Shown: positions 1-64,000 of the stretch, piece by piece | Position numbering within the stretch: position 1 is the first letter of the stretch | Layout of the letters: the number at the start of each line of letters is the position of its first letter | Assembly (NCBI RefSeq): GCF_001723685.1 | Contig: NZ_MCBX01000010.1 | Span: forward strand, 1 to 64,000 | Direction: 5' to 3' | DNA from: Candidatus Marithrix sp. Canyon 246 | GTDB lineage: Bacteria; Pseudomonadota; Gammaproteobacteria; Beggiatoales; Beggiatoaceae | Length of the DNA stretch: 64,000 nucleotides | Translations under genes and position numbers: made by a program | Notes under the pieces: model-generated | The model's database searches: none | What the model was told of the DNA's origin: nothing | Seen by the model: only the letters and a program-made list of their open reading frames with translations

Positions 1-578
1 TGACTAATAAAATATTGATATTTCTCATTATCTAATTTTTCTAAAATTACAAAGTTCCAATTTTCTCCTATGATAAAAGCCCCTTTTATTACTTTAAAAT
101 TATTAATTTCTATTGCTGAGATTAATTCTGCTAATAGTTGTGGTCTAGGGTCGTCATTTTTAATGGATTTTTTAAATTCTTGAATAAAAAAATAAGGTAT
201 TTTTGAATATTCTAAGCCTTTTGCTACTAAAAAATCTGTGGTACCTGTTAAGATAAATTTATCGGTTTTATAGGTGAGCTTTTCTTCATAAAAATCTCTT
301 ATTTCATGATCCACATCAGTAAATTTTACTCTATTTAAAATCGGAGCAATAAATTTTACTTTTAGTTCTTCTTCGTTATAGCTTTCTATTAAAAAGTAAT
401 TTTCCTTAATTAAATTATTAAAAAAATCTTGGTCATTTTGATTAAGTTCAATATCAGCCTTAAACCAATCAGAGAATATTTCAATAGAAATATTTCTTTT
501 AATTTCTACAATAGATTCTAAATCTTTAAAACTAATGGTAGAAAAAGTATAAATTGGTACTTGTTCTTTTAGAGACAT
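1..578 (-). CDS. PD-(D/E)XK nuclease-like protein, cut by window edge
   Basis: An open frame runs leftward from an ATG at 578 to the window edge without a stop (192 codons visible, beginning MSLKEQVPIY). The visible part contains GTTDFLVAKG followed about 15 residues later by FFIQEFKKS and DPRPQLLAELI. A D...ExK arrangement followed by a helix with Q is the layout of PD-(D/E)XK nucleases and of nuclease-like hypothetical proteins related to restriction subunits. No Shine-Dalgarno sequence is obvious upstream of the ATG. The C-terminus lies outside the window, so full length and partner genes are unknown. The nuclease call is inference from the motif; the open frame is seen directly. Confidence 0.6.
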   Translation of the reverse strand, partial: MSLKEQVPIYTFSTISFKDLESIVEIKRNISIEIFSDWFKADIELNQNDQDFFNNLIKENYFLIESYNEEELKVKFIAPILNRVKFTDVDHEIRDFYEEKLTYKTDKFILTGTTDFLVAKGLEYSKIPYFFIQEFKKSIKNDDPRPQLLAELISAIEINNFKVIKGAFIIGENWNFVILEKLDNEKYQYFIS

Positions 579-642
579 TTTTAAATAACCGTTTTAGTAG
601 GGTTCTAGCATATCATAAAATATGTTTAGGTGTTGGACTTGT

Positions 643-659
643 TTGTCTGATTCAGACAA
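643..659. repeat. 17-nt palindrome TTGTCTGA-T-TCAGACAA
   Basis: An 8-bp perfect stem with a 1-nt centre overlaps the stop codon of the aminotransferase gene. The same TGTCTGAATCA arm forms the ends of the 98-bp inverted-repeat element at 44001-44098, so it is probably a solo or decayed member of that repeat family. No T-run follows it, so a terminator role is unsupported. Confidence 0.5.
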
Positions 660-1713
660 TTATTTTTTGGCAAATATGTTCAATTTCCGTCAAATAAGGG
701 TGCATAGGCAAGCTAATAACTCTTTCAGCCACTTTCTCTGCCACTGAACAATCACTTTCTAATTTAGCAAATGCTTCTTGCTTATTTAGGGGAATGGGAT
801 AATGAACCGCTGTTGGAATGTCTTGTTGTTTTAATTTTTGTTGTAGTTGATCACGATTGTCAACTTGTATCGTATATTGGGCATAGACGCTGGTATTATG
901 TAGTTCAATATATGGTGTGGTGACACAATCCTTTAATTTTTCAGTATATGTTTGTCCAATATGATTACGCGCTTGAACTTCTTGTGGGAAAATTTCTAGT
1001 TTTGCTAATAATATCGCGGCTTGTAAAGTGTCCATGCGTCCATTAATACCAATACGAGTATGATGATAACGTTTTTCTTGCCCATGTACTCGAATTTCGC
1101 GCATTATTTTGGCTAATTCATCATCATTGGTAAAACATGCCCCACCATCTCCATAACATCCCAAGGGTTTAGAAGGGAAAAAACTGGTACAGCCAATCGT
1201 CGATAAACTACAAGATTTTTGTCCTTTATAAGTGGCTCCAAAACTTTGAGCAGCGTCTTCAATAACCGGCAGATTATATTTATTAATAGCGTCAAAATCT
1301 GCACATTGTCCATACAAGGAAACTGGCATAATAGCTTTAGTTTTTGCTGTTATTGCGGCTTCAATATGTTTAGGATCAATATTATAAGTACGTGGATCAA
1401 TATCTACAAAAACTGGTTTTGCTCCCAATAACATAATTGTTTCAGCAGTGGCAATGAAACTGAAAGGCGTAGTAATAATTTCATCATCTGGTTTTATGCC
1501 GAGTGCCATCATGGCTATAAGTAAGGCATCTGTGCCGCTGGAGACGCTTATGCAGTGTTTTACGCCTACATAGTTGGCTAGTTTTTGTTCCAGTTGGGCA
1601 ATTTCTGGACCCATGATGTATTTGCCGTGATGCAGAACTTGGTGAATATTTTTTTCTAACTGGGGCAGGATTTGTTGCTGTTGTGCTTTTAAATCAATGA
1701 ATTCTATTGTCAT
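652..1713 (-). CDS. wbpE: DegT/DnrJ/EryC1/StrS sugar aminotransferase, WbpE-like
   Basis: A PLP-dependent sugar aminotransferase of 353 residues. Its sequence follows WbpE/WlbC, which aminates UDP-2-acetamido-3-oxo-glucuronate on the way to UDP-2,3-diacetamido sugars for O-antigen. Visible landmarks are IEFIDLK at the N-terminus, SSGTDALLIA for phosphate binding, VIEDAAQSFGA, the catalytic-lysine motif FFPSKPLGCYGDGG, and PTAVHYPIPLNKQ near the end. The length matches the family. It lies downstream of hom in the same direction, separated by a 33-bp palindrome. No other genes of the diacetamido-sugar pathway are adjacent, so the exact substrate is inferred from similarity alone. Confidence 0.8.
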   Translation of the reverse strand: MTIEFIDLKAQQQQILPQLEKNIHQVLHHGKYIMGPEIAQLEQKLANYVGVKHCISVSSGTDALLIAMMALGIKPDDEIITTPFSFIATAETIMLLGAKPVFVDIDPRTYNIDPKHIEAAITAKTKAIMPVSLYGQCADFDAINKYNLPVIEDAAQSFGATYKGQKSCSLSTIGCTSFFPSKPLGCYGDGGACFTNDDELAKIMREIRVHGQEKRYHHTRIGINGRMDTLQAAILLAKLEIFPQEVQARNHIGQTYTEKLKDCVTTPYIELHNTSVYAQYTIQVDNRDQLQQKLKQQDIPTAVHYPIPLNKQEAFAKLESDCSVAEKVAERVISLPMHPYLTEIEHICQKIIV

Positions 1714-1725
1714 AGTACTACTCTC

Positions 1726-1758
1726 AGACCTGACAGGTTTTTAAAACCTGTCAGGTCT
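1726..1758. repeat. 33-bp palindrome, copy 1 (AGACCTGACAGG arms)
   Basis: A perfect inverted repeat with arms AGACCTGACAGGTTT and its complement. Six further copies, exact or near-exact, are at 16703, 21211, 23698, 29950, 34481 and 39235, all between genes or at gene ends. This copy sits between hom and the downstream aminotransferase gene, where it would form a strong hairpin in the transcript. Confidence 0.95.
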
Positions 1759-1769
1759 TTTGCCAAAAT

Positions 1770-3071
1770 TTAATTTTCTACCCGAATATGAGTCACTTGC
1801 CCGTTTATAGCATCTAATTTTTCAATTGTTTCAATTGCTTTATTTAGGTTTTTCTCTACTACTTTATAGGTAAGTATTACTATTGTTACTTCTTCTGTTC
1901 CTTCTATCGGTTCTTTTTGAATAATTGCTTCAATATTTATGTTTTGTTCACTTAGTATTGAAGTAATATATGCTAAGACTCCTAATGTGTCATTCGCGGA
2001 AATCCTTAAATAATAACTAGTTTCTATTTCTTCTATTGCTACTATTGGTAAATCAGCTAGGGCTTGAAAGGCTAGGTGAGGTACGCGATTGCCGGGATCT
2101 GTTGTTAGTGTGCGGGTTACATCTACTAAGTCTGCTATTATCGCTGATCCTGTTGCTAATGCTCCTGCTCCAGCTCCATAGTATAGTGATTCTCCTAATG
2201 CGTCTGAATCTACTAATACGGCGTTCATTACTCCTTCTACATTGGCTATTAAACGTTTCTTTGCTACAAATGTTGGATGTACACGTAGTTCAATGCCTTT
2301 GTCTGTGCGTTTGGTAATGCCTAGATGTTTTATTTTATAGCCTAATTCATCTGCAAATTTTACATCTTCATTACTAATCTTGGTAATTCCTTCCATATAC
2401 ACTTTATCAAATTGTAATGGAATACCAAAGGCAATCGAGGCTAAAATTGTTAATTTGTGAGCAGCATCAACTCCTTCTATATCAAAAGTTGGATCTTTTT
2501 CAGCGTAACCTAAGTCTTGAGCTTCAGCTAATACTTCGCTAAAATCACTGCCTTTTTCACGCATTTCAGTTAAAATAAAGTTACTAGTACCATTAATAAT
2601 ACCAGCAATATATGCGATTTCATTAGCGGCTAAACCTTCGCGCAAGGCTTTAATGATTGGAATACCACCAGCAACTGCGGCTTCAAATGCAACCATAACT
2701 CCTTTTTCTTGCGCAGCGGCAAAAATTTCATTACCATGTTTGGCAATCAAGGCTTTATTTGCTGTTACTACATGTTTACCATTTTGAATCGCTTTGAGGA
2801 TTATTTCTAGCGCGATGGTAGTGCCACCTATTAATTCAACTACAATATCTATATCAGGTTGATTGACTACATCAATCAATTGATCTGTTAATTTAATATT
2901 GTCTGTATCATAAGGATAAGCTTTATTTATTTCTTTTGCGCAAGCATGAGTAACTACAATACCTCGCCCTGCACGGCGAGCAATTTCATCAGCATTTTTC
3001 TGTAATGTGCTAACTGTGCCACCACCGACTGTACCTAATCCAAGTATTCCTACTTTCACTGGATTTAACAT
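1770..3071 (-). CDS. hom: Homoserine dehydrogenase
   Basis: Reduces aspartate semialdehyde to homoserine, the branch point to threonine and methionine. The 433-residue protein has the N-terminal Rossmann motif GILGLGTVGGGTV, the substrate-domain signature GIINGTSNFILTEM, and a C-terminal ACT regulatory domain (about residues 355-430), which normally mediates threonine feedback. The length fits the monofunctional enzyme, with no aspartokinase fusion. It starts 6 nt after the alaC stop in the same direction, the alaC-hom pairing common in gammaproteobacteria. thrC, usually next, is absent; a sugar aminotransferase lies there instead. Confidence 0.95.
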   Translation of the reverse strand: MLNPVKVGILGLGTVGGGTVSTLQKNADEIARRAGRGIVVTHACAKEINKAYPYDTDNIKLTDQLIDVVNQPDIDIVVELIGGTTIALEIILKAIQNGKHVVTANKALIAKHGNEIFAAAQEKGVMVAFEAAVAGGIPIIKALREGLAANEIAYIAGIINGTSNFILTEMREKGSDFSEVLAEAQDLGYAEKDPTFDIEGVDAAHKLTILASIAFGIPLQFDKVYMEGITKISNEDVKFADELGYKIKHLGITKRTDKGIELRVHPTFVAKKRLIANVEGVMNAVLVDSDALGESLYYGAGAGALATGSAIIADLVDVTRTLTTDPGNRVPHLAFQALADLPIVAIEEIETSYYLRISANDTLGVLAYITSILSEQNINIEAIIQKEPIEGTEEVTIVILTYKVVEKNLNKAIETIEKLDAINGQVTHIRVEN

Positions 3072-3077
3072 TGTTGT

Positions 3078-4277
3078 TTATTCTCCTATTTGTAATAATT
3101 TATCTTTCTTAAACATTTCTTTAATGTTACGTAATGCTTGACGAGTGCGATGAGGGTTTTCAATCAAAGCAAAACGTACATGATCATCACCATAACTACC
3201 AAAACCAATACCGGGTGATACTGCAATTTTAGCGTCATTTATTAGTTTTTTAGCAAATTCTAAAGAACCCATTGATTTATATTGGTCTGGAATTTCTGCC
3301 CATACAAACATTGTTGCTTTAGGTTTTTCTACTTGCCATCCTATAGCATTTAAGCCGTCGCATAATACATTACGACGTTCATAATACATATCGCATATTT
3401 CTTGAACACAAGTTTGATCATCTTCAAGTGCGCTAACACTTGCGACTTGAATCGGGGTAAATGTACCGTAGTCAAGATATGATTTGAGGCGAGTTAAAGC
3501 TCCAATCAGGGTTGGATTACCACACATAAACCCTACTCGCCAACCGGGCATATTATAACTTTTAGATAAGGAAAAAGATTCTACAGCAATATTCTTGGCA
3601 CCGGGTATTTGTAAGATTGAAGGTGCCACATAACCATCAAACACAATATCTGCATAGGCTAAATCATGTATGACCCATATTTTATACTTTTTAGCAATAT
3701 CAACTACTTGTGCAAAGAAGTCTAAATCAACGCATTGTGTGGTTGGGTTGCCGGGAAAGTTTAATAATAATATTTTTGGGGGAATTTTAGCAGTAGTAAT
3801 TTTTTTAACTAATTCAGAGAAAAAATCAACGCCGGGCATTAAAGGTACATGATCAATTTCAGCACCTGCGATTATAAAACCATAAGGATGAATGGGATAA
3901 GCTGGATTTGGTACTAAGATTGTATCGCCTTTTTCAACGGTAGCTAAGGCTAAATGGGCTAAGCCTTCTTTAGAGCCAATGGTAACAATTGCTTCAGTTT
4001 CAGGATTTAAGGATACATTATAACGTTGTTGATACCAATTAGAGATGGCTTGACGTAAACGCGGTATGCCTTTTGAGGCTGAATAACCATGCGTATCTTT
4101 ACGCTGCGCTGTTTCTACTAATTTGTCTATGATATGTTGAGGGGTAGCTTGATCGGGATTACCCATACCAAAGTCAATAATATCCTCACCTAGAGAACGT
4201 GCTTTTAATTTTAAATCGCCTACTATATTAAATATGTAAGGAGGTAGGAGCTTTATACGAGGGAAGTCATCTTTCAA
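3078..4277 (-). CDS. alaC: AlaC-type alanine/glutamate-pyruvate aminotransferase
   Basis: A fold-type I PLP aminotransferase very close to AlaC, which makes alanine from pyruvate and glutamate. Visible motifs are [48 protein letters not shown] and the lysine region [18 protein letters not shown] place the start at TTG 4277, 8 nt after AAGGA (4290-4286), giving about 399 residues beginning [14 protein letters not shown], as in the family. An upstream in-frame ATG at 4340 would add 21 residues with no counterpart in AlaC. It lies immediately upstream of hom in an apparent operon. Confidence 0.9.
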
Positions 4278-4347
4278 GGTAAAATTCCTTATAAACACTA
4301 AATGATAATATGTATAGAAAAGTCGCAAATTATACGCCAAATTTTAA

Positions 4348-5568
4348 TTAAATTATCAAACCAACAACAGCGGCGGTAAAGCAAGTAGCTAATACTCCTG
4401 CAAATACTGATTTTATGCCTAATGATATTATTTCACTTCTTTTTTCTGGTGCCATTGTTGTCATTCCTCCAACCATAATACCAAGGCTGCCTATATTTGC
4501 AAATCCACACATTGCATATATCATTATTATTTGGCTTTTTTCTTGTAGCGCGTCTTTTGGTAGATTTGATAAATCTATATATGCTATTAGTTCATTTAAT
4601 ATAATTTTGGTTCCCATTAATGATCCTGCTGTCATAATTTCTGCAACGGGAATTCCTATTAAAAAGGTGAGTGGTGCCATTATTATACCTAATATGTATT
4701 GTAAACTTAGTGGTTGTATAATTTGATTGATTAAGTTTACTAGGGCTATTAAGACTATGAGCATTGCTATAATATTTACTAGCAGTTTTACACCATCGCT
4801 GGTACCTTTGATAATTGCATCCATTGGGCTATCTGCGATTTTTGGAAATGTAATTTTCTTTTGTTTTTTGTCGCTGTTATGGGGGATCATGATCATAGAT
4901 ATGATTAAGGCTGATATTACGTTTAATACTGATGCGGTTAATATATGCCCCATTGCATCTGGTATTTTGGATCCTATAATTGTTGCGTATAAAACCATTA
5001 TTGATCCAGCAATTGTTGACATGCCTGCTACCATGACGCTAAATAATTCTCCGCGTGTCATGTCTTTTATATATGGTTTGATTAATAGTGGTGCTTCTAC
5101 CATTCCAACAAAGGCATTGGCGGCGGCACTAACTCCAGCGGCTCCTCTGATTTTTAGGGTTTTTTCTAGTAACAAGGAAAATATTTTTACAATGAAGGGC
5201 AATATACGATAATAATAAAGTAGATATGATATAACGCTCATTATTAAAATGATAGGCAGTGCTTTAAAAGCTAGGATAAACATTGAGTTTTCATTTTTAA
5301 TTTCAAATGGAGTAGCACCGCCTCCAAGATAGCCAAATACAAAGCTAGTACCAGCAGTTGTTGCTGTTTCTAATACTAATACTAATTTATTCAGCATCAT
5401 GAAAATATCTTTGAATATGGGTAGATTTAAAAACATTATCGTTAGTATTAAATGAATAGCAATTGCGATTAAAATAGATTTAAATACAATGGTTTTTTTT
5501 GCTTCACTGAAGAGATAGGCAATCAGTAAAATAGATAAGATTCCAAATATACTTTGTAGTATCATCAT
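4348..5568 (-). CDS. nupC: NupC-type nucleoside transporter, copy 1
   Basis: A concentrative nucleoside transporter (CNT family), an inner-membrane cation-nucleoside symporter of 406 residues with many hydrophobic segments. CNT signatures are visible: GVSAAANAFVGMVEAPLLI, AGSLMGTKIILNELIAY and YAMCGFANIGSLGI. It is paralogous to the gene at 6062-7285. Positions 4871-5374 are identical base for base to 6588-7091, while both flanks differ at scattered sites, which points to gene conversion. It lies just upstream of alaC in the same direction; the DUF29 gene starts 41 nt away, divergently. Substrate range cannot be read from the sequence. Confidence 0.93.
   Translation of the reverse strand: MMILQSIFGILSILLIAYLFSEAKKTIVFKSILIAIAIHLILTIMFLNLPIFKDIFMMLNKLVLVLETATTAGTSFVFGYLGGGATPFEIKNENSMFILAFKALPIILIMSVISYLLYYYRILPFIVKIFSLLLEKTLKIRGAAGVSAAANAFVGMVEAPLLIKPYIKDMTRGELFSVMVAGMSTIAGSIMVLYATIIGSKIPDAMGHILTASVLNVISALIISMIMIPHNSDKKQKKITFPKIADSPMDAIIKGTSDGVKLLVNIIAMLIVLIALVNLINQIIQPLSLQYILGIIMAPLTFLIGIPVAEIMTAGSLMGTKIILNELIAYIDLSNLPKDALQEKSQIIMIYAMCGFANIGSLGIMVGGMTTMAPEKRSEIISLGIKSVFAGVLATCFTAAVVGLII
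4871..5374. repeat. 504-bp tract identical to 6588-7091
   Basis: Line-by-line reading finds no mismatch between this tract and 6588-7091 (offset 1717). Outside it the two nupC genes differ every few dozen bases. The tract is one half of a probable gene-conversion patch. Confidence 0.9.
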
Positions 5569-5609
5569 GTTAATATTCTTTAGAAGTTAGTAATAATGTA
5601 TCATTATAT

Positions 5610-6065
5610 ATGATTAATTTAATTCTAGATGCAGCAACTGCAAAAGGTTATGAAACAGATTTTTACCTTTGGCTCATGACAAATGCTGAACTCTTGCGAC
5701 GACAGCAGTTAAATAAAATTGATATTGAGAATATAATTGATGAGCTAGAAAGTATGGCAAAACGTGATAAACGGGAGTTATTGAGTCGTTTAAAAGTGTT
5801 ACTTATGCACTTGTTAAAGTGGCAATTTCAAGCGGAAATACGTAGTAAAAGTTGGAAAATGACGATTAATGAGCAACGTGAACAAGTACATTTAATTTTA
5901 GTTGATAGCCCTAGTTTAAAGCATCAATTAACAGAAAAACTTGATGATGCTTACCGTTTGGCACTTAGAGCTGCTATAGCAGAAACTGATTTACCAAAAA
6001 ATGTTTTTCCAAACAACAACCCATATTCTTTGGAACAAACATTAGATGATGATTTTTATCCTTAA
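5610..6065 (+). CDS. DUF29 domain protein
   Basis: A 151-residue protein of the DUF29 family, small proteins of unknown function common in cyanobacteria and Beggiatoa-type bacteria. Family landmarks are YETDFYLWLM, IENIIDELESM, LLMHLLKWQFQ and a C-terminal end like YSLEQTLDDDFYP. It lies between the two nupC copies on the opposite strand. Its TAA overlaps the nupC copy 2 stop codon tail to tail (6062-6065). A role cannot be inferred; in other genomes DUF29 genes are often multicopy and scattered. Confidence 0.85.
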   Translation: MINLILDAATAKGYETDFYLWLMTNAELLRRQQLNKIDIENIIDELESMAKRDKRELLSRLKVLLMHLLKWQFQAEIRSKSWKMTINEQREQVHLILVDSPSLKHQLTEKLDDAYRLALRAAIAETDLPKNVFPNNNPYSLEQTLDDDFYP

Positions 6066-7285
6066 TTTAACATCAAGCCAACAACAGCGGCGGTAAAAGA
6101 AGTAGCTAATACTCCTGCAAATAATGATTTCATTCCTAATGATATTATTTCGCTTCTTTTTTCTGGTGCTATTGTTGTCATTCCTCCTACCATAATACCA
6201 AGACTGCCTATATTTGCAAATCCACACATTGCATATATCATAATTAATTGACTTTTTTCTTGTAGCGCGTCTGCTGGTAGATTTAATAAATCTATATATG
6301 CTATTAGTGAATTTAATATAACTTTGGTTCCCATTAATGATCCTGCTGTCATAACTTCTGAAATGGGAATTCCTATTAGGAAGGCTAGTGGTGCCATTAT
6401 TACGCCTAAAATGCCTTGTAAACTGAGTGGCTGTATTATTTGATTTATTAGATTGACTAGGGCTATTAAGACTATAAGTATTGCTATAATATTTACTAGC
6501 AGTTTTATGCCATCACTGGTACCTTTGATAATTGCATCCATTGGGCTATCTGCCATTTTTGGAAAGGTAATTTTATTTTGTTGTTTGTCGCTGTTATGGG
6601 GGATCATGATCATAGATATGATTAAGGCTGATATTACGTTTAATACTGATGCGGTTAATATATGCCCCATTGCATCTGGTATTTTGGATCCTATAATTGT
6701 TGCGTATAAAACCATTATTGATCCAGCAATTGTTGACATGCCTGCTACCATGACGCTAAATAATTCTCCGCGTGTCATGTCTTTTATATATGGTTTGATT
6801 AATAGTGGTGCTTCTACCATTCCAACAAAGGCATTGGCGGCGGCACTAACTCCAGCGGCTCCTCTGATTTTTAGGGTTTTTTCTAGTAACAAGGAAAATA
6901 TTTTTACAATGAAGGGCAATATACGATAATAATAAAGTAGATATGATATAACGCTCATTATTAAAATGATAGGCAGTGCTTTAAAAGCTAGGATAAACAT
7001 TGAGTTTTCATTTTTAATTTCAAATGGAGTAGCACCGCCTCCAAGATAGCCAAATACAAAGCTAGTACCAGCAGTTGTTGCTGTTTCTAATGCTAATACT
7101 AATTTATTAAGCATCATGAACATATCTTTAAATATGGGTAGATTTAAAAACATGATAGCTAGTATTAAATGAATAGCAATTGCTATTAAAATAGATTTAA
7201 ATACAATTGTTTTTTTTGCTTCACTGAAGAGATAGGCAATCAGTAGAATAGATAGAATTCCAAATATGCTTTGTAGTATTGTCAT
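6062..7285 (-). CDS. nupC: NupC-type nucleoside transporter, copy 2
   Basis: A second CNT-family nucleoside symporter of 407 residues, paralogous to 4348-5568. All CNT motifs are kept (AAANAFVGMVEAPLLI, AGSLMGTKVILN, CGFANIGSLGIM), so it is probably functional. Divergence is concentrated near the ends, for example SLQGILGVIMAPLAF here against SLQYILGIIMAPLTF in copy 1, while the middle 504 bp are identical. It starts 8 nt after the stop of the upstream methyltransferase gene, suggesting co-transcription, and ends against the DUF29 stop. Confidence 0.93.
   Translation of the reverse strand: MTILQSIFGILSILLIAYLFSEAKKTIVFKSILIAIAIHLILAIMFLNLPIFKDMFMMLNKLVLALETATTAGTSFVFGYLGGGATPFEIKNENSMFILAFKALPIILIMSVISYLLYYYRILPFIVKIFSLLLEKTLKIRGAAGVSAAANAFVGMVEAPLLIKPYIKDMTRGELFSVMVAGMSTIAGSIMVLYATIIGSKIPDAMGHILTASVLNVISALIISMIMIPHNSDKQQNKITFPKMADSPMDAIIKGTSDGIKLLVNIIAILIVLIALVNLINQIIQPLSLQGILGVIMAPLAFLIGIPISEVMTAGSLMGTKVILNSLIAYIDLLNLPADALQEKSQLIMIYAMCGFANIGSLGIMVGGMTTIAPEKRSEIISLGMKSLFAGVLATSFTAAVVGLMLN
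6588..7091. repeat. 504-bp tract identical to 4871-5374
   Basis: The second half of the identical tract shared by the two nupC genes; see 4871-5374. Confidence 0.9.
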
Positions 7286-7293
7286 ATTAGAAG

Positions 7294-7977
7294 TTACAGG
7301 GAAAAACGATAAAGTTCATAAAAATCATCCTTATATAAAGATTCGACTTTTTTATATTGTTGTTTGATGGCTATTTTATTAAAAATTGCAAAAGTTTCTG
7401 GATAATCATTGTTATATATATGGTATTTAATTAGACTTAATTCTTCTGATGTCATAGCTTTCCAATTATTCAAACAATATTTCCACCAACGATCAAGGTA
7501 ATCGCTTTGAGTTTCATCTTCACAACGCACTAGATCATATATTAGTAAAGAGCCACCGGGTTTTAAGGCTATAGTTGCTTGTGCAAAAAAATTGTCTTTT
7601 TCTGTCAAAGTTAGATGATGTATGGAATAACCTGCGATGATAATATCAAATTTAGCTTGTTGAGTAGCTATAAAATCTATTAAATTTGTTTGAATAAATT
7701 GTTTATCACAATTGATAGTAGCAAAATTTTGTTGTGCTTCTTGTAAGGCAATTTCAGAAAGATCGATTCCATAGTAATTTGTTATGTGGCTATTTTTTAA
7801 GATTCGCGCTATATGATAAGCATCTCCACATCCTAAATCTAATAGATTTTGATGCTGATGTTGATTTAGGAAATATTGTAATTTTTGAAATATTTCTATA
7901 TGAAACATGTAATTATGTTTAATTACTTTTTTATAGATATTCCATTGATTGAAAAATTCTTTTATTTGCTTTGACAT
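7294..7977 (-). CDS. Class I SAM-dependent methyltransferase
   Basis: A 227-residue protein with the SAM-binding motif LLDLGCGDAYHIARIL near residue 40, an acidic strand end YYGIDLSEIAL, and the post-II region IIIAGYSIHHL with FKPGG-type turn LKPGGSLLIYD. These define the class I methyltransferase fold. The C-terminal third (DRWWKYCLNNW and following) probably shapes the substrate pocket but gives no recognisable specificity. It sits 8 nt upstream of nupC copy 2, suggesting an operon. The target molecule is unknown. Confidence 0.85.
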   Translation of the reverse strand: MSKQIKEFFNQWNIYKKVIKHNYMFHIEIFQKLQYFLNQHQHQNLLDLGCGDAYHIARILKNSHITNYYGIDLSEIALQEAQQNFATINCDKQFIQTNLIDFIATQQAKFDIIIAGYSIHHLTLTEKDNFFAQATIALKPGGSLLIYDLVRCEDETQSDYLDRWWKYCLNNWKAMTSEELSLIKYHIYNNDYPETFAIFNKIAIKQQYKKVESLYKDDFYELYRFSL

Positions 7978-8059
7978 ATTATTGCAATTTTTATTATAAG
8001 TGAATAAAATCTATGATGTCTCATTATATACAATATATTATTAATTAGAGGGTCTAAAT

Positions 8060-9015
8060 ATGTTTATTATACGTATATTATTGTTTAATTTATTATTAAT
8101 TGTAACTTCACCAATTGGTGCTGCTTGTAATGATTATCAATTACAAGTAAATCAGGCAATACGTGCTAATGATTTAACTAAATTAGAACGATTGTTACCA
8201 AGATTACGCTATTGCCCATCATCTTATAGAAATGCTGTGAAACGTAGTATGTCAAATATTGCAGCGGCAGAAAATTGGCTTAAACGCGCTAAAATTATGA
8301 CTTGGGCTACTCAAGCTTTGTATGGTGATATTGCGATACGTCGTCAAGATTGGCAAAATGCCAATACATTTTATAATCAGGCATTGGATTTAATAAGTGA
8401 TAAGCAGGCAACACCTCAAGCACCTGCAAAAGCTCAAATCGAAACAATTTATAAACAAGCAGAAGAAGCTCAAATGTTAGATGGTAACGTAAATACAATC
8501 AGTCGTTCAGGGCGAGGTACTGGTATGATGCGTGGCAAAATACGTGGTTTTATACCAATAAAACGAGCTATGCCTATACCATTTTACACAGGTAAATGGG
8601 GGTTAGATGAAAATGGTCCACGTTTCTATAATAATTACATTTCAAGACAACGCGCTACATTAGTCAAAATCGAGATAGTCAGCCTTTTGATGAAAAAGAT
8701 GGTAAGGATGAATCTTTGTTGTTTTATGATTACAATCATAAACAAGGTTTTATTATAGATGATGAGCTTTATAGGGTTAATAAATTTCCTTATAATCTTC
8801 CGTCGCTAAAAGTAACATCTCCATTTGGAGGTGATAATTTAATAGCTATACTATGTCGCCAACCAGCATATGGTTTGCATCGTTTGTTAAAATCTAATAA
8901 GATTCCAACAATTAAACAAGTTATGGCGCGTTTAGAAGGTAATACTTGTCAAATTGGACAGTATGGGTTTTTTACTCAGGAGCAAGTTAATGCTCAAATT
9001 TTAATGAATAAGTAG
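8060..9015 (+). pseudogene. Secreted protein of unknown function, frameshifted
   Basis: The first frame (from ATG 8060) opens with a signal peptide (LLFNLLLIVTSPIGAACND) and an alpha-helical, TPR-like stretch (WLKRAKIMTWATQALYGD). At about 8660-8680 the coding sense moves to another frame, which continues as YISQNRDSQPFDEKDGKDE and on to a stop at 9013-9015. Joined, the protein would have about 318 residues. Its C-terminal part (LPSLKVTSPFGGDNLIAI) recalls DUF4384-like domains. A single indel explains the break; it may be a real lesion or a sequencing error. A decayed fragment of this 3' end recurs at about 12630-12695. Confidence 0.6.
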
Positions 9016-9029
9016 TTAAAGAGGTAAAA

Positions 9030-9371
9030 ATGGAAAGTATAAATAAACAAGTTTTACAACAGACTTTATCTATAAATGTAAAGATTCCTGAGACTATTGT
9101 TAATATCAATCATAAATATGTTCAAGAAGCTCTCGAGCAAATTGTGAATGAATTATTCAGAACCAATCCGGAGGCATTAAAGGCTAATTCTCCAGAAGAA
9201 ATTCGTAAAAGATTGAATATTTCATCAATATATAAACCGAAAAATACTGGCAAATGGAAAAAATTTACCGAAGGTTTAAAACAACATGCTATGGGAAAAG
9301 AAGCTGGGGAAGTATTTGATAAGGGTAGAAAAGAATTTCATGATAATTTTATTATGACAAAACATGAATAA
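9030..9371 (+). CDS. Putative antitoxin of a VapC-like pair
   Basis: A 113-residue hydrophilic protein that I do not recognise by family. It begins 14 nt after the frameshifted secreted gene, with AGAGG upstream of the ATG, and overlaps the following PIN-domain gene by 8 nt. That overlap is the usual arrangement for antitoxin then toxin. The central part (VQEALEQIVNELFRTNPEAL) is helical. The antitoxin role is inferred from position only. Confidence 0.55.
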   Translation: MESINKQVLQQTLSINVKIPETIVNINHKYVQEALEQIVNELFRTNPEALKANSPEEIRKRLNISSIYKPKNTGKWKKFTEGLKQHAMGKEAGEVFDKGRKEFHDNFIMTKHE

Positions 9372-9726
9372 AAGATATTTATTGGATACAAATAGCCTTA
9401 GTTCCCTAACTAAAAGTCATGATACACACCATGATAAATTTATTTCAAAGGTGAATGCTCTGAATGATAATGTAGAGCTTTATGCTTCAATTATCAGTCT
9501 CTATGAAATGGAATATGGAGCCGCTCATGCTAAAATACCTGAATTAATTCAAGAAGCAAGAGAAGCTATACAATATATTAAAGATGCAGATAAAAATGAA
9601 AATAAAGAACAAAATATAATTAAACTTTATGCTTTAACAACACAAGGAGCAGAAATATTTGGAGAACTTAAGGAACAATTTCAGAAATATAAAGAACAAA
9701 TAGGCGAGAATGAAACGGACATTTGA
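9364..9726 (+). pseudogene. PIN-domain (VapC-like) toxin, C-terminally truncated
   Basis: The 120 residues begin RYLLDTNSLSSLTK, which carries the first PIN-domain acidic residue (D in LDTN). IISLYEMEYGA supplies the second conserved acidic residue. The protein ends at GENETDI, where VapC relatives normally continue with a D-x-x-I-A-A segment bearing the third catalytic acid and the final strand. The frame stops where the neighbouring WD40/caspase remnant begins, so a deletion probably removed the 3' end. Ribonuclease activity is therefore doubtful. Confidence 0.6.
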
Positions 9727-11095
9727 GTCGGCTTTGCCTTTTAATCCTTAGGGCGTAGGTGAATATTCCATGTTTTAGTTGTGGTAGTTCTTGGGCTAGC
9801 GTTTCACTGTCTGTTGCACTTATTACTGTTATTCGTGCATCGGCGGCATCTTTTAGTAGCCGTGACATAATCAGCGGCAGAATCCACGCCTTTATTTAAT
9901 TGCCAACTCACCATTTTATCCCCATTAGGCGAAGCAGCATAATGTCCACTATTTGTCCAAGCTACCCATTCTCCATTACTTGCATGAAACAAGGTTAATA
10001 AATTTTCCTGTGTCTTGACATTCCAAAGCCGTACTGTTTGATCAGCACTACCAGAAAGCAAGAAACGTCCATCTGCCGAAACTGCCACTGCCCAAATAAT
10101 GTCAGTATGCCCAATATAATCGCCAATTTTTGAGCCATCGCGTTTGTAAGAGGTGAGAACTCCGTTCATTCCACCGCTGATAATTATTTGTCCGTTGGGT
10201 GTGAAGGTATAGGAACGGTGTTAATAACCATCAGTATTACCACGTTGAATAGTGGCAACTATACTGTTTTGTTTGCTAATAGCAACAATGGCTGCATTAT
10301 AGTTATAATCACCGCCTTTATAGTGATATAGATACCAATCTTGCCATTTATCTTTAGCGCGAATGTAATTCTTATAGGGTTGAATTTCTTTGGGTGTGCC
10401 TAGTGGATGATCTGAGCTAGGGAATCTGAGACGATATTCTATTAGACCGCGATTAATAGAAGGTTTTGCTGAAGGAGCTTGTGTTTTTCCCCAACCTATC
10501 TCTGTCCCATCTTCTGAAAAACCCACAGCCCAAATACTAGCATTAACACTCTGCCCGCTGGGATAAGAGAATACGTGAGAGTTAGATGTTGAACTCATTA
10601 GGACTAAAAGATAAGCTAGAAACTTTTGCGCTTTGATTAGCGAAGCTTTTAAGAAATTTCCCAGTTAGTCCATTCCATATAGCAATGTGATCTCTACTTC
10701 CAGAAGCTATATTACCATTTGTAGGAGATATTGCCACAGACCTAAACGCTTATCATTACTAGCAGTAACCACACGCTTAGAATCTGGAGTAAAAGCTAGA
10801 TCATAAATAGCATCAGTATGTCCTTTTAGAATTATTGTGTCCTCGTAGCGTTCGCACTGTCTCTCCAGTTTCTAAGTCCCAGATTCGCACTAGTTTGTCA
10901 TCTGCCGCCGAGACTAAATAACGTCCATCGGAGGTGAATCTGACATCATTAATCTTCGACTTATGCCCGCCAGTGTCGATTTGCAGGATGGGGGGTGCTC
11001 TGAAGCTTATTGTTTCAGTTTGTTCTGATGTTGGTGGTGGTTTATTTTCGGGTTCGTTGCATCCGGTTAGGGATAGTAGCTTTAAAAGCTTGAGT
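9727..11095 (-). pseudogene. WD40-repeat/caspase-like lipoprotein gene, multiply broken
   Basis: Read leftward from about 11095, the frame starts with a lipobox-like LLSLTGC, then a WD40 repeat (RYLVSAADDKLVRIWDLETG). WD40 pieces follow in shifting frames: around 10830-10730 (HTDAIYDLAFTPDSKRVV), 10598-10221, and 10169-9804 (GRFLLSGSADQTVRLWNV). After GVDSAADYV the sequence jumps to SRLLKDAADARITVISATD and HGIFTYAL, the last strands of a peptidase C14 (caspase) domain. At least three frame changes and a large deletion of the caspase core are visible. The intact ancestor was probably a WD40-caspase lipoprotein. Confidence 0.75.
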
Positions 11096-11583
11096 ATCGG
11101 TATGACCATGAATTTGAATAGTTTTGCCATATAAACTTCTAAAAGCCAATGCGTGTGATTCAACTGATTCATAGCTTGCCGACGCTGTGGATCATACAAA
11201 GCCAACAAGCTATCCTTATCATCTTGACAAGCATGTAAATGAGCTTCTAAACTAAGCGCAAAGCGTCCTTGCTTATAATAAGTCTCGCCTAAACCATACC
11301 AAGCTTGAGGAAAATTAGGACGCTGTTGTATGGCTTGCTTATAATGAAAAATAGCCTGAGAATAAGAAGCTTCATCTTCCAACAAAGAAGCTAAATTATT
11401 ATGCGCCTCTGGCATAGTTGGACATAATTGTAAAGCCTTTTGACGATAAATGCTACCAGCTTGACTATGTACATCATAAAACTGATAAACAAAATCAATA
11501 GCGGCATCACTACAGTCCGCCCAACTGTTATTAGAAAAGCTTAAAATTAGGATAATTGCAAAATGTTTTAATGAAATGGACAT
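11096..11583 (-). pseudogene. TPR protein, truncated and fused to WD40 remnant
   Basis: Starts at ATG 11583 with a signal peptide (HFAIILILSFSNNSWA), followed by TPR repeats (PEAHNNLASLLEDEASYSQA and FPQAWYGLGETYYKQGRF). Near 11110 an overlapping frame reads YGKTIQIHGHTDTQAF, resembling an OmpA-type peptidoglycan-binding strand, so the original was perhaps a TPR-OmpA protein. The open frame continues out of frame into the WD40 lipoprotein and stops at 10813, giving a 256-residue chimera. The joint lies about 11080-11110. The chimera may be expressed, but it is unlikely to be a native design. Confidence 0.6.
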
Positions 11584-11710
11584 AACTTGCTAGCTCCTGT
11601 AACTAATAAAATTAATTTTAGCGTAATTTATAATTTAAATCAATACCTACAGCCTTAAAGTGATATGATAAGCCTATCTAAAAATAAGCATATAAAAGAG
11701 GTTATAGCTT

Positions 11711-12076
11711 ATGGAAAGTACAGCACTTTTAAGTAAAAATAGTCACAATTTAAAGGCAAATCTAATCGAAATTCATTTGTCTCGCGATGAAGCTGGTTTA
11801 TTAAATAATTCGCTCCATGAGATTTGCTATGGCTTGGGATTAAAACCGAAAGAATTTGAAAAGCTAATAGGTGCCAAACCAGAAACTGTAATTGAACTGT
11901 TAAACAAAATCAGCCGTGAAATTAATGCGGCTGTTGAAAGGATAGAAGATGAAACGGACTATCTATTAAAATCGCCCGCAAATGCTTTGCAATTAGAACA
12001 TGCTAAGCAAGAATTTGAAGCTGGGCAAGGAATAATTGTTGATAACTTAGATGAATTGGATCAGTTACTTGAATGA
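11711..12076 (+). CDS. Antitoxin of YoeB-type pair, with extra N-terminal region
   Basis: A 121-residue protein overlapping the next gene by 4 nt (ATGA). The C-terminal half (LQLEHAKQEFEAGQG...NLDELDQLLE) is acidic and helical, typical of the toxin-neutralising tail of antitoxins. The N-terminal half (LSRDEAGLLNNSLHEICYGL) is not the usual YefM/Phd DNA-binding fold; it resembles small immunity-like proteins, a weak impression. The antitoxin role rests mainly on its coupling to the YoeB-like toxin. Confidence 0.65.
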   Translation: MESTALLSKNSHNLKANLIEIHLSRDEAGLLNNSLHEICYGLGLKPKEFEKLIGAKPETVIELLNKISREINAAVERIEDETDYLLKSPANALQLEHAKQEFEAGQGIIVDNLDELDQLLE

Positions 12077-12417
12077 GAAAACTACAGGTGATGCCTTCTG
12101 CTATTGAAGCTTTGAAATATTGGAAACAGACAGATCCAAAAAAGTATCAAAAAATTAAAAATATGTTGGCACAGATTTGTGCCACACCTAAAATGGGTAT
12201 TGGCAAACCGGAACCTTTAAAACATAAATTGACTGGTCTGTGGTCACGACGTATTGACAAAGTCAATAGATTGGTTTACAACTTCGATGATGAATACGCC
12301 TATTTATGGCAAGCCCGTTACCATTATTCTGAAATACCAGAATTGTCATCAATAGATAAGACAGTAGAAATAAATTTAGGAAAAAATGGTTTTTCTGATG
12401 ATGAAAATCATAAATAA
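12073..12417 (+). CDS. yoeB: YoeB/Txe-family mRNA interferase toxin
   Basis: A RelE-superfamily toxin that would cut mRNA at the ribosome. Family landmarks are EALKYWKQTDPKKYQKI, the hallmark GIGKPEPLKHKLTGLWSRR, RLVYNFDD, and the terminal YHYSE where canonical YoeB ends (about 85 residues). This protein runs about 25 residues past that point (IPELSSIDKTVEINLG and on), an unusual tail. The catalytic Glu, Arg and terminal His/Tyr positions appear present. It is translationally coupled to the antitoxin. Confidence 0.85.
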   Translation: MRKLQVMPSAIEALKYWKQTDPKKYQKIKNMLAQICATPKMGIGKPEPLKHKLTGLWSRRIDKVNRLVYNFDDEYAYLWQARYHYSEIPELSSIDKTVEINLGKNGFSDDENHK

Positions 12418-12710
12418 AGAATTATAGGTAGGTTATCACCGACCCTACAAGTAATTAGTACAACGGATTTACGGAATAAACGGATTTTTTTTCTAGCTTA
12501 TTACCAATAATCCGTTTATTATCACACCTAATTCATTCCTAGGGCGTTGCCCTAGGCTGGTATGTTATCCCCTGTTCAATGCGTAACATCAGTAAATTAA
12601 ATTAAATTATGTAGATTCTGATGAACATATTATTACTAAACCAACATATGCTTTGCATTAATTGTTAGAATATAATTCTAAAATTCCAACAATTGCGCAG
12701 GAAAACATAT
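12418..12710. other. Gene-free stretch: palindromes and a decayed coding fragment
   Basis: Holds three things. A hairpin element has 12-bp arms AATAAACGGATT (12475-12486) and AATCCGTTTATT (12509-12520). A perfect palindrome CCTAGGGC-GTT-GCCCTAGG lies at 12538-12556. A decayed fragment at about 12630-12695 matches the 3' part of the secreted gene at 8850-8920, sharing for example ATTCCAACAATT and CATATG-TTTGCAT, but with stops. Confidence 0.7.
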
Positions 12711-12983
12711 ATGAAAACTTTAATTATATTCAGCTTATTATTGACTATTTATAGTACCGCTTATTCTTATGGTTATTATGGTGGTGGTATGAATTCAATG
12801 CCTAAACCTTATCAATATCGAAATTATGACCAATATCAACAGGCGTTGCAAATTTGGCAGGATGTGGCTGTGAAACGGCAAAATCAGGTTTTTGTTGAAC
12901 CTATGCCTATGCCTGATCAATATCGAAATTATGATCAATATCAACAGGCTTTACGATTGTGGCAACAGGTTTATGGGCGATAG
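12711..12983 (+). CDS. Small secreted protein with duplicated QYRNYDQYQQAL motif
   Basis: The start at ATG 12711 follows AGGAAAA, and the protein (90 residues) begins with a signal peptide MKTLIIFSLLLTIYSTAYS. The mature part is rich in Tyr, Gln and Pro and contains two copies of a roughly 17-residue motif, YRNYDQYQQALQIWQ and YRNYDQYQQALRLWQ, each preceded by MP-rich linkers. An in-frame ATG at 12693 is less likely because it would put MRRKTY ahead of the signal peptide. No family is recognised. It ends 1 nt before the convergent AAA ATPase gene. Confidence 0.7.
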   Translation: MKTLIIFSLLLTIYSTAYSYGYYGGGMNSMPKPYQYRNYDQYQQALQIWQDVAVKRQNQVFVEPMPMPDQYRNYDQYQQALRLWQQVYGR

Positions 12984-12984
12984 C

Positions 12985-14118
12985 TTAGTTAGTAATCCCA
13001 TTTTTATAGTCTGGCAGTTGTAGTAGTTGCAAAAATTTGTCTAAGCTTGATGTTGTGTCTATTGCTGAAATGTCATGCGCTGGGGTTACTGTTACTTGCC
13101 CTCCATTTCTTTTTACTATTTTCCATGTTTTGTCTGGAATGTTGTTTATTATGTATGGATGGTGGCTTGTTAGTATCACTTGTAAGTGTGATGTTTTGCT
13201 TAGTAGGAATTCTGTTAAACCGGGCATACAGTTAGTTCCTAAGCCGCTTTCTAGTTCGTCTATTATTATTACGCTATTTTTCGGTGCTAGCGAAATTTCT
13301 ATTAGGTGTATGATAGTACGAAACATTCCTGATGACATTTCCCATTGGGCTATCCATTTGGGCGAGGTTTTTTCTTTGAGGTAAAATACATATTCATAAA
13401 CCCCTCCAGTGTTTTTGCTAATTTCTATCTTTATGTCTTCTACTGAGCCAAAAATTGTTGTAAATAGGTTTTTTATTTTAGTAAATTCTTCTGAATAGCG
13501 TTGTTGTAAGCGGTAGGCTTTTACGATAGTTGGTAGTTTAGTGCTTTCCTCTTTAAATTGCTCTATAGGTTCTGATACTTCAGTTAGATTTGGCTCTTGT
13601 GGAGTTATACGTGTGCCAAAGTGTTTTTCTTGTAATATATCGCTGAATATAAATTTTTTAAATATTTGATGAATTGGCTTTATTAGTTCAATTTTAGATA
13701 ATAGATTGATTGCACAATCTTTTTTTTCAAAAATTGGTATGTTGTTATTGTTGAGCTTAAATTCGGTTTCAGAGCGTTTTAAGAGTGTAGTAGTTTTATC
13801 TCCTTGTATAATAATTTCTTCTAAGGTGATTGTAGGTACTTTTTTTCCATAAATATATGGTATTTTAGATTTAATTAGTGTACTTTCAAATTTCCATTGA
13901 TATTGTTCTCCATTAATGCTAAAACCAATTATCCAAGTTTCACCATTCAGTTTATAATCTCCACCAGTAGCTACACGAGATACGAATTCTAGCGCGTTGA
14001 GAATTTTGGTTTTGCCTACACCGGAAATACCTACCAATAAGTTAAAGTTATCTAAATCAACTTGTTTAAGGTACCAGTTTTCGGAGTGGTTAGAAAAGCT
14101 AAAATGAGTTATTGACAT
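12985..14118 (-). CDS. AAA-family ATPase (AAA_15/21, RecF/OLD-like)
   Basis: A 377-residue ATPase with Walker A GISGVGKTKI near residue 32, a Walker B-like SVIIIDELESGLG near residue 290, and the downstream histidine switch VILTSHHPYII. This arrangement is typical of stand-alone SMC/RecF-type ATPases (AAA_21/AAA_15) found in defence or DNA-transaction contexts. No nuclease (TOPRIM) domain is fused, and no partner gene is adjacent: ilvD lies upstream and the small secreted gene converges downstream. Function is unknown; solitary OLD-like ATPases can act in phage defence, but nothing here shows that. Confidence 0.8.
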   Translation of the reverse strand: MSITHFSFSNHSENWYLKQVDLDNFNLLVGISGVGKTKILNALEFVSRVATGGDYKLNGETWIIGFSINGEQYQWKFESTLIKSKIPYIYGKKVPTITLEEIIIQGDKTTTLLKRSETEFKLNNNNIPIFEKKDCAINLLSKIELIKPIHQIFKKFIFSDILQEKHFGTRITPQEPNLTEVSEPIEQFKEESTKLPTIVKAYRLQQRYSEEFTKIKNLFTTIFGSVEDIKIEISKNTGGVYEYVFYLKEKTSPKWIAQWEMSSGMFRTIIHLIEISLAPKNSVIIIDELESGLGTNCMPGLTEFLLSKTSHLQVILTSHHPYIINNIPDKTWKIVKRNGGQVTVTPAHDISAIDTTSSLDKFLQLLQLPDYKNGITN

Positions 14119-14130
14119 AATATTAATTAA

Positions 14131-14166
14131 TATGTAGGTTGGGCTAACGAAAGAAAGCCCAACAAT
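14131..14166. repeat. GTTGGGCT palindrome, copy A
   Basis: Stem GTTGGGCT (14138-14145) pairs with AGCCCAAC (14156-14163), preceded by TGTAG. The same unit, in either orientation, recurs at 39998-40030, 42572-42604 and 43480-43512. Here it lies between the AAA ATPase gene and ilvD. Confidence 0.85.
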
Positions 14167-14173
14167 TTACAAA

Positions 14174-15856
14174 TTATTCGTCGGTAACGCAGCCTTGTGA
14201 GGCATTTTTCACATTTTTTATGTATTTATATAATGTGCCTCGTGTGGCTTTGTAGGCTGGCATTGTCCATTGGACGCGACGTTCTGCCATTTGTTGTTCG
14301 GTTATGTTGACGCTTAGTTGTTTGCTTTCTGCGTCAATTGTTATTATATCTCCGTTTTTTACTAGGGCTATTGGTCCGCCTTCTTGCGCTTCTGGTACTA
14401 TGTGTCCTACAATAAATCCATGTGAGCCGCCTGAGAAGCGTCCATCTGTAAGTAGGGCAACGTCGTTGGCTAGTCCAGCTCCTACTATTGCTGAGGTTGG
14501 TGTCAACATTTCTGGCATTCCGGGTCCACCTTTTGGCCCTTCGTAACGAATTACTACTACGTCTCCCTTGACTATTTTGTTTTTTTCTAATGCTTTTAGC
14601 ATATCTTCTTCACAATCATATACTTTGGCTGGTCCAGTGAAGTTTAAGCCTTCTTTGCCGGTGATTTTTGCTACTGATCCTTGTGGTGCAAGGTTGCCTT
14701 TGAGAATTTGGATGTGTCCAGTTGCTTTTATCGGTTTTTCTAATGGTAGAATAACTTGTTGTTCTGGATTTAATCCGGGTAAATCGGCTAAGTTTTCTGT
14801 TATGGTTTTACCTGTAACGGTTAAGCAATCGCCATTTATTAGTCCTTGTTCTAACAGGTATTTCATTACTGCTGGTATGCCGCCAATGTTATGGATGTCT
14901 TCCATAACATATTTTCCACTTGGTTTTAAGTCTGCTATAAATGGTATGCGATCACTTACTTTTTGAAAGTCATCAATTGTTAGTTCGACATCAACTGATC
15001 TTGCCATTGCGATTAGGTGTAATACTGCATTGGTTGATCCGCCTAATGCCATTACTATTACTATAGCATTTTCAAAGGCGGCGCGAGTCATAATATCACG
15101 AGGTTTGATGTCTTGTTCTAATAAGTGACGAATTGCTGCGCCAGCTTTAAAGCATTCTTCTAATTTGCCGGGATCAACGGCTGGTGTTGATGAGCTGTAG
15201 GGTAAGCTCATTCCTAGTGCTTCAATTGCTGATGCCATTGTGTTGGCTGTGTACATGCCACCACAGGCTCCTGCGCCGGGGCATGAGTGTTTTACTATGT
15301 CTTGACGTTGTTCTTCATCTATGTTATCTGTAATATATTGTCCATAGGATTGAAATGCTGATACAATGTCTAGGGTATTATTGTTTTTGTCATGCCCCGG
15401 TTTGATGGTGCCGCCATAAATCATTAGCGATGGGCGATTTAGTCTGCCCATTGCTATGATGCAGCCGGGCATGTTTTTGTCGCAACCGGGTAGTGATATA
15501 TTGGCATCATACCATTGGGCAGCCATTATGGTTTCAATAGAATCTGCGATTATATCGCGCGATTGTAATGAGTAACTCATGCCGCTGGTACCCATTGAAA
15601 TTCCATCACTAACACCAATGGTATTAAATCGCATTCCTACCAAGTCAGCGGCAACAACGCCTTCTTTAACTTTGGCGGCTAAATCCATGAGGTGCATGTT
15701 ACATGTATTACCTTCATACCAAACACTGCCAATTCCAATTTGGGGTTTTTTCATGTCATCTTCAGTTAAGCCGGTGCCGTAGAGCATGGCTTGAGATGCG
15801 CCTTGTGATTTAGTTTGAGTTATTTTGGAGCTGATTTTATTTAGTTTTGTTGCCAT
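14174..15856 (-). CDS. ilvD: Dihydroxy-acid dehydratase
   Basis: Dehydrates 2,3-dihydroxy-isovalerate and its homologue in valine, leucine and isoleucine synthesis, using an iron-sulfur cluster. The 560-residue protein shows [12 protein letters not shown] and [19 protein letters not shown] with the cluster cysteines, [12 protein letters not shown], and the C-terminal substrate motif [11 protein letters not shown]. Length and motifs match the family throughout, so it should be active. It stands alone, without ilv neighbours, divergent from the DprA-like gene with 38 nt between starts. Confidence 0.97.
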
Positions 15857-15894
15857 TTATATATTCCATAGTTATGATTGTTTTATTTTAACAA

Positions 15895-16710
15895 ATGCCT
15901 TTAATTAAAGATATAGAGTATTGGTTAGCTTTGGCGCATGTTCCTTTGTTTCCTATTAATTTTAGACGCTTAATTGATTTTTATGGTCATCCGCGTGCAG
16001 TTTTTGAGGCTAAGCATTGGTTGCCTGATTGGAATGCGGTGGAACAGGATTTGTTATGGCTAGATCAAAAAAATAATCATGTTTTGACTTTGTTTGATGC
16101 GAATTATCCTTTTATGTTGGCTGAAATTTATGATCCTCCATTTTTGTTATTTGTGAAAGGAGATTGTGAGTTGTTGAATAGTGTTCAGTTGGCTATTGTT
16201 GGAACTCGGCGTGCTAGTGGCTTTGCTAGGCAGGTTTCTTGGCAATTTGCTAAGGCTTTATCTGAGTGTGGTTTTGTTATTTGTGGTGGTTTGAGTTTGG
16301 GTATTGAAATGGCTAGTCATCAAGGGGCTTTGGCTGGTTCGGGTAAATCTGTTGGAGTGGCTTTTGAGGGTTTGGAGTATGTCAAAAATACTAGTTTTAG
16401 TACTTTAGTTTCTGAGATTTCACCTTATAATAAAATGGCGATTACTGCTGAAACTTTTAAGCGTCGTAGTCGTATTATTAGTGGTTTGAGTGTGGGAGTT
16501 TTGGTTGTGGAGGCTCCTGAAAATAGTCACGCGCTGTATCCAGTGGATTTTGCGCTTGAACAGGGGCGTGAGGTATTTGCAATGCCGGGATCAGTTTATA
16601 ATCCGTTGGTTAAGTCTTGTCATAAGTTAATTCAGGATGGGGCTAAATTGGTGGAAACTGTTCAGGATATTTTTGATGAATTGGAGATTTATAATGTTAG
16701 ACAGACCTGA
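15895..16710 (+). CDS. Second, divergent DprA-like protein
   Basis: A 271-residue paralogue of DprA (26482-27633), with the same N-terminal layout (YWLALAHVPLFPINFRRLI, HPRAVFEA) and Rossmann-fold core (LAIVGTRRASGFARQV, GGLSLGIEMASHQGAL, RRSRIISGLSVGVLVVEA, GREVFAMPGSVYNPLVKSC). Some DprA landmarks are altered: where DprA has GTGLDRVYPP this protein has FEGLEYVKNTS. It lacks the C-terminal winged-helix domain. The last codons and the TGA stop (16708-16710) lie inside the 33-bp palindrome, so the original 3' end was probably lost. It may be a decaying copy or a specialised ssDNA-binding paralogue. Confidence 0.85.
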   Translation: MPLIKDIEYWLALAHVPLFPINFRRLIDFYGHPRAVFEAKHWLPDWNAVEQDLLWLDQKNNHVLTLFDANYPFMLAEIYDPPFLLFVKGDCELLNSVQLAIVGTRRASGFARQVSWQFAKALSECGFVICGGLSLGIEMASHQGALAGSGKSVGVAFEGLEYVKNTSFSTLVSEISPYNKMAITAETFKRRSRIISGLSVGVLVVEAPENSHALYPVDFALEQGREVFAMPGSVYNPLVKSCHKLIQDGAKLVETVQDIFDELEIYNVRQT

Positions 16711-16735
16711 CAGGTTTTTAAAACCTGTCAGGTCT
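16703..16735. repeat. 33-bp palindrome, copy 2; supplies a stop codon
   Basis: Identical to copy 1 at 1726-1758. The DprA-like gene reads into its left arm and ends at the TGA within ACCTGACAGG, so the element forms the present 3' end of that gene. Confidence 0.95.
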
Positions 16736-16765
16736 AACTGACGAAAATAAGCCCAAGGAATCATG

Positions 16766-17059
16766 CTAACTATGGCTTTGATTGGCTTCCATGTATGATT
16801 TGTATGATTTTAATAATGAATTAATATTACTTTGATATTCCTTACCCTGAGCTTTAAACCAGTTAAGAACATCTGTATCAATATGTAAGCTAATCTGTGT
16901 TTTATTTGGAACTTGTTTTAGAGCTTTACGAACAATAGCGTTTGTAAATTTATCAGGAGATACTTCCGGAAGATCAGAGAAATCGATATCTTGATCTTTC
17001 ATTGCATCTATTGATTTCCAATCAGTTTCTGATTTTTGAATAATAGTTTCTCTCTTCAT
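16766..17059 (-). CDS. brnA: BrnA-type antitoxin
   Basis: A 97-residue protein of the BrnA antitoxin family. Landmarks are TDWKSIDAMKDQDIDFSD near the N-terminus and the ribbon-helix-helix segment KTQISLHIDTDVLNWFKAQGKEYQS near the C-terminus, which would bind the operator and autorepress. It overlaps the 3' end of brnT by 38 nt and lies downstream of it, the normal toxin-antitoxin order for BrnT/BrnA. It looks full length, although its partner is not. Confidence 0.88.
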   Translation of the reverse strand: MKRETIIQKSETDWKSIDAMKDQDIDFSDLPEVSPDKFTNAIVRKALKQVPNKTQISLHIDTDVLNWFKAQGKEYQSNINSLLKSYKSYMEANQSHS

Positions 17060-17276
17060 ACTTAGTTGCCTTACGAATTGAAATTATTCGTATATTGTTA
17101 TCTCTTTCAGTGTGAACAGTTGCTACAACGCGACTTTGAAGCATACCCAAAGTAACAAACCTTTGTTCTCCGTAGCTAATTCTATCATCTTCAAAGCTTA
17201 TGGTATAACCATCAAATATTTTTCGTCGATGTTGGAGTTTAGTTAAAATCAATCTCATAACTTGTACTTCTGCCAC
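17022..17276 (-). CDS. brnT: BrnT-type toxin, N-terminally altered
   Basis: The conserved body of a BrnT RelE-like ribonuclease is present: KIFDGYTISFEDDRISYGEQRFVTLG, VVATVHTERDNNIRIISIRKAT and YEERNYY. The usual start, about 20 residues with an F-E-W-D and N-x-x-K-H-G pattern, is missing. The reading frame instead begins inside the 3' end of the Fic remnant (ATG 17276 or 17258). A deletion appears to have joined the two genes. The toxin may be inactive, while the antitoxin downstream is intact. Confidence 0.7.
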   Translation of the reverse strand: MAEVQVMRLILTKLQHRRKIFDGYTISFEDDRISYGEQRFVTLGMLQSRVVATVHTERDNNIRIISIRKATKYEERNYYSKIRN

Positions 17277-17737
17277 TGCCGGGGCGTTTTTTTAGAATTT
17301 TTTTGATTTCTAAATCGGCAAGATCACGGCTGGCGGTTACTTTGCTGCATTTGCTGATACTAGCATATTTGCGCGTTGTCATTCCGCCTTCAAATTTATT
17401 TCCATCATTCAATAGGCGATTTAGTACTTTATGTTGTCTAGTATTGAGTGGGGTGTCTTTATGTTTATTCCAAAACTGGGTTTTTTTAATAACTTGTTCT
17501 ATGATCCAAGCTGAGTCATTCATTGCAGTAATGAGAGTTTGTAAAAAACCACTTTAACCAGCTAGTGATTTGCCCTTCAATTGCTGATGTTTCTATCGCA
17601 TCATCAGCCAACACCGCAGCTTCAAGCCCACCAATTAAGCGCGATAAGTTTGTAAGCTCAGGCAACAATTGTTTTAAATCATAACTGAAATTAGCCCAAT
17701 CAGGATGTTGCCAGATCCATTTTTGATATGTTTGCAT
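17239..17737 (-). pseudogene. Fic-family protein remnant lacking the catalytic core
   Basis: From ATG 17737 the frame encodes the Fic N-terminal region (YQKWIWQHPDWANFSYDLKQ), then ETSAIEGQ, which resembles the inhibitory-helix motif. It passes directly into the C-terminal part (SWLKWFFTN, then WIIEQVIKKTQFWNKH) and the winged-helix end (GSGRSTSYEIDFN). The central Fic fold with the HPFxxGNGR active site, about 150-200 residues, is absent. An extra T in a T-run near 17543 also shifts the frame. AMPylation activity is lost, and the 3' end overlaps brnT. Confidence 0.8.
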
Positions 17738-17818
17738 GGTTTAATCATATCAAATTTGATGTGATTAGACTATTTATTCGCATCAGCTTGCATATTTAAA
17801 CTGTCGGTGACTACTTTT

Positions 17819-17878
17819 AGTACAACGAATTAAGAATTAAACTAATTGAAATTCGTTTATTTCCTAATTCGTTGTACT
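17819..17878. repeat. 60-bp inverted-repeat element
   Basis: Perfect 14-bp arms AGTACAACGAATTA (17819-17832) and TAATTCGTTGTACT (17865-17878) enclose 32 bp. A related start, AGTACAACGGATTTA, occurs near 12458. It resembles a small non-coding palindromic element and lies between the Fic remnant and the FGE-fold gene. Confidence 0.8.
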
Positions 17879-17903
17879 ATTAGCCTGTTGGACTTTACAG
17901 AGA

Positions 17904-17925
17904 CTGATTAGCCGAAACTAATCAG
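17904..17925. repeat. Hairpin CTGATTAG/CTAATCAG downstream of variable region
   Basis: A perfect 8-bp stem with a 6-nt loop, 54 nt past the stop codon of the FGE-fold gene and about 65 nt beyond the end of the G+C-rich island. It is not followed by a T-run on either strand, so it is not a standard terminator. Some DGRs have a hairpin downstream of the variable region that stimulates homing; whether this one does so is open. Confidence 0.55.
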
Positions 17926-17978
17926 AAAACTTTAAAATTTAAAAGCTAAAAAAATTAAAATGGTAAAAGTGATAAAGT

Positions 17979-19193
17979 TTAAAGGGTTACGAGCATGGAG
18001 ACCCGGAAGCCCACGTCGTCGCTGCGGTACGTCGGCTTGCTCCTGCTGCGGTCAGCCGAGCGCATGTGCCACGCGACGCCGAGCCACGAGCCGCCGCGAA
18101 GGGACAAACTGTTTCCAGTTGTAACACATTGTTTTTCTTTACCATTATATTTATTTTCATATAATGAGCAAGTCCACTCATATACATTTCCTGAAGTGTC
18201 ATATAAACCAAATTGATTAGCAGCATAACTTCCCACTGGAGAAGTTTTACCAAGATTAACGTTATAATTTGCTTTACTTTTATCAATCTCATTACCCCAC
18301 CAATACTTAGTCTCCGTACCAGCCCTAGCCGCATATTCCCATTCAGCCTCAGTAGGCAGACGATATTGCTTACCAGTTTGATCACTAAGCCATGCTGCAT
18401 AAGCTGTAGCATCATTCCAAGAAACCTTAATTACCGGACGATTACCACGCCCCCAGATTCTATCATCAGGTTTACTTCTACCAGTAGCATCAGCAAACTT
18501 ATCATATTCAGCAAATGTCACTTCAAATTTCCCCATAGCAAACTGCCCCACAGAAACAGAATGCACTGGTTGTTCATCACTATCACCACCACCTTGAATA
18601 TCACCCATTCTAAAACTACCAGCAGGAATCATAACCATTTCTGGACCAGAGCTACCATCTTTCAAAGTATCACGAAAGGTAGAGCCAGCAGTTGGAGTTT
18701 GAGCTTCTGGAATATAAGTACCAACCACACCAAAAACACTAACACCAGCCCGAATATTTTCTGGTTTTAAATTAGCATCACCATCAATAACTATTGACTC
18801 ATAATAACCAGCACCACCAGCTTGTTGAGCAGCAGAAGGAGTATAATTTTTAGCACCATTATTAGGCATAGTACCTGTTTGTAAACCCCAACTATCAGTT
18901 AAGCCCCAATACTTTTTACCCGCAGGAACTTGATTTGGATTAACCCCATCTGCAACTTTAGCAGGGGCTTTATCCATTAACTCATTCAAACTACAAGCAA
19001 TTTTACTACCAGGAGCAGAACTAGGATCACTAAAAACCCGCATCTCACCACTAACACCACTATCCAAACGTTGACAAATATCAGAAAGACTATACATAGC
19101 ATTAGCAGCATCACCCGGTGGACCAGAAGGTCCAACAGAATATGCCGCTACAGGTAATAAATAAATTGTTAATAATGTTGATTTAATTTTCAT
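17979..19193 (-). CDS. Secreted FGE/C-type-lectin-fold protein, putative DGR target
   Basis: A 404-residue protein with a signal peptide (LLTIYLLPVAAYS), a middle segment (MPNNGAKN, IVIDGDANLKPENIRAGVSVFGVVGTY) common in envelope proteins, and a C-terminal FGE/sulfatase-modifying domain from about residue 183. Domain landmarks are MVMIPAGSFRMGD, GQFAMGKFEVTFAEYDKFA, RLPTEAEWEYAARAG and GLYDTSGNVYEWT. The last 40 residues (RGGSWLGVAWHMRSADRSRS and on to VGFRV) lack the cysteine pair of true formylglycine-generating enzymes. They instead have alternating variable and fixed positions, as in DGR-diversified C-type-lectin ligand-binding sites. The island encoding them is about 71% G+C. I infer a surface or periplasmic binding protein whose tip is hypermutated. 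Confidence 0.85.
   Translation of the reverse strand: MKIKSTLLTIYLLPVAAYSVGPSGPPGDAANAMYSLSDICQRLDSGVSGEMRVFSDPSSAPGSKIACSLNELMDKAPAKVADGVNPNQVPAGKKYWGLTDSWGLQTGTMPNNGAKNYTPSAAQQAGGAGYYESIVIDGDANLKPENIRAGVSVFGVVGTYIPEAQTPTAGSTFRDTLKDGSSGPEMVMIPAGSFRMGDIQGGGDSDEQPVHSVSVGQFAMGKFEVTFAEYDKFADATGRSKPDDRIWGRGNRPVIKVSWNDATAYAAWLSDQTGKQYRLPTEAEWEYAARAGTETKYWWGNEIDKSKANYNVNLGKTSPVGSYAANQFGLYDTSGNVYEWTCSLYENKYNGKEKQCVTTGNSLSLRGGSWLGVAWHMRSADRSRSKPTYRSDDVGFRVSMLVTL
17990..18101 (-). other. Putative DGR variable region (VR), G+C-rich
   Basis: A hand count of the 112 bases gives 80 G or C (about 71%), against roughly a third in surrounding DNA. On the coding strand, after RGGSW the variable-looking codons are CTC, GGC, GTC, CAC, GAC, AGC, AGC, TAC, AGC, GAC and GAC. 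All end in C, as expected if template AAC codons had their two adenines randomised. Between them sit fixed codons such as CGC TCG GCT and CGC. The 3' edge GTGGGCTTCCGGGTC is an adenine-free stretch of the kind that forms the initiation-of-mutagenic-homology end. No template repeat or reverse transcriptase is in the window. Confidence 0.7.
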
Positions 19194-19218
19194 TTTGTTT
19201 AATCCTTATATTGAAAAT

Positions 19219-19445
19219 AATTCATGGTGGGTTTCTACCCACCCTACATGATTGATAATTCATGGTGGGTTTCCGCTTCGTTACTACCCACTCTACATAA
19301 TTGATAATTCATGGTGGGTTTCCGCTTCGTTACTACCCACTCTACATGATTGATAATTCATGGTGGGTTTCCGCTTCGCTACTACCCACCCTACATGATT
19401 GATAATTCATGGTGGGTTTCCGCTTCGCTACTACCCACCCTACAT
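19219..19445. repeat. Tandem array of a 49-bp palindrome-bearing unit (5 copies)
   Basis: Units begin at CATGGTGGGTTT at 19223, 19261, 19310, 19359 and 19408. The first is 38 bp long and the rest 49 bp. Each contains GGTGGGT...ACCCAC(C) arms around CCGCTTCG(C/T)TACT and ends TACAT(G/A)ATTGATAATT. The same palindrome, as a large inverted repeat, lies at 49537-49634. There are no unique spacers, so it is not a CRISPR array. It lies between the divergent FGE-fold and caspase-like genes and runs into the 5' end of the latter. Confidence 0.92.
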
Positions 19446-21200
19446 AATAAATACACTTGGTCAAATAACGCTGGCTGGTTTGATTTTAATCCTAATAATG
19501 GCGGTGTTACAGTATTTCCAGATCATTTGGAAGGTTATGCTTGGTCAGATAACATTGGTTGGTTAAAATTAAGCGGCGAAAACTGGGGCGTGATTCATGA
19601 TGGGCAAGGTAATTTATCAGGTTATGCTTGGAATCCAAATTTTGGTTGGATCATGTTTAAATCAGATCATTCTCAAGTAAAAATTAACCTAGAAACAGGT
19701 GATTTTAATGGTTATGCGTGGTCAGATTTAATAGGTTGGATAAGTTTTAATGGCAAATCTTATAAAGTTCAAGCTAACTTAGCACCACCATCAACCAGCT
19801 TGGGTACAGCGATTCTGATAGCAGGTAGTGGCGCACATAAACAAAATACCTTATTTAAATATAGTCAAGATTTAAATCTACAAATGTATAATACCCTACT
19901 TCAGCGTGGTTATACTGATGATGACATTATTTATTTCAATCCCTTCAAAGGTGGGCAAGATATTGATGGTGATGGTAAAGAAGAAGATAATATAGTAGAT
20001 TATCAATTATTTGACCCTCTAAGCGAATTAGAAGCCGCATTTGATAGTATCAAATATTTGCAAGCTGGGCAACAATTTATCTTCTATTTTCATGGACATG
20101 CAAATCCAGAGCAGCTACAAATGAATTTAGAAAACTGGCTATCAGCCGAAGAATTAAAGCGTCTATTAGACAAAGTTCCAACAGCGGCTCAACAACTAAT
20201 CATACTTGACAGCTGTTATTCAGGATCATTTTTAAATGAATTATCAGCGACAAACCGAATAATAGTAGCCAGTGCCGATGCCAAAACTCGTGCTTGGAAT
20301 GCCAAATATGACAACTTTTCAGAACCCTTAATCAGCGAATTGCGACGTGGCAAAAGCATAAAGGATGCCTTCATAACTACCAAAGACTATATGCAAACGA
20401 AACCAACACTGTTTGGTAAACAAATTCCACAACTAGATGGAAGACTAGCAAAAAAATTTATACTAGGCAAAGAAGGAACACATGCAGCAGCCGCTCCCTA
20501 CATGATTGACATTCATTCGCCACTAATCCTGACACCACAACAAAAAGAAGGATTTTTATGGGTAAAAACTTCCCCAAGCGGAGAAAATATACGTAAAGTA
20601 AGAGCAGTATTAATACCACCAAATATAAAAAGCACAGAATACCAAGGAGAAGCAACCAATTTCCAGCGACAAGAAACAATAATGACATACCAAGCAGAAA
20701 GAAATCGTTATGAAACAGTGTATTCAGGCTTCAACCGAACAGGCACTTGGCAAATAAGCTACCAAGCCCAAGGCATAGATGGAACATGGTCAGACAAATT
20801 AACAGGAGAAGTACAAGCCAGCGGCACATCAGCATTAACAGTAAGACTAAATCAAAGCAGCTACAAAATAGGCAACCGCTTTAGATTTATGCTAGATATA
20901 AACGAAGTTCCAAACACCCCCAGCCCATATGATCTATATGCAGCGATAATATTTCCAGCCGGCTACTTTGTAACAATAAGCTACCCACTAAACATAAACT
21001 TACCGGGAACAATTCAAACATACCATAAAAAGGTAAAAATCAACTCAACAAAAAGCTTCCCAATAATAGACATAAACCTCCCCCCCGGCTTAGCGACAGG
21101 CAAATATAACACCTGCGGAATAATAACCACACCAGAAACAGACCCTTGGAACAATGCCAACTGGCTAGCCCAAGATTGCAAAATCTTTGAATTGAAATAA
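19350..21200 (+). CDS. Caspase-like (C13/C14) protease with W-rich repeats
   Basis: The N-terminal third carries about four repeats of a motif like YAWSDNIGWLKLSGE (GYAWNPNFGWIMF, GYAWSDLIGWISF), common in secreted beta-rich proteins. Residues about 150-365 form a caspase/legumain-like domain with the His dyad in FYFHGHANPE (H250 counted from 19350) and the Cys dyad in IILDSCYSGSF (C289). The C-terminal part looks like beta-sandwich domains (YETVYSGFNRTGTWQISYQA). The open frame begins inside the 49-bp tandem array, so the first residues are repeat-encoded. No signal peptide is visible, so the native start has probably been overwritten. Confidence 0.82.
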   Translation: MIIHGGFPLRYYPPYMIDNSWWVSASLLPTLHNKYTWSNNAGWFDFNPNNGGVTVFPDHLEGYAWSDNIGWLKLSGENWGVIHDGQGNLSGYAWNPNFGWIMFKSDHSQVKINLETGDFNGYAWSDLIGWISFNGKSYKVQANLAPPSTSLGTAILIAGSGAHKQNTLFKYSQDLNLQMYNTLLQRGYTDDDIIYFNPFKGGQDIDGDGKEEDNIVDYQLFDPLSELEAAFDSIKYLQAGQQFIFYFHGHANPEQLQMNLENWLSAEELKRLLDKVPTAAQQLIILDSCYSGSFLNELSATNRIIVASADAKTRAWNAKYDNFSEPLISELRRGKSIKDAFITTKDYMQTKPTLFGKQIPQLDGRLAKKFILGKEGTHAAAAPYMIDIHSPLILTPQQKEGFLWVKTSPSGENIRKVRAVLIPPNIKSTEYQGEATNFQRQETIMTYQAERNRYETVYSGFNRTGTWQISYQAQGIDGTWSDKLTGEVQASGTSALTVRLNQSSYKIGNRFRFMLDINEVPNTPSPYDLYAAIIFPAGYFVTISYPLNINLPGTIQTYHKKVKINSTKSFPIIDINLPPGLATGKYNTCGIITTPETDPWNNANWLAQDCKIFELK

Positions 21201-21210
21201 AATGTTAAAA

Positions 21211-21243
21211 AGACCTGACAGGTTTTAAAAACCTGTCAGGTCT
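21211..21243. repeat. 33-bp palindrome, copy 3
   Basis: Same family as 1726-1758, centre TTTTAAAAA. It lies between the caspase-like gene and the PiT remnant, and is part of a segment repeated at 23576-24101 (offset 2487), including copy 4 at 23698. Confidence 0.95.
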
Positions 21244-21259
21244 AACACCCTATTTTATG

Positions 21260-21637
21260 TTAGGAAACAAGATAATACATTAACGCGCTAAAAAATATTG
21301 CAACTGGTAAGGTAATTAGCCATGATAGGATTATGCTGCTAATTATTTTAGCATTGACATTGCCGCTAATCATTCCAATGCCAAATATTGAGCCTACAGA
21401 TACGTGGGTGGTGGATACTGGTATTCCGAATTTGCTGGCAATTATTACTAAGAAGCTAGTCACTAGGTTGGCTGAGAAGCCTTGGCTATGATTTATCTCA
21501 GTAATTTTGTGGCTGATGGTTTCAGCTACCCGACGTGCATTTAATAATCCTCCAATTGCCATTCCTAGTGCAATTGCTACCATTGCAAAACGAATATCAA
21601 GGGCTTGTGCTGCTCCACTAGTTGTATGGGCTATATC
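21260..21637 (-). pseudogene. PiT phosphate transporter remnant (C-terminal part)
   Basis: Matches the 3' part of the intact PiT gene (23747-24184) with scattered mismatches. The frame from 21583 to 21260 encodes the last 107 residues (MVAIALGMAIGGLLNARRV to the end). Upstream, 60 bp present in the intact gene (24102-24161) are missing, and the joint falls in the 7-bp direct repeat TGCTGCT. The sequence then breaks off at GGCTATATC and passes directly into a dprA remnant. It cannot make a transporter. Confidence 0.9.
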
Positions 21638-21816
21638 ATGTTATGGTTAGACAAACCACAGCGTCAATTATTAACTTTATATCATTCAGATTATCCGCCG
21701 CACGCGATATTATTTATACATGGTGATAGTACAGTATTACTATTACTAGTGGCTTGGCATTAGGCATTGATGGTGCAAGTTGTCAGCGGTTTAAGTTTAG
21801 CTACTTTAGTTATTGA
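21638..21816 (+). pseudogene. dprA remnant with several internal deletions
   Basis: Four collinear pieces of the intact dprA gene (26482-27633) are recognisable. 21638-21700 matches 26698-26760 with about five mismatches. Next comes a piece around ATTATTTATACATGGTGATA, then one around ATTACTAGTGGCTTGGCATT, and last TGTCAGCGGTTTAAGTTTAG to TATTGA. Three deletions separate them. Order and strand match the intact locus, so this is a duplicated and then shortened copy. Confidence 0.9.
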
Positions 21817-22013
21817 TTAAGCTGATTGCTGCTATTCTTTCCTGTCTTTTCAAGTTTTTTAGCTGTTAAGCCACTGAATAATCAATACTGGTACTGATAT
21901 TGCGGTTATTTTAAACGATTGCCATTGATCATACGGTAAATGCAATCAAAAAAAACCGCACTGCCTAAAGAAGTGGCAGAGAATCTTTCTCAAATACAAC
22001 ATAGATAAAAAAA
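21817..22013. other. Intergenic stretch, no recognisable gene
   Basis: AT-rich sequence with stops in all frames. CTGCC-TAAAGAAGT-GGCAG at about 21962-21980 could form a short hairpin. It probably holds the promoter of the membrane protein gene at 22014, but no convincing -35/-10 pair could be assigned. Confidence 0.4.
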
Positions 22014-23522
22014 ATGATTTTTCGTATAAAAAAAGAAGATTGGTATTTACTTATTATTTTTTCAATGATAGCAATTGCTATTTTTGTGAAATCATATTTT
22101 AACCCTGATGGATTTTTAACAATAGATTCAACAGGATATTTAGCATTATCACAAAATTTATTAGATGGAAATGGTTTTTTTGTATCTTTCTATGGACTAA
22201 CGGGTAATGACAGAGAATTTTTTGCAATATGGCCCATTGGGTATTCATCTCTTATTTATCTTACAGCAAAATTAACTGGTCTTTCAGTTTTTTGGGCTTC
22301 AAAAGTCTTAAATATATTTCTCATAGGATTGATTTTAAGTGTTTTTAGAGTATTGTTTAAGCATAATGCTTATGTATATGGTTTCATATTTTTATTTGCA
22401 TCTTCTATAGAAATATTTACCTATACTTGGAGTGAAACTGTTTTTATTTTTGGTCTAGTTTGGTTTGGTATTTCGATTTATATGTTTATGTTGGAGCCTA
22501 AAAAATTAGTTTTAATATATATTTCTTTATTTGTTTCATCTCTATTTTTATTTTTGTCAAGGTACATAGGGGCTTTTAGCTTTGGTTTGATTGGATTGCT
22601 TGGATTGTATTATGGATTTGTAAAAAAAGATAAATCTAAGTCAATTATTTTAATAACGATTGCTAGCTTTAATATAGTAATCATGTTTGGATACCTTTAT
22701 CACAATTATCTTCAAACAGGTTTTCCTACAGGTATGCCAAGGATAGCTGCACCTGAGACAGATGGAGAATTATTTGTGATGTTGCTTAGGGCAATAATAT
22801 CTGAAACTATAATTCCTATGAATAGCATCTCAAAAACAGCTATGCTAATTTTTTGGATGCAGTTTTCTGTACTGATCTATCTCATAGTCAAATATAGAAC
22901 AAGTATTTTTAATGTACTAAAAAATAGTCAGAACAATAAAACTAGAAAATTAGTTTTAGTATTTATTTCAATCGGTTTAGTCTATTTGTTTTTTATAATA
23001 CTGATGCGATGGCTAGTTCAATTTGATACTTATAGAGCTAGATTGCTTGCACCGGGAAGTTTTTTACTCTTCATCGCTTTTATTGTTTATATCGAAAAAT
23101 TTACAACTGAAAAATTATTCAATGAGTTTAAAATTTTCTTACTATCGTTTGCGCTATTATCTTATTTTATAAATTTTCCGTATAGTGTATGGAAACAAGA
23201 TAAACAAGCTATGTATAATGAAACTATACAAAATATAGAAAAAAAATATGCTGATGTAGATAAAAATAGTATTGTGGTTTTTGGGAATATACACTTGAAG
23301 TACCTCTATACTGATATACAAATAGGAAAACCATTTTATCTACCTTATTATACGAATAAAGAAAGCTGGTCTAATTTTATTAACAGGATTAATCCAAAAC
23401 ATAAAAAGGATGTTTATTTAGTGACATCAGAGTATAACAAGGTTAAACCTAAATATTATGATCAAACAATAGTAAATCTTGTAGAAAAATATAAACACTA
23501 TCCTATAGTAAAATTGCCATGA
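22014..23522 (+). CDS. Polytopic membrane protein, GT-C glycosyltransferase-like
   Basis: A 502-residue protein with about ten hydrophobic segments. Its first periplasmic loop (GFLTIDSTGYLALSQNLLDG) has the acidic pattern of GT-C/PMT-type glycosyltransferases, followed by FFAIWPIGYSSLIYL. A C-terminal soluble part contains NSIVVFGNIHLKYLY. This architecture suggests transfer of a sugar from a lipid carrier on the outer face of the inner membrane; donor and acceptor are unknown. It is more AT-rich than its neighbours and separates the two copies of a duplicated segment, suggesting later insertion. Confidence 0.65.
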   Translation: MIFRIKKEDWYLLIIFSMIAIAIFVKSYFNPDGFLTIDSTGYLALSQNLLDGNGFFVSFYGLTGNDREFFAIWPIGYSSLIYLTAKLTGLSVFWASKVLNIFLIGLILSVFRVLFKHNAYVYGFIFLFASSIEIFTYTWSETVFIFGLVWFGISIYMFMLEPKKLVLIYISLFVSSLFLFLSRYIGAFSFGLIGLLGLYYGFVKKDKSKSIILITIASFNIVIMFGYLYHNYLQTGFPTGMPRIAAPETDGELFVMLLRAIISETIIPMNSISKTAMLIFWMQFSVLIYLIVKYRTSIFNVLKNSQNNKTRKLVLVFISIGLVYLFFIILMRWLVQFDTYRARLLAPGSFLLFIAFIVYIEKFTTEKLFNEFKIFLLSFALLSYFINFPYSVWKQDKQAMYNETIQNIEKKYADVDKNSIVVFGNIHLKYLYTDIQIGKPFYLPYYTNKESWSNFINRINPKHKKDVYLVTSEYNKVKPKYYDQTIVNLVEKYKHYPIVKLP

Positions 23523-23746
23523 TCATAGTAGTTTGATTTTTGCAGAATATTTGCGCGTTGTCATTCCACCACCATCTTAGCGACAGGCAAATATAACACC
23601 TGCGGAATAATAACCACACCAGAAACAGATCCTTGGAACAATGCCAACTGGCTAGCCCAAGATTGCAAAATCTTTGAATTGAAATAAAATGTTAAAAAGA
23701 CCTGACAGGTTTTAAAAACCTGTCAGGTCTAACACCCTATTTTATG
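23523..23746. other. Duplicated non-coding segment with caspase-gene tail
   Basis: From 23576 the sequence repeats 21089-21260: the last ~110 bp of the caspase-like gene, its stop, and a 33-bp palindrome. Just before it, TATTTGCGCGTTGTCATTCC (about 23549-23568) matches the Fic remnant near 17370. The stretch is therefore a patchwork of copied gene ends. Confidence 0.85.
23698..23730. repeat. 33-bp palindrome, copy 4
   Basis: Identical to copy 3 (21211-21243), carried along in the duplicated segment. It lies downstream of the intact PiT gene. Confidence 0.95.
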
Positions 23747-24682
23747 TTAGGAAACAAGATAATACATTAACGCGCTAAAAAATATTGCAACTGGTAAGGT
23801 AATTAGCCATGATAGGATTATGCTGCTAATTACTTTAGCATTAGCATTGCCGCTAATCATTCCAATGCCAAATATTGAGCCTACAGATACGTGGGTGGTG
23901 GATACTGGTATTCCGAATTTGCTGGCAATTATTACTAAGAAGCTAGTCACTAGGTTGGCTGAGAAGCCTTGGCTATGATTTATTTCAGTAATTTTGTGGC
24001 TGATGGTTTCTGCTACGCGACGTGCATTTAATAATCCTCCAATTGCCATTCCTAGTGCAATTGCTACCATTGCAAAACGAATATCAAGGGCTTGTGCTGC
24101 TACTAGTAAGCCGGCTATTTTTGGGGTATCGTTTAAACCACGAGCAAATGATACTGCTGCTCCACTAGTTGTATGGGCTATATCTAATAGTTTGTTGTCT
24201 TTGCGGTTGCCTATTATCCAATATGCCGTTGCACCCAAGGCAAATGCTATAAATGGGCTAACTAATAGTGGTATAAAAAACACGGTTCCGAGTTGGTTAA
24301 AATTGACATCCCAGCCAACTGCCATCAACCCAGCTCCAAACAATCCACCGACTAAGCTGTGAGTGGTTGAAATTGGAAAACCTAATCTAGTGGCTAATAA
24401 TACGGTACAAGCGGCACCAAAACTGACTGCCATTAAAAAATCAGTTGCTCCAGCAACATTTTGAGGAACTAAACCTTTGCCTGAAAAACTGCTTATTAAC
24501 CCTTGAGCTAAAAATATTGCACTTATAGAACCAGCAAAAGTAGCAATAGTGGCAATTGTAATAGCGGTTTTATAGCTACAAGTTCCACTACCATAAAGTG
24601 TTGCTACGCCTTTGAAGTTATCATTGGCACCATTAACATATGCTAGAAATAATGTTGCAAAGAATAGTAGATAAATAAGCAT
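23747..24682 (-). CDS. PiT-family inorganic phosphate transporter
   Basis: An inner-membrane phosphate (metal-phosphate) symporter of 311 residues, on the short side for PiT. Both inverted-repeat signatures are present: VNGANDNFKGVATLYGSG near the N-terminus and FARGLNDTPKIAGLL near residue 180. GFPISTTHSLVGG and GIPVSTTHVSVGS are also present, together with about eight to ten hydrophobic segments. The gene appears complete, unlike the remnant at 21260. No PhoU or DUF47 partner gene is adjacent. The amino-acid-binding protein gene lies upstream in the same direction, 94 nt away. Confidence 0.92.
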   Translation of the reverse strand: MLIYLLFFATLFLAYVNGANDNFKGVATLYGSGTCSYKTAITIATIATFAGSISAIFLAQGLISSFSGKGLVPQNVAGATDFLMAVSFGAACTVLLATRLGFPISTTHSLVGGLFGAGLMAVGWDVNFNQLGTVFFIPLLVSPFIAFALGATAYWIIGNRKDNKLLDIAHTTSGAAVSFARGLNDTPKIAGLLVAAQALDIRFAMVAIALGMAIGGLLNARRVAETISHKITEINHSQGFSANLVTSFLVIIASKFGIPVSTTHVSVGSIFGIGMISGNANAKVISSIILSWLITLPVAIFFSALMYYLVS

Positions 24683-24776
24683 TTTTCTCCTTTAAAAATC
24701 GGTATAATCAATTTATTATTTCAATAATCTCTGTTTTTCCATAAAAATATGATTCCCGACCCTACAGATATTTAAC

Positions 24777-25976
24777 TCAGCGCAGTGGAGGTGCATAAAT
24801 TAAGCCACCATCAGTCCACAAACGGTTTAAGCCCCGCGGTATGCCGATACCACCTGAGCCGAGGTTGCGCTCATATATCTCTCCATAATTGCCTACTGCC
24901 CGGACAGCCCGTGCAATCGCATCAGCTTCTAAGCCGAGTTTAGCTTGTCCAAAGGAACCTTCCACGCCTAAAAGCCGTCTCACCTGCGGATTGTCGCTGC
25001 TCATCATTGTGTCAATATTGGCTTGAGTGATGCCGAGTTCTTCAGCATTGATTAGACCAAATATGATGGTTCTGACAATTTTAAGCCACTGCTCGTCACC
25101 AAAAGAAACAGATAGAGCTAGGGGTTCTTTAGAAATGGTTTCATTTAGAAGAAGATGCGCGTCTGGTGTATTACTCCTAAAAATCGACAAGCTCACTTGT
25201 GAACGATCGCTGGTATAAGCCGTACATTGCCCCTGTTCATAAGCGGTGAATGTTTCAGTCTGGTCAGAAAAAACTACTGGCGTAAAGCTAATGCCACGCT
25301 GGGTGAATACTTCTTTAAGGTTAGCTATCGTAGTGGTACCCTTAGTCACACAAATAGTTGTTCCTTCTAGCTGTTCAAGAGTGGTAATACCACTGTTCTT
25401 TTTGACGACGAAACCCTGTCCGTCATAAAAGGTTATCCAAGTAAAATTACCCCAGTTGGCCCCACGGCTGCTGGTCCAAGTTGTGGTCGCAGTGAGTATG
25501 TCTACATTACCAGGTTTCAATGCGATGGATCTACTTTCAGGTATTATCATAACAGGCGAGACAACATTTGCGTTATTAAGCACAGCCGCTGCTACTGCCC
25601 GACAAAAGTCAACATCAAAACCCGCAATCTGACCATTTGCATTGAGGAAAACGAAACCGCCTTTAAGGGTACTCAACTCATTTCCCATACCGCATACCAA
25701 AGCTCTGCGTTTTTTAACGCGGTTTAATGTATTACCAGACGAGGGAATCGACTCTAGTGGGGTGAGTTTCTTGATCGTGAAATCAGAGGCAATGGTATCA
25801 GGCACCAATTGCATTTCGACTTCAAATGCACCCACTTTCTCGTCTTTTAGCATGATTTCAACAACTGGAAGATGTAGTTCTTGCGTTTCTACATCAAAAG
25901 TGGCTGACTGAGCATGAGCAGACAAATAAGATGCCATACCTACGGCGGTTAATAAGAGCCTTGTTTTGATTTGCAT
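24777..25976 (-). CDS. Amino acid ABC transporter substrate-binding protein, AapJ/BztA-like
   Basis: A 399-residue periplasmic binding protein with signal peptide (LLLTAVGMASYLSAHAQ). The family 3 solute-binding fold follows AapJ/BztA: VCGMGNELSTLKGGF, GFDVDFCRAVAAAVL, DILTATTTWTSSRGA, TTICVTKGTTTIANL and ARAVRAVGNYGEIYERNLG. The family usually starts the ligand domain soon after the signal; here about 65 extra residues (VETQELHLPVVEIMLKDEK and on) intervene, which is unusual. No permease or ATPase gene is nearby. Base composition is somewhat richer in G+C than the neighbours, so transfer is possible. Confidence 0.88.
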   Translation of the reverse strand: MQIKTRLLLTAVGMASYLSAHAQSATFDVETQELHLPVVEIMLKDEKVGAFEVEMQLVPDTIASDFTIKKLTPLESIPSSGNTLNRVKKRRALVCGMGNELSTLKGGFVFLNANGQIAGFDVDFCRAVAAAVLNNANVVSPVMIIPESRSIALKPGNVDILTATTTWTSSRGANWGNFTWITFYDGQGFVVKKNSGITTLEQLEGTTICVTKGTTTIANLKEVFTQRGISFTPVVFSDQTETFTAYEQGQCTAYTSDRSQVSLSIFRSNTPDAHLLLNETISKEPLALSVSFGDEQWLKIVRTIIFGLINAEELGITQANIDTMMSSDNPQVRRLLGVEGSFGQAKLGLEADAIARAVRAVGNYGEIYERNLGSGGIGIPRGLNRLWTDGGLIYAPPLR

Positions 25977-26184
25977 ATTTTTACTTTACCTATTTGCTTC
26001 AAAGCAACCATTTTACATTCATTTAACTTATATTTGCAAAAATATAAGTGATGTTAAGATTAAAAAAAATTATTTGACAACAAGCGAATTATAGCTTATT
26101 TAATGAATCAGGACAAGCCTACATGGGTATTAAAATTGTAGAACAAGTTAAAACGCTGTCATTATATCATTTGTAACCGACTAT
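25977..26184. other. Intergenic stretch, little recognisable
   Basis: AT-rich sequence upstream of the substrate-binding-protein gene, likely holding its promoter. A short open stretch around 26123 (MGIKIVEQVKTL) ends at once and is not supported as a gene. Confidence 0.4.
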
Positions 26185-26410
26185 TTAACTCACTGCTTGA
26201 GTTAATACAGAATCAAGAAATGTTGTTTTTAATCGAATAGCTAAAATAATTTCCTGATCTGGTTTTGTTCCCCAACCTGATCGATACATCATCCATAAAA
26301 AGTTAGTTTTTATCCAACTCATTCTAGTGTATTTAAAATCCCCACCAAAGTATCCATTTTCTAATGCATTGTGCCGATAGATGGTCGATATGCTTGATAT
26401 ACAATTATGG
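26185..26410 (-). pseudogene. DUF4291 family remnant
   Basis: The minus strand encodes ALENGYFGGDFKYTRMSWIK, NFLWMMYRSGWGTKPDQE and IILAIRLKTTFLDSVL, then TAA (26187-26185). This is the core of DUF4291 proteins. Just upstream, IIVYQAYRPSIG, also a DUF4291 signature, is readable but in another frame, and a stop precedes it. The N-terminus and the C-terminal third are missing, so this is a broken fragment. Confidence 0.75.
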
Positions 26411-26481
26411 ATTAAAAATGTATCTTATTGTAGTATAAAATATGTTATAAGTATGTCAAATAAATTTTGGGAACTTAAAGA

Positions 26482-27633
26482 GTGAATGAAACTGACGATA
26501 TAATTGAAGAAGAATATTGGTTAGCCTTAATACGTGCGCCGGGTATTGGGGCAGCACGTTTTGCTGGTTTGCTCAAGCATTTTGAGCATCCACGTGCTGT
26601 ATTTGAAGCAGAGAAATCCGAGTGGCAAGCATTAAAATTAAATGATAAATTAATTAGTTATCTCGAAGCTCCAAATTGGCAAGCCGTGGAAAAAGATATG
26701 TTATGGTTAGAAAAACCGCAGCGTCAATTATTAACTTTACATCATGCAGATTATCCGCCGCTATTACGTGAAATTAAGCATCCACCTTGTATATTATTTA
26801 TACATGGTGATAGTACATTGTTATGTAGTAAGCAAGTGGCTATAGTTGGTACTCGTCATCCAAGTCAGGAAGGGCAACTTATAGCTAAAGATTTTGCTGA
26901 GCATTTATCTCATCAAGGTATTACTATTACTAGTGGCTTGGCATTAGGTATTGATGGTGCAAGTCATTGGGGTGCTTTGGCTGCTTCTGGTAAAACTATC
27001 GCTGTTGCTGGCACTGGTTTAGATCGAGTTTATCCTCCACAACATCGAGATTTGGCTTATAAAATTGTCGAAACTGGTGCATTAATTTCAGAATTACCAA
27101 TCGGTACGCCTATACATCGTCAACATTTTCCTGTTAGAAATCGGATTGTCAGCGGTTTAAGTTTAGCTACTTTAGTTATTGAAGTACCCATCAAAAGTGG
27201 TGCTTTATATACAGTGGATCATGCCAAAAAGCAAGGGCGTGAAGTTTTTGTAGTACCCGGTTCTATACATAATAATTTAGTTAAAGGTTGTCATAAGCTA
27301 ATAAAAGAAGGCGCAAAATTAGTTGATAAACCTGCTGATATTATAGAAGAATTATCAATTTCACCATCAAAGCCACTTGTATCTAAGCCTATTCAACCAC
27401 ACACTTCTAAGCCATCAACACCTAAACCAAAAATAACAAAGGTACCAGTTGACATTATTGATGATGATGATATACCTTTATCAAAATTTTTAAAATTGGG
27501 ACCTATTTCGATAGATAGTTTAGTTGAACAAAGCGGCTTACCTGCTGGTGAAGTTTCGTCCATGTTATTAATGTTGGAATTAAATGGACAAGTTGTTATT
27601 CAAGCGGGTGGGCTTTACGCATTGAGCGAATAA
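26482..27633 (+). CDS. dprA: DNA-processing protein DprA
   Basis: DprA loads RecA on incoming single-stranded DNA during transformation. The 383-residue protein has an N-terminal helical region (EYWLALIRAPGIGAARFAGL) and the Rossmann core with VAIVGTRHPSQEGQ, SGLALGIDGASHWGAL, AVAGTGLDRVYPPQHRDL, RNRIVSGLSLATLVIE and GREVFVVPGS. A Pro/Lys/Ser linker follows (about 290-325), then a C-terminal winged-helix domain (LSKFLKLGPISIDSLVEQSG). The start is GTG 26482. It lies 13 nt upstream of topA, a common gammaproteobacterial neighbourhood (dprA-topA). Decayed (21638) and divergent (15895) relatives occur in the window. Confidence 0.96.
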   Translation: MNETDDIIEEEYWLALIRAPGIGAARFAGLLKHFEHPRAVFEAEKSEWQALKLNDKLISYLEAPNWQAVEKDMLWLEKPQRQLLTLHHADYPPLLREIKHPPCILFIHGDSTLLCSKQVAIVGTRHPSQEGQLIAKDFAEHLSHQGITITSGLALGIDGASHWGALAASGKTIAVAGTGLDRVYPPQHRDLAYKIVETGALISELPIGTPIHRQHFPVRNRIVSGLSLATLVIEVPIKSGALYTVDHAKKQGREVFVVPGSIHNNLVKGCHKLIKEGAKLVDKPADIIEELSISPSKPLVSKPIQPHTSKPSTPKPKITKVPVDIIDDDDIPLSKFLKLGPISIDSLVEQSGLPAGEVSSMLLMLELNGQVVIQAGGLYALSE

Positions 27634-27646
27634 GAGTAATTATATA

Positions 27647-29944
27647 GTGACGAATTTAGTAATTGTTGAATCCCCTGCGAAAGCAAAAACCATTAAAAAA
27701 TATTTAGGTACTGATTTTGAAGTTTTAGCATCTTTTGGACATGTACGTCAATTGCCACGTAAAAATGGTGCAGTTAATACTGCTAATAATTTTGATATGG
27801 AATATCAATTAATTGAAAGAAATGCTAAACATGTTAATGCAATAGTAAAGGCAATGGAAAAGGCTGATACTTTATATTTGGCAACTGATCCAGATCGTGA
27901 AGGTGAGGCAATTTCTTGGCATTTATTAGAAATTTTACAGGATAAAAACTTATTAACTAATAAGCAAGTCTATCGCGTTGCATTTCATGAAATTACTAAG
28001 GAGGCAATTCAAGCCGCAATTGCTAATCCCGGTAAATTGTCTATGAATTTAGTCAATGCACAACGCGCACGATTAGCTTTGGATTATTTAGTAGGTTTTA
28101 CTCTCTCACCACTGCTATGGAAAAAGATTCGTTCTGGGCTTTCTGCTGGTAGAGTGCAAAGCCCAGCTTTACGCTTAATTGTTGAACGTGAACAAGAAAT
28201 CCAAGAATTTAAGCCGCGTGAATATTGGACCATAGAAGCTGATTGTAATAAAAATAAGCAAAAATTTTTAGCTAAACTGAATTTATTTGCAAACAAAAAA
28301 ATCACTCAATTTAGTATCACTAATGAAACTAAAGCCAGTGACATCAAAAGCACATTAATTGATCAAACGAATGGTAAATTAGAAGTAACAAAAGTTAATA
28401 AAAGGCAACGTAAACGTCAAGCTTCAGCACCATTTACAACTTCAACTTTACAACAAGAAGCAGCTCGTAAATTAGGTTTTACCACTAAACGTACCATGCA
28501 AGTTGCTCAACAGTTATATGAAGGCATAGACATTGGTAATGGTTCAGAAGGTTTAATTAGTTATATGCGAACTGATTCTGTGAATTTAGCTAATGAAGCA
28601 TTAGAAGAAATTCGTGAAGTTATTGTAGAACGTTATGGTAAGGATAATCTACCTAAACAGCCACGACAATATAAAACTAAAGCCAAAAATGCTCAAGAAG
28701 CACATGAAGCAATCCGCCCAACTGCTGCTAAACATTATCCTGAACAGATTAAACAGTTTTTAAAACCAGAGCAGTTAAAACTTTATGCTTTAATTTGGCG
28801 ACGTACAATTGCTTGTCAAATGATTCATGCCACACTTGATACGGTAGCAGTTGATTTAAGTGCAGGTGAAGCTAATAATTTTAGAGCTAATGGTTCAACT
28901 TTAGTTAATCCCGGCTTTATGGCAGTTTATCAAGAAAGCATTGATGATGAAAAAAATGCTGATAACAATGATAAAATGTTACCACCATTAGTAGTAGGTG
29001 ATACAATTTCTTTAAAAGAAATAACAACTAAACAACACTTTACTGAACCACCACCGCGTTTTACCGAAGCTAGTTTAGTTAAAAGTTTAGAAGAATTTGG
29101 AATTGGCAGACCATCTACTTATGCTAATATTATTTCTACTTTGCAGCAACGCGAGTATGTGGTATTAGAGAAAAAACGTTTTACACCCACAGATATAGGT
29201 GGAATTGTAACTAAGCTATTAACTACACATTTTAGCCGCTATGTAGATTATGACTTTACTGCGCAATTAGAAGATGATTTAGATGCAGTGTCTCGTGGTG
29301 AAAAGGATTGGATTCCGTTAATGGAACAATTTTGGAGTCAATTTAAACAATTAATTGATGAAAAAATGCACACAGTGGAGCGTAAAGATTTTACTCAAGA
29401 AGCGATAGATGAATCTTGCCCGAAATGTAAGAAACCATTAGTAAAACGTCTGGGTAAACGAGGTAAGTTTATTGGTTGTACTGCTTATCCAGATTGCGAT
29501 TATACTCGTAGTCTTGATTCTGATGGAAATGATGGAGAACCAGCAGTTAGCAATGAACCTGAAATAGTCGAGGGGCGTAAATGTCCAAAATGTAAGTCTG
29601 CTTTACATATAAAACTATCTCGTACAGGTAGTAAATTTATTGGTTGTAGTAATTATCCAAAATGTAAACATCTTGAGCCGCTAGAAAAACCAGAAGATAC
29701 TGGAATAAAATGCCCAAGTTGTAACAAGGCGACACTAGTTAAGAAAAAATCTCGTTATGGCAAATACTTTTATTCATGTTCAACCTATCCAAAATGCAAA
29801 TATGCAATACCTAATGAGCCGATAAAAGAAAGTTGTCCAAAATGTGATTGGGCAATTTTAATGCTTAAAACGACTAAGCGGCGCGGTACAGAAAAACTTT
29901 GCCCACAGAAAGAATGTGACTTTGTTGAAGCAGTTACTAGTTAG
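27647..29944 (+). CDS. topA: DNA topoisomerase I
   Basis: Type IA topoisomerase that relaxes negative supercoils. The 765-residue protein starts at GTG 27647 with the TOPRIM motif (LVIVESPAKAKTIKKYLG; YLATDPDREGEAISWHLLE). The catalytic tyrosine is in LISYMRTDS (Y306), and FTEASLVKSLEEFGIGRPST is present. The tail carries zinc-ribbon modules: CPKCKKPLV...CTAYPDC, CPKCKSALH...CSNYPKC, CPSCNKATL...CSTYPKC, and a last CPKCDW...CPQKEC. It is co-directional with dprA. A 33-bp palindrome follows its stop by 5 nt. Confidence 0.97.
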   Translation: MTNLVIVESPAKAKTIKKYLGTDFEVLASFGHVRQLPRKNGAVNTANNFDMEYQLIERNAKHVNAIVKAMEKADTLYLATDPDREGEAISWHLLEILQDKNLLTNKQVYRVAFHEITKEAIQAAIANPGKLSMNLVNAQRARLALDYLVGFTLSPLLWKKIRSGLSAGRVQSPALRLIVEREQEIQEFKPREYWTIEADCNKNKQKFLAKLNLFANKKITQFSITNETKASDIKSTLIDQTNGKLEVTKVNKRQRKRQASAPFTTSTLQQEAARKLGFTTKRTMQVAQQLYEGIDIGNGSEGLISYMRTDSVNLANEALEEIREVIVERYGKDNLPKQPRQYKTKAKNAQEAHEAIRPTAAKHYPEQIKQFLKPEQLKLYALIWRRTIACQMIHATLDTVAVDLSAGEANNFRANGSTLVNPGFMAVYQESIDDEKNADNNDKMLPPLVVGDTISLKEITTKQHFTEPPPRFTEASLVKSLEEFGIGRPSTYANIISTLQQREYVVLEKKRFTPTDIGGIVTKLLTTHFSRYVDYDFTAQLEDDLDAVSRGEKDWIPLMEQFWSQFKQLIDEKMHTVERKDFTQEAIDESCPKCKKPLVKRLGKRGKFIGCTAYPDCDYTRSLDSDGNDGEPAVSNEPEIVEGRKCPKCKSALHIKLSRTGSKFIGCSNYPKCKHLEPLEKPEDTGIKCPSCNKATLVKKKSRYGKYFYSCSTYPKCKYAIPNEPIKESCPKCDWAILMLKTTKRRGTEKLCPQKECDFVEAVTS

Positions 29945-29949
29945 TGATT

Positions 29950-29982
29950 AAACCTGACAGGTTTTTAAAACCTGTCAGGTTT
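29950..29982. repeat. 33-bp palindrome, copy 5
   Basis: Variant with outer AAA/TTT in place of AGA/TCT. It lies 5 nt after the topA stop and would form a long hairpin in the transcript, possibly acting as a 3'-end stabiliser or weak terminator. Confidence 0.95.
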
Positions 29983-30038
29983 GGCATACTATATGCCAAA
30001 TAAGTTCTAAAAATTTTATTATCAATAAAAATATAACT

Positions 30039-32510
30039 ATGTGGAATATGACTCAAAAGGTAAATAATTGGTTTATTGGTTTATTAGTTGGATTAATAAT
30101 ATTAATTATTACTTTAATAGGCTTGTTAGAACCTTTGGAACAGTTTGTTTATGATTGGAGTATCGAATTAATAAATCATAATCCGGGTGACAAAGTTGCT
30201 GTTATTACTATTGATGGTAAATCACCAGCCGATGTAGCCAGAGTCATTAATTTAGTTGCTCCACATAGTCAAGTTATCGCCACAACTCTTGATTTTAGCA
30301 CATTACAAAAACCAGCTGGGCTGGTTTATATTGATGAATTAATGACATTTTATCAAAATTCTAAACCATTGAACCTCATTAATGAGCAATTAATAAGTCA
30401 ATTATCAAAAGTTAGGGGTAAATATAATAGTGATAGGCGACGTATAAGGCAAATAATTAGTAAGATCGCTCAATTGCCAGAAGCTTTGACAAGCCTTGAA
30501 GATAGATTACAAGCCGCCAGTATTGATTTGAATGGCGATAAAAGATTAGCTAGCTCTTTTAAACAAACTAAAAATCTAGTTTTATCTATGGAATTTTCTT
30601 TAGGTAAATCTAATGTTAATTTACCTGACTATATAATAAAACATGCCATTAAATCAGTTAGAACCCCATTTGATAGATCATTTAAAGTAGAGCAACCACC
30701 TTCTATTAGCAACTATATTGCACCCTTAGAAATTTTAGCTGAAAATGTTTTAAGCATTGCTTATTTAAACCCAATTAATAATAATCCACATCAATTTCCA
30801 TTAGTTTTAAAGCATCAAGATCATTATTTGCCTTCATTACCCTTAGTATTAGTCGCTAATAGTTTGAAATCTGCTATTAAAGTTCAGCTTGGTAAAGGCG
30901 TGCATTTAGGCAAATTACAGATTAATACTGATGCTAATTTATTTATGCGACCATTTTTTTATTCTAATTTAATGGTAGATTCTTATTCTGATTTATTATC
31001 TGGGCGTGTTGCCGCTGAAAAATATAAAGATAAAATCGTATTGTTAGGTGATAAAGCATCTGCATTAGTAATCGCAAATACAGTTGCTAGTATATTGAAC
31101 CAAGATTTTTTTATAATTCCAAATTGGGCAATAGCATTACAAATAATCTTATTTTTATTGATACTAGCCTATGTTTGTTTGTTATTACCTAATATTTTTG
31201 TCAGCGGCGGAGCAGTCTTAATATTGTTTGTACTATATGTTGCATTATTACATCAAGGTTTGTTAGTGCAATTAATGCCATCTATATTATTAATCGTATG
31301 TACTTACTTAGTATTACAAATCAAAAACGCTATAGTTGTATATCAAAACGCTTTTCGTTTACATCCAGAAACAATTGAAGAAAATCGTTTATTAGGTTTA
31401 GCTTTTCAAGGGCAAGGCAATTTAGATTTAGCATTTGAAAAATTCAGTTTATGCCCAGCCGATGAAACAATAATGAGTTTATTATATAATTTAGGCTTAG
31501 ATTATGAACGTAAGCGCAATTTAAAACGCGCTGCTGGAGTATATCGTTATATGATTCGCCAACACCCAAGATTCCGCGATGTAAAAAAACGCCTAGAACG
31601 ATTACACGTTGTAAAAAAACCGCGATTATTAGATAGTAATTTTAATGAATTGCAATTAGATGATAATGGAGAAAAACCGGTTTTAGGGCGTTATCAAATC
31701 GAAAAACAATTAGGTAAAGGTGCTATGGGTGTTGTCTATCTGGGCACCGATACCAAATTAGACCGTTTAATGGCAATCAAAACCTTACCATTAGCACTAG
31801 AGTTTGAAGAAGAAGAATTACAAGAAGCCACAATACGCTTTTTTAGAGAAGCTTCAGCGGCAGGGCGTTTACAACATCCAAATATTGTTGCAATTTATGA
31901 CGCTGGTGAAGAACAAGATTTTGCTTATATTGCTATGGAATTTTTTAAAGGTGGCAATTTAGTACCATTTACAGAAAAGGATAATTTATTAGCTATTGAA
32001 ATTATTATAGATATAATGATTAGTGCTGCTGATGCATTACATTATGCTCATAGTAATGAAGTTATACATCGTGACATTAAACCAGCCAATATCATGTATA
32101 ATCCTGCTACTGAAAAAATCAAACTCACTGATTTTGGTATTGCGCATATCACAGATTCCAATAAAACCAAAACCGGTGTAATCTTAGGCACTCCATCTTA
32201 TATGTCGCCAGAGCAATTGGCAGGAAAACCCATAAATGGTAGTACAGATTTATTTTCTTTGGGCGTGACTTTATATCAATTATTGACTGGAGAATTACCA
32301 TTTCAAGCAGATTCTATGGCAACATTAATGTTCAAAATTACCAATGAAGCCCATCCAGATATTTTGACTATAAGAAAGGATATACCGCTGTGCTTAAAAA
32401 AAGTAATTGATATAAGTCTGCATAAAACCGTTTCACGGCGTTACCAAACTGGTTCTGAGTTTGCCAATGCACTGCGTGATTGTGGTAAATTAGGAAAAAT
32501 ATGTTATTAG
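30039..32510 (+). CDS. CHASE2-like sensor Ser/Thr protein kinase
   Basis: An 823-residue membrane kinase. A first transmembrane segment (about 13-33) is followed by a CHASE2-like extracytoplasmic sensor (EQFVYDWSIELINH, VAVITIDGKSPADVARVI). Further transmembrane segments (about 358-425) and a TPR-like linker (LLYNLGLDYERKRNLKRAAG) follow. The Hanks-type kinase begins at YQIEKQLGKGAMGVVYLG, with AIKTL (lysine), VIHRDIKPANIMY (catalytic D679), LTDFGIAHI and GTPSYMSPEQLAG. All catalytic motifs are intact. Its 3' end overlaps the PP2C phosphatase gene by 10 nt, so kinase and phosphatase are probably co-expressed. The stimulus is unknown. Confidence 0.92.
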   Translation: MWNMTQKVNNWFIGLLVGLIILIITLIGLLEPLEQFVYDWSIELINHNPGDKVAVITIDGKSPADVARVINLVAPHSQVIATTLDFSTLQKPAGLVYIDELMTFYQNSKPLNLINEQLISQLSKVRGKYNSDRRRIRQIISKIAQLPEALTSLEDRLQAASIDLNGDKRLASSFKQTKNLVLSMEFSLGKSNVNLPDYIIKHAIKSVRTPFDRSFKVEQPPSISNYIAPLEILAENVLSIAYLNPINNNPHQFPLVLKHQDHYLPSLPLVLVANSLKSAIKVQLGKGVHLGKLQINTDANLFMRPFFYSNLMVDSYSDLLSGRVAAEKYKDKIVLLGDKASALVIANTVASILNQDFFIIPNWAIALQIILFLLILAYVCLLLPNIFVSGGAVLILFVLYVALLHQGLLVQLMPSILLIVCTYLVLQIKNAIVVYQNAFRLHPETIEENRLLGLAFQGQGNLDLAFEKFSLCPADETIMSLLYNLGLDYERKRNLKRAAGVYRYMIRQHPRFRDVKKRLERLHVVKKPRLLDSNFNELQLDDNGEKPVLGRYQIEKQLGKGAMGVVYLGTDTKLDRLMAIKTLPLALEFEEEELQEATIRFFREASAAGRLQHPNIVAIYDAGEEQDFAYIAMEFFKGGNLVPFTEKDNLLAIEIIIDIMISAADALHYAHSNEVIHRDIKPANIMYNPATEKIKLTDFGIAHITDSNKTKTGVILGTPSYMSPEQLAGKPINGSTDLFSLGVTLYQLLTGELPFQADSMATLMFKITNEAHPDILTIRKDIPLCLKKVIDISLHKTVSRRYQTGSEFANALRDCGKLGKICY

Positions 32511-33304
32511 AAATCGTTAGTGCTACTGATACCGGATTAATTCGCAATAATAATGAGGATTATATTGCCAGTGATGCAGATTTAGGATTTGCAATTGTTG
32601 CTGATGGCATGGGCGGTTATCAAGCTGGTGAAGTTGCAAGTGCAATAGCAGTAACAACTGTGATTGCAGAATTAGAAATGTTACTAACAAAAAAAGCTAA
32701 TTTGAAACGTCAGCCTAATCACCATTATCACACAACAACTGTGTGGCTAGAACAAGCTGTTATTAAAGCAAATCAAATTATATATGAAACTGCGATGCAA
32801 AAACAAATGTATCAAGGCATGGGTACAACCGTAGTTGCAGTATTATTTCATGATGATTTTCTCAGTATTGCACATGTAGGTGATTCACGTTTATATCGTT
32901 TACGAGCTAATAAATTTTGTCAAATTACAAAAGATCATTCAGTGCTACAAGAATTAATTGATTGTGGTTATTATTCGCGAGAACAAGCGCGTAAATCTCC
33001 AAATAAACATTTAGTAACCAAAGCATTAGGGATTGGGGAACAAGTAAGTGTAGAAATTCAAGAATGCAGTTTACTACATGAAGATATATATCTATTATGT
33101 TCTGATGGTTTAAGCGATATGCTGGATGATGATGAGATACATAAGCTGATCAAGAATGCCGAAACACTTGATCAAGCTGTAAAAGATTTGGTTAAAGCCG
33201 CTAATGATAAAGGCGGTAATGATAATATTTCTGTAGTTTTAGCTACTTTGTTAGAACCACAACGCAAGAGTAAATTAGCACAATGGTTGTTTCACTCTTC
33301 ATAA
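32501..33304 (+). CDS. PP2C-family Ser/Thr phosphatase
   Basis: A 267-residue phosphatase of the Stp1/PrpC type, which reverses phosphorylation by Hanks kinases using two or three metal ions. Motifs seen are TDTGLIRNNNEDY, FAIVADGMGGYQAGEVAS, GMGTTVVAVLF, IAHVGDSRLYRL, ITKDHSVLQELI, LLCSDGLSDML and GGNDNISVVLA. Motifs and length are complete. It overlaps the upstream kinase gene, the classic kinase-phosphatase pair, and its end overlaps lolA by 13 nt in convergent orientation. Confidence 0.95.
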   Translation: MLLEIVSATDTGLIRNNNEDYIASDADLGFAIVADGMGGYQAGEVASAIAVTTVIAELEMLLTKKANLKRQPNHHYHTTTVWLEQAVIKANQIIYETAMQKQMYQGMGTTVVAVLFHDDFLSIAHVGDSRLYRLRANKFCQITKDHSVLQELIDCGYYSREQARKSPNKHLVTKALGIGEQVSVEIQECSLLHEDIYLLCSDGLSDMLDDDEIHKLIKNAETLDQAVKDLVKAANDKGGNDNISVVLATLLEPQRKSKLAQWLFHSS

Positions 33305-33903
33305 ATAATATCTGATCCTGCTGGTGGTGTAAAAATAAACAAACCTTGATCCATTCTTTTATTTTTCTTTACACGACGAAAAGAAATATAACTTTTCTGA
33401 TCTAAATTATCTAATAATTCAAATCCTTTTAAACTATTATATTTATTAAATTTTATACGTATTTTCTTAAATGCTGCTTGTTTATCTTTAGGAGTCAATT
33501 CAAAAGCTTTTCTAGTATATGCTATTTGTCTGACTCTAAAATCCTTATTAACTTTACGATTACTACTTAGTAAAAATGCAGGGGTTTTACCTAATGCTTT
33601 ATTCATATTTTTAACAGTAACTTGATCTAAGTCATTATCATATATCCACACCCTTTCTCCATCTGCAACAATTAATTGACTATAAGGCTTTTCATATACC
33701 CAACGAAATTTATTTGGACGTTGTACATACATCTTACCGCTTGATTTTTCTAATAATGTACCATTATCATTATAAATTCTTTGTTCAAAATTTGCTTGAA
33801 AAGTAGCTAAATTACCAAGGTAGCGGTTCAAGAAATCTTCGGCATGAAGCAAATTAGGAGCTAATACTAATATTAGTAATAAGGAATTTTTCATGGTTTC
33901 CAT
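33292..33903 (-). CDS. lolA: Outer-membrane lipoprotein carrier protein
   Basis: LolA ferries lipoproteins across the periplasm from LolCDE to LolB. The 203-residue protein has a signal peptide (NSLLLILVLAPNLLHA) and the LolA pattern LATFQANFEQRIYNDNG, SSGKMYVQRPNKFRWVYEKP and VWIYDNDLDQVTV. The alternative start at ATG 33894 overlaps the stop of the upstream gene as ATGA and would give 200 residues; this coupling makes it the more likely start. It is normally found near ftsK, which is not seen here. Confidence 0.92.
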   Translation of the reverse strand: METMKNSLLLILVLAPNLLHAEDFLNRYLGNLATFQANFEQRIYNDNGTLLEKSSGKMYVQRPNKFRWVYEKPYSQLIVADGERVWIYDNDLDQVTVKNMNKALGKTPAFLLSSNRKVNKDFRVRQIAYTRKAFELTPKDKQAAFKKIRIKFNKYNSLKGFELLDNLDQKSYISFRRVKKNKRMDQGLFIFTPPAGSDIIYEE

Positions 33904-34448
33904 TTAATATTACAGCCTAGACTCGCTTTTTGATCTGAATCAACTGGCTTTCCTGCTAAAACTGCATCTAAAGCAGCGCGAATATCCTTAGCATTTACAG
34001 GCTCATTATTATGGGGTCTTGAGTCATCTAGTTGCCCGCGATAAATACATTTTAAATCTTTATCAAATATAAAGAAATCTGGTGTGCAAGCGGCTTGATA
34101 AGCTTTGGCTACGTCTTGAGTTTCATCAAATATATAAGGAAATGGATATGCTAATGTTTCTGAGGCTTCCTTCATTTTTTCTGGTGAGTCATCAGGATAA
34201 TTGATAACATCATTAGAATTAATCGCCACAAAAGCAATACCTTTAGCTTGATAATCATTAGCTAGTTTAACTAATTGGTCTTGTACATGTATAACATACG
34301 GGCAATGATTACAAATAAACATTACAACTGTAGCAAGATCAGATTTGACATCTTGAAGTGCTACATGCTTTTCAGATTGTGGATTGTATAGATTAAAGTC
34401 AGGGGCGACGGTGCCGAGTGGCATCATATTGGATGGCGTTCTAGCCAT
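33891..34448 (-). CDS. Thioredoxin-like (AhpC/TSA-type) redox protein
   Basis: A 185-residue thioredoxin-fold protein of the peroxiredoxin-like group often annotated as 'thioredoxin family protein'. It shows GTVAPDFNLYNP, the redox motif VVMFICNHCPYVI (CxxC), FVAINSNDV and CTPDFFIFDKDLKCIYRGQ. I chose ATG 34448 because AGGAG lies 10 nt upstream and the resulting start MARTPSNMMPLG fits relatives; an upstream ATG at 34481 would add MLKIIIGVIII. It is coupled by ATGA overlap to lolA. Substrate unknown. Confidence 0.87.
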   Translation of the reverse strand: MARTPSNMMPLGTVAPDFNLYNPQSEKHVALQDVKSDLATVVMFICNHCPYVIHVQDQLVKLANDYQAKGIAFVAINSNDVINYPDDSPEKMKEASETLAYPFPYIFDETQDVAKAYQAACTPDFFIFDKDLKCIYRGQLDDSRPHNNEPVNAKDIRAALDAVLAGKPVDSDQKASLGCNIKWKP

Positions 34449-34480
34449 AATTATTATTACTCCTATTATAATTTTAAGCA

Positions 34481-34513
34481 AAACCAGACAGGTTTTAAAA
34501 ACCTGTCAGGTTT
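34481..34513. repeat. 33-bp palindrome, copy 6
   Basis: Variant beginning AAACCAGACAGG (one arm mismatch). It lies between the lytic transglycosylase lipoprotein gene and the thioredoxin-like gene. Confidence 0.93.
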
Positions 34514-34524
34514 AATTTCGGCTT

Positions 34525-35388
34525 TTATTGATAACGACGGCTATTTTCTAGCATTTTTTTGTAAGCAACTTCATGCTTAAAGTATTTCTTGTTTCTCTTA
34601 TAATAAGATAAAACTTTTTTAACATAGTTTCTTGTTTCTCTGTAAGGAGGAACTTTATAGCCATGACGTTTTACAGCAAATGGTCCAGCATTATAACCAG
34701 CAATTGCTAACTTTCTATTTTTATTAAAGAATTTTAGCAAATAACGTAAATAGCGAGCACCGCCATATAAATTCGCGACAGGATTATAACGATTTTTTAC
34801 ACCCATTTCTCTTGCAGTTCCAGGCATTAATTGTGTAAATCCTGCTGCACCTACATGAGATCTAGCTTTTGGATTATAATTTGATTCCGCGCGTACAATT
34901 GCATGTAAAAATGCTGGTTCAATACCTACACTTTTAGCAACTACACGTATCATTTTATTATAACGTTTATAACGTCCGCGTACTTTAGAAGAACGAATTA
35001 AGCTACTTAAACGAGGTTTACTAACATATCTAAACTTACCATTAGATTGAATTGCATGTTTGGAAGCTAAACCTACTGGTTTAATTGGCTTCTGGTAATT
35101 ATATCTATTTCTAATTGAAGCTACATTTACTCGTCTATGTGGCTTCTTGTAACGATTTTGAGCAATGGTTTGAGTTTGAATTTGATTCCAATCCAAGGCA
35201 ACCCATGCTGGTGTATCTTTATTCAGACTTGATGCAATTGTATCTAATTCATGAATATGAAAAGCTAAATTTTCAACTTTCTTTTGTTCAGAATTATTAG
35301 ATACATTCAGATCATTACTCTTAGGCATATTTGAACAAGCCGAGATGCTCATTACCATTACAACTGAAAAAACTGCTTTCTTTGACAT
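34525..35388 (-). CDS. Lytic transglycosylase lipoprotein (SLT domain)
   Basis: A 287-residue murein-cleaving enzyme. The N-terminus has a lipoprotein signal (VFSVVMVMSISAC, lipid-modified Cys at about 18). The C-terminal SLT domain (about 150-275) shows the catalytic glutamate in AIVRAESNYNPKARS, then GAAGFTQLMPGTARE, LYGGARYLRYLL, AIAGYNAGPFAVKRHG and PYRETRNYVKKV. The middle is basic and low-complexity. It is probably anchored to the outer membrane. It is separate from the large slt gene at 37344. Confidence 0.92.
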   Translation of the reverse strand: MSKKAVFSVVMVMSISACSNMPKSNDLNVSNNSEQKKVENLAFHIHELDTIASSLNKDTPAWVALDWNQIQTQTIAQNRYKKPHRRVNVASIRNRYNYQKPIKPVGLASKHAIQSNGKFRYVSKPRLSSLIRSSKVRGRYKRYNKMIRVVAKSVGIEPAFLHAIVRAESNYNPKARSHVGAAGFTQLMPGTAREMGVKNRYNPVANLYGGARYLRYLLKFFNKNRKLAIAGYNAGPFAVKRHGYKVPPYRETRNYVKKVLSYYKRNKKYFKHEVAYKKMLENSRRYQ

Positions 35389-35564
35389 AATAATATGTCT
35401 CCTATTAAAATTTAAATGTTAATAAATATACTACTTCTCCTTTAAAGCAAACACCCATACAGAATATTATTATTAATCCTTACAAGGAATTATAAAAAAT
35501 CCTACCTTATTTATAATATGGGAAATCCTTGTATGAAATATGGATTATAAAGATATTTGAATAA
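35389..35564. other. AT-rich intergenic region
   Basis: Contains TACAAGGAAT...ATTCCTTGTA-like complementary pieces (AAGGATTTCC type) near 35480-35535 that could form a loose hairpin. No gene was recognised. It probably holds the promoter of the lytic transglycosylase gene. Confidence 0.4.
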
Positions 35565-36122
35565 TTATTCAACTATTTGTGTATTTGAATTTTTAGATAC
35601 TTTCTCATATACTTGTACTTGTGGTTCTAATAATTCAAATCCGTTATGAATATTATGTCCCATTTTACCAGTAATAGATGCCACCCATTCAGTATATTCA
35701 TCATTGGCTTCAATTAATTTATTCCAAACTCTTGGACGTACCTTTATTCTGACTACTTTTCCATCAACATTTATACAAAAACGTTGCCAACCTCTTTTTA
35801 TGGTTTCTACCCAATTAGGTAATTCGGTTATTTTAATATTTAGTTCTAATTTACCTATTGTTTTAGCGATTCTAATAGTTGATGGTCGTGATAATAAAGG
35901 TTCTTGTGGTGTATCTACCACAGATTCTGGTTTAAATTCTTGCTTTTTCTTAAATCTAGTTTCTTGAAATTGTTGTTCTGTAGCTGCTACTGGTTGAAAC
36001 AGAGCAGCTTTTTTTCTTGAGCCTATTCTTAATTTGTTAGTGGTTTTTGTTTTATCATCTTGAGGTTTATGTAATTTTTTTTTCAAACCCAAGGTTAATT
36101 TGGGTTGATTTCCTTCATTCAT
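35565..36122 (-). CDS. FinO-like RNA-binding candidate
   Basis: A 185-residue protein with a basic, low-complexity N-terminal half (PKLTLGLKKKLHKP) and a compact C-terminal domain (KLELNIKITELPNWVETIKR, CINVDGKVVRIKVRPRVW, EWVASITGKMG). The domain pattern resembles small proteins annotated as 'fertility inhibition FinO-like' in cyanobacteria and related bacteria, and the basic N-terminus also fits RNA binding. The resemblance is from memory and moderate. Its ATG overlaps the phosphodiesterase stop by 4 nt (36119-36122), so the two are translationally coupled. Confidence 0.5.
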   Translation of the reverse strand: MNEGNQPKLTLGLKKKLHKPQDDKTKTTNKLRIGSRKKAALFQPVAATEQQFQETRFKKKQEFKPESVVDTPQEPLLSRPSTIRIAKTIGKLELNIKITELPNWVETIKRGWQRFCINVDGKVVRIKVRPRVWNKLIEANDEYTEWVASITGKMGHNIHNGFELLEPQVQVYEKVSKNSNTQIVE

Positions 36123-36625
36123 AGATCTTTCCTTTCAAAGTGCATGGTTTCTAAGTCTGCAAATACATAGGTTGGAGTTGCGCCAATTCCAGCTACTGTG
36201 CCGGGATTACAGACAATTGTAGTTTTGCCTTTGATATTTTTTATAGTGTCAATAGAAATAATATGGTTATGTCCGCAACAAACTAAATCATAATTGCCAG
36301 TTACCGCCATAGCTTTTGCATAATGTGGGTAATGGACTATAAAAATTCGTCGTTTCGCTAAAGTAAAGGCTGCATCTTGACCATAATACTTAATGAGATT
36401 ATTTGATTTGTTCCCTAAACGAGATAAGTTATATAAATCTCCTGTATTATTGCCATGAATAGCATGTATAGGTAGATTCTGATCTTGTACTTTAGCAAGC
36501 GTACTCGGTGCAACAATATCTCCACAATGCAAAATTGCTTCCGCTCCTAATTTTTTAGCATCTTCTATTGCGGCAATTAATAATGGAGCATTATCATGGC
36601 TATCCGATAAAATACAAATTTTCAT
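36119..36625 (-). CDS. YfcE/MJ0936-type metallophosphoesterase
   Basis: A 168-residue calcineurin-like phosphodiesterase with a complete metal-binding set: ILSDSHDN, AILHCGDIV, IHGNNTGD, FIVHYPHYA and CCGHNHI. Such enzymes hydrolyse artificial phosphodiesters and possibly cyclic nucleotides; the physiological substrate is usually unknown. It is divergent from trmJ with 17 nt between starts, and coupled to the FinO-like gene downstream. Confidence 0.88.
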   Translation of the reverse strand: MKICILSDSHDNAPLLIAAIEDAKKLGAEAILHCGDIVAPSTLAKVQDQNLPIHAIHGNNTGDLYNLSRLGNKSNNLIKYYGQDAAFTLAKRRIFIVHYPHYAKAMAVTGNYDLVCCGHNHIISIDTIKNIKGKTTIVCNPGTVAGIGATPTYVFADLETMHFERKDL

Positions 36626-36642
36626 TATAAGTTAATTTTAAA

Positions 36643-37347
36643 ATGTTTGATAATATAAATATAATTTTAGTTGGTACTACTCATCCCGGTAATATAGGCG
36701 CAGCCGCTAGGGCTATGAAAAATATGGGATTATCGCAACTGCGATTAGTCCAACCAAAAACTTTTCCTCATGCTAAAGCTATAGCACGTGCTAGTGGAGC
36801 CAATGCGGTGTTAGAAAACGCACAAGTTTTTGATACTTTTGAAGAAAGTTTAAAAGATTGTCAAGTAATTTTTGGTGCTAGCGCGAGATTACGTAGTTTA
36901 AGTTGGCCCACTTTCACTCCAAAGGAGTGTGCTAAACATGTATTGGATCATAGTGGGCAAATTGCAATTGTATTTGGACGAGAACATTCTGGTTTGACGA
37001 ATGAAGAACTTGAACAGTGTCATTATTTAGTACACATTCCGACAAATCCTCAGTTTAGTTCTCTTAATATAGCAGCTGCGGTTCAGGTTATTACTTATGA
37101 GTTACGAGTTAATGGTATGGCTGAGTTAAGTCATAAGTTACCTTCACCAGTATCATCTGAGGTTATGAATAATTTTTATCAACATTTGGAGCAAACATTG
37201 GTTGATATAAAATATTTAGATCCGGATAATCCGAGGTTATTAATGCGACGTTTACATAGGTTGTTTAATCGTACAGAGTTGATGGATTCAGAAATTAACA
37301 TTTTACGCGGCATTCTCACTGCTGCACAACGAGGTATTGAAAAATGA
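36643..37347 (+). CDS. trmJ: tRNA (cytidine/uridine-32-2'-O)-methyltransferase
   Basis: SPOUT-class enzyme that methylates the 2'-hydroxyl at position 32 of tRNAs. The 234-residue protein has ILVGTTHPGNIGAAARAMKN at the N-terminus and the trefoil-knot SAM site IAIVFGREHSGLTNEEL followed by FSSLNIAAAVQVI. The C-terminal helical extension (LLMRRLHRLFNRTEL) is typical of TrmJ. It overlaps slt by 4 nt (ATGA), so the two are probably co-translated. Confidence 0.95.
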   Translation: MFDNINIILVGTTHPGNIGAAARAMKNMGLSQLRLVQPKTFPHAKAIARASGANAVLENAQVFDTFEESLKDCQVIFGASARLRSLSWPTFTPKECAKHVLDHSGQIAIVFGREHSGLTNEELEQCHYLVHIPTNPQFSSLNIAAAVQVITYELRVNGMAELSHKLPSPVSSEVMNNFYQHLEQTLVDIKYLDPDNPRLLMRRLHRLFNRTELMDSEINILRGILTAAQRGIEK

Positions 37348-39227
37348 TTAAAAAATATTTAATATTGGCATTATTTTTATTTATTAATAATGCAACTGCT
37401 AGTAATTTATTAGAGCAACGTTGGCAATTTGAAGAGGCAAAAAAAGCTTTGGATGGTGGAAATGTTGTTGCTTTTAATGCTTTGTCAGCGCAGTTAAAAG
37501 ATTATTCGCTTGCTGATTATTTACGTTATTTTTATTTAAAGTCTTATGTTGATCAACAATATCCACAAACTATTAAGTTGTTTTTAAATAATAATCAAAA
37601 TGCTCCGTTTGCTCGTTCTTTGAGGGTAATTTGGTTAAAATCTTTGGCTAAACAGGCTGATTGGGATAGTTTTCTTAATGTTTATACTCCCCAAAAAAAT
37701 ACTATTTTAAAATGTCATTTTTTAACTGCTTATATTAAGAAGTATTTTCGTTTAAATCAGGAGTTGTTAAATTCTGCTAAAGATCTGTGGTTGGTTGGCA
37801 AATCTCAACCTAATGCTTGCGATCAGGTATTTAATTATCTTTATACTAATAATATAATTAGTCCAGATTTACGTTTACAACGTAGTATTTTAGCTATTAA
37901 AAATGGTAATTCTGGTTTAGCTGGATATTTAGCTAAAGATTTACCTATTCAGGAACGAAGATGGATTTGGCGGTGGAAGGTGGTGTATCAGAATCCTGCT
38001 AAAGTTTTGCGTAATTTTCGGTATAAAAATACCAAATATGCACGTGAGTTATTGGTATATGGTTTACGCCGCTTAGCTGCTAAAGATGCTGAACTTGCTT
38101 ATGAGTATTGGAAATCATATCAAAATTATTTGACGCTGAAGGAAAAAGATGAGTTGTTATCTTATATTGCTTTAAAAGCTGCTAGTCAGAAACATTTCAA
38201 AGCTGAGTTGTTGTTAGAGCAAGTTGATAATGAGTTAATGACTGAAAAGGTGATTTTGGCGCGTTTGCAAATTTATTTGCTTAAAAAAAATTGGCAAGCG
38301 ATAGTCAAGCTGATTGAATCTTTGCCGGTTGCTAAGCATGAATATTGGTATGCGCGTGCTTTAGAAAAAGTAGGTAATCATCAAAAAGCAAAGCGAATAT
38401 ATAAAAAGCTGGCTAAAAATCGAGATTATTATGGCTTTTTAGCCGCTGATAGACTTGGTCAAGCTTATCAGTTTAATTCACAGCCGTTAAATATTAGTAA
38501 GAAAGTTCAAACTGAGTTATTAAATAAATATCGCGGTTTACAACGCGCTCGTGAATTATATTTTCTGAAATTTAATTATTTTGCTCGGCTTGAATGGAAT
38601 AAGGTATTGGCAAAATTAACTACTGAAGAAATAAAAACAGCGGCAACTTTGGCTAATAGTTGGGGTTGGCATAATCGAGCTATTGTGACACTGGCTAAAG
38701 TTCAGTATTGGGATGATCTGGAAATACGCTTTCCTTTAGCTTTTTATGATGATGTTATTGGCAATGCTGAAATTCAGAATTTAGATTATTCATATGTTTA
38801 TGGGGTGATTCGTCAAGAGAGTATTTTTCAAATAGATGCGCGTTCTCGTTCAGGGGCAAATGGATTAATGCAAGTAATGCCGGCAACAGCTAAATATATT
38901 ATTAGACGACAAAAGTTTAATGATATTGATGATGTTTTATTGCCTGCTAATAATATTAAATTAGGCTCTGCTTATTTGCGAATGATGCTAAATATGTTTA
39001 ATAACAATCACATATTAGCCACAGCGGCTTATAATGGTGGACCAACAAACGCGAAAAGATGGGCAAAAGCACATCCTTGCGTAGCTCCAGATATTTGGGT
39101 TGAATTAATTCCATTTAGCCAAACACGTAAATATGTGAAACGTGTTTTAAGTTATGCTGCTATGTTTGAATCTCGAATGGTGGATAAGGTTAAACCGATG
39201 AAGATGGATCCGATTTGTCATTATTGA
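37344..39227 (+). CDS. slt: Soluble lytic murein transglycosylase
   Basis: Slt70-type periplasmic enzyme that cleaves peptidoglycan to 1,6-anhydro products. The 627-residue protein has a signal peptide (LILALFLFINNATA), a long superhelical alpha domain (about 25-440), and a C-terminal SLT domain. The latter has the catalytic Glu in YGVIRQESIFQIDARS, then GANGLMQVMPATA, LGSAYLRMMLNMF, ATAAYNGGPTNAKRWA and ETRKYV-like SQTRKYVKRVLSY. Length and layout match E. coli Slt. Confidence 0.95.
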   Translation: MIKKYLILALFLFINNATASNLLEQRWQFEEAKKALDGGNVVAFNALSAQLKDYSLADYLRYFYLKSYVDQQYPQTIKLFLNNNQNAPFARSLRVIWLKSLAKQADWDSFLNVYTPQKNTILKCHFLTAYIKKYFRLNQELLNSAKDLWLVGKSQPNACDQVFNYLYTNNIISPDLRLQRSILAIKNGNSGLAGYLAKDLPIQERRWIWRWKVVYQNPAKVLRNFRYKNTKYARELLVYGLRRLAAKDAELAYEYWKSYQNYLTLKEKDELLSYIALKAASQKHFKAELLLEQVDNELMTEKVILARLQIYLLKKNWQAIVKLIESLPVAKHEYWYARALEKVGNHQKAKRIYKKLAKNRDYYGFLAADRLGQAYQFNSQPLNISKKVQTELLNKYRGLQRARELYFLKFNYFARLEWNKVLAKLTTEEIKTAATLANSWGWHNRAIVTLAKVQYWDDLEIRFPLAFYDDVIGNAEIQNLDYSYVYGVIRQESIFQIDARSRSGANGLMQVMPATAKYIIRRQKFNDIDDVLLPANNIKLGSAYLRMMLNMFNNNHILATAAYNGGPTNAKRWAKAHPCVAPDIWVELIPFSQTRKYVKRVLSYAAMFESRMVDKVKPMKMDPICHY

Positions 39228-39234
39228 TATTGTC

Positions 39235-39268
39235 AAATCTGATGGGTTTTTTTAAGCCTGTCAGGTTT
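39235..39268. repeat. 33-bp palindrome, copy 7 (degenerate)
   Basis: A degraded member of the family: arms AAATCTGATGGG and CCTGTCAGGTTT with several mismatches and one extra base. It lies 7 nt after the slt stop. Confidence 0.8.
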
Positions 39269-39330
39269 ATATTTCTACATCCGCCTTTGAATTTTTCGTG
39301 ATAATATTTTGCATATTTACCACGAATACT

Positions 39331-39980
39331 CTAAAGTTTCTTTTTTAATTTTTGCACTTCTGTGACATTCAAACCAGTTTTCAAAGCAATAGTTTCAATA
39401 TCTAATATATCTAACAAACTTTTTGCAATTTCTAGCTTTTCTTCTTTTCTTCCAAGCCCATAACTAGATTCCCACATACTAGCTTGATAATGCAAATTTT
39501 CTTGATAAGCATCATAAGTTCTTTTATCTTCTGCATTTAGCTCTAATACATCAAGTGCTTTCTTTGCCTTTTTAATGCCTTTAGCTGTAAAAGAGTCTTT
39601 GATTTCAGCCGTTTTTAGAAAATAAATCCATTCATCTAAAGTATCTTTAGCAATTTTATTGAATTTATTGACTCTAATTACATAGTATTCCGGAAATACA
39701 TTAAAAATTCTATTAAGATCATAATATTCTTTTTGATTTGTTTCTAGCTGCAATATTTTATTATCATGCACACCTTTAAAACTAGTTATTCCGCGATAGA
39801 AACACGATTATATTTTTCATTACTATGTTCCTTATTAGTTTCACTTTCTAATATTTGTATTATTTTTATATCATCTTTTAAGAGTTCACTTAAAAAACCT
39901 TCTAATATTTCAAAATTGGCTTTATTTGTTAATAATTTTTTAATAGCCCAGTCGAAACTTACTAATTCTCTTTCTGCCAT
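39331..39980 (-). pseudogene. Rpn-family (PD-(D/E)XK) recombinase/transposase, internally deleted
   Basis: The N-terminal piece (39980-39786, MAERELVSFDWAIKKLL to KYNRV) and C-terminal piece (39771-39331, HDNKILQLETNQKEYY to the end) match the two parts of the sister gene at 42614-43462. The joint drops about 215 bp, including the IEIQ-type catalytic stretch, and changes frame. Rpn proteins are PD-(D/E)XK nucleases of the transposase_31 type. This copy lacks the active site, so it is dead. It is followed at its 5' side by a GTTGGGCT palindrome (39998-40030). Confidence 0.85.
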
Positions 39981-39997
39981 AATTTTTTGTCTTTAAA

Positions 39998-40030
39998 TTG
40001 TTGGGCTTCCTTTCGTCAGCCCAACCTACA
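39998..40030. repeat. GTTGGGCT palindrome, copy B
   Basis: Same unit as 14131-14166, inverted (TTGGGCTTCC...TCAGCCCAACCTAC). It lies upstream of the first rpn copy, at its boundary with apaG. Confidence 0.88.
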
Positions 40031-40044
40031 AATAATTCCAAACC

Positions 40045-40419
40045 TCAATGCAAAACACCGGGCACAGATAATAAAAACACTGGAATTTTAGCATCAAAAT
40101 GTTTTTGATCTTCAGCTATCATTTGATAGCTACCTTCCATAGTTCCAACTGGCGTTTTCAATACTGAACCACTGGTATATTGAAAGCTTTCACCGGGTTC
40201 TAAGTGTGGTTGTTCTCCAATTACTCCTGCACCACGTACTTCTTCAACCTTATTATCTCCATCAGTAATAATCCAATGTCGCGATAATAATTTTGCCGCC
40301 ATTGTACCTGAATTGTATATAGTTATATGATAAGAAAAAGCATAGCGATCGTCTTTAGGAATGCTATGTTCTTCCATGTAAGTCGTTTTAACATCAATTT
40401 GTATATCGTAAGTATTCAT
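40045..40419 (-). CDS. apaG: ApaG family protein
   Basis: A 124-residue single-domain protein of the ApaG/FnIII-like fold, a small conserved protein of unclear function (in E. coli in the ksgA-apaG-apaH operon). Landmarks are YAFSYHITIYNSGTMAAKLL, RHWIITDGDNKVEEVRG, GVIGEQPHLEPGESFQYTSG and GTMEGSYQMI. Its ATG overlaps the tsaE stop by 4 nt. A shredded copy of the same tail lies at 43513-43690. Confidence 0.94.
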   Translation of the reverse strand: MNTYDIQIDVKTTYMEEHSIPKDDRYAFSYHITIYNSGTMAAKLLSRHWIITDGDNKVEEVRGAGVIGEQPHLEPGESFQYTSGSVLKTPVGTMEGSYQMIAEDQKHFDAKIPVFLLSVPGVLH

Positions 40420-40850
40420 AAAAATTTTTCTCCAATTTCACTACAAGCCCGCAATTCCAATAATCGCGCTTCTCCATCATAACTGATTTGCACTTCTACA
40501 TCCGCCTTTGGTGTAAATGGTTTGCCCTTTTCTGACCATTCTATTAAGCAAATAGCTTGTTCATCCAAATAATCACGAATTCCTATATATTCTAATTCTT
40601 CAGGATCACCTAAACGATATAAGTCAAAATGGTAAATCATACGTTCAGCTACTGAATAATCTTCTACTAAGGTATAAGTTGGGCTTTTTACTTTGCCTGT
40701 ATATCCTAAAGCTCGTAAAAACCCTCTGGTTAATGTAGTTTTACCTACACCTAAATCACCATTCAAATAGAAAATGCAGCCGCTATTACAAACACGCGCT
40801 AATCTGCCACCAAAATTTTCCATTTCTTCAGCACTGGAAATTATTTGCAT
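40416..40850 (-). CDS. tsaE: tRNA threonylcarbamoyladenosine biosynthesis ATPase TsaE
   Basis: P-loop ATPase that works with TsaB and TsaD to make the t6A modification at tRNA position 37. It has Walker A YLNGDLGVGKTTLTRGFL, SPTYTLVEDY, HFDLYRLGDPEELEYIG and IEWSEKGKP. I place the start at ATG 40850 (MQIISSAEEM), inside the 3' end of nnr, giving 144 residues. Upstream in-frame codons would add about 28 residues encoded over the nnr tail, with no family counterpart. The nnr-tsaE order is widely conserved. Confidence 0.94.
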   Translation of the reverse strand: MQIISSAEEMENFGGRLARVCNSGCIFYLNGDLGVGKTTLTRGFLRALGYTGKVKSPTYTLVEDYSVAERMIYHFDLYRLGDPEELEYIGIRDYLDEQAICLIEWSEKGKPFTPKADVEVQISYDGEARLLELRACSEIGEKFL

Positions 40851-42291
40851 AATATTGTATCCACTTAAATAAATCTGATGGCAACAAACCTCGTTCGCCA
40901 TTTTCTTCAGCAGCACGATCTGCCGCTTGCGCATGAAGACATACTGCTAATTTAGCAGCTTCAAAATTAGAAAAACCTTGAGCTACTAAACCAACTATAA
41001 TTCCTGTAAGAACATCACCCATTCCACCACAAGCCATACCGGGATTTCCAGCAGTACAAACACTAATTTCATCCTTATTTGCCACCAAAGTTCCAGCCCC
41101 TTTTAAAACACATACCCCAGCTAATTGCTCTGTTAAACGCCGTACCACTGTAAAACGATCTGTTACCATATTCTTTTTTAATAATCTAGCCGCTTCACCG
41201 GGATGTGGAGTGAAAATCGCATTGGCTAAATTCATTGGTTTTTGGGCTAATAAATTCAAGCCATCAGCATCAACAACTATTGGTTTTTCTATCGTTTTTA
41301 AGACATTTAATAAATTACGTCCCCAATCTGATTGACCTAATCCCGGACCAATAGCAATCGTATCTATTTGATCTAACAAAGATTCTAGTTCAGCCACAGT
41401 TTCTATACTATGACTCATAATTTCTGGGCGTGTAATACTTAATAAAGCCGCATGATTAGCGCGAGTAGCGACACTAACTTTACCAGCACCAACCCTTGCC
41501 GCTGCTTCTGCGGCTAAATGAGCGGCACCAATCATTCCATAATCACCACCAATTATCAGTACATGACCAAATTTACCTTTATGCGCAGTGCGAACACGTT
41601 TAGGATATAAACTAGCGTCATAAACAATACGATTAACGCTAGATTCTACCTTTTGATAAACCTCAGAAGGTACTTTTAAATCATCAAAATATATTTTGCC
41701 ACAACAATCAGCAGCCAATCCAGTAAACAAACCTTGTTTAAAGCCAATAAAAGTCACACAAACATCAGCAGCTACCGCAACACCTAACGCATTACCAGTA
41801 TCTGCATCAAGCCCAGATGGAATATCTATAGATAATACCGGGCAGGAACAATCATTAATACTATCAATAGCTTCACGCCATATTCCTGAAACTTGACGAT
41901 CTAAACCAGTACCAAAAATAGCATCAACAATGACATCAGGATTTACAAGTGAATCTTGCACTTGCAAACCAACATTAATCATATATTGATAAGCAAGCAA
42001 AGCATCAGCTTTTAACTTATTGACATCACCTAATTGCAATACACTAACATCATAACCGGCTAAATGAGCTAATCGCGCTAACACATAACCATCACCAGCA
42101 TTATTACCTATACCACAAACAACAGTAATACGACGCGCTTGCACCCAATGAGACTTTAAAACTTCAAACGCGGCACTACCAGCGCGTTCCATTAAACATA
42201 AGCCGGGAATATTATGATCTTCAATAGTAATACGATCAAGTTCTGCGACTTGAGCGGCAGTATATAAAACTTCTAAATGTTGCTTTTTCAT
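40828..42291 (-). CDS. nnr: Bifunctional NAD(P)HX epimerase/dehydratase
   Basis: Repairs hydrated NAD(P)H. The N-terminal YjeF_N epimerase domain (about 1-215) shows ITVVCGIGNNAGDGYVLARL and VDAIFGTGLDRQVSG. The C-terminal ADP-dependent dehydratase domain (about 230-480) shows GHVLIIGGDYGMIGAAHLAA, AIGPGLGQSDWG, VVDADGLNLLA, TPHPGEAARLL, LKGAGTLVA and AGNPGMACGGMGDVLTGI. The 487-residue length is standard. The gene overlaps tsaE and heads the nnr-tsaE-apaG operon, divergent from the small ORF at 42316. Confidence 0.95.
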   Translation of the reverse strand: MKKQHLEVLYTAAQVAELDRITIEDHNIPGLCLMERAGSAAFEVLKSHWVQARRITVVCGIGNNAGDGYVLARLAHLAGYDVSVLQLGDVNKLKADALLAYQYMINVGLQVQDSLVNPDVIVDAIFGTGLDRQVSGIWREAIDSINDCSCPVLSIDIPSGLDADTGNALGVAVAADVCVTFIGFKQGLFTGLAADCCGKIYFDDLKVPSEVYQKVESSVNRIVYDASLYPKRVRTAHKGKFGHVLIIGGDYGMIGAAHLAAEAAARVGAGKVSVATRANHAALLSITRPEIMSHSIETVAELESLLDQIDTIAIGPGLGQSDWGRNLLNVLKTIEKPIVVDADGLNLLAQKPMNLANAIFTPHPGEAARLLKKNMVTDRFTVVRRLTEQLAGVCVLKGAGTLVANKDEISVCTAGNPGMACGGMGDVLTGIIVGLVAQGFSNFEAAKLAVCLHAQAADRAAEENGERGLLPSDLFKWIQYYANNFQC

Positions 42292-42315
42292 GTTATTTTA
42301 ATTGTCAGAAGAAAA

Positions 42316-42567
42316 ATGAAAAACCACGTTTTAGTTCCATTTTTAGATGGTTTTAGCCGTGAAGAAACTGGTGAAAAAGGAATATTTAACGTTCAATTAC
42401 AGGAAAAAATTAAAGATGCTTTTGAACTCATACCTTGGAATATAAATCTTAAAGCTATGTTTGAAGGAAAAGCTACATTTTATAAAGACGTTACGATGAA
42501 GCAGTGGAATGAATCCTATCCAATATTTCATATTAAAGACATGACTAAAGCTGATAGTTGTAATTAG
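42316..42567 (+). CDS. Small protein of unknown function, duplicated in window
   Basis: The 83-residue protein from ATG 42316 (MKNHVLVPFLDGFSREETGE) is divergent from nnr with 24 nt between starts. The sequence is charged and soluble, with two Trp (FELIPWNINLK, KQWNESYPIFHIKDM). No family is recognised. A nearly identical but start-less copy lies at 44607-44840, where only two or three codons differ. The preserved frame in both suggests recent duplication. Confidence 0.6.
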   Translation: MKNHVLVPFLDGFSREETGEKGIFNVQLQEKIKDAFELIPWNINLKAMFEGKATFYKDVTMKQWNESYPIFHIKDMTKADSCN

Positions 42568-42571
42568 AGTT

Positions 42572-42604
42572 TGTAGGTTGGGCTGACGAAAGAAAGCCCA
42601 ACAA
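42572..42604. repeat. GTTGGGCT palindrome, copy C (left end of rpn unit)
   Basis: TGTAGGTTGGGCTGACGAAA... lies just beyond the 3' end of the second rpn gene. With copy D at 43480-43512 in opposite orientation it brackets that gene like terminal inverted repeats, about 940 bp apart. Confidence 0.88.
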
Positions 42605-42613
42605 TTCCAGATT

Positions 42614-43462
42614 CTAAAGTTTATCTTTTAATTTTTGTAGCTCTGTGACACTCAAACCAGTTTTCAAAGCAATGGTTTCAATATCTAACACATCTAACAA
42701 ACTTTTTGCAATTTCTAGCTTTTCTTCTTCTCTGCCTTGCCTTTTTCCAACCCCATAACTAGATTCCCACATACTAGCTTGATAAGCATCATAAGTTCTT
42801 TTATCTTCTGCATTTAGTTCTAATACATCAAGTGCTTTCTTTGCCTTTTTAATGCCTTTAGCTGTAAAAGAGTCTTTGATTTCAGCCGTTTTTAAAAAAT
42901 AAATCCATTCATCTAAAGTATCTTTAGCAAGAAGATTAAATCTATTGACTCTAATTAAATAATATTCAGGAAATACATTATAAATTCTATTAAGATCATA
43001 ATATTCTTTTTGATTTCTTTCTAACTGCAATATTTTATTATCATGAATACCTTTAAAACTAGTTGTTCCACGATAAATATAATCTTCTCCTTCACCTATA
43101 TCGAAATATAAAATACTAATAGAAATAACTTTAGGAATATTTCCATAAGCCTGCCCTTTATCTAAATGCTCTGCAATCACTTTACTCTAAGCCCATAATA
43201 TTCGAGAAAAGAAATCTATTTCACGATCATATTGTATTTCAATAATAATAATACCATTTTTTTCGCTTTCTACTTTTAAATCAACACGATTATATTTTTC
43301 ATTACTATGTTCCTTATTAGTTTCACTTTCTAAGATTTGTATTATTTTTATTTCATCTTTTAACAATTCACTTAAAAAACCTTCCAGTATGTCAAAATTG
43401 GCTTTATTTCTTAATAATTTTTTAATAGCCCAGTCGAAACTTACTAATTCTCTTTCTGCCAT
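42614..43462 (-). pseudogene. Rpn-family (PD-(D/E)XK) recombinase/transposase, one in-frame stop
   Basis: From ATG 43462 the frame encodes MAERELVSFDWAIKKLL, KYNRVDLKVESEKNGIIIIE and IQYDREIDFFSRILWA, then a TAG (43189-43187), and continues in the same frame with SKVIAEHLDKGQAYGN to the end at 42614. The D...E-x-Q of the PD-(D/E)XK core (DLKVE...IEIQYD) is preserved, so a single nonsense change separates this copy from an intact gene of about 282 residues. It may be recently inactivated, or the stop may be a sequence error. It is bracketed by inverted GTTGGGCT repeats. Confidence 0.85.
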
Positions 43463-43479
43463 AATTTTTTGTCTTTAAA

Positions 43480-43512
43480 TTGTTGGGCTTCCTTTCGTCA
43501 GCCCAACCTACA
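43480..43512. repeat. GTTGGGCT palindrome, copy D (right end of rpn unit)
   Basis: Inverse orientation of copy C. It lies upstream of the second rpn gene, exactly as copy B does for the first. Confidence 0.88.
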
Positions 43513-43990
43513 TTCTTCAGTGCAAAACACCCGGCACAGATAATAAAAACACTGGAATTTTAGCATCAAAATGTTTTTGTCCATAGTTCCAACTGGCGTT
43601 TTCAATACTGAACCACTGGTATATTGAAAGCTTTCACCGGGTTCTAAGTGTGGTTGTTATCCAATTACTCCTGCACCACGTACTTCTCCATCATAACTGA
43701 TTTGCACTTCTACATCCGGCTTTGGTATAAACGGTTTACCCTTTTCTGACCATTCTATTAAGCAAATAGCTTGTTGATCCAAATAATCACGAATTCCTAT
43801 ATATTCTAATTCTTCAGGATCACCTAAACGATATAAATCAAAATGGTAAACCATACGTTCAGCTACTAAATATATTTTGCCACAAACACCAGCATGTACC
43901 GCAACACTAACATCATAACCGGCTAAATGAGCCAATCGGGCTAACACATAACCATCACCAGTATAAAATTTTTAAATGTTGGTTTTTCAT
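43513..43990 (-). pseudogene. Shredded copy of apaG-tsaE-nnr
   Basis: Contains, in the same order and strand as the intact operon, the 3' part of apaG (with an internal deletion after AAAATGTTTTTG), a joint at CTTCT into the 3' half of tsaE (EVQISYDGE back to VAERMVYHFDLYRLG), and scraps of nnr (CGKIY, LARLAHLAGYDVSV, and its start). A chimeric 96-codon frame (43947-43657) runs across the pieces but has no native counterpart. It is a duplicate worn down by deletions, not a functional gene. Confidence 0.92.
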
Positions 43991-44000
43991 GTTATTAAAT

Positions 44001-44098
44001 TGTCTGAATCAGGATTTACAGGATTTTAGAATTTACAGAAATGATTTATCATTGCCATGAATTATAAAGATTTAATTCTGTAAATTATGATTCAGACA
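44001..44098. repeat. 98-bp inverted-repeat element
   Basis: Ends TGTCTGAATCA and TGATTCAGACA, with inner arms GATTTACAG-A-TT and AATTCTGTAAATT. It resembles a small non-coding mobile repeat. It lies between the nnr scrap and the LamG remnant, where the duplication is interrupted. Confidence 0.8.
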
Positions 44099-44236
44099 CA
44101 CAATATTATAAATAATATAAATCTAACCATAAAAATAAAAAAAAACCAAAAAACCTTGACATTTTTCTCCATCAAGCATTCTATATTTTTTTCTATTGAA
44201 AACCCATTTTTTTTAACTCTTAAAGGAGAAACTTTA

Positions 44237-44606
44237 TTGAAAAAATATACATTTATAAATGCTATGGTTTTATCTGCTGCATTAAGCGGCAATGTTTCGG
44301 CTGATTTAAATGATGGATTGGTGGCTTATTATCCGTTTAATGGTAATGCTGAGGATGAATCGGGGAATGGGAATCATGGAACTGTTAATGGCGCGACGCT
44401 GAGTGAGGATCGGTTTGGGAATCAGGAAAGTGCTTATAGTTTTGATGGAATAGATGATCTGAACCATTTTTAGGATCTATAGACGATCTCCGAATATACA
44501 ACCGCGCCCTATCAGAATCAGAAATCCAACAACTTTATAAAGCTGAAGAAGAGGAACATGAAAAACCACCAATAGAAATTTCATCAAAAGTTAAAAGGAG
44601 TTTTAG
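44237..44606 (+). pseudogene. LamG/concanavalin-like secreted protein, core deleted
   Basis: A TTG start (44237) follows AAGGAG by 9 nt and opens a signal peptide (TFINAMVLSAALSGNVSA), then LVAYYPFNGNAEDESGNGNH and YSFDGIDD, the classic entry to a LamG domain. The frame then stops. Slightly later the other end of the domain is readable (SIDDLRIYNRALSESEIQQL). The intervening ~150 residues are missing. The preserved signal peptide and ribosome-binding site suggest fairly recent loss. Confidence 0.82.
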
Positions 44607-44840
44607 TTCCATTTTTAGATGGTTTTAGCCGTGAAGAAACTGGTGAAAAAGGAATATTTAACGTTCAATTACAGGAAAAAATTAAAGATGCTTTTGAACT
44701 CATACCTTGGAATATAAATCTTAAAGGTATGTTTGAAGGAAAAGCTACATCTTATAAAGACGTTACGATGAAGCAGTGGAATGAATCCTATCCAATATTT
44801 CATATTAAAGATATGACTAAAGCTGATAGTTGTAATTAGC
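44607..44840 (+). pseudogene. Start-less copy of the small ORF at 42316
   Basis: From TTTTAGTTCC onward the sequence matches 42332-42567 nearly base for base (KGMFEGKATSYKDVT against KAMFEGKATFYKDVT) up to the TAG. The original ATGAAAAACCAC appears instead about 55 bp upstream, separated by the LamG tail. It marks the right end of the duplicated segment. Confidence 0.88.
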
Positions 44841-44851
44841 ATTTGTAAGCC

Positions 44852-44881
44852 TTAAATGGTCGGTGATAACCGACCATTTAA
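44852..44881. repeat. GGTCGGT hairpin, copy 1
   Basis: A 13-bp perfect stem TTAAATGGTCGGT / ACCGACCATTTAA with loop GATA. A slightly imperfect copy is upstream of the SH3 gene (47585-47610), and a weaker relative lies near 12428. It has no T-run, so probably a repeat rather than a terminator. Confidence 0.85.
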
Positions 44882-45015
44882 CTAAAACCCCACTTTCTAT
44901 CAGAATAATATAAATTAATATTATGAAATTAAAGTTGGCAGATTTTTCTGGGTGCCTTAGTTACTATCTAAAAAAATATTGTCCAATTATTGAACAACAT
45001 GGTTGTTCCTTTCTT
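44857..45015 (+). pseudogene. Shortened copy of the SH3-protein gene and its upstream region
   Basis: Collinear with 47587-48030. It contains the GGTCGGT hairpin, the leader AAAACCCCACTTTCT...TAAATTAATAT, then after a deletion GAAATTAAAGTTGGCAGATT TTTCTGGGTGCC. After a second deletion of about 30 bp comes AGTTACTATCTAAAAAAA to GGTTGTTCCTTTC. It runs into the 3' end of the EF-hand gene on the other strand, whose last codons and stop lie in it. Confidence 0.9.
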
Positions 45016-45526
45016 TACCACCACGATGTCCAGCAGGTTTTTGATTCAATTCTTCCGTAGAAATGACACCATCTTGGTTAGTATCCATACGTGTAAACTT
45101 ATCTACTAATGGAGCATTTTTTTCTAGGCTAGAAAGCATACCATCACCATCCAGATCAAGCCGTGAGAACATTCCTTCTGATCTGCCGCCATGTTTGTCA
45201 GCAGGTGGTTTACCAGCTTGAAATTCATCCAAACTCAGTGAACCGCTTCCATCTGTATCCAACTCAGCAAAACGTTTCGCGGCTCGCTCTTGATGTTCTA
45301 GTTCATGAGCAACTGTTATCTCTTCTTGTGTTAATAAACCATCAGTATTAGTATCAGCCGTTGTGAATTTTTGATCTAACACAGACTGAACTTCTTCGCC
45401 GGAAATTGAACCATCTTGATTTACATCAAATTGCTCCAGCAACCGGTTTGCCATATTGGGTTCAGCAATCGCGGTTCCCATGGTCAAACTTAAAACTACA
45501 GCACTTGATAACATTATTGTTTTCAT
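44987..45526 (-). CDS. Periplasmic EF-hand calcium-binding protein
   Basis: A 179-residue protein from ATG 45526 (GAGGA 9 nt upstream) with a signal peptide (MKTIMLSSAVVLSLTMGTAIA). It has four EF-hand loops: DVNQDGSISGEE, DTNTDGLLTQEE, DTDGSGSLSLDE and the DLDGDGMLSS / DTNQDGVISTEE pair near the end. It should bind Ca2+ in the periplasm. Its last residues (about NNHVVQ) and stop are encoded by the SH3-gene fragment fused to its 3' end. It is divergent from the BaeS-like kinase gene, whose product it might serve; this is inference. Confidence 0.88.
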   Translation of the reverse strand: MKTIMLSSAVVLSLTMGTAIAEPNMANRLLEQFDVNQDGSISGEEVQSVLDQKFTTADTNTDGLLTQEEITVAHELEHQERAAKRFAELDTDGSGSLSLDEFQAGKPPADKHGGRSEGMFSRLDLDGDGMLSSLEKNAPLVDKFTRMDTNQDGVISTEELNQKPAGHRGGKERNNHVVQ

Positions 45527-45572
45527 CACAAAATCCTCTAATTTAATTTTCAATTTAAAGTATAGCAAGCAA

Positions 45573-46877
45573 TTGTGGAGAAAATGTGGAGAAACTAAAT
45601 TATCCTATAAATTTTTTATCTCATTCTTGTTAACCAGTGTCATAACTATTGTTTTAATGATTGTCATCATGAACTTTTATCTTCAGAAAAACTTCGTAGA
45701 TTTTATGAACAAAATGGACATGAAAATACTCAATGAGCTTGATTATAGACTCAGTATAGAATATAAAACAGAGCAAAGCTGGGATAGATTAAGAAATAAC
45801 CATTTTGTTTGGAGAGAATTGCTACATTCAATTCGTCACAAAAATAAAGATCATAGACCACCTCCACCTCCACCTCACGATTTTAGGCGAAAACCACCAA
45901 AAAGAGGTCCATTTCGGAAGTTTGCTCTGTTTGATGCACAAAAAAAAAGAGTTGTTGGTAATCCTGCTCCAATCAAACAGCATCAACTTCAAGCAATTAT
46001 CGTCGAAGGAAAAATAACTGGATGGCTGGGAATGCACAAAAGAAAACATAGATCAAAACCTTGGGATATTGAGTTTTTAAAACAACAAACCGAGATATTC
46101 TATGTAATATCTGCAAGTATTGTCTTGATAACAACCTTGCTGGTATGGTGGTTATCAAGACAATTGTTAATTCCTATTCAACAACTAATTAAAGGTACAC
46201 AAGCATTAACTTCCCGTCAATTTAAAACAAAAATTAAAATTAATTCCCATGATGAATTGGGACAATTAGCTGATGATTTTAATACAATGTCACAAACACT
46301 TGAAAAATTTGAAATAATGCGTCAACAATGGTTGACTGATATTTCACATGAACTAAGAACTCCTTTATCAATAATGCGTGGCGAAATTGAAGCAATGCAA
46401 GATGGTATTCGAGACTTCAATCATGAAGCTTTGAATCCACTACAAATTTTGCGAGAAAGCTTACAATTATATCATACTCAATTAGCACAACATAATATTT
46501 TAGTAGAAGAAAATTTGCAAGCAGATAGTATTTTACAAGCAAATGCAGATAAATTAAGGCAATTATATTCCAATATACTGGAAAATACATTACGATATGT
46601 AGATTCGCCCGGCAGCTTAAAAATTTTATCTGAACAGACAAAAACTCAGCTCTGCATCAACTTTATCGACTCAGGACCCGGGGTACCTAAAGAATCTATA
46701 GGACGCTTATTTGATCGACTTTATCGGGTAGAACAATCAAGAAATCGAGCCAAAGGTGGCAGCGGATTAGGTTTGGCTATTTGTAAAAATATCGTAGAAA
46801 TACACGGTGGCAAAATTACAGCTACTAATGTATCATCAGGTGGACTTTGGATTAAAATCGTTTTTCCTTTAAAATAA
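45573..46877 (+). CDS. Sensor histidine kinase, BaeS/CpxA-like
   Basis: An inner-membrane sensor kinase: transmembrane helix 1 (FFISFLLTSVITIVLMIVIM), a periplasmic loop rich in Pro/Arg/His (HRPPPPPPHDFRRKPP), and transmembrane helix 2 (IFYVISASIVLITTLLVWWL). HAMP (QQLIKGTQALTSRQF), HisKA with DISHELRTPLSIMRGEIEAM (phospho-His about 259), and HATPase motifs (NILENTLRY, DSGPGVP, GGSGLGLAIC) follow. I use TTG 45573; the open frame extends back to 45456 over the divergent gene, without support. It lies 5 nt before its response regulator. Confidence 0.9.
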   Translation: MWRKCGETKLSYKFFISFLLTSVITIVLMIVIMNFYLQKNFVDFMNKMDMKILNELDYRLSIEYKTEQSWDRLRNNHFVWRELLHSIRHKNKDHRPPPPPPHDFRRKPPKRGPFRKFALFDAQKKRVVGNPAPIKQHQLQAIIVEGKITGWLGMHKRKHRSKPWDIEFLKQQTEIFYVISASIVLITTLLVWWLSRQLLIPIQQLIKGTQALTSRQFKTKIKINSHDELGQLADDFNTMSQTLEKFEIMRQQWLTDISHELRTPLSIMRGEIEAMQDGIRDFNHEALNPLQILRESLQLYHTQLAQHNILVEENLQADSILQANADKLRQLYSNILENTLRYVDSPGSLKILSEQTKTQLCINFIDSGPGVPKESIGRLFDRLYRVEQSRNRAKGGSGLGLAICKNIVEIHGGKITATNVSSGGLWIKIVFPLK

Positions 46878-46882
46878 AGACT

Positions 46883-47575
46883 ATGAAAACTCAACATATT
46901 CTGATTGTAGAAGACGAAATCAAAATTGCTCAATTACTCCGTGATTATTTAGAAAAATCAAACTATACAGTTTCTTGTCTGAAACAAGGTGATAAAGTAG
47001 TGCCTTATGTCAAACAAACAGCACCGACATTAATCTTATTAGATATTATGCTACCAGAAATGGACGGAATAGCTGTTTGTAGTGAAATCAGGAAATTTTC
47101 AAATGTGCCTATAATCATGATCACGGCAAAAGTAGAAGAACTTGATCGACTATTGGGCTTAGAATTGGGAGCTGATGATTATATATGCAAACCCTTTAGC
47201 CCAAGAGAAGTGGTAGCACGTGTCAAAGCAGTGTTGCGAAGAATGCCTCCTAATCCTGTAGAACAAGAGAAAAAATTGCTGGTTGGAACCATTAGGCTAG
47301 ATGAAAAAACCCATGAAGTGCATATTGCAGATCAGAAATTAAAATTTACACCTAGTGAATTTACCTTATTAAAATTCCTATTAGCGCGTCCGAACACCGT
47401 CTTATCCCGTCAAAAATTATTAAATATGATGCGAGATTCTGACTTTGAGGGCTATGAGCGTACCATTGATTCACATATCAAAAATCTGCGTAAAAAAATA
47501 GCAACTCAACTACCCAATAAAGAAGTTATCAGCACTATTTATGGTATTGGGTATAAATTGAATTATCCTTGGTAA
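46883..47575 (+). CDS. OmpR-family response regulator, BaeR-like
   Basis: A 230-residue regulator with receiver domain (ILIVEDEIKIAQLLRDYL, phospho-acceptor D54 in LILLDIMLPEMDG, MITAKVEE, YICKPFSPREVVARV) and a C-terminal winged-helix DNA-binding domain (FTPSEFTLLKFLLARPNTVL, YERTIDSHIKNLRKKI, STIYGIGYKL). It pairs with the kinase 5 nt upstream. Pathway assignment to envelope stress (Bae) is by similarity only. Confidence 0.94.
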   Translation: MKTQHILIVEDEIKIAQLLRDYLEKSNYTVSCLKQGDKVVPYVKQTAPTLILLDIMLPEMDGIAVCSEIRKFSNVPIIMITAKVEELDRLLGLELGADDYICKPFSPREVVARVKAVLRRMPPNPVEQEKKLLVGTIRLDEKTHEVHIADQKLKFTPSEFTLLKFLLARPNTVLSRQKLLNMMRDSDFEGYERTIDSHIKNLRKKIATQLPNKEVISTIYGIGYKLNYPW

Positions 47576-47584
47576 GATTTGGTT

Positions 47585-47610
47585 GCATAGTCGGTGACAA
47601 CCGACCATGT
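47585..47610. repeat. GGTCGGT hairpin, copy 2
   Basis: CATAGTCGGT-GACA-ACCGACCATG with one mismatch, the counterpart of 44852-44881. It lies between the response-regulator stop and the SH3-protein gene. Confidence 0.8.
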
Positions 47611-47692
47611 AATTAAAACCCCACTTTCTCTCAGCATAATATAAATTAATATGTTAATATAAATACTTCTAAGTTATTAATGGAGCAAACAA

Positions 47693-48244
47693 ATGAACCA
47701 ATTAAAAAAGTTTATAACTATAGTCTTAAGTTTATGGCTATTCCTGTACTCATATACAACTATGGCAAAACTGAGTAATGATTGTTTATACCGTGTCAGC
47801 AAAGTTCAAACTAATGATACATTAACAGTTCGCGTGGGTCCCGGTGCTAAATATAAAAAGGTTGGTTCTATTCCATCAAATGGAAATCATATTGAAATTG
47901 TTGGTTATGAAATTAAAGTTGGCAGATTTTTCTGGGTGCCTATTGAATATGATGGCATCAGAGGCTGGGTTAATAGTTACTATCTAAAAAAAGATTGTCC
48001 AATTATTGAACAATATGGTTGTTCCTTTCAAGTTGTCAATGTTGATTCCAATGACACATTATCAGTCAGAAATGGACCGGGAATTAGCTATAAAAAGATT
48101 TATAGACTCAGTTCAAACGCTACAGGCATAGAAGTAACTGGCAGATCAAAAAAAGTTGGCAGATCCCGTTGGTTTCCAATTAAATATAAATATGTTAAAG
48201 GCTGGGTAAATCGTCGTTATATCCAAGAACAAGATTGTTTGTAG
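47693..48244 (+). CDS. Secreted protein with two bacterial SH3 domains
   Basis: A 183-residue protein with a signal peptide (LKKFITIVLSLWLFLYSYTTMA) and two tandem SH3b domains, each flanked by Cys: NDTLTVRVGPGAKYKKVG...GWVNSYYLKKDC and NDTLSVRNGPGISYKKI...GWVNRRYIQEQDC. Such domains bind peptidoglycan or envelope partners. It starts after GGAG and may belong to the BaeSR-type regulon by position. A deleted copy lies at 44857-45015. Confidence 0.88.
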   Translation: MNQLKKFITIVLSLWLFLYSYTTMAKLSNDCLYRVSKVQTNDTLTVRVGPGAKYKKVGSIPSNGNHIEIVGYEIKVGRFFWVPIEYDGIRGWVNSYYLKKDCPIIEQYGCSFQVVNVDSNDTLSVRNGPGISYKKIYRLSSNATGIEVTGRSKKVGRSRWFPIKYKYVKGWVNRRYIQEQDCL

Positions 48245-48276
48245 TATAATATACAATTTGTTTTGAGGATAAATTA

Positions 48277-49527
48277 ATGAATGCTGAAGCGGATCGTCAT
48301 ATTAGCCAATTAACTCGTAACACAATGGCTTTAGTTCTAGCTGGTGGGCGTGGCACACGTTTGAAAGATTTAACTCAGTGGCGAGCAAAACCAGCAGTAC
48401 CTTTTGGTGGTAAATTTCGTATTATTGACTTTCCTTTATCCAATTGCATTAACTCTGGCATACGCAAAATATCAATAGTCACACAATATAAATCACATTC
48501 TTTGATTCGCCATATTCAAAGAGCTTGGAATTTTTCTCGCGGGATTTTATTTGGTGAATTTATTGAATTAATGCCAGCATCACAACAAAGTGAAAATTGG
48601 TATTCAGGAACAGCCGACGCTGTATATCAAAATCTCAATATAATTCGTGCTCATAAACCAGAATATATCCTAATTTTAGCTGGTGATCATATATATAAAA
48701 TGGATTATGGTCCAATGATAGCAGCACATGTTGATAACAACGCTGATATGACCGTAGGTTGTTTAGAAGTTCCATTAGATATGGCAACCAGTTTTGGTGT
48801 AATGAGTATTGATGACAAAGATCAAGTTATACGTTTTGCAGAAAAACCTAGTCAACCAGAACCAACACCTAATGATCCAAGTCAAGCATTAGCATCAATG
48901 GGTATTTACGTTTTTAAAGCAGATTTTTTATATGATCAACTTAATATAGATGCAGAATCCACGCAGTCTAGCCATGACTTTGGTAAAGATATAATTCCAT
49001 CTATTATCGATCAACATCAAGTATTTGCCTACCGTTTTCGCGACGTTCAAAAAGGAGAACAAGCTTATTGGCGTGATGTTGGTACATTGCAAGCATTTTG
49101 GGAAGCCAATATAGACTTAGTTTCTGTAAGCCCACAACTAAATGTTTATGACGAAGAATGGCCTATTTGGACTAATCAACTACAATTACCACCTGCAAAA
49201 TTTATATTTGATGATGAAGAGAGACGAGGTATGGCTGTTGATTCTATCGTATCAGGAGGATGTATAATTTCAGGTGCTAAAGTCAAAAAATCCTTACTAT
49301 TTTCTAATGTTAAAATAAATTCTTATTCATCTGTAACAGATAGCGTAATATTACCAAATGTAGAAATTGGTCGTAATTGCAAAATCAAAAAAGCTGTAAT
49401 TGATAGAGGTAGTATCATTCCTCCTAATACCGTCATAGGAGAAAACTTAGAAGAAGACGCTAAACGTTTTTATGTTAATGAATCTGGAATTGTATTAGTT
49501 ACACCAGACATGTTAGGGCAAAGATAA
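48277..49527 (+). CDS. glgC: Glucose-1-phosphate adenylyltransferase
   Basis: Makes ADP-glucose, the committed step of bacterial glycogen synthesis. The 416-residue protein shows [63 protein letters not shown] and [14 protein letters not shown]-terminal left-handed beta-helix ([15 protein letters not shown]) carries the allosteric region. No other glg genes are adjacent. The last 82 bp of gene and downstream sequence are duplicated at 49634-49715 on the far side of a large inverted repeat. Confidence 0.96.
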
Positions 49528-49536
49528 GGCTACTTG

Positions 49537-49634
49537 GTTCGGTGGGTTTCGCTGTCGTCGCTCTACCCACCCTACATTAAAATTCATTAACATCACATGT
49601 AGGGTGGGTAGAGCGACAGCGAAACCCACCGAAC
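49537..49634. repeat. Large inverted repeat related to the 49-bp array unit
   Basis: Left arm 49537-49577 and right arm 49597-49634 are complementary except for 3 extra bases on the left, giving a stem of about 38 bp with a 19-nt loop. The arms contain GGTGGGTTTCGCTG and CTACCCACCCTACAT, the same theme as the 19219 array. It lies directly after glgC. Confidence 0.92.
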
Positions 49635-49715
49635 TAAACGTTTTTATGTTAATGAATCTGGAATTGTATTAGTTACTCCAGATATGTTAGGGCAAAGATA
49701 AGGCTACTTGGTTCG
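49634..49715. repeat. 82-bp direct repeat of the glgC 3' end
   Basis: Matches 49460-49541 at offset 174 with two mismatches (TACACCAGACATG against TACTCCAGATATG). It includes the final glgC codons, the TAA and GGCTACTTGGTTCG. It has no start and is not a gene; mgtE ends 6 nt further on. Confidence 0.93.
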
Positions 49716-49720
49716 CCGAA

Positions 49721-51052
49721 CTATTCTTTCAATAAAATTGTAGCCAATCCCAACAGAGTTCCAAATCCAATAACATCAGTAATAGTAGTTAAAGTAACAC
49801 TAGCCGCAAGAGCTGGATCTATAGATAAACGTTTCAACAATACTGGAATTAATACCCCTGCAAAAGCTGCTACAAATAAATTAATAATTAACGCCGTTCC
49901 AATAATCAAACCCAATATAACATTATTAAACCAAATTATAGCTATAACAGCCACCACAATCGCCCAAATAATTCCATTTAATATAGCTACTGCTAATTCC
50001 TTTTTTAATAACCAAGGAATATTAGTATTACTAATTTGATTTAATGCCATACCACGAATCACAATCGTTAAAGTTTGACTGCCAGCAATACCACCCATAC
50101 TAGCAACTATTGGCAATAAAACTGCTAAAGCTACCATTTGTTCTAAAGTTGCCTCAAATAAACCAATTACATAAGCGGCTAAAAAAGCTGTTATTAAATT
50201 CACACCTAACCATATCGCTCTATTACGAGTCGTCTTCAAGATTGGAGCAAACATATCATCCTCTTCATCTAAACCAGCACGCCCCATTAAATGATGATCA
50301 GCTTCAGCCCGTATTACATCTACTACATCATCAATCGTAATACGCCCAAGCAAAATACCCTGCTTATCAACTACAGGTGCAGACAATAAATCACGTTGTT
50401 CAAATAATAAAGCTACCTTATTATCTGATAAATCAGCTGCAATAGCCTCTATATTAGTGGACATAATTTGCTCAACTAAATATTTAGGGCTACTAGTTAA
50501 TAAATCGGTTATAAATAATACCCCACTATAATGATTATTACTATCAACCACCATTAATAAATCAGTTCTATCAGGTAATTTATCAAAGCGGCGTAAATAA
50601 CGTAGCACCATTTTTATAGTCATTTGAGTACGTACAATTAAAATATCGGTATTCATTAAACCACCGGCGGAGTTTTCAGGATAAAATAATACCTGTCTCA
50701 AGCGGCGATAATGTTCCAAATCTACTTCTTGTAAACAAGCTTCAACAACTTCATCCGGCAAATTTTGTAACATATCCACCGCATCATCAGTATCCATACT
50801 CTCAATTGCCCTTGCTAAAGTAGCAGCAGACATATCTTGTATTAATTCAAGCTGTACAGTATCATTCAAATAAGGCAATACTGCTTCTTGATCAACTAGT
50901 TTCCATAACTCAGCGCGTTGTTTACAAGGCAATGATTCTAAAGAATCAGCGATTTCAGACGGATGAAGTTCTGTGACTTGTTGTTCAATTTCGGTTGATA
51001 AACCCTTATCAACAGCATCATGTAAAGAATTTAAAGAATCATTAGTAGGCAT
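49721..51052 (-). CDS. mgtE: Magnesium transporter MgtE
   Basis: A 443-residue inner-membrane Mg2+ channel gated by cytosolic Mg2+. The cytosolic N-domain (about 1-130; LHPSEIADSLESLP, DTDDAVDMLQNLP) is followed by paired CBS domains (about 135-255; VEQIMSTNIEAIAADL, GRITIDDVVDVI). Five C-terminal transmembrane helices follow, including LPIVASMGGIAGSQTL, the signature of the pore. Length and layout match the family. It is divergent from acpS with 45 nt between starts. Confidence 0.95.
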   Translation of the reverse strand: MPTNDSLNSLHDAVDKGLSTEIEQQVTELHPSEIADSLESLPCKQRAELWKLVDQEAVLPYLNDTVQLELIQDMSAATLARAIESMDTDDAVDMLQNLPDEVVEACLQEVDLEHYRRLRQVLFYPENSAGGLMNTDILIVRTQMTIKMVLRYLRRFDKLPDRTDLLMVVDSNNHYSGVLFITDLLTSSPKYLVEQIMSTNIEAIAADLSDNKVALLFEQRDLLSAPVVDKQGILLGRITIDDVVDVIRAEADHHLMGRAGLDEEDDMFAPILKTTRNRAIWLGVNLITAFLAAYVIGLFEATLEQMVALAVLLPIVASMGGIAGSQTLTIVIRGMALNQISNTNIPWLLKKELAVAILNGIIWAIVVAVIAIIWFNNVILGLIIGTALIINLFVAAFAGVLIPVLLKRLSIDPALAASVTLTTITDVIGFGTLLGLATILLKE

Positions 51053-51097
51053 AATTTTCTATACTATATTAAAATAAGACATTTAATAGAGATTATT

Positions 51098-51475
51098 ATG
51101 ATACTAGGATTAGGCATAGACATAGTTGACCAAATACGTATTCGTAAAGGCATAGAAAAACATGGTGAAAACTTCACCAACCGCCTATTCACTTCAAAAG
51201 AAATCACATATTGCCAAAAATATCGCGATCCAACAGAACGTTATGCAGGTAAATTTGCAGTTAAAGAAGCCTTTATGAAAGCAATAGGAACAGGATTAAG
51301 TCAACAAGTAACCTTTAAAGATATAGAAGTACTTAATAAAGACACTGGCGCACCCTATATAATTACACATGGCAAAACACAACAAATAGTCAAACAATTA
51401 ACAGTCACCAAAGTGCATGTAAGCCTATCACATATTACAGAGATTGCAGCAGCAATAGTCATTTTAGAGAATTAA
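51098..51475 (+). CDS. acpS: Holo-[acyl-carrier-protein] synthase
   Basis: Transfers 4'-phosphopantetheine from CoA to acyl carrier protein. The 125-residue protein has the Mg-binding motif LGIDIVDQIRI at the N-terminus and RYAGKFAVKEAFMKAIGTG in the middle, plus VHVSLSHITEIAAA at the end, all characteristic. It is followed 2 nt later by the Mth938-like gene, suggesting an operon. The usual neighbour pdxJ is not present. Confidence 0.95.
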   Translation: MILGLGIDIVDQIRIRKGIEKHGENFTNRLFTSKEITYCQKYRDPTERYAGKFAVKEAFMKAIGTGLSQQVTFKDIEVLNKDTGAPYIITHGKTQQIVKQLTVTKVHVSLSHITEIAAAIVILEN

Positions 51476-51477
51476 CA

Positions 51478-51843
51478 ATGAAAGTTCACCTAACAACATC
51501 TAATAGCACATACCAAATAAAAAACATTGATACAAACAGCGTCACAATTAATGACAAAAAATATTCAAATAGCATAATTATAATGCCAGAATATCTAACA
51601 GACTGGCAACCAACAAATGTTGACGACTTAAAAATAGCCCATTTTGAAACACTAGCTAAACTAGAAGTAGATATAATTATATTAGGAACAGGGCAAACAA
51701 TACATTTCCCCAGCGCAGAATTACTAAGCCCTTTAATAGAAAAAAGTATTGGAATAGAAATTATGGATACAGCAGCCGCTTGTCGCACCTATACAATATT
51801 AATATCAGAAGGTAGAAAAGTCGCAGCGGGATTATTAATATGA
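51478..51843 (+). CDS. Mth938-like (DUF498) domain protein
   Basis: A 121-residue protein of the Mth938/NDUFAF3-like fold: SIIIMPEYLTDWQP, VDIIILGTGQTIHFPSAEL, IGIEIMDTAAACRTYTILISEGRKVAAGLLI. Members are small conserved proteins of uncertain role in bacteria; the mitochondrial relative helps assemble complex I. It is tightly linked to acpS (2-nt gap) and overlaps the next gene by 4 nt (ATGA). Confidence 0.88.
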   Translation: MKVHLTTSNSTYQIKNIDTNSVTINDKKYSNSIIIMPEYLTDWQPTNVDDLKIAHFETLAKLEVDIIILGTGQTIHFPSAELLSPLIEKSIGIEIMDTAAACRTYTILISEGRKVAAGLLI

Positions 51844-53000
51844 ATACTGCTGAATTAATTAAAATAATTAATGCCGGTGAAAATAGCCAAGTACAGTTTA
51901 AACAACAACTTAAAGCAAAACAAGCAGATGATATTGTTGCTGAATTAGTTGCTATGTCTAATTTTCAAGGCGGCAAAATTCTGATTGGTATTGAAGATAA
52001 AACCGGTAATATTATAGGACAAGATTTTGAATCCATAGAAAAAGCTAATAATTATCTATTCAATTGGGCAGCAAATAATATAAAACCCTCTATTAATATA
52101 TTTACTGATACCGTCTCTATTGAGAATAAATTAATTTTAATTGTAACAATTCCCGCTGGAATTGAAAAACCATATTGTGATAAAAATATGGTCTATTGGA
52201 TGAAATCAGCCGCTAACAAAAGACGTGTATCACCTGAAGAATTAAAACGTTTATATCAAAACGCTGGTAAATTATATGCTGAAAGGCAACCAATTGCAGA
52301 CACTACTATTAATGATGTTGATCTAATCATATTTAGAGATTTCTTTCAAAAAAGATACAAAGAAGATTTTGAAACTGAAGAAATATCACGTTTAATGACA
52401 AATCTCAGACTTATGAAAGATGATAAACTAACTATAGCAGGAACCTTACTATTTGGCAGAAATGTAGAAATTTTATTGCCTGAACTTTATATTTCAATGG
52501 TTTCATTTTGGGATAATGAATTTATTACTAACGATTATAGAGATAGTGAAAATTTTACCGGTAATTTATTACAACAATATAAAAACACTCTTAGTTTTAT
52601 AACTAGCATACTAAGAAAACATCAAGGCAATCAAAGTTTTAATAGCTTAGGAATACCAGAAATACCAAAAATTGTTTTTGAAGAACTACTAATTAATGCC
52701 TTAGTACATAGAGATTATTTTATTCATGACTCAATAAAATTATTTATATTTCCAAATAGAATTGAAATAAAAAGCCCGGGTAAATTACCAAACAGTCTTT
52801 CTGTTGAAGATATTAAACAAGGTATTCAACGCCGTTCCAGAAATATTGTTTTAACATCCTTTGTCAGTGATGTCTTACCATACAGAGGAATTGGTAGTGG
52901 TATTTTAAAATCACTTAAAGCATATCCTAATATAGAATTTGAAAATAATACCACCGCAGAATATTTTAAAGTTACAATTTATAGACCTAAAATTGATTAA
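51840..53000 (+). CDS. AlbA_2/Schlafen-type ATP-binding DNA-binding protein
   Basis: A 386-residue putative transcriptional regulator. The N-terminal AlbA_2 domain (VQFKQQLKAKQADDIVAELV, FQGGKILIGIEDKTG) is followed by a linker. The C-terminal HATPase_c_4 domain has FEELLINALVHRDYF, FPNRIEIKSPGKLPN and RSRNIVLTSF. These proteins are widespread in accessory regions, sometimes next to defence genes; the target is unknown. It is coupled to the Mth938-like gene by ATGA overlap and ends 16 nt before recN. Confidence 0.88.
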   Translation: MNTAELIKIINAGENSQVQFKQQLKAKQADDIVAELVAMSNFQGGKILIGIEDKTGNIIGQDFESIEKANNYLFNWAANNIKPSINIFTDTVSIENKLILIVTIPAGIEKPYCDKNMVYWMKSAANKRRVSPEELKRLYQNAGKLYAERQPIADTTINDVDLIIFRDFFQKRYKEDFETEEISRLMTNLRLMKDDKLTIAGTLLFGRNVEILLPELYISMVSFWDNEFITNDYRDSENFTGNLLQQYKNTLSFITSILRKHQGNQSFNSLGIPEIPKIVFEELLINALVHRDYFIHDSIKLFIFPNRIEIKSPGKLPNSLSVEDIKQGIQRRSRNIVLTSFVSDVLPYRGIGSGILKSLKAYPNIEFENNTTAEYFKVTIYRPKID

Positions 53001-53016
53001 TAGTAAGGGTATTTAA

Positions 53017-54669
53017 GTGTTACATTATTTACAGATTGAAAATTTTGTCATTGTTGAACAATTGAAATTACAATTTAATAACGGATTGACAATCATCAGT
53101 GGCGAAACTGGAGCAGGTAAATCAATTGTTATTGACGCACTCAGTTTAGTGCTTGGAGAAAGAGCTTATAGTAATATGGTACGGCAAGGTTGTGAAACTG
53201 CACAAGTTAATGCCGTTTTTCATCTGCCATTAGCAGCGCAACAATGGTTAGAGCAACAAAATTTATCTCACGGAGAAGAATGTTTTGTACGACGAGTTGT
53301 CAATCATAACGGGCGTTCAAGAGCTTATATTAATGACCAACCAGTATCTATACAAACAGCGCGTAAATTAGGAGAATATTTAGTAGATATTCATGGTCAA
53401 CATGTTCATCAATCCTTACTGAAGCCCGACATACAACGTGAATTAGTTGACGAACTAATGGACGATAAAACAATTTTACAACAAGTTAAAAATACTTATC
53501 AAGCTTGGAATAAACTAAAAACAGAATTAAAACATTTAGGTGGAGAAGATCGTGACGCAAAAATAAGCTTATTACGTTATCAAGTTCAAGAATTTGAAAA
53601 CTTTGAAGTTACAACTCAAGCACTAGAAAAACTTGAAACAGAATTTCGTCGTTTAGTTAATGCACAAAAATTATTAGAAAATAGTCAAGACGCGCTAACA
53701 TTACTTGATAATGACGAAGCAGGAGGATTAAATAAAGCCTTTAATTTATTAGAAGAAATGCAAGATGCAGATTCACAACTAACTAATATTGCTGCATTTT
53801 TAGAAAATGCAATCATTCACACTCAAGAAGCGATAGGTGAATTACGTACATATATACATAACTTAGATTTAGATGCAGAACGCTTACAAGATGTACAACA
53901 ACAAATTAACCAACTACAAGACTTAGCACGCAAACACCGAGTTAGCTATGCAGAGTTGCCAAAATATGTAGAACAACTAAATAAACAACTAAATGAATTA
54001 GAAAATTATGAACAACGCGTTGTGAATTTAGAAGCTAAAATTGCAGAAAGCTTAGAAACCTATAAACAAATAAGCCAAATTTTACATAAACAACGAATAA
54101 AAACCGCAAACACATTATCAGAACAAATAACGAAAGAAATACAACAACTAGGAATGCCCGGCGGCAAATTAACGATCAAAGTAAAAACAGACCAACAAGC
54201 AGCACCATCTCCAACAGGCAGCGACAAAATAGAATTTTTAGTAAGCACCAACCCCGGCAATCCACCGAAACCACTACAACAAGTAGCATCAGGCGGCGAA
54301 CTATCAAGAATAAGCTTAGCAATACAAGTAATTACCACAGAAAGCCGTGGAGTACCAATACTAGTATTTGACGAAGTTGACGTAGGAATAGGCGGTGGAG
54401 TTGCAGAAATAGTAGGGCAACTACTAAACAAACTAGGGCAACAACGCCAAGTATTATGTATTACCCACTTAGCACAAGTAGCAAGTCAAGGGCATCATCA
54501 CTTACAAGTAAGCAAAAAAGTCTTACAACAAACCACATATGCAACTATAAAACAACTAGACTACCAACAACGCATTGAAGAAATAGCCCGAATGTTAGGA
54601 GGAATAGAAATCACCTCCCAAACCTTAGCACATGCACAAGAAATGTTAGAGCATGCTAGAGTGCAGTGA
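53017..54669 (+). CDS. recN: DNA repair protein RecN
   Basis: SMC-like ATPase of double-strand-break repair. The 550-residue protein starts at GTG 53017 with LQIENFVIVEQLKLQF, Walker A IISGETGAGKSIVIDAL, and IHGQHVHQSLL. A long coiled-coil middle (about 155-350) precedes the C-terminal signature VASGGELSRISLAIQV, Walker B ILVFDEVDVGIGG and CITHLAQVA. Length is standard. No LexA-like operator was recognised upstream. Confidence 0.96.
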   Translation: MLHYLQIENFVIVEQLKLQFNNGLTIISGETGAGKSIVIDALSLVLGERAYSNMVRQGCETAQVNAVFHLPLAAQQWLEQQNLSHGEECFVRRVVNHNGRSRAYINDQPVSIQTARKLGEYLVDIHGQHVHQSLLKPDIQRELVDELMDDKTILQQVKNTYQAWNKLKTELKHLGGEDRDAKISLLRYQVQEFENFEVTTQALEKLETEFRRLVNAQKLLENSQDALTLLDNDEAGGLNKAFNLLEEMQDADSQLTNIAAFLENAIIHTQEAIGELRTYIHNLDLDAERLQDVQQQINQLQDLARKHRVSYAELPKYVEQLNKQLNELENYEQRVVNLEAKIAESLETYKQISQILHKQRIKTANTLSEQITKEIQQLGMPGGKLTIKVKTDQQAAPSPTGSDKIEFLVSTNPGNPPKPLQQVASGGELSRISLAIQVITTESRGVPILVFDEVDVGIGGGVAEIVGQLLNKLGQQRQVLCITHLAQVASQGHHHLQVSKKVLQQTTYATIKQLDYQQRIEEIARMLGGIEITSQTLAHAQEMLEHARVQ

Positions 54670-54699
54670 ATTTTTAACAATGAAAAAATAATAATTATT

Positions 54700-55731
54700 A
54701 TGCACCCAGCAATAGAACTATTTCGTGGCATAGCGGCATTGATGGTATTAACATACCACTATGCTTTTTTCTTGATGCCAGAATCAAAGACTCTAAATTT
54801 TTTAGGAACAGGTGTAGATTTATTTTTTGTAATTAGTGGATTTGTATTTGCGCCTATAATTTATTCTGGTAAGATAGCTATCAAACCTTACTTAATAAGG
54901 AGATTTTTTAGAATATATCCATTATATTTCTTTTCACTGTTATTATATTACGGATTTGCACCAGACGATCCACAAAAATTTGCATTTTTTATTGATCATT
55001 TATTTTTTCTGCAAACTACAAGCTCCATTCAAGAAGCAATGTTTTTTAATGGTGTAACATGGACTATTCCTATAGAAATAGAATTCTATTTATTAGTACC
55101 GTTTTTAGCATTTTTGACAGTGAGAAATATAAATACTATTTATATAGTACTGATATTAGCAATTGTATTAAAAACAATCCTAATTATGACTTCAACAGAA
55201 GTTTCAAATCCTAATCTATCAACAATTTTAAGCTTTCATTTACCCGGTTTTCTCATTGAATTTATGATTGGAGTTTTATTATTTAGTATTTATGATAAAT
55301 ATAAGCATCAAAAAATACCTAAAATAATTTATATTATAATAATTACATTTACTATCATTAGTTTATATTTTTTAATATTAGTACTTGATTTATACGGAGA
55401 AGGTAGTAAATTGTTGTTAACATCATATTTTCGTTTATGGTGTGCTATTAGTTATGCTATTCTGTTATTTCCATTTCTAATATATCTAAAGAAAGTTAAT
55501 TCCTTTTTTTATTCTATATGTTTATTTATGGGAAATATAAGTTATGGAGTTTATTTATTTCATCTGTTACTTCCAAAAGTTTTAAATCACTTAAATTATA
55601 ATTTAACTGGTTTTATAGGATATTTAACCTGTTTAATACTAACAGTTATTTTAGCCTTAATGACTTATTATTTAATTGAAAATCCTGCTCGTATCTTTGG
55701 TCGTAAATTATCTACTAAATTTTTATATTAA
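54700..55731 (+). CDS. Acyltransferase 3 family membrane protein (OafA-like)
   Basis: A 343-residue membrane acyltransferase with about ten hydrophobic segments. Family landmarks are ELFRGIAALMVLTYHY with the conserved Arg/His, GVDLFFVISGFVF, WTIPIEIEFYLLVPFL and the terminal YYLIENPARIFG. Members acetylate or otherwise acylate surface polysaccharides. It opens a run of polysaccharide-type genes to 60.5 kb, consistent with modification of an exported glycan. Confidence 0.92.
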   Translation: MHPAIELFRGIAALMVLTYHYAFFLMPESKTLNFLGTGVDLFFVISGFVFAPIIYSGKIAIKPYLIRRFFRIYPLYFFSLLLYYGFAPDDPQKFAFFIDHLFFLQTTSSIQEAMFFNGVTWTIPIEIEFYLLVPFLAFLTVRNINTIYIVLILAIVLKTILIMTSTEVSNPNLSTILSFHLPGFLIEFMIGVLLFSIYDKYKHQKIPKIIYIIIITFTIISLYFLILVLDLYGEGSKLLLTSYFRLWCAISYAILLFPFLIYLKKVNSFFYSICLFMGNISYGVYLFHLLLPKVLNHLNYNLTGFIGYLTCLILTVILALMTYYLIENPARIFGRKLSTKFLY

Positions 55732-55743
55732 TTTTATTACAAT

Positions 55744-56310
55744 ATGCCTTTCAGTCAAAGTTCCCAAATTTCAACCATAGTGCAATACATAGAACAACTC
55801 AATCCAGCATCCTTACTTGATGTAGGAGTTGGTATGGGGCAATATGGTTTTTTAGCACGTATTAATCTTGAAAATATCAATCTATTTGAAGTCAATGGTA
55901 GTGAAGGAAAACAACGCCCAAAAGCAGAATGGAGTGTGCGTATTGATGGCATTGAAGCATGTGATGTTTACCTTACGCCAGTTCACGACTACTGTTATCA
56001 CAACATAATGATTGGTAATGCTTTAACAATATTACCTACTTTAGCTGATAATAGTTATGAACTAGTTTTAGCTATAGATATACTAGAACATTTTACCAAA
56101 ACAGATGGATTAGAGTTTCTAGCACAACTAAAAAGAATTGCTAACAAAGCTGTTTTAATAAGCACCCCAAAAGAATTTATTCCACAACAAGTAGAAGCTA
56201 ATCCTTACGAAAATCATCGTTCTTTTTGGCAAAAGAATGAATTAATAGAAAACGGTTTTTCGCAAATATTAGATAATGATATTAGTTGGGTTGCAATATC
56301 TAAGTTTTAA
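55744..56310 (+). CDS. SAM-dependent methyltransferase-like protein
   Basis: A 188-residue protein with a SAM-binding start (SLLDVGVGMGQYGFLARI) and a later strand YELVLAIDILEHFTKTDGLE, as in class I methyltransferases. The rest (AVLISTPKEFIPQQVEANPYENHRS) resembles methyltransferases in polysaccharide clusters that modify a terminal sugar. It starts 13 nt after the acyltransferase gene and overlaps the convergent PIG-L gene by 11 nt. Confidence 0.82.
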   Translation: MPFSQSSQISTIVQYIEQLNPASLLDVGVGMGQYGFLARINLENINLFEVNGSEGKQRPKAEWSVRIDGIEACDVYLTPVHDYCYHNIMIGNALTILPTLADNSYELVLAIDILEHFTKTDGLEFLAQLKRIANKAVLISTPKEFIPQQVEANPYENHRSFWQKNELIENGFSQILDNDISWVAISKF

Positions 56311-57106
56311 AGACAGAATGTAACCAACGTAGTGGCATAGTTAAACGCCATGAACGACTATTATATACTCTGGATAATTCAGCAGTTTGTCGCGTATTTC
56401 CAAATACGCTAAACTGATTTTGTAATTCCAAGCCATTAAGCATATAATAGCCCTCAACCGCTATTACAGTGGCTGGCAAAGTATAACTACGATAAGTATT
56501 TAATCCTAACACATGGCGACTATAATCTTGGAGGGCTAATTGAGAAACAAAACAATTCATTGCTTCTTTCTTGCGTTCCAACATATTAGTTATATCTAAC
56601 AAAATATTAGGATGTAAAGGCACACCTATTTCATACATGCTCAAATTCACGTTTTCACCACAGCGGCGCACTGCTTCTACTGCACTAATAGCTAAAGCAT
56701 AATGATCAGGGTGAATTTCCATCACAGATGGTGCATATACCAACGTTATTTGTTTTTCTTTAATATAATTAACTAACCGCTCAATCAAATTATCATTACA
56801 TTCCAAAGTACGATCAGTAATACCCCAAAATTCTGGTGTACCATAGCCTAAAACTTGTGCCGCTGTACAACTTTCTTGTTGACGAGTCTCTATATATTTT
56901 ATCTTACTATCAGTATTAGGATGTATAGTAGCCGCGCTGCCATCAGTGATAATTACAACTTGCACAGAATCATTCTGTGACACATGTTGCATTATAGCAC
57001 CCGCACAACCAAAGACTTCATCATCTGGATGCGGAGCCAAAACTAAAACATTGCCCTTTGGTAAAGCAATTGTTGCTGTATAAGGGATAAATGAAGCTTC
57101 TTTCAT
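56300..57106 (-). CDS. PIG-L family deacetylase
   Basis: A 268-residue zinc deacetylase related to the GlcNAc-PI de-N-acetylase family. Zinc ligands are visible in LAPHPDDEVFGCAGA and in YAPSVMEIHPDHYAL. It would remove an N-acetyl group from a sugar in the surface-glycan pathway. It is preceded in the same direction by the GNAT-like gene, 10 nt away, within an apparent operon 60524-56300. Confidence 0.9.
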   Translation of the reverse strand: MKEASFIPYTATIALPKGNVLVLAPHPDDEVFGCAGAIMQHVSQNDSVQVVIITDGSAATIHPNTDSKIKYIETRQQESCTAAQVLGYGTPEFWGITDRTLECNDNLIERLVNYIKEKQITLVYAPSVMEIHPDHYALAISAVEAVRRCGENVNLSMYEIGVPLHPNILLDITNMLERKKEAMNCFVSQLALQDYSRHVLGLNTYRSYTLPATVIAVEGYYMLNGLELQNQFSVFGNTRQTAELSRVYNSRSWRLTMPLRWLHSVFKT

Positions 57107-57115
57107 TTGTTAATC

Positions 57116-58099
57116 CTACAAAAAATCAGTATCACCACTCATTAACCACCAATGCCCCTCAATTGCTTCTGGTGGCACTGCTTGACTCCAGATCGTATGA
57201 GGAATTATGATTTCTAAATCATGTTCTTCAACCTCTTGCTGAGGAAATGCTTTAGTAAAATTGGCTGTTATCCACACAATAACTGCTTTCATACCCCAAA
57301 CACCTGCCATACGTCTAATTTGTTTAATAGTTTCTGGAAGATATTTTAAATCACCAATAAAATCCATAATTCTACAAGTTTCATTTTCTCGACGGATTAC
57401 TATAACTGCTAGTGCTTGATTAGTAAAACGTCTGCTTATCAACAGAACCTCATATTGTTTATGTGGATGCAAAAAATAACGATGTTCTACATAATCCCAA
57501 TCACGCACTCCGACTAACGCATCTTGCAAACTATCAGCCATATGATTCCATAATTTATTGATAATTTGTTTATTTTTTTGCTTATGCTTATGCTGTGGCT
57601 GTAAATGCCGAATACGTGTCCATAAATGAGATTTAGCAGCACTTGATTGCCAACGCAATTCTATCATCTTTCCCACAGGCGCATACAAACCTAAACGTTC
57701 TGCAATCTTCATAGCACGTTTATTAGGAAAACCGTAACCTAACCAAAACCGCGCACCATAGCCAACATAAGATTCTGGAAAAGTCGCTGCTGTTAAAAAA
57801 AAGGCACCACGCCGTGTTAACCTACCACGTTCTTTAGTAGATACCATCACATCAGCAATTTGTATTATTAACTTCAAACTTCCAAAATAATGGAGTTTAC
57901 GTATTATTGCGCCATAGTGAGCAACCATTTTACCATCATCACGCCAAGCTACAGTTCCTAAACCACGCCCATTTCCATATTTCCATTCCCAAAGAACATC
58001 GCTCATTTTTTCGGGAGCAAAAACCTCATTAAATAATTCTCTTATAGCAGCTTTATCATTTTCTGTTACTGTAGTTATGCTCCAACGTGAAGATTTCAT
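57116..58099 (-). CDS. GNAT-fold acyltransferase-like protein
   Basis: A 327-residue protein from ATG 58099, which overlaps the Wzt-like stop as ATGA; an upstream ATG at 58111 is less likely. The N-terminal part (VTENDKAAIRELFNEVF, WEWKYGNGRG, VAHYGAIIRKLHYFG, DVMVSTKERGRLTRRGAFF) follows the GNAT proteins with two lobes found in glycan clusters (YGFPNKRAMKIAERLG is typical). The likely role is acylation of an amino sugar exposed by the neighbouring deacetylase. This is inference. Confidence 0.72.
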   Translation of the reverse strand: MKSSRWSITTVTENDKAAIRELFNEVFAPEKMSDVLWEWKYGNGRGLGTVAWRDDGKMVAHYGAIIRKLHYFGSLKLIIQIADVMVSTKERGRLTRRGAFFLTAATFPESYVGYGARFWLGYGFPNKRAMKIAERLGLYAPVGKMIELRWQSSAAKSHLWTRIRHLQPQHKHKQKNKQIINKLWNHMADSLQDALVGVRDWDYVEHRYFLHPHKQYEVLLISRRFTNQALAVIVIRRENETCRIMDFIGDLKYLPETIKQIRRMAGVWGMKAVIVWITANFTKAFPQQEVEEHDLEIIIPHTIWSQAVPPEAIEGHWWLMSGDTDFL

Positions 58100-59277
58100 A
58101 TTTGCACCCATTCACGTGGCAAACTCACAACACCAAGTTCTAAACTTTCTTGATGCACATCCAATTTAGTAGGATGATTAACTTCATCATAAATATGGAT
58201 CGCATTTTCACACATTAAATAAACAGTAATCCAATATTCTCCTTTTAATAAGGCTAATTTTGAAAAAGTAAGCCTAACTTTGGCATTGCCTTGAGCATCA
58301 CGTTTAATAATTAAACCATCATTTTTAGTGCCAGCACTAGTAATATGTCTTCCATCTGCACTAGATATTATTAATCCAAGGCTAGGTATTGGCAATTTTG
58401 GATCTGATGAATATCCAATAGTTAAATTTAATTCGCTTTTCAGACTGAAAACATCTATGCGATCTCTTGTAACACCATCAACACTGATCGTTATATTGGT
58501 TATTTGTGCAGTACCATCTGCTACTAATGTCTCTTTTTTGGAATTTGGTGCATCTCCTTGAGCCATAAATTGATTATACGCACTCACCACCGCACTTGGC
58601 GCACCATCCAGTTTCAGATGCCCTTTATCTAACCAAATCACACGATCACATATAGATTCAACCTGATACAGCGAATGCGAACAAAATAAAATAGTCTTTT
58701 TAGCTTGTTTAAATTGCATTATACGATCAAAAGATTTACGCGCAAATGCACCATCTCCAACTGATAAAGCCTCATCAATAATCAATATATCAGGATCAAC
58801 ACTAGTTGCCACCGCAAAAGCTAAACGCATAAACATACCAGAAGAATAAGTCTTAACCGGCTGCTCCATGAAATCTTCAATGTCAGCAAAAGCAACTATA
58901 TCATCATATATAGCATCAATTTCACTCGATGACAAACCCATCATAGAACTATTTAAATAAACATTTTCGCGCCCAGTCATTTCAGGATGAAAACCGCCAC
59001 CTAATTCTAATAAAGCCGCAACACGCCCTTTAACTTCACACAAATCCCCATCTGGTTGTAAAGTACCAGCAAGGATTTTCAATAAAGTACTTTTACCAGC
59101 CCCATTATTGCCAATAATACCCACAACTTGACTTTCTGAAACACTTAAATTCATGGGATGTAAAGCGGCAAAGGCTTGATGACGAGGGCGGCGGGTTAAA
59201 ATTTCTAGCAACCTATCAATGCCGTGTGCATAATGAGTGTAGGTTTTACTTACATTTTGTAGATTAATTACTTGCAT
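58096..59277 (-). CDS. wzt: Polysaccharide ABC transporter ATPase, Wzt-like
   Basis: A 393-residue ATPase for export of a lipid-linked polysaccharide. The nucleotide-binding domain (about 1-240) has Walker A GIIGNNGAGKSTLLKIL, signature YSSGMFMRLAFAVA, Walker B ILIIDEALSVGDGAFA and H-switch LFCSHS. The C-terminal domain (about 260-393) is a beta-sandwich like Wzt_C, which in some systems recognises the modified chain end. The partner permease (wzm) is not in the window. It overlaps the membrane-protein gene by 10 nt and the GNAT gene by 4 nt. Confidence 0.9.
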   Translation of the reverse strand: MQVINLQNVSKTYTHYAHGIDRLLEILTRRPRHQAFAALHPMNLSVSESQVVGIIGNNGAGKSTLLKILAGTLQPDGDLCEVKGRVAALLELGGGFHPEMTGRENVYLNSSMMGLSSSEIDAIYDDIVAFADIEDFMEQPVKTYSSGMFMRLAFAVATSVDPDILIIDEALSVGDGAFARKSFDRIMQFKQAKKTILFCSHSLYQVESICDRVIWLDKGHLKLDGAPSAVVSAYNQFMAQGDAPNSKKETLVADGTAQITNITISVDGVTRDRIDVFSLKSELNLTIGYSSDPKLPIPSLGLIISSADGRHITSAGTKNDGLIIKRDAQGNAKVRLTFSKLALLKGEYWITVYLMCENAIHIYDEVNHPTKLDVHQESLELGVVSLPREWVQI

Positions 59278-60524
59278 TGTTTATATTTCAAAGTTTTCAT
59301 TCCAATAGAAAAACATGCTTGAGGATAATCTCCTATCTCAATTTTGCGAATATGATCATTTAAGGGTTTTTCTGGATAATGAATCGTTAATTTATCGGAA
59401 CTATTTTGTGCCAAATCATAAATTTGATGATATACAATTTGAAAATTCCTATGATTTGTATAGGTTTGTTGTGCGCCCCATAATACTGGCATTAATAATA
59501 TGACAAATAAAGAAGTTCTTCCCCACATAATTAACATCAACAAACTTAAAACCATTGGCACTAAATAAAGTCGCCCAACAAAATTCAGATGACTCATTAA
59601 GACATCATTTTGATAACTAAACATACCTAAATACATTATAGCTGATAACATCATCAATACAATCAATGCAGCTTTATTAATGAAACCTTTTAAAGCTAAT
59701 AAAGAAACAAGCAACCATATAAAACCTAACAAACTCATACCATCACGTTTCATGGTTTGCCACCAGAAACTTTCAAAATAAGCTTGTAATGTTGGCAACA
59801 ATTGTATTGTGGAAAAACCATGAATATCTTGTTCTGAGCCTAAAGGAATATAAGATAAACGTAAATACCAATAAATACCAGCTATTGTAACAATAATTAA
59901 GCACATCCTTGTGAATTGACGGAAATCTAGCTTAGTATTTAATACTAAAATAAATAAAAATGGTATTAATAACACACTTATTTCTTTACAAAAAAAAGAT
60001 AAGCTTAATACTAAAGCAGCGATGATATATTGTTGTAATGAAATCAAAAAAATTCCAAGACTAATAAAAAATACTGTACTAACATCAAACATATTAGCAA
60101 ACCAACTAGCACTAATAATAGCGGCACTAGAATATAAAAAGAAAATACTAAAAATCAGTTTTTGATAGTTTTTAATACCCCATTTATGTAATGCAGCCAA
60201 TAGAAATAATAAGCTAGCTAACAACAACAATACATTTGTCCATCTTAATACCTTCCATGCTAACTCATAATTATTAATAGGCTCAATGATTAGTATAGCT
60301 AAAGAAATAGGCAAAGGACGATAAATATTTCCTAAGTCACTGCTAGTCCAAATAAATTTTATTTTTTCAAACAGAGTTTGCGGAGTAGAATAAAAGTATA
60401 ATAAAAAATTAGTTTCATCCCATACATCTGCAATCATTAATTTATAATTAAGATAAATCCATAAAATAATGATTAGACTTAATAATATTGGGAATATTCT
60501 ATTGAATGAAAGTTGATATTGCAT
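59268..60524 (-). CDS. Polytopic membrane protein, glycosyltransferase-like
   Basis: A 418-residue protein with about ten hydrophobic segments and a short C-terminal soluble tail. The first periplasmic loop (IADVWDETNFLLYFYSTPQ) has the acidic pattern seen in GT-C glycosyltransferases, and SSDLGNIYRPLPISLAI resembles undecaprenyl-sugar transferases of unknown specificity. It heads the operon with the Wzt-like ATPase (10-nt overlap). It probably adds a sugar outside the inner membrane; substrate unknown. Confidence 0.65.
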   Translation of the reverse strand: MQYQLSFNRIFPILLSLIIILWIYLNYKLMIADVWDETNFLLYFYSTPQTLFEKIKFIWTSSDLGNIYRPLPISLAILIIEPINNYELAWKVLRWTNVLLLLASLLFLLAALHKWGIKNYQKLIFSIFFLYSSAAIISASWFANMFDVSTVFFISLGIFLISLQQYIIAALVLSLSFFCKEISVLLIPFLFILVLNTKLDFRQFTRMCLIIVTIAGIYWYLRLSYIPLGSEQDIHGFSTIQLLPTLQAYFESFWWQTMKRDGMSLLGFIWLLVSLLALKGFINKAALIVLMMLSAIMYLGMFSYQNDVLMSHLNFVGRLYLVPMVLSLLMLIMWGRTSLFVILLMPVLWGAQQTYTNHRNFQIVYHQIYDLAQNSSDKLTIHYPEKPLNDHIRKIEIGDYPQACFSIGMKTLKYKQCK

Positions 60525-60563
60525 TTTTTAAGCTGGGCAACCATAAAAGATTGCCCCTACATT

Positions 60564-63065
60564 TTACGCTACCTTATACTCTTCCATTTCATGGAAATTT
60601 AAATAACGATAATCCGATTCCGGCGTTATAGCCGCAACATTTTCCATATATTCATTTATGCTAGGTATTTTTCCAAGTTTACTAGCTACTGCCGCTAATT
60701 CGGCTGAAGCTAGATATACATTCGCATCTTTACCTAAGCGGTTAGGGAAGTTACGAGTTGATGTTGATATTACTGTTGCTCCATCTTTTACTCGTGCTTG
60801 ATTGCCCATACAGAGTGAGCAGCCCGGCATTTCTGTACGCGCTCCCGCTTGCCCAAATGTTGAATATACCCCTTCTTCTATTAATTGCTTTTCATCCATA
60901 CGTGTCGGTGGAGCTATCCAAAGAGTAGTTGGTACATTACCTGCCGCTTGTAATACCTTGCTAGCAGCGCGATAATGCCCTATATTTGTCATACAAGAAC
61001 CGATAAATACTTCATCAATACTTGTTCCTGCCACTTCTGATAATGGCTTAACATCATCGGGATCATTTGGGCAAGCTAGTATCGGTTCTTTGATTTCATT
61101 TAGGTTTATTTCTATTATTGCTGCATATTCAGCATCAGCGTCTGGTTCTAATAATTCTGGATTTTCTAGCCATTTTTGCATAGCTTCGATACGACGCTCT
61201 AATGTACGTTCATCTCCATAGCCATTCGCTATCATCCAAGTTAATAAGGTGATATTGGAGTTTAGATATTCTATTATTGGCTCTTTATTTAAGCGCACAG
61301 TGCAACCATTCGCTGAGCGTTCGGCTGAGGCATCGGCTAACTCAAAAGCTTGTTCAACTTTTAAATCTGCTAAACCTTCAATTTCTAATACTCGCCCTGA
61401 GAAGATATTTTTCTTACCCTGTTTAGCTACTGTTAATAAACCTTGTTGAATTGCTACATAAGGAATTGCATTTACCAAATCGCGTAAAGTAATACCAGCT
61501 TGCATTTCACCAGTAAAACGAACCAGCACCGATTCTGGCATATCTAAAGGCATTACACCTAATGCCGCTGCAAATGCTACTAAACCACTACCCGCAGGAA
61601 AACTAATTCCTAATGGAAACCGCGTATGTGAATCGCCACCAGTTCCAACCGTATCTGGTAAAATCATACGATTTAACCATGAATGAATAATACCATCACC
61701 CGGGCGTAACGAAACACCACCACGTGTACGAATAAAATCTGGTAAATTGTGTTGCAATGTTATATCAACAGGTTTTGGATAAGCCGCTGTATGACAAAAA
61801 CTTTGCATTACCAAATCAGCAGAAAAGCCCAAACACGCCAACTCTTTTAACTCATCACGTGTCATTGCACCAGTCGTATCTTGTGAACCTACAGTAGTTA
61901 TTTTAGGTTCACAATAACTACCCGGGCGTACACCATCAACGCCACAAGCCTTACCAACAATTTTTTGAGCTAAAGTAAAACCCTTATCACTCTCTGTAGC
62001 CGCTGACGGGCGAATAAACACATTGTTTGAAGAACTACTAGCCTTATCAGTTAAACTACGCCCAATTATTAAAGGAATACGCCCACCAGCTCGAATTTCA
62101 TCAGGCATAGTAATTGGGCGCAAATCAAAACTACTAACTTGTTCACCATTGTCATTAACTATACGCCCCTCATAAGGATAAATAGTGATAACATCGCCAG
62201 TATTTAACTTAGAAACATCACACTCTATCGGCAAAGCCCCAGAATCTTCAGCAGTATTAAAGAAAATTGGCGCAATATTACCACCTAAAATTACCCCACC
62301 TTGACGCTTATTTGGAATATAAGGAATATCATTACCCAGATGCCATAATACTGAATTTATTGCAGATTTACGTGAAGATCCAGTACCAACCACATCACCA
62401 ACATAAGCTAAAGGATGCCCCTTTTGCTTCAAACTAGCAATAGTGTCTAAAGCATCAGGCATTTTACTAACCAACATCGCCTTAGCATGTAAAGGAATAT
62501 CAGGGCGACTCCAAGCCTCAGACGCTGGAGACAAATCATCAGTATTAGTCTCACCCGGCACCTTAAAAACCGTAACCGTAATACACTCAGCCAAAGCAGG
62601 CTTACTAGTAAACCACTCTGCCTCAGCCCAAGAATTCAATACCTTTTGCGCCCATTCATTAGTTGATGCTTTTGCTACTACATCATGATAAGCATCAAAC
62701 ATCAACAAAGTATGCGACAAAGCCTTCGCGGCAATTTCTGCCAAATTCGCATCATCAAGCAAATCAATCAGCGGCTCAATATTATAACCACCCAACATAG
62801 TACCCAATAATTCAGTAGCATATGCAGGTAAAATTAAAGCCGAACTAGTTTTATTTTTAGCAACATCAGCCAAAAACCCAGCCTTAACATAAGCCGCCTG
62901 ATCAACACCCGGAGGAACTCTATGGATTAATAAATCCAGCAACTCCTGAGTAGGTGAAGTTTTTAATGATTCAATTAATGCCGCTACTTGCTCAGCATCC
63001 AAAGCTAATGGAGGTAAACCCAGATTAGCGCGTTCTTCTACGTGTTGTTTATATTTATTTAGCAT
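60564..63065 (-). CDS. acnB: Aconitate hydratase B
   Basis: Interconverts citrate and isocitrate in the citric acid cycle, also acting on methylisocitrate. The 833-residue protein begins with the HEAT-like AcnB domain (about 1-150), then the swivel domain ([36 protein letters not shown]). The catalytic region carries [19 protein letters not shown] and the cluster cysteines in [15 protein letters not shown] and [15 protein letters not shown]. Length is close to E. coli AcnB. It starts 3 nt after the stop of the secreted basic protein gene. Confidence 0.96.
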
Positions 63066-63068
63066 TAG

Positions 63069-63944
63069 TTATTTAACTGGTATTAACCTATCCCCAAATG
63101 GTGTATGTACAACTCTCATACCCGGAGGTACGTCTTCTTCTTTTATTACTTTTCTCTTAAACTTACTTTTTTTCGGTTTTTCTGTTTCTGTAGTTGCCGC
63201 CGCTGTTTGAGGCTGAGATGTTGACGCAGCTACAATCTTATCTCGTTCTAAGCTTAGTAAGGCAGTTCTGCCTTCGTCTTGTTGGTTACAGATTACTCCT
63301 TTTTTTGGATTTGATTTGCGACATGGCGCATCTTCTGGATATTCTATCACTATTTCACGTGGTTCAACTTGTAGTAGGTAGTATCCTTCATAGCCTTTGA
63401 TTTCAGTCACAACATTATCTTCAAAATATAGAACAAATTGTTTGTTATTAGGTGCCTTTAATACTACCGCTCTTCTACTACCAATACGACTAGTTCCTTG
63501 TAATACAAAATCTCTTTGTCTTTTTAGTCGTCGTTTTTTGACACGCTTTTTAACAGCTTTACGAGCTTTTTTAATATAATTATATGAAGCTGAACCCGTA
63601 GTACCTTTAGCCAACTTTTTCAGTTCTGATTTTTTCAGTGCGGTTGGTAGTATTTTTGATTCAATTGGAAAAACTTGTTTGAATGGATTAGCTAATTTTT
63701 TTGATGACCTTAATTTTTTTATTAGATCTTCCAGTTTTTTATGGGGGATGTATTTTGGTCTTGATTTAGTAGTTCTTTTAGAGCTACTTGGTCTTACATT
63801 TGTTGTTGGTTTACTTATTGTTGGTTTTGAATACCTTCTACTTTCTGATTTGGCTTTACCACGATCAGGATTAAATAAATCAAAACCATAAGTTATATTG
63901 CTGGTTAATGTAAATATTAACCCTAAAATTATTTGTAATTTCAT
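63069..63944 (-). CDS. Secreted basic protein of unknown function
   Basis: A 291-residue protein with a signal peptide (LQIILGLIFTLTSNITYG) and a very basic, Ser/Pro/Lys-rich first half (SKRTTKSRPKYIPHKKLE; KKARKAVKKRVKKRRLKRQR). A compact domain follows: RRAVVLKAPNNKQFVLYFED, EGYYLLQVEPREIVIEYP. That domain faintly recalls PilP/GspC homology regions, without proof. A Pro/Thr linker and the end PPGMRVVHTPFGDRLIPVK follow. It lies 3 nt upstream of acnB in the same direction, an unexpected operon partner. Confidence 0.65.
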   Translation of the reverse strand: MKLQIILGLIFTLTSNITYGFDLFNPDRGKAKSESRRYSKPTISKPTTNVRPSSSKRTTKSRPKYIPHKKLEDLIKKLRSSKKLANPFKQVFPIESKILPTALKKSELKKLAKGTTGSASYNYIKKARKAVKKRVKKRRLKRQRDFVLQGTSRIGSRRAVVLKAPNNKQFVLYFEDNVVTEIKGYEGYYLLQVEPREIVIEYPEDAPCRKSNPKKGVICNQQDEGRTALLSLERDKIVAASTSQPQTAAATTETEKPKKSKFKRKVIKEEDVPPGMRVVHTPFGDRLIPVK

Positions 63945-63964
63945 ATAAATTATAAGATTTTATC

Positions 63965-64000
63965 ATGCCTCATAAAAAAAGGCGATATCCCTTTTCAGGA
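63965..64000 (+). CDS. Possible start of a gene cut by the window edge
   Basis: ATG 63965 opens MPHKKRRYPFSG to the window end, divergent from the secreted basic protein gene with 20 nt between starts. No ribosome-binding site is clear and 12 codons cannot prove a gene. Confidence 0.25.
   Translation, partial: MPHKKRRYPFSG

Follow-up and report, generated by a model that had tools for sequence, protein, structure and literature searches.

A G+C-rich gene tail in Candidatus Marithrix is very probably a remote variable repeat of a DGR on another contig

Introduction

A gene in a 64,000-nt stretch of the Candidatus Marithrix sp. Canyon 246 genome (the whole stretch is hereafter called the window) ends in a tail that is far richer in G+C than the DNA around it. 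From the letters of the window alone, this tail had been predicted to be the variable region of a diversity-generating retroelement (DGR) target that is served from elsewhere in the genome. Is the tail a variable repeat (VR), and where are its template repeat (TR) and reverse transcriptase (RT)? The comparisons reported here make it very probable that the tail is a remote VR of the DGR on contig C20 (locus L017) of the same genome.

Results

A G+C-rich tail on an FGE-fold protein

The 112 nt at positions 17990-18101 contain 80 G+C (71.4%), compared with 34.5% for the window overall. They form the maximum for any 112-nt stretch of the window, the best count elsewhere being 64. A tail of about 71% G+C in DNA of about one-third G+C had been predicted and is what we observe, and the eleven NNC codons that had been read after the motif RGGSW are all there. 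The tail itself was placed correctly; its exact ends were not, the 114-nt repeat (Table 1) lying 6-8 bases off.

Table 1. Features of the window and of the DGR locus on contig C20
Feature	Position	Strand	Basis or remark
Segment with target gene	window 16693..23745		other genes between same neighbours in congener G026
DGR target gene (variable protein), 404 aa	window 17979..19193	-	PF03781, 197 bits vs. cut-off 23.3
VR, 114 nt	window 17996..18109	-	15 of 16 mismatches to C20 template at template adenines
3' flank including stop codon	window 17956..17995	-	alike in seven targets, unlike template flank
RT, 298 aa, intact frame	C20 7753-8649	-	RVT_1, 74.8 bits
Avd, 104 aa	C20 8636-8950	-	bAvd PF22296, 44.7 bits over 40
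MutS-domain-I protein, 112 aa	C20 9058-9396	+	matches only MutS domain I, PF01624
TR, 114 nt	C20 9438-9551	+	outside any ORF of at least 60 aa
Cognate FGE target gene	C20 9960-11111 (from ATG)	-	carries full-length VR

The product of the target gene has an FGE-sulfatase/C-type-lectin-fold domain at its C-terminal end (aa 183-398), preceded by an N-terminal region without a Pfam domain. In an AlphaFold model, blocks of ten residues from aa 171 to 400 had pLDDT values of 76-98; the whole-chain mean was 69.4, and the model is confident for the FGE domain only. Structure comparison showed that the modelled domain resembles PvdO, FGE and the Treponema denticola variable protein 2y3c, which the window protein also matches in sequence (E 1e-17). 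By its Pfam match and by these likenesses the product is a C-type-lectin/FGE-fold protein with the VR in its C-terminal part. Since the tail is variable, catalytic (formylglycine-generating) activity is unlikely, and the likeness is taken to be one of fold only. A hydrophobic, signal-like N-terminus, recognized by eye, suggests that the protein is secreted, as had been predicted. No PADLOC defence model matched it.

A palindromic CTGATTAG...CTAATCAG element was seen downstream of the window VR, at about 17890-17935, and also downstream of the VR in loci L019, L020 and L024. It sits some 50-90 bp downstream of several repeats and is a candidate terminator or DGR cis element.

Template, RT and Avd on another contig

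A search of the host's own genome (G000; 3.24 Mb, 44 contigs) with the window tail yielded 13 matches. Consistent with the original prediction, neither an RVT_1 match nor a template was detected on the contig of the window; RT, Avd and TR lie together on C20 (Table 1), making the window gene a remote target. The TR reads SLRGGSWNNNARNVRSANRNRNKPTNRNNNVGFRVS and contains eleven AAC codons, which are exactly the codons that appear as the eleven NNC codons of the window. The window VR differs from the TR at 16 of 114 positions, 15 of them at template adenines, which is the relation that the prediction had called for; the remaining difference is a G>A change (Val to Met). This last change and an adenine-derived change of AGG to TGG had been missed when only the NNC codons were read as variable.

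The GNLTSQ motif marks DGR RTs; it is present in the C20 RT and was invariant in an alignment of 13 RT relatives, which also contained YVDD (YMDD in two). The best PDB hit of the profile built from this alignment was 8ub7, which we take to be the Bordetella DGR RT, at 1.7e-69 (next best, 1.5e-34). The Avd frame was recognized by PF22296 and by the PHROG 'Avd protein of DGR', and its score against NCBIfam NF033474 was 77.6, slightly under the cut-off of 80. At the gathering threshold, Rfam gave no match within the DGR locus, and five promoters were predicted around the template, compared with 4.2 expected.

Seven repeats that differ at template adenines

Seven FGE genes, each on a contig of its own (C3, C11, C17, C20, C30, C34 and C43), carry at their 3' ends a full-length 114-nt match to the TR. 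Mismatches fell at template adenines in 15/16 cases in C3, 15/16 in C11, 12/12 in C17, 14/14 in C20, 12/14 in C30, 10/10 in C34 and 14/15 in C43, or 92/97 in all, with adenines making up 28 of the 114 template bases (binomial 1.3e-49). The substitution spectrum of the seven VRs comprised 50 A>G, 36 A>T and 6 A>C changes, and 26 of the 28 template adenines were changed in at least one VR. Taking the product of the codon options at adenines, about 4e15 tails are possible per gene, and one codon can become a stop.

Across the 114 nt, the seven VRs differed from one another, as means of 21 pairs, at 1.6% of non-adenine and 60% of adenine positions. The 150 bp upstream differed by a mean of 20% over the same pairs; low divergence at non-adenine positions beside such divergence upstream is as expected from recurrent homing, or overwriting, by one template. 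Partial or decayed matches were also present, with mismatches at adenines in 9/26 cases in C25, 7/9 over 60 nt in C6 and 15/36 in C4, along with a further weak match on C22. An exact scan of viral contigs for the VR pattern gave 0 matches, and a plasmid scan gave one partial match, in Prosthecochloris, covering 18% of the query.

Three observations count against assigning the window tail to the C20 DGR: the 5 of 97 mismatches at non-adenine positions, the Avd score below the NCBIfam cut-off, and the placement of the template opposite to the RT. We nevertheless regard the assignment as very probable.

A congener with VR-like tails and no detectable DGR-type RT

RT matches at E 1e-40 or better were found in 11 of 42 family genomes, the window's own included, and comparison of contig sequences placed a Candidatus Parabeggiatoa and a Thiomargarita among the RT-bearing relatives. 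In the congener G026 (98% complete; assembly gaps are possible), a DGR-type RT was not found; its two RT matches (28-31% identity, frames of 613-631 aa) were read as group II intron type. Six template matches were obtained in G026, none of which looks like a template, because each has at least 10 changes at adenines.

The six G026 tails were compared with the C20 template over 99 columns (72 non-adenine and 27 adenine positions). Non-adenine differences numbered 5 in C8a, 5 in C11, 11 in C8b, 11 in C6, 16 in C3 and 16 in C10, and adenine differences in the same order 14, 20, 13, 16, 10 and 15. The excess at adenines was significant in five of the six tails (Fisher 7e-11 to 2e-3), C3 being the exception (p = 0.11). 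Mean pairwise non-adenine difference over these columns was 24% among the six G026 tails vs. 1.2% among the seven G000 repeats, a contrast that may in part reflect template type, as at least two types may be mixed in G026. Tails C8b and C6 are only 2.8% apart, and a second template type may therefore once have existed in this genome. From these sequences, G026 seems to have kept six decaying VR-like tails while its machinery is apparently absent.

The state of G026 bears on the main rival to an operating DGR in G000, namely that the element is real but has recently become inactive, its repeats being frozen products of past homing of the kind that G026 seems to hold. That a congener retains such tails with no DGR-type RT found makes this conceivable; in G000, however, RT and Avd keep intact frames beside an intact template, and its seven repeats have not drifted apart at non-adenine positions as the G026 tails have. 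We consider recent inactivity unlikely.

The two genomes also differ at the site of the window target. Both sides of the segment that carries it match one 17-kb G026 stretch at 90-93.5% DNA identity (blastn), and the segment itself (16693-23745) has no such match there, except for a copy of a PiT 3' end. As other genes stand between the same neighbours in G026, the window target seems to occupy an exchangeable site. The copy in question, 364 bp at window 21259-21622, repeats the 3' end of a PiT-type phosphate transporter gene (named by eye) whose full length is at 23747-24682, and may mark how the segment was inserted. The divergent neighbour of the target (19350-21200, plus strand) encodes a 616-aa protein with a Peptidase_C13 match of 36 bits and has eleven G026 matches at E 1e-10 or better.

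Flanks and third codon positions

Could the seven genes be ordinary paralogs, a duplicated FGE family homogenized by gene conversion at its 3' ends, with no retroelement involved? The targets are indeed paralogous, and their 3' flanks are also alike, differing by a mean of 12% over 40 bp downstream (21 pairs). Gene conversion would not, however, confine changes to template adenines, and the adenine-bearing copy is a repeat outside any ORF of at least 60 aa, beside an RT and Avd; we give this explanation almost no weight. The 3' flank at 17956..17995 is a candidate initiation-of-homing or other 3' element. Alternatively its likeness may reflect shared descent, because C4 and C6, whose tails are decayed, are flanked by similar sequence.

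Third-codon-position G+C was 0.94-0.97 in the tails of the seven DGR targets, 0.70 in C25 and 0.82 in C22. A further seven FGE tails ranged over 0.125-0.485, the top value belonging to C4, a decayed relative of the repeats. This comparison entered 18 of the 24 FGE matches of the genome, two of the 18 being without a motif-found tail of their own. FGE tails with low third-position G+C indicate that the protein motif can be encoded without such G+C richness. In the cognate C20 target the value is 0.90 in the tail vs. 0.21 in the gene body, as would also be seen if a G+C-rich tail had been acquired from a foreign source and then passed on by ordinary descent, but such a transfer could explain the origin of the template and not the pattern of one tail in seven genes differing almost only at adenines, and we judge it scarcely credible.

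Enrichment in G+C was also considered as a general DGR signature, over 63 loci (the 72 loci with a TR-VR pair, less one duplicate record and eight loci whose frame could not be used). Third positions of the VR were richer in G+C than the gene body in 59 of the 63. When only codons without A were counted, the excess was small (mean +0.055; 39/63 loci, p = 0.045), as was the trend in C/(C+T) (38/63 loci, p = 0.054); these tests ignore kinship, and the loci are related by descent. We rejected the general signature: the small A-free effect indicates that avoidance of adenine together with AAC codons explains most of the VR excess. The C20 template stands apart from the set, with a third-position G+C in its A-free codons (0.86) that clearly exceeds the averages of other DGR loci; the upstream A-free codons of its cognate target have 0.19.

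Seven FGE targets, two with caspase domains

An FGE domain is present in all seven target proteins. In two of the seven (C34 and C30), and in the decayed C25, it is combined with a Peptidase_C14 caspase domain. The two caspase-FGE fusions among the seven score 36 and 32 bits against the PADLOC caspase model. Lipoprotein-like N-termini were recognized by eye in C34, C30 and C43. The C11 target (L019:4525-5181) carries a full repeat with the FGE domain only and a stop a short way upstream, and may have lost its N-terminal part.

In a reconstituted DGR, targets co-directional with replication were diversified more, according to a 2026 study (PMC12875486). Around the seven VRs, G+C skew over 28-120 kb was weak and mixed, being positive along the VR strand in 3 of 7 within 20 kb.

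A template opposite to the RT, behind a MutS-like gene

The C20 template begins 41 bp past the MutS-domain-I gene and shares its strand, which is the one opposite to RT and Avd. De novo TR-VR pairing over 95 DGR loci, scored by the best pair in each, found a pair in 72 (rows L140 and L170 are one contig). The template was on the RT strand in 69 of these 72. In two, L017 and the Anaerolineae contig L218, the template opposes RT and VR alike. L132 has its RT on one strand and both template and VR on the other, which is the inverted type of PMC3521204; the C20 locus departs from that type, its local VR and target being on the RT strand. L138 (G013), which gave no pair, has a template-like stretch opposite to the RT and an FGE gene on the strand of that stretch. 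Cassette patterns with an inverted RT are reported in PMC6642488.

The MutS-domain-I protein corresponds to MSL, which carries PF01624 and is named as a known DGR accessory in PMC10053308. A tblastn search located it in three of the 95 loci (L017, L134 and L176). Of the 42 family genomes, three had a match at E 1e-12, the one in G025 being a fragment; viral contigs gave one short match of 16 residues. The G025 fragment belongs to locus L241 (G025:C261), seemingly a degenerate DGR, where an FGE target, Avd and a 63-aa RT remnant (by eye) accompany it. There the MutS-like protein is truncated at the contig end, and its gene and that of Avd diverge, as they do on C20.

Because the template follows the MutS-like gene closely and on its strand, opposite to RT and Avd, the two might form a separate transcription unit. 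The element would then be a trans-acting, template-autonomous DGR for seven envelope receptors whose genes are scattered, two of them linked to caspases; the MutS-like protein would assist in the use of the template or shield the many mismatches that arise in homing. We put this forward as a speculative proposal and consider it unlikely.

Discussion

By the mechanism of known DGRs, RT-Avd would copy the template RNA into cDNA, inserting random bases at adenines, and this cDNA would then overwrite, in trans, the 3' end of one or another of the seven target genes. The residues that change would belong to the C-terminal portion of the FGE/C-type-lectin fold, which by analogy is its ligand-binding face. 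The likely role of these proteins, with their signal-like or lipoprotein-like N-termini, is variable recognition at the cell envelope, as sensor or adhesin.

Earlier work has described targets that are remote or of the FGE/C-type-lectin type, templates in inverted position, MSL, and strains that keep targets while lacking the RT (PMC6642488, PMC3521204, PMC10053308, PMC7517822 and PMC4891356). Cyanobacterial DGRs (PMC7517822) share remote C-type-lectin targets, a VR near the gene 3' end and grafted N-terminal domains; the present host has a Beggiatoaceae-type genome, and an opposite template and a MutS-like protein are stated of the C20 locus only. The T. denticola DGR (PMC4891356) shares lipoprotein signals on variable proteins, remote targets, and isolates that keep targets without RT and template. 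It differs in organism, and the window protein matches its 2y3c in both sequence and fold. The inverted DGRs of Shewanella, Vibrio and Photobacterium share with C20 the placement of RT and template on opposite strands. In PMC3521204, however, TR, VR and target stand together opposite to the RT, whereas on C20 it is the template and the MutS-like gene that oppose RT, Avd and the local target. Among the literature matches listed for DGRs with Beggiatoa, Thiotrichales or Thiomargarita, none carried a DGR term.

Multicellular bacteria such as Thiohalocapsa PB-PSB1 (PMC10907252) likewise have C-type-lectin/FGE targets, some of them protease-tied, in aggregate-forming sulfur bacteria. Nine DGR loci with four template classes and STAND-NTPase and MoxR-type conflict systems are given there; here a single template matches seven genes that lie far apart, and two of these encode a caspase (Peptidase_C14) domain.

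The window target was recognizable in raw sequence from one gene tail, far from the RT, by its third-position G+C island of NNC codons. Together, G000 and G026 allow a direct comparison of maintained with decaying variable repeats, and the caspase-FGE targets connect DGRs in this organism to the sensor role proposed for other sulfur bacteria (PMC10907252).
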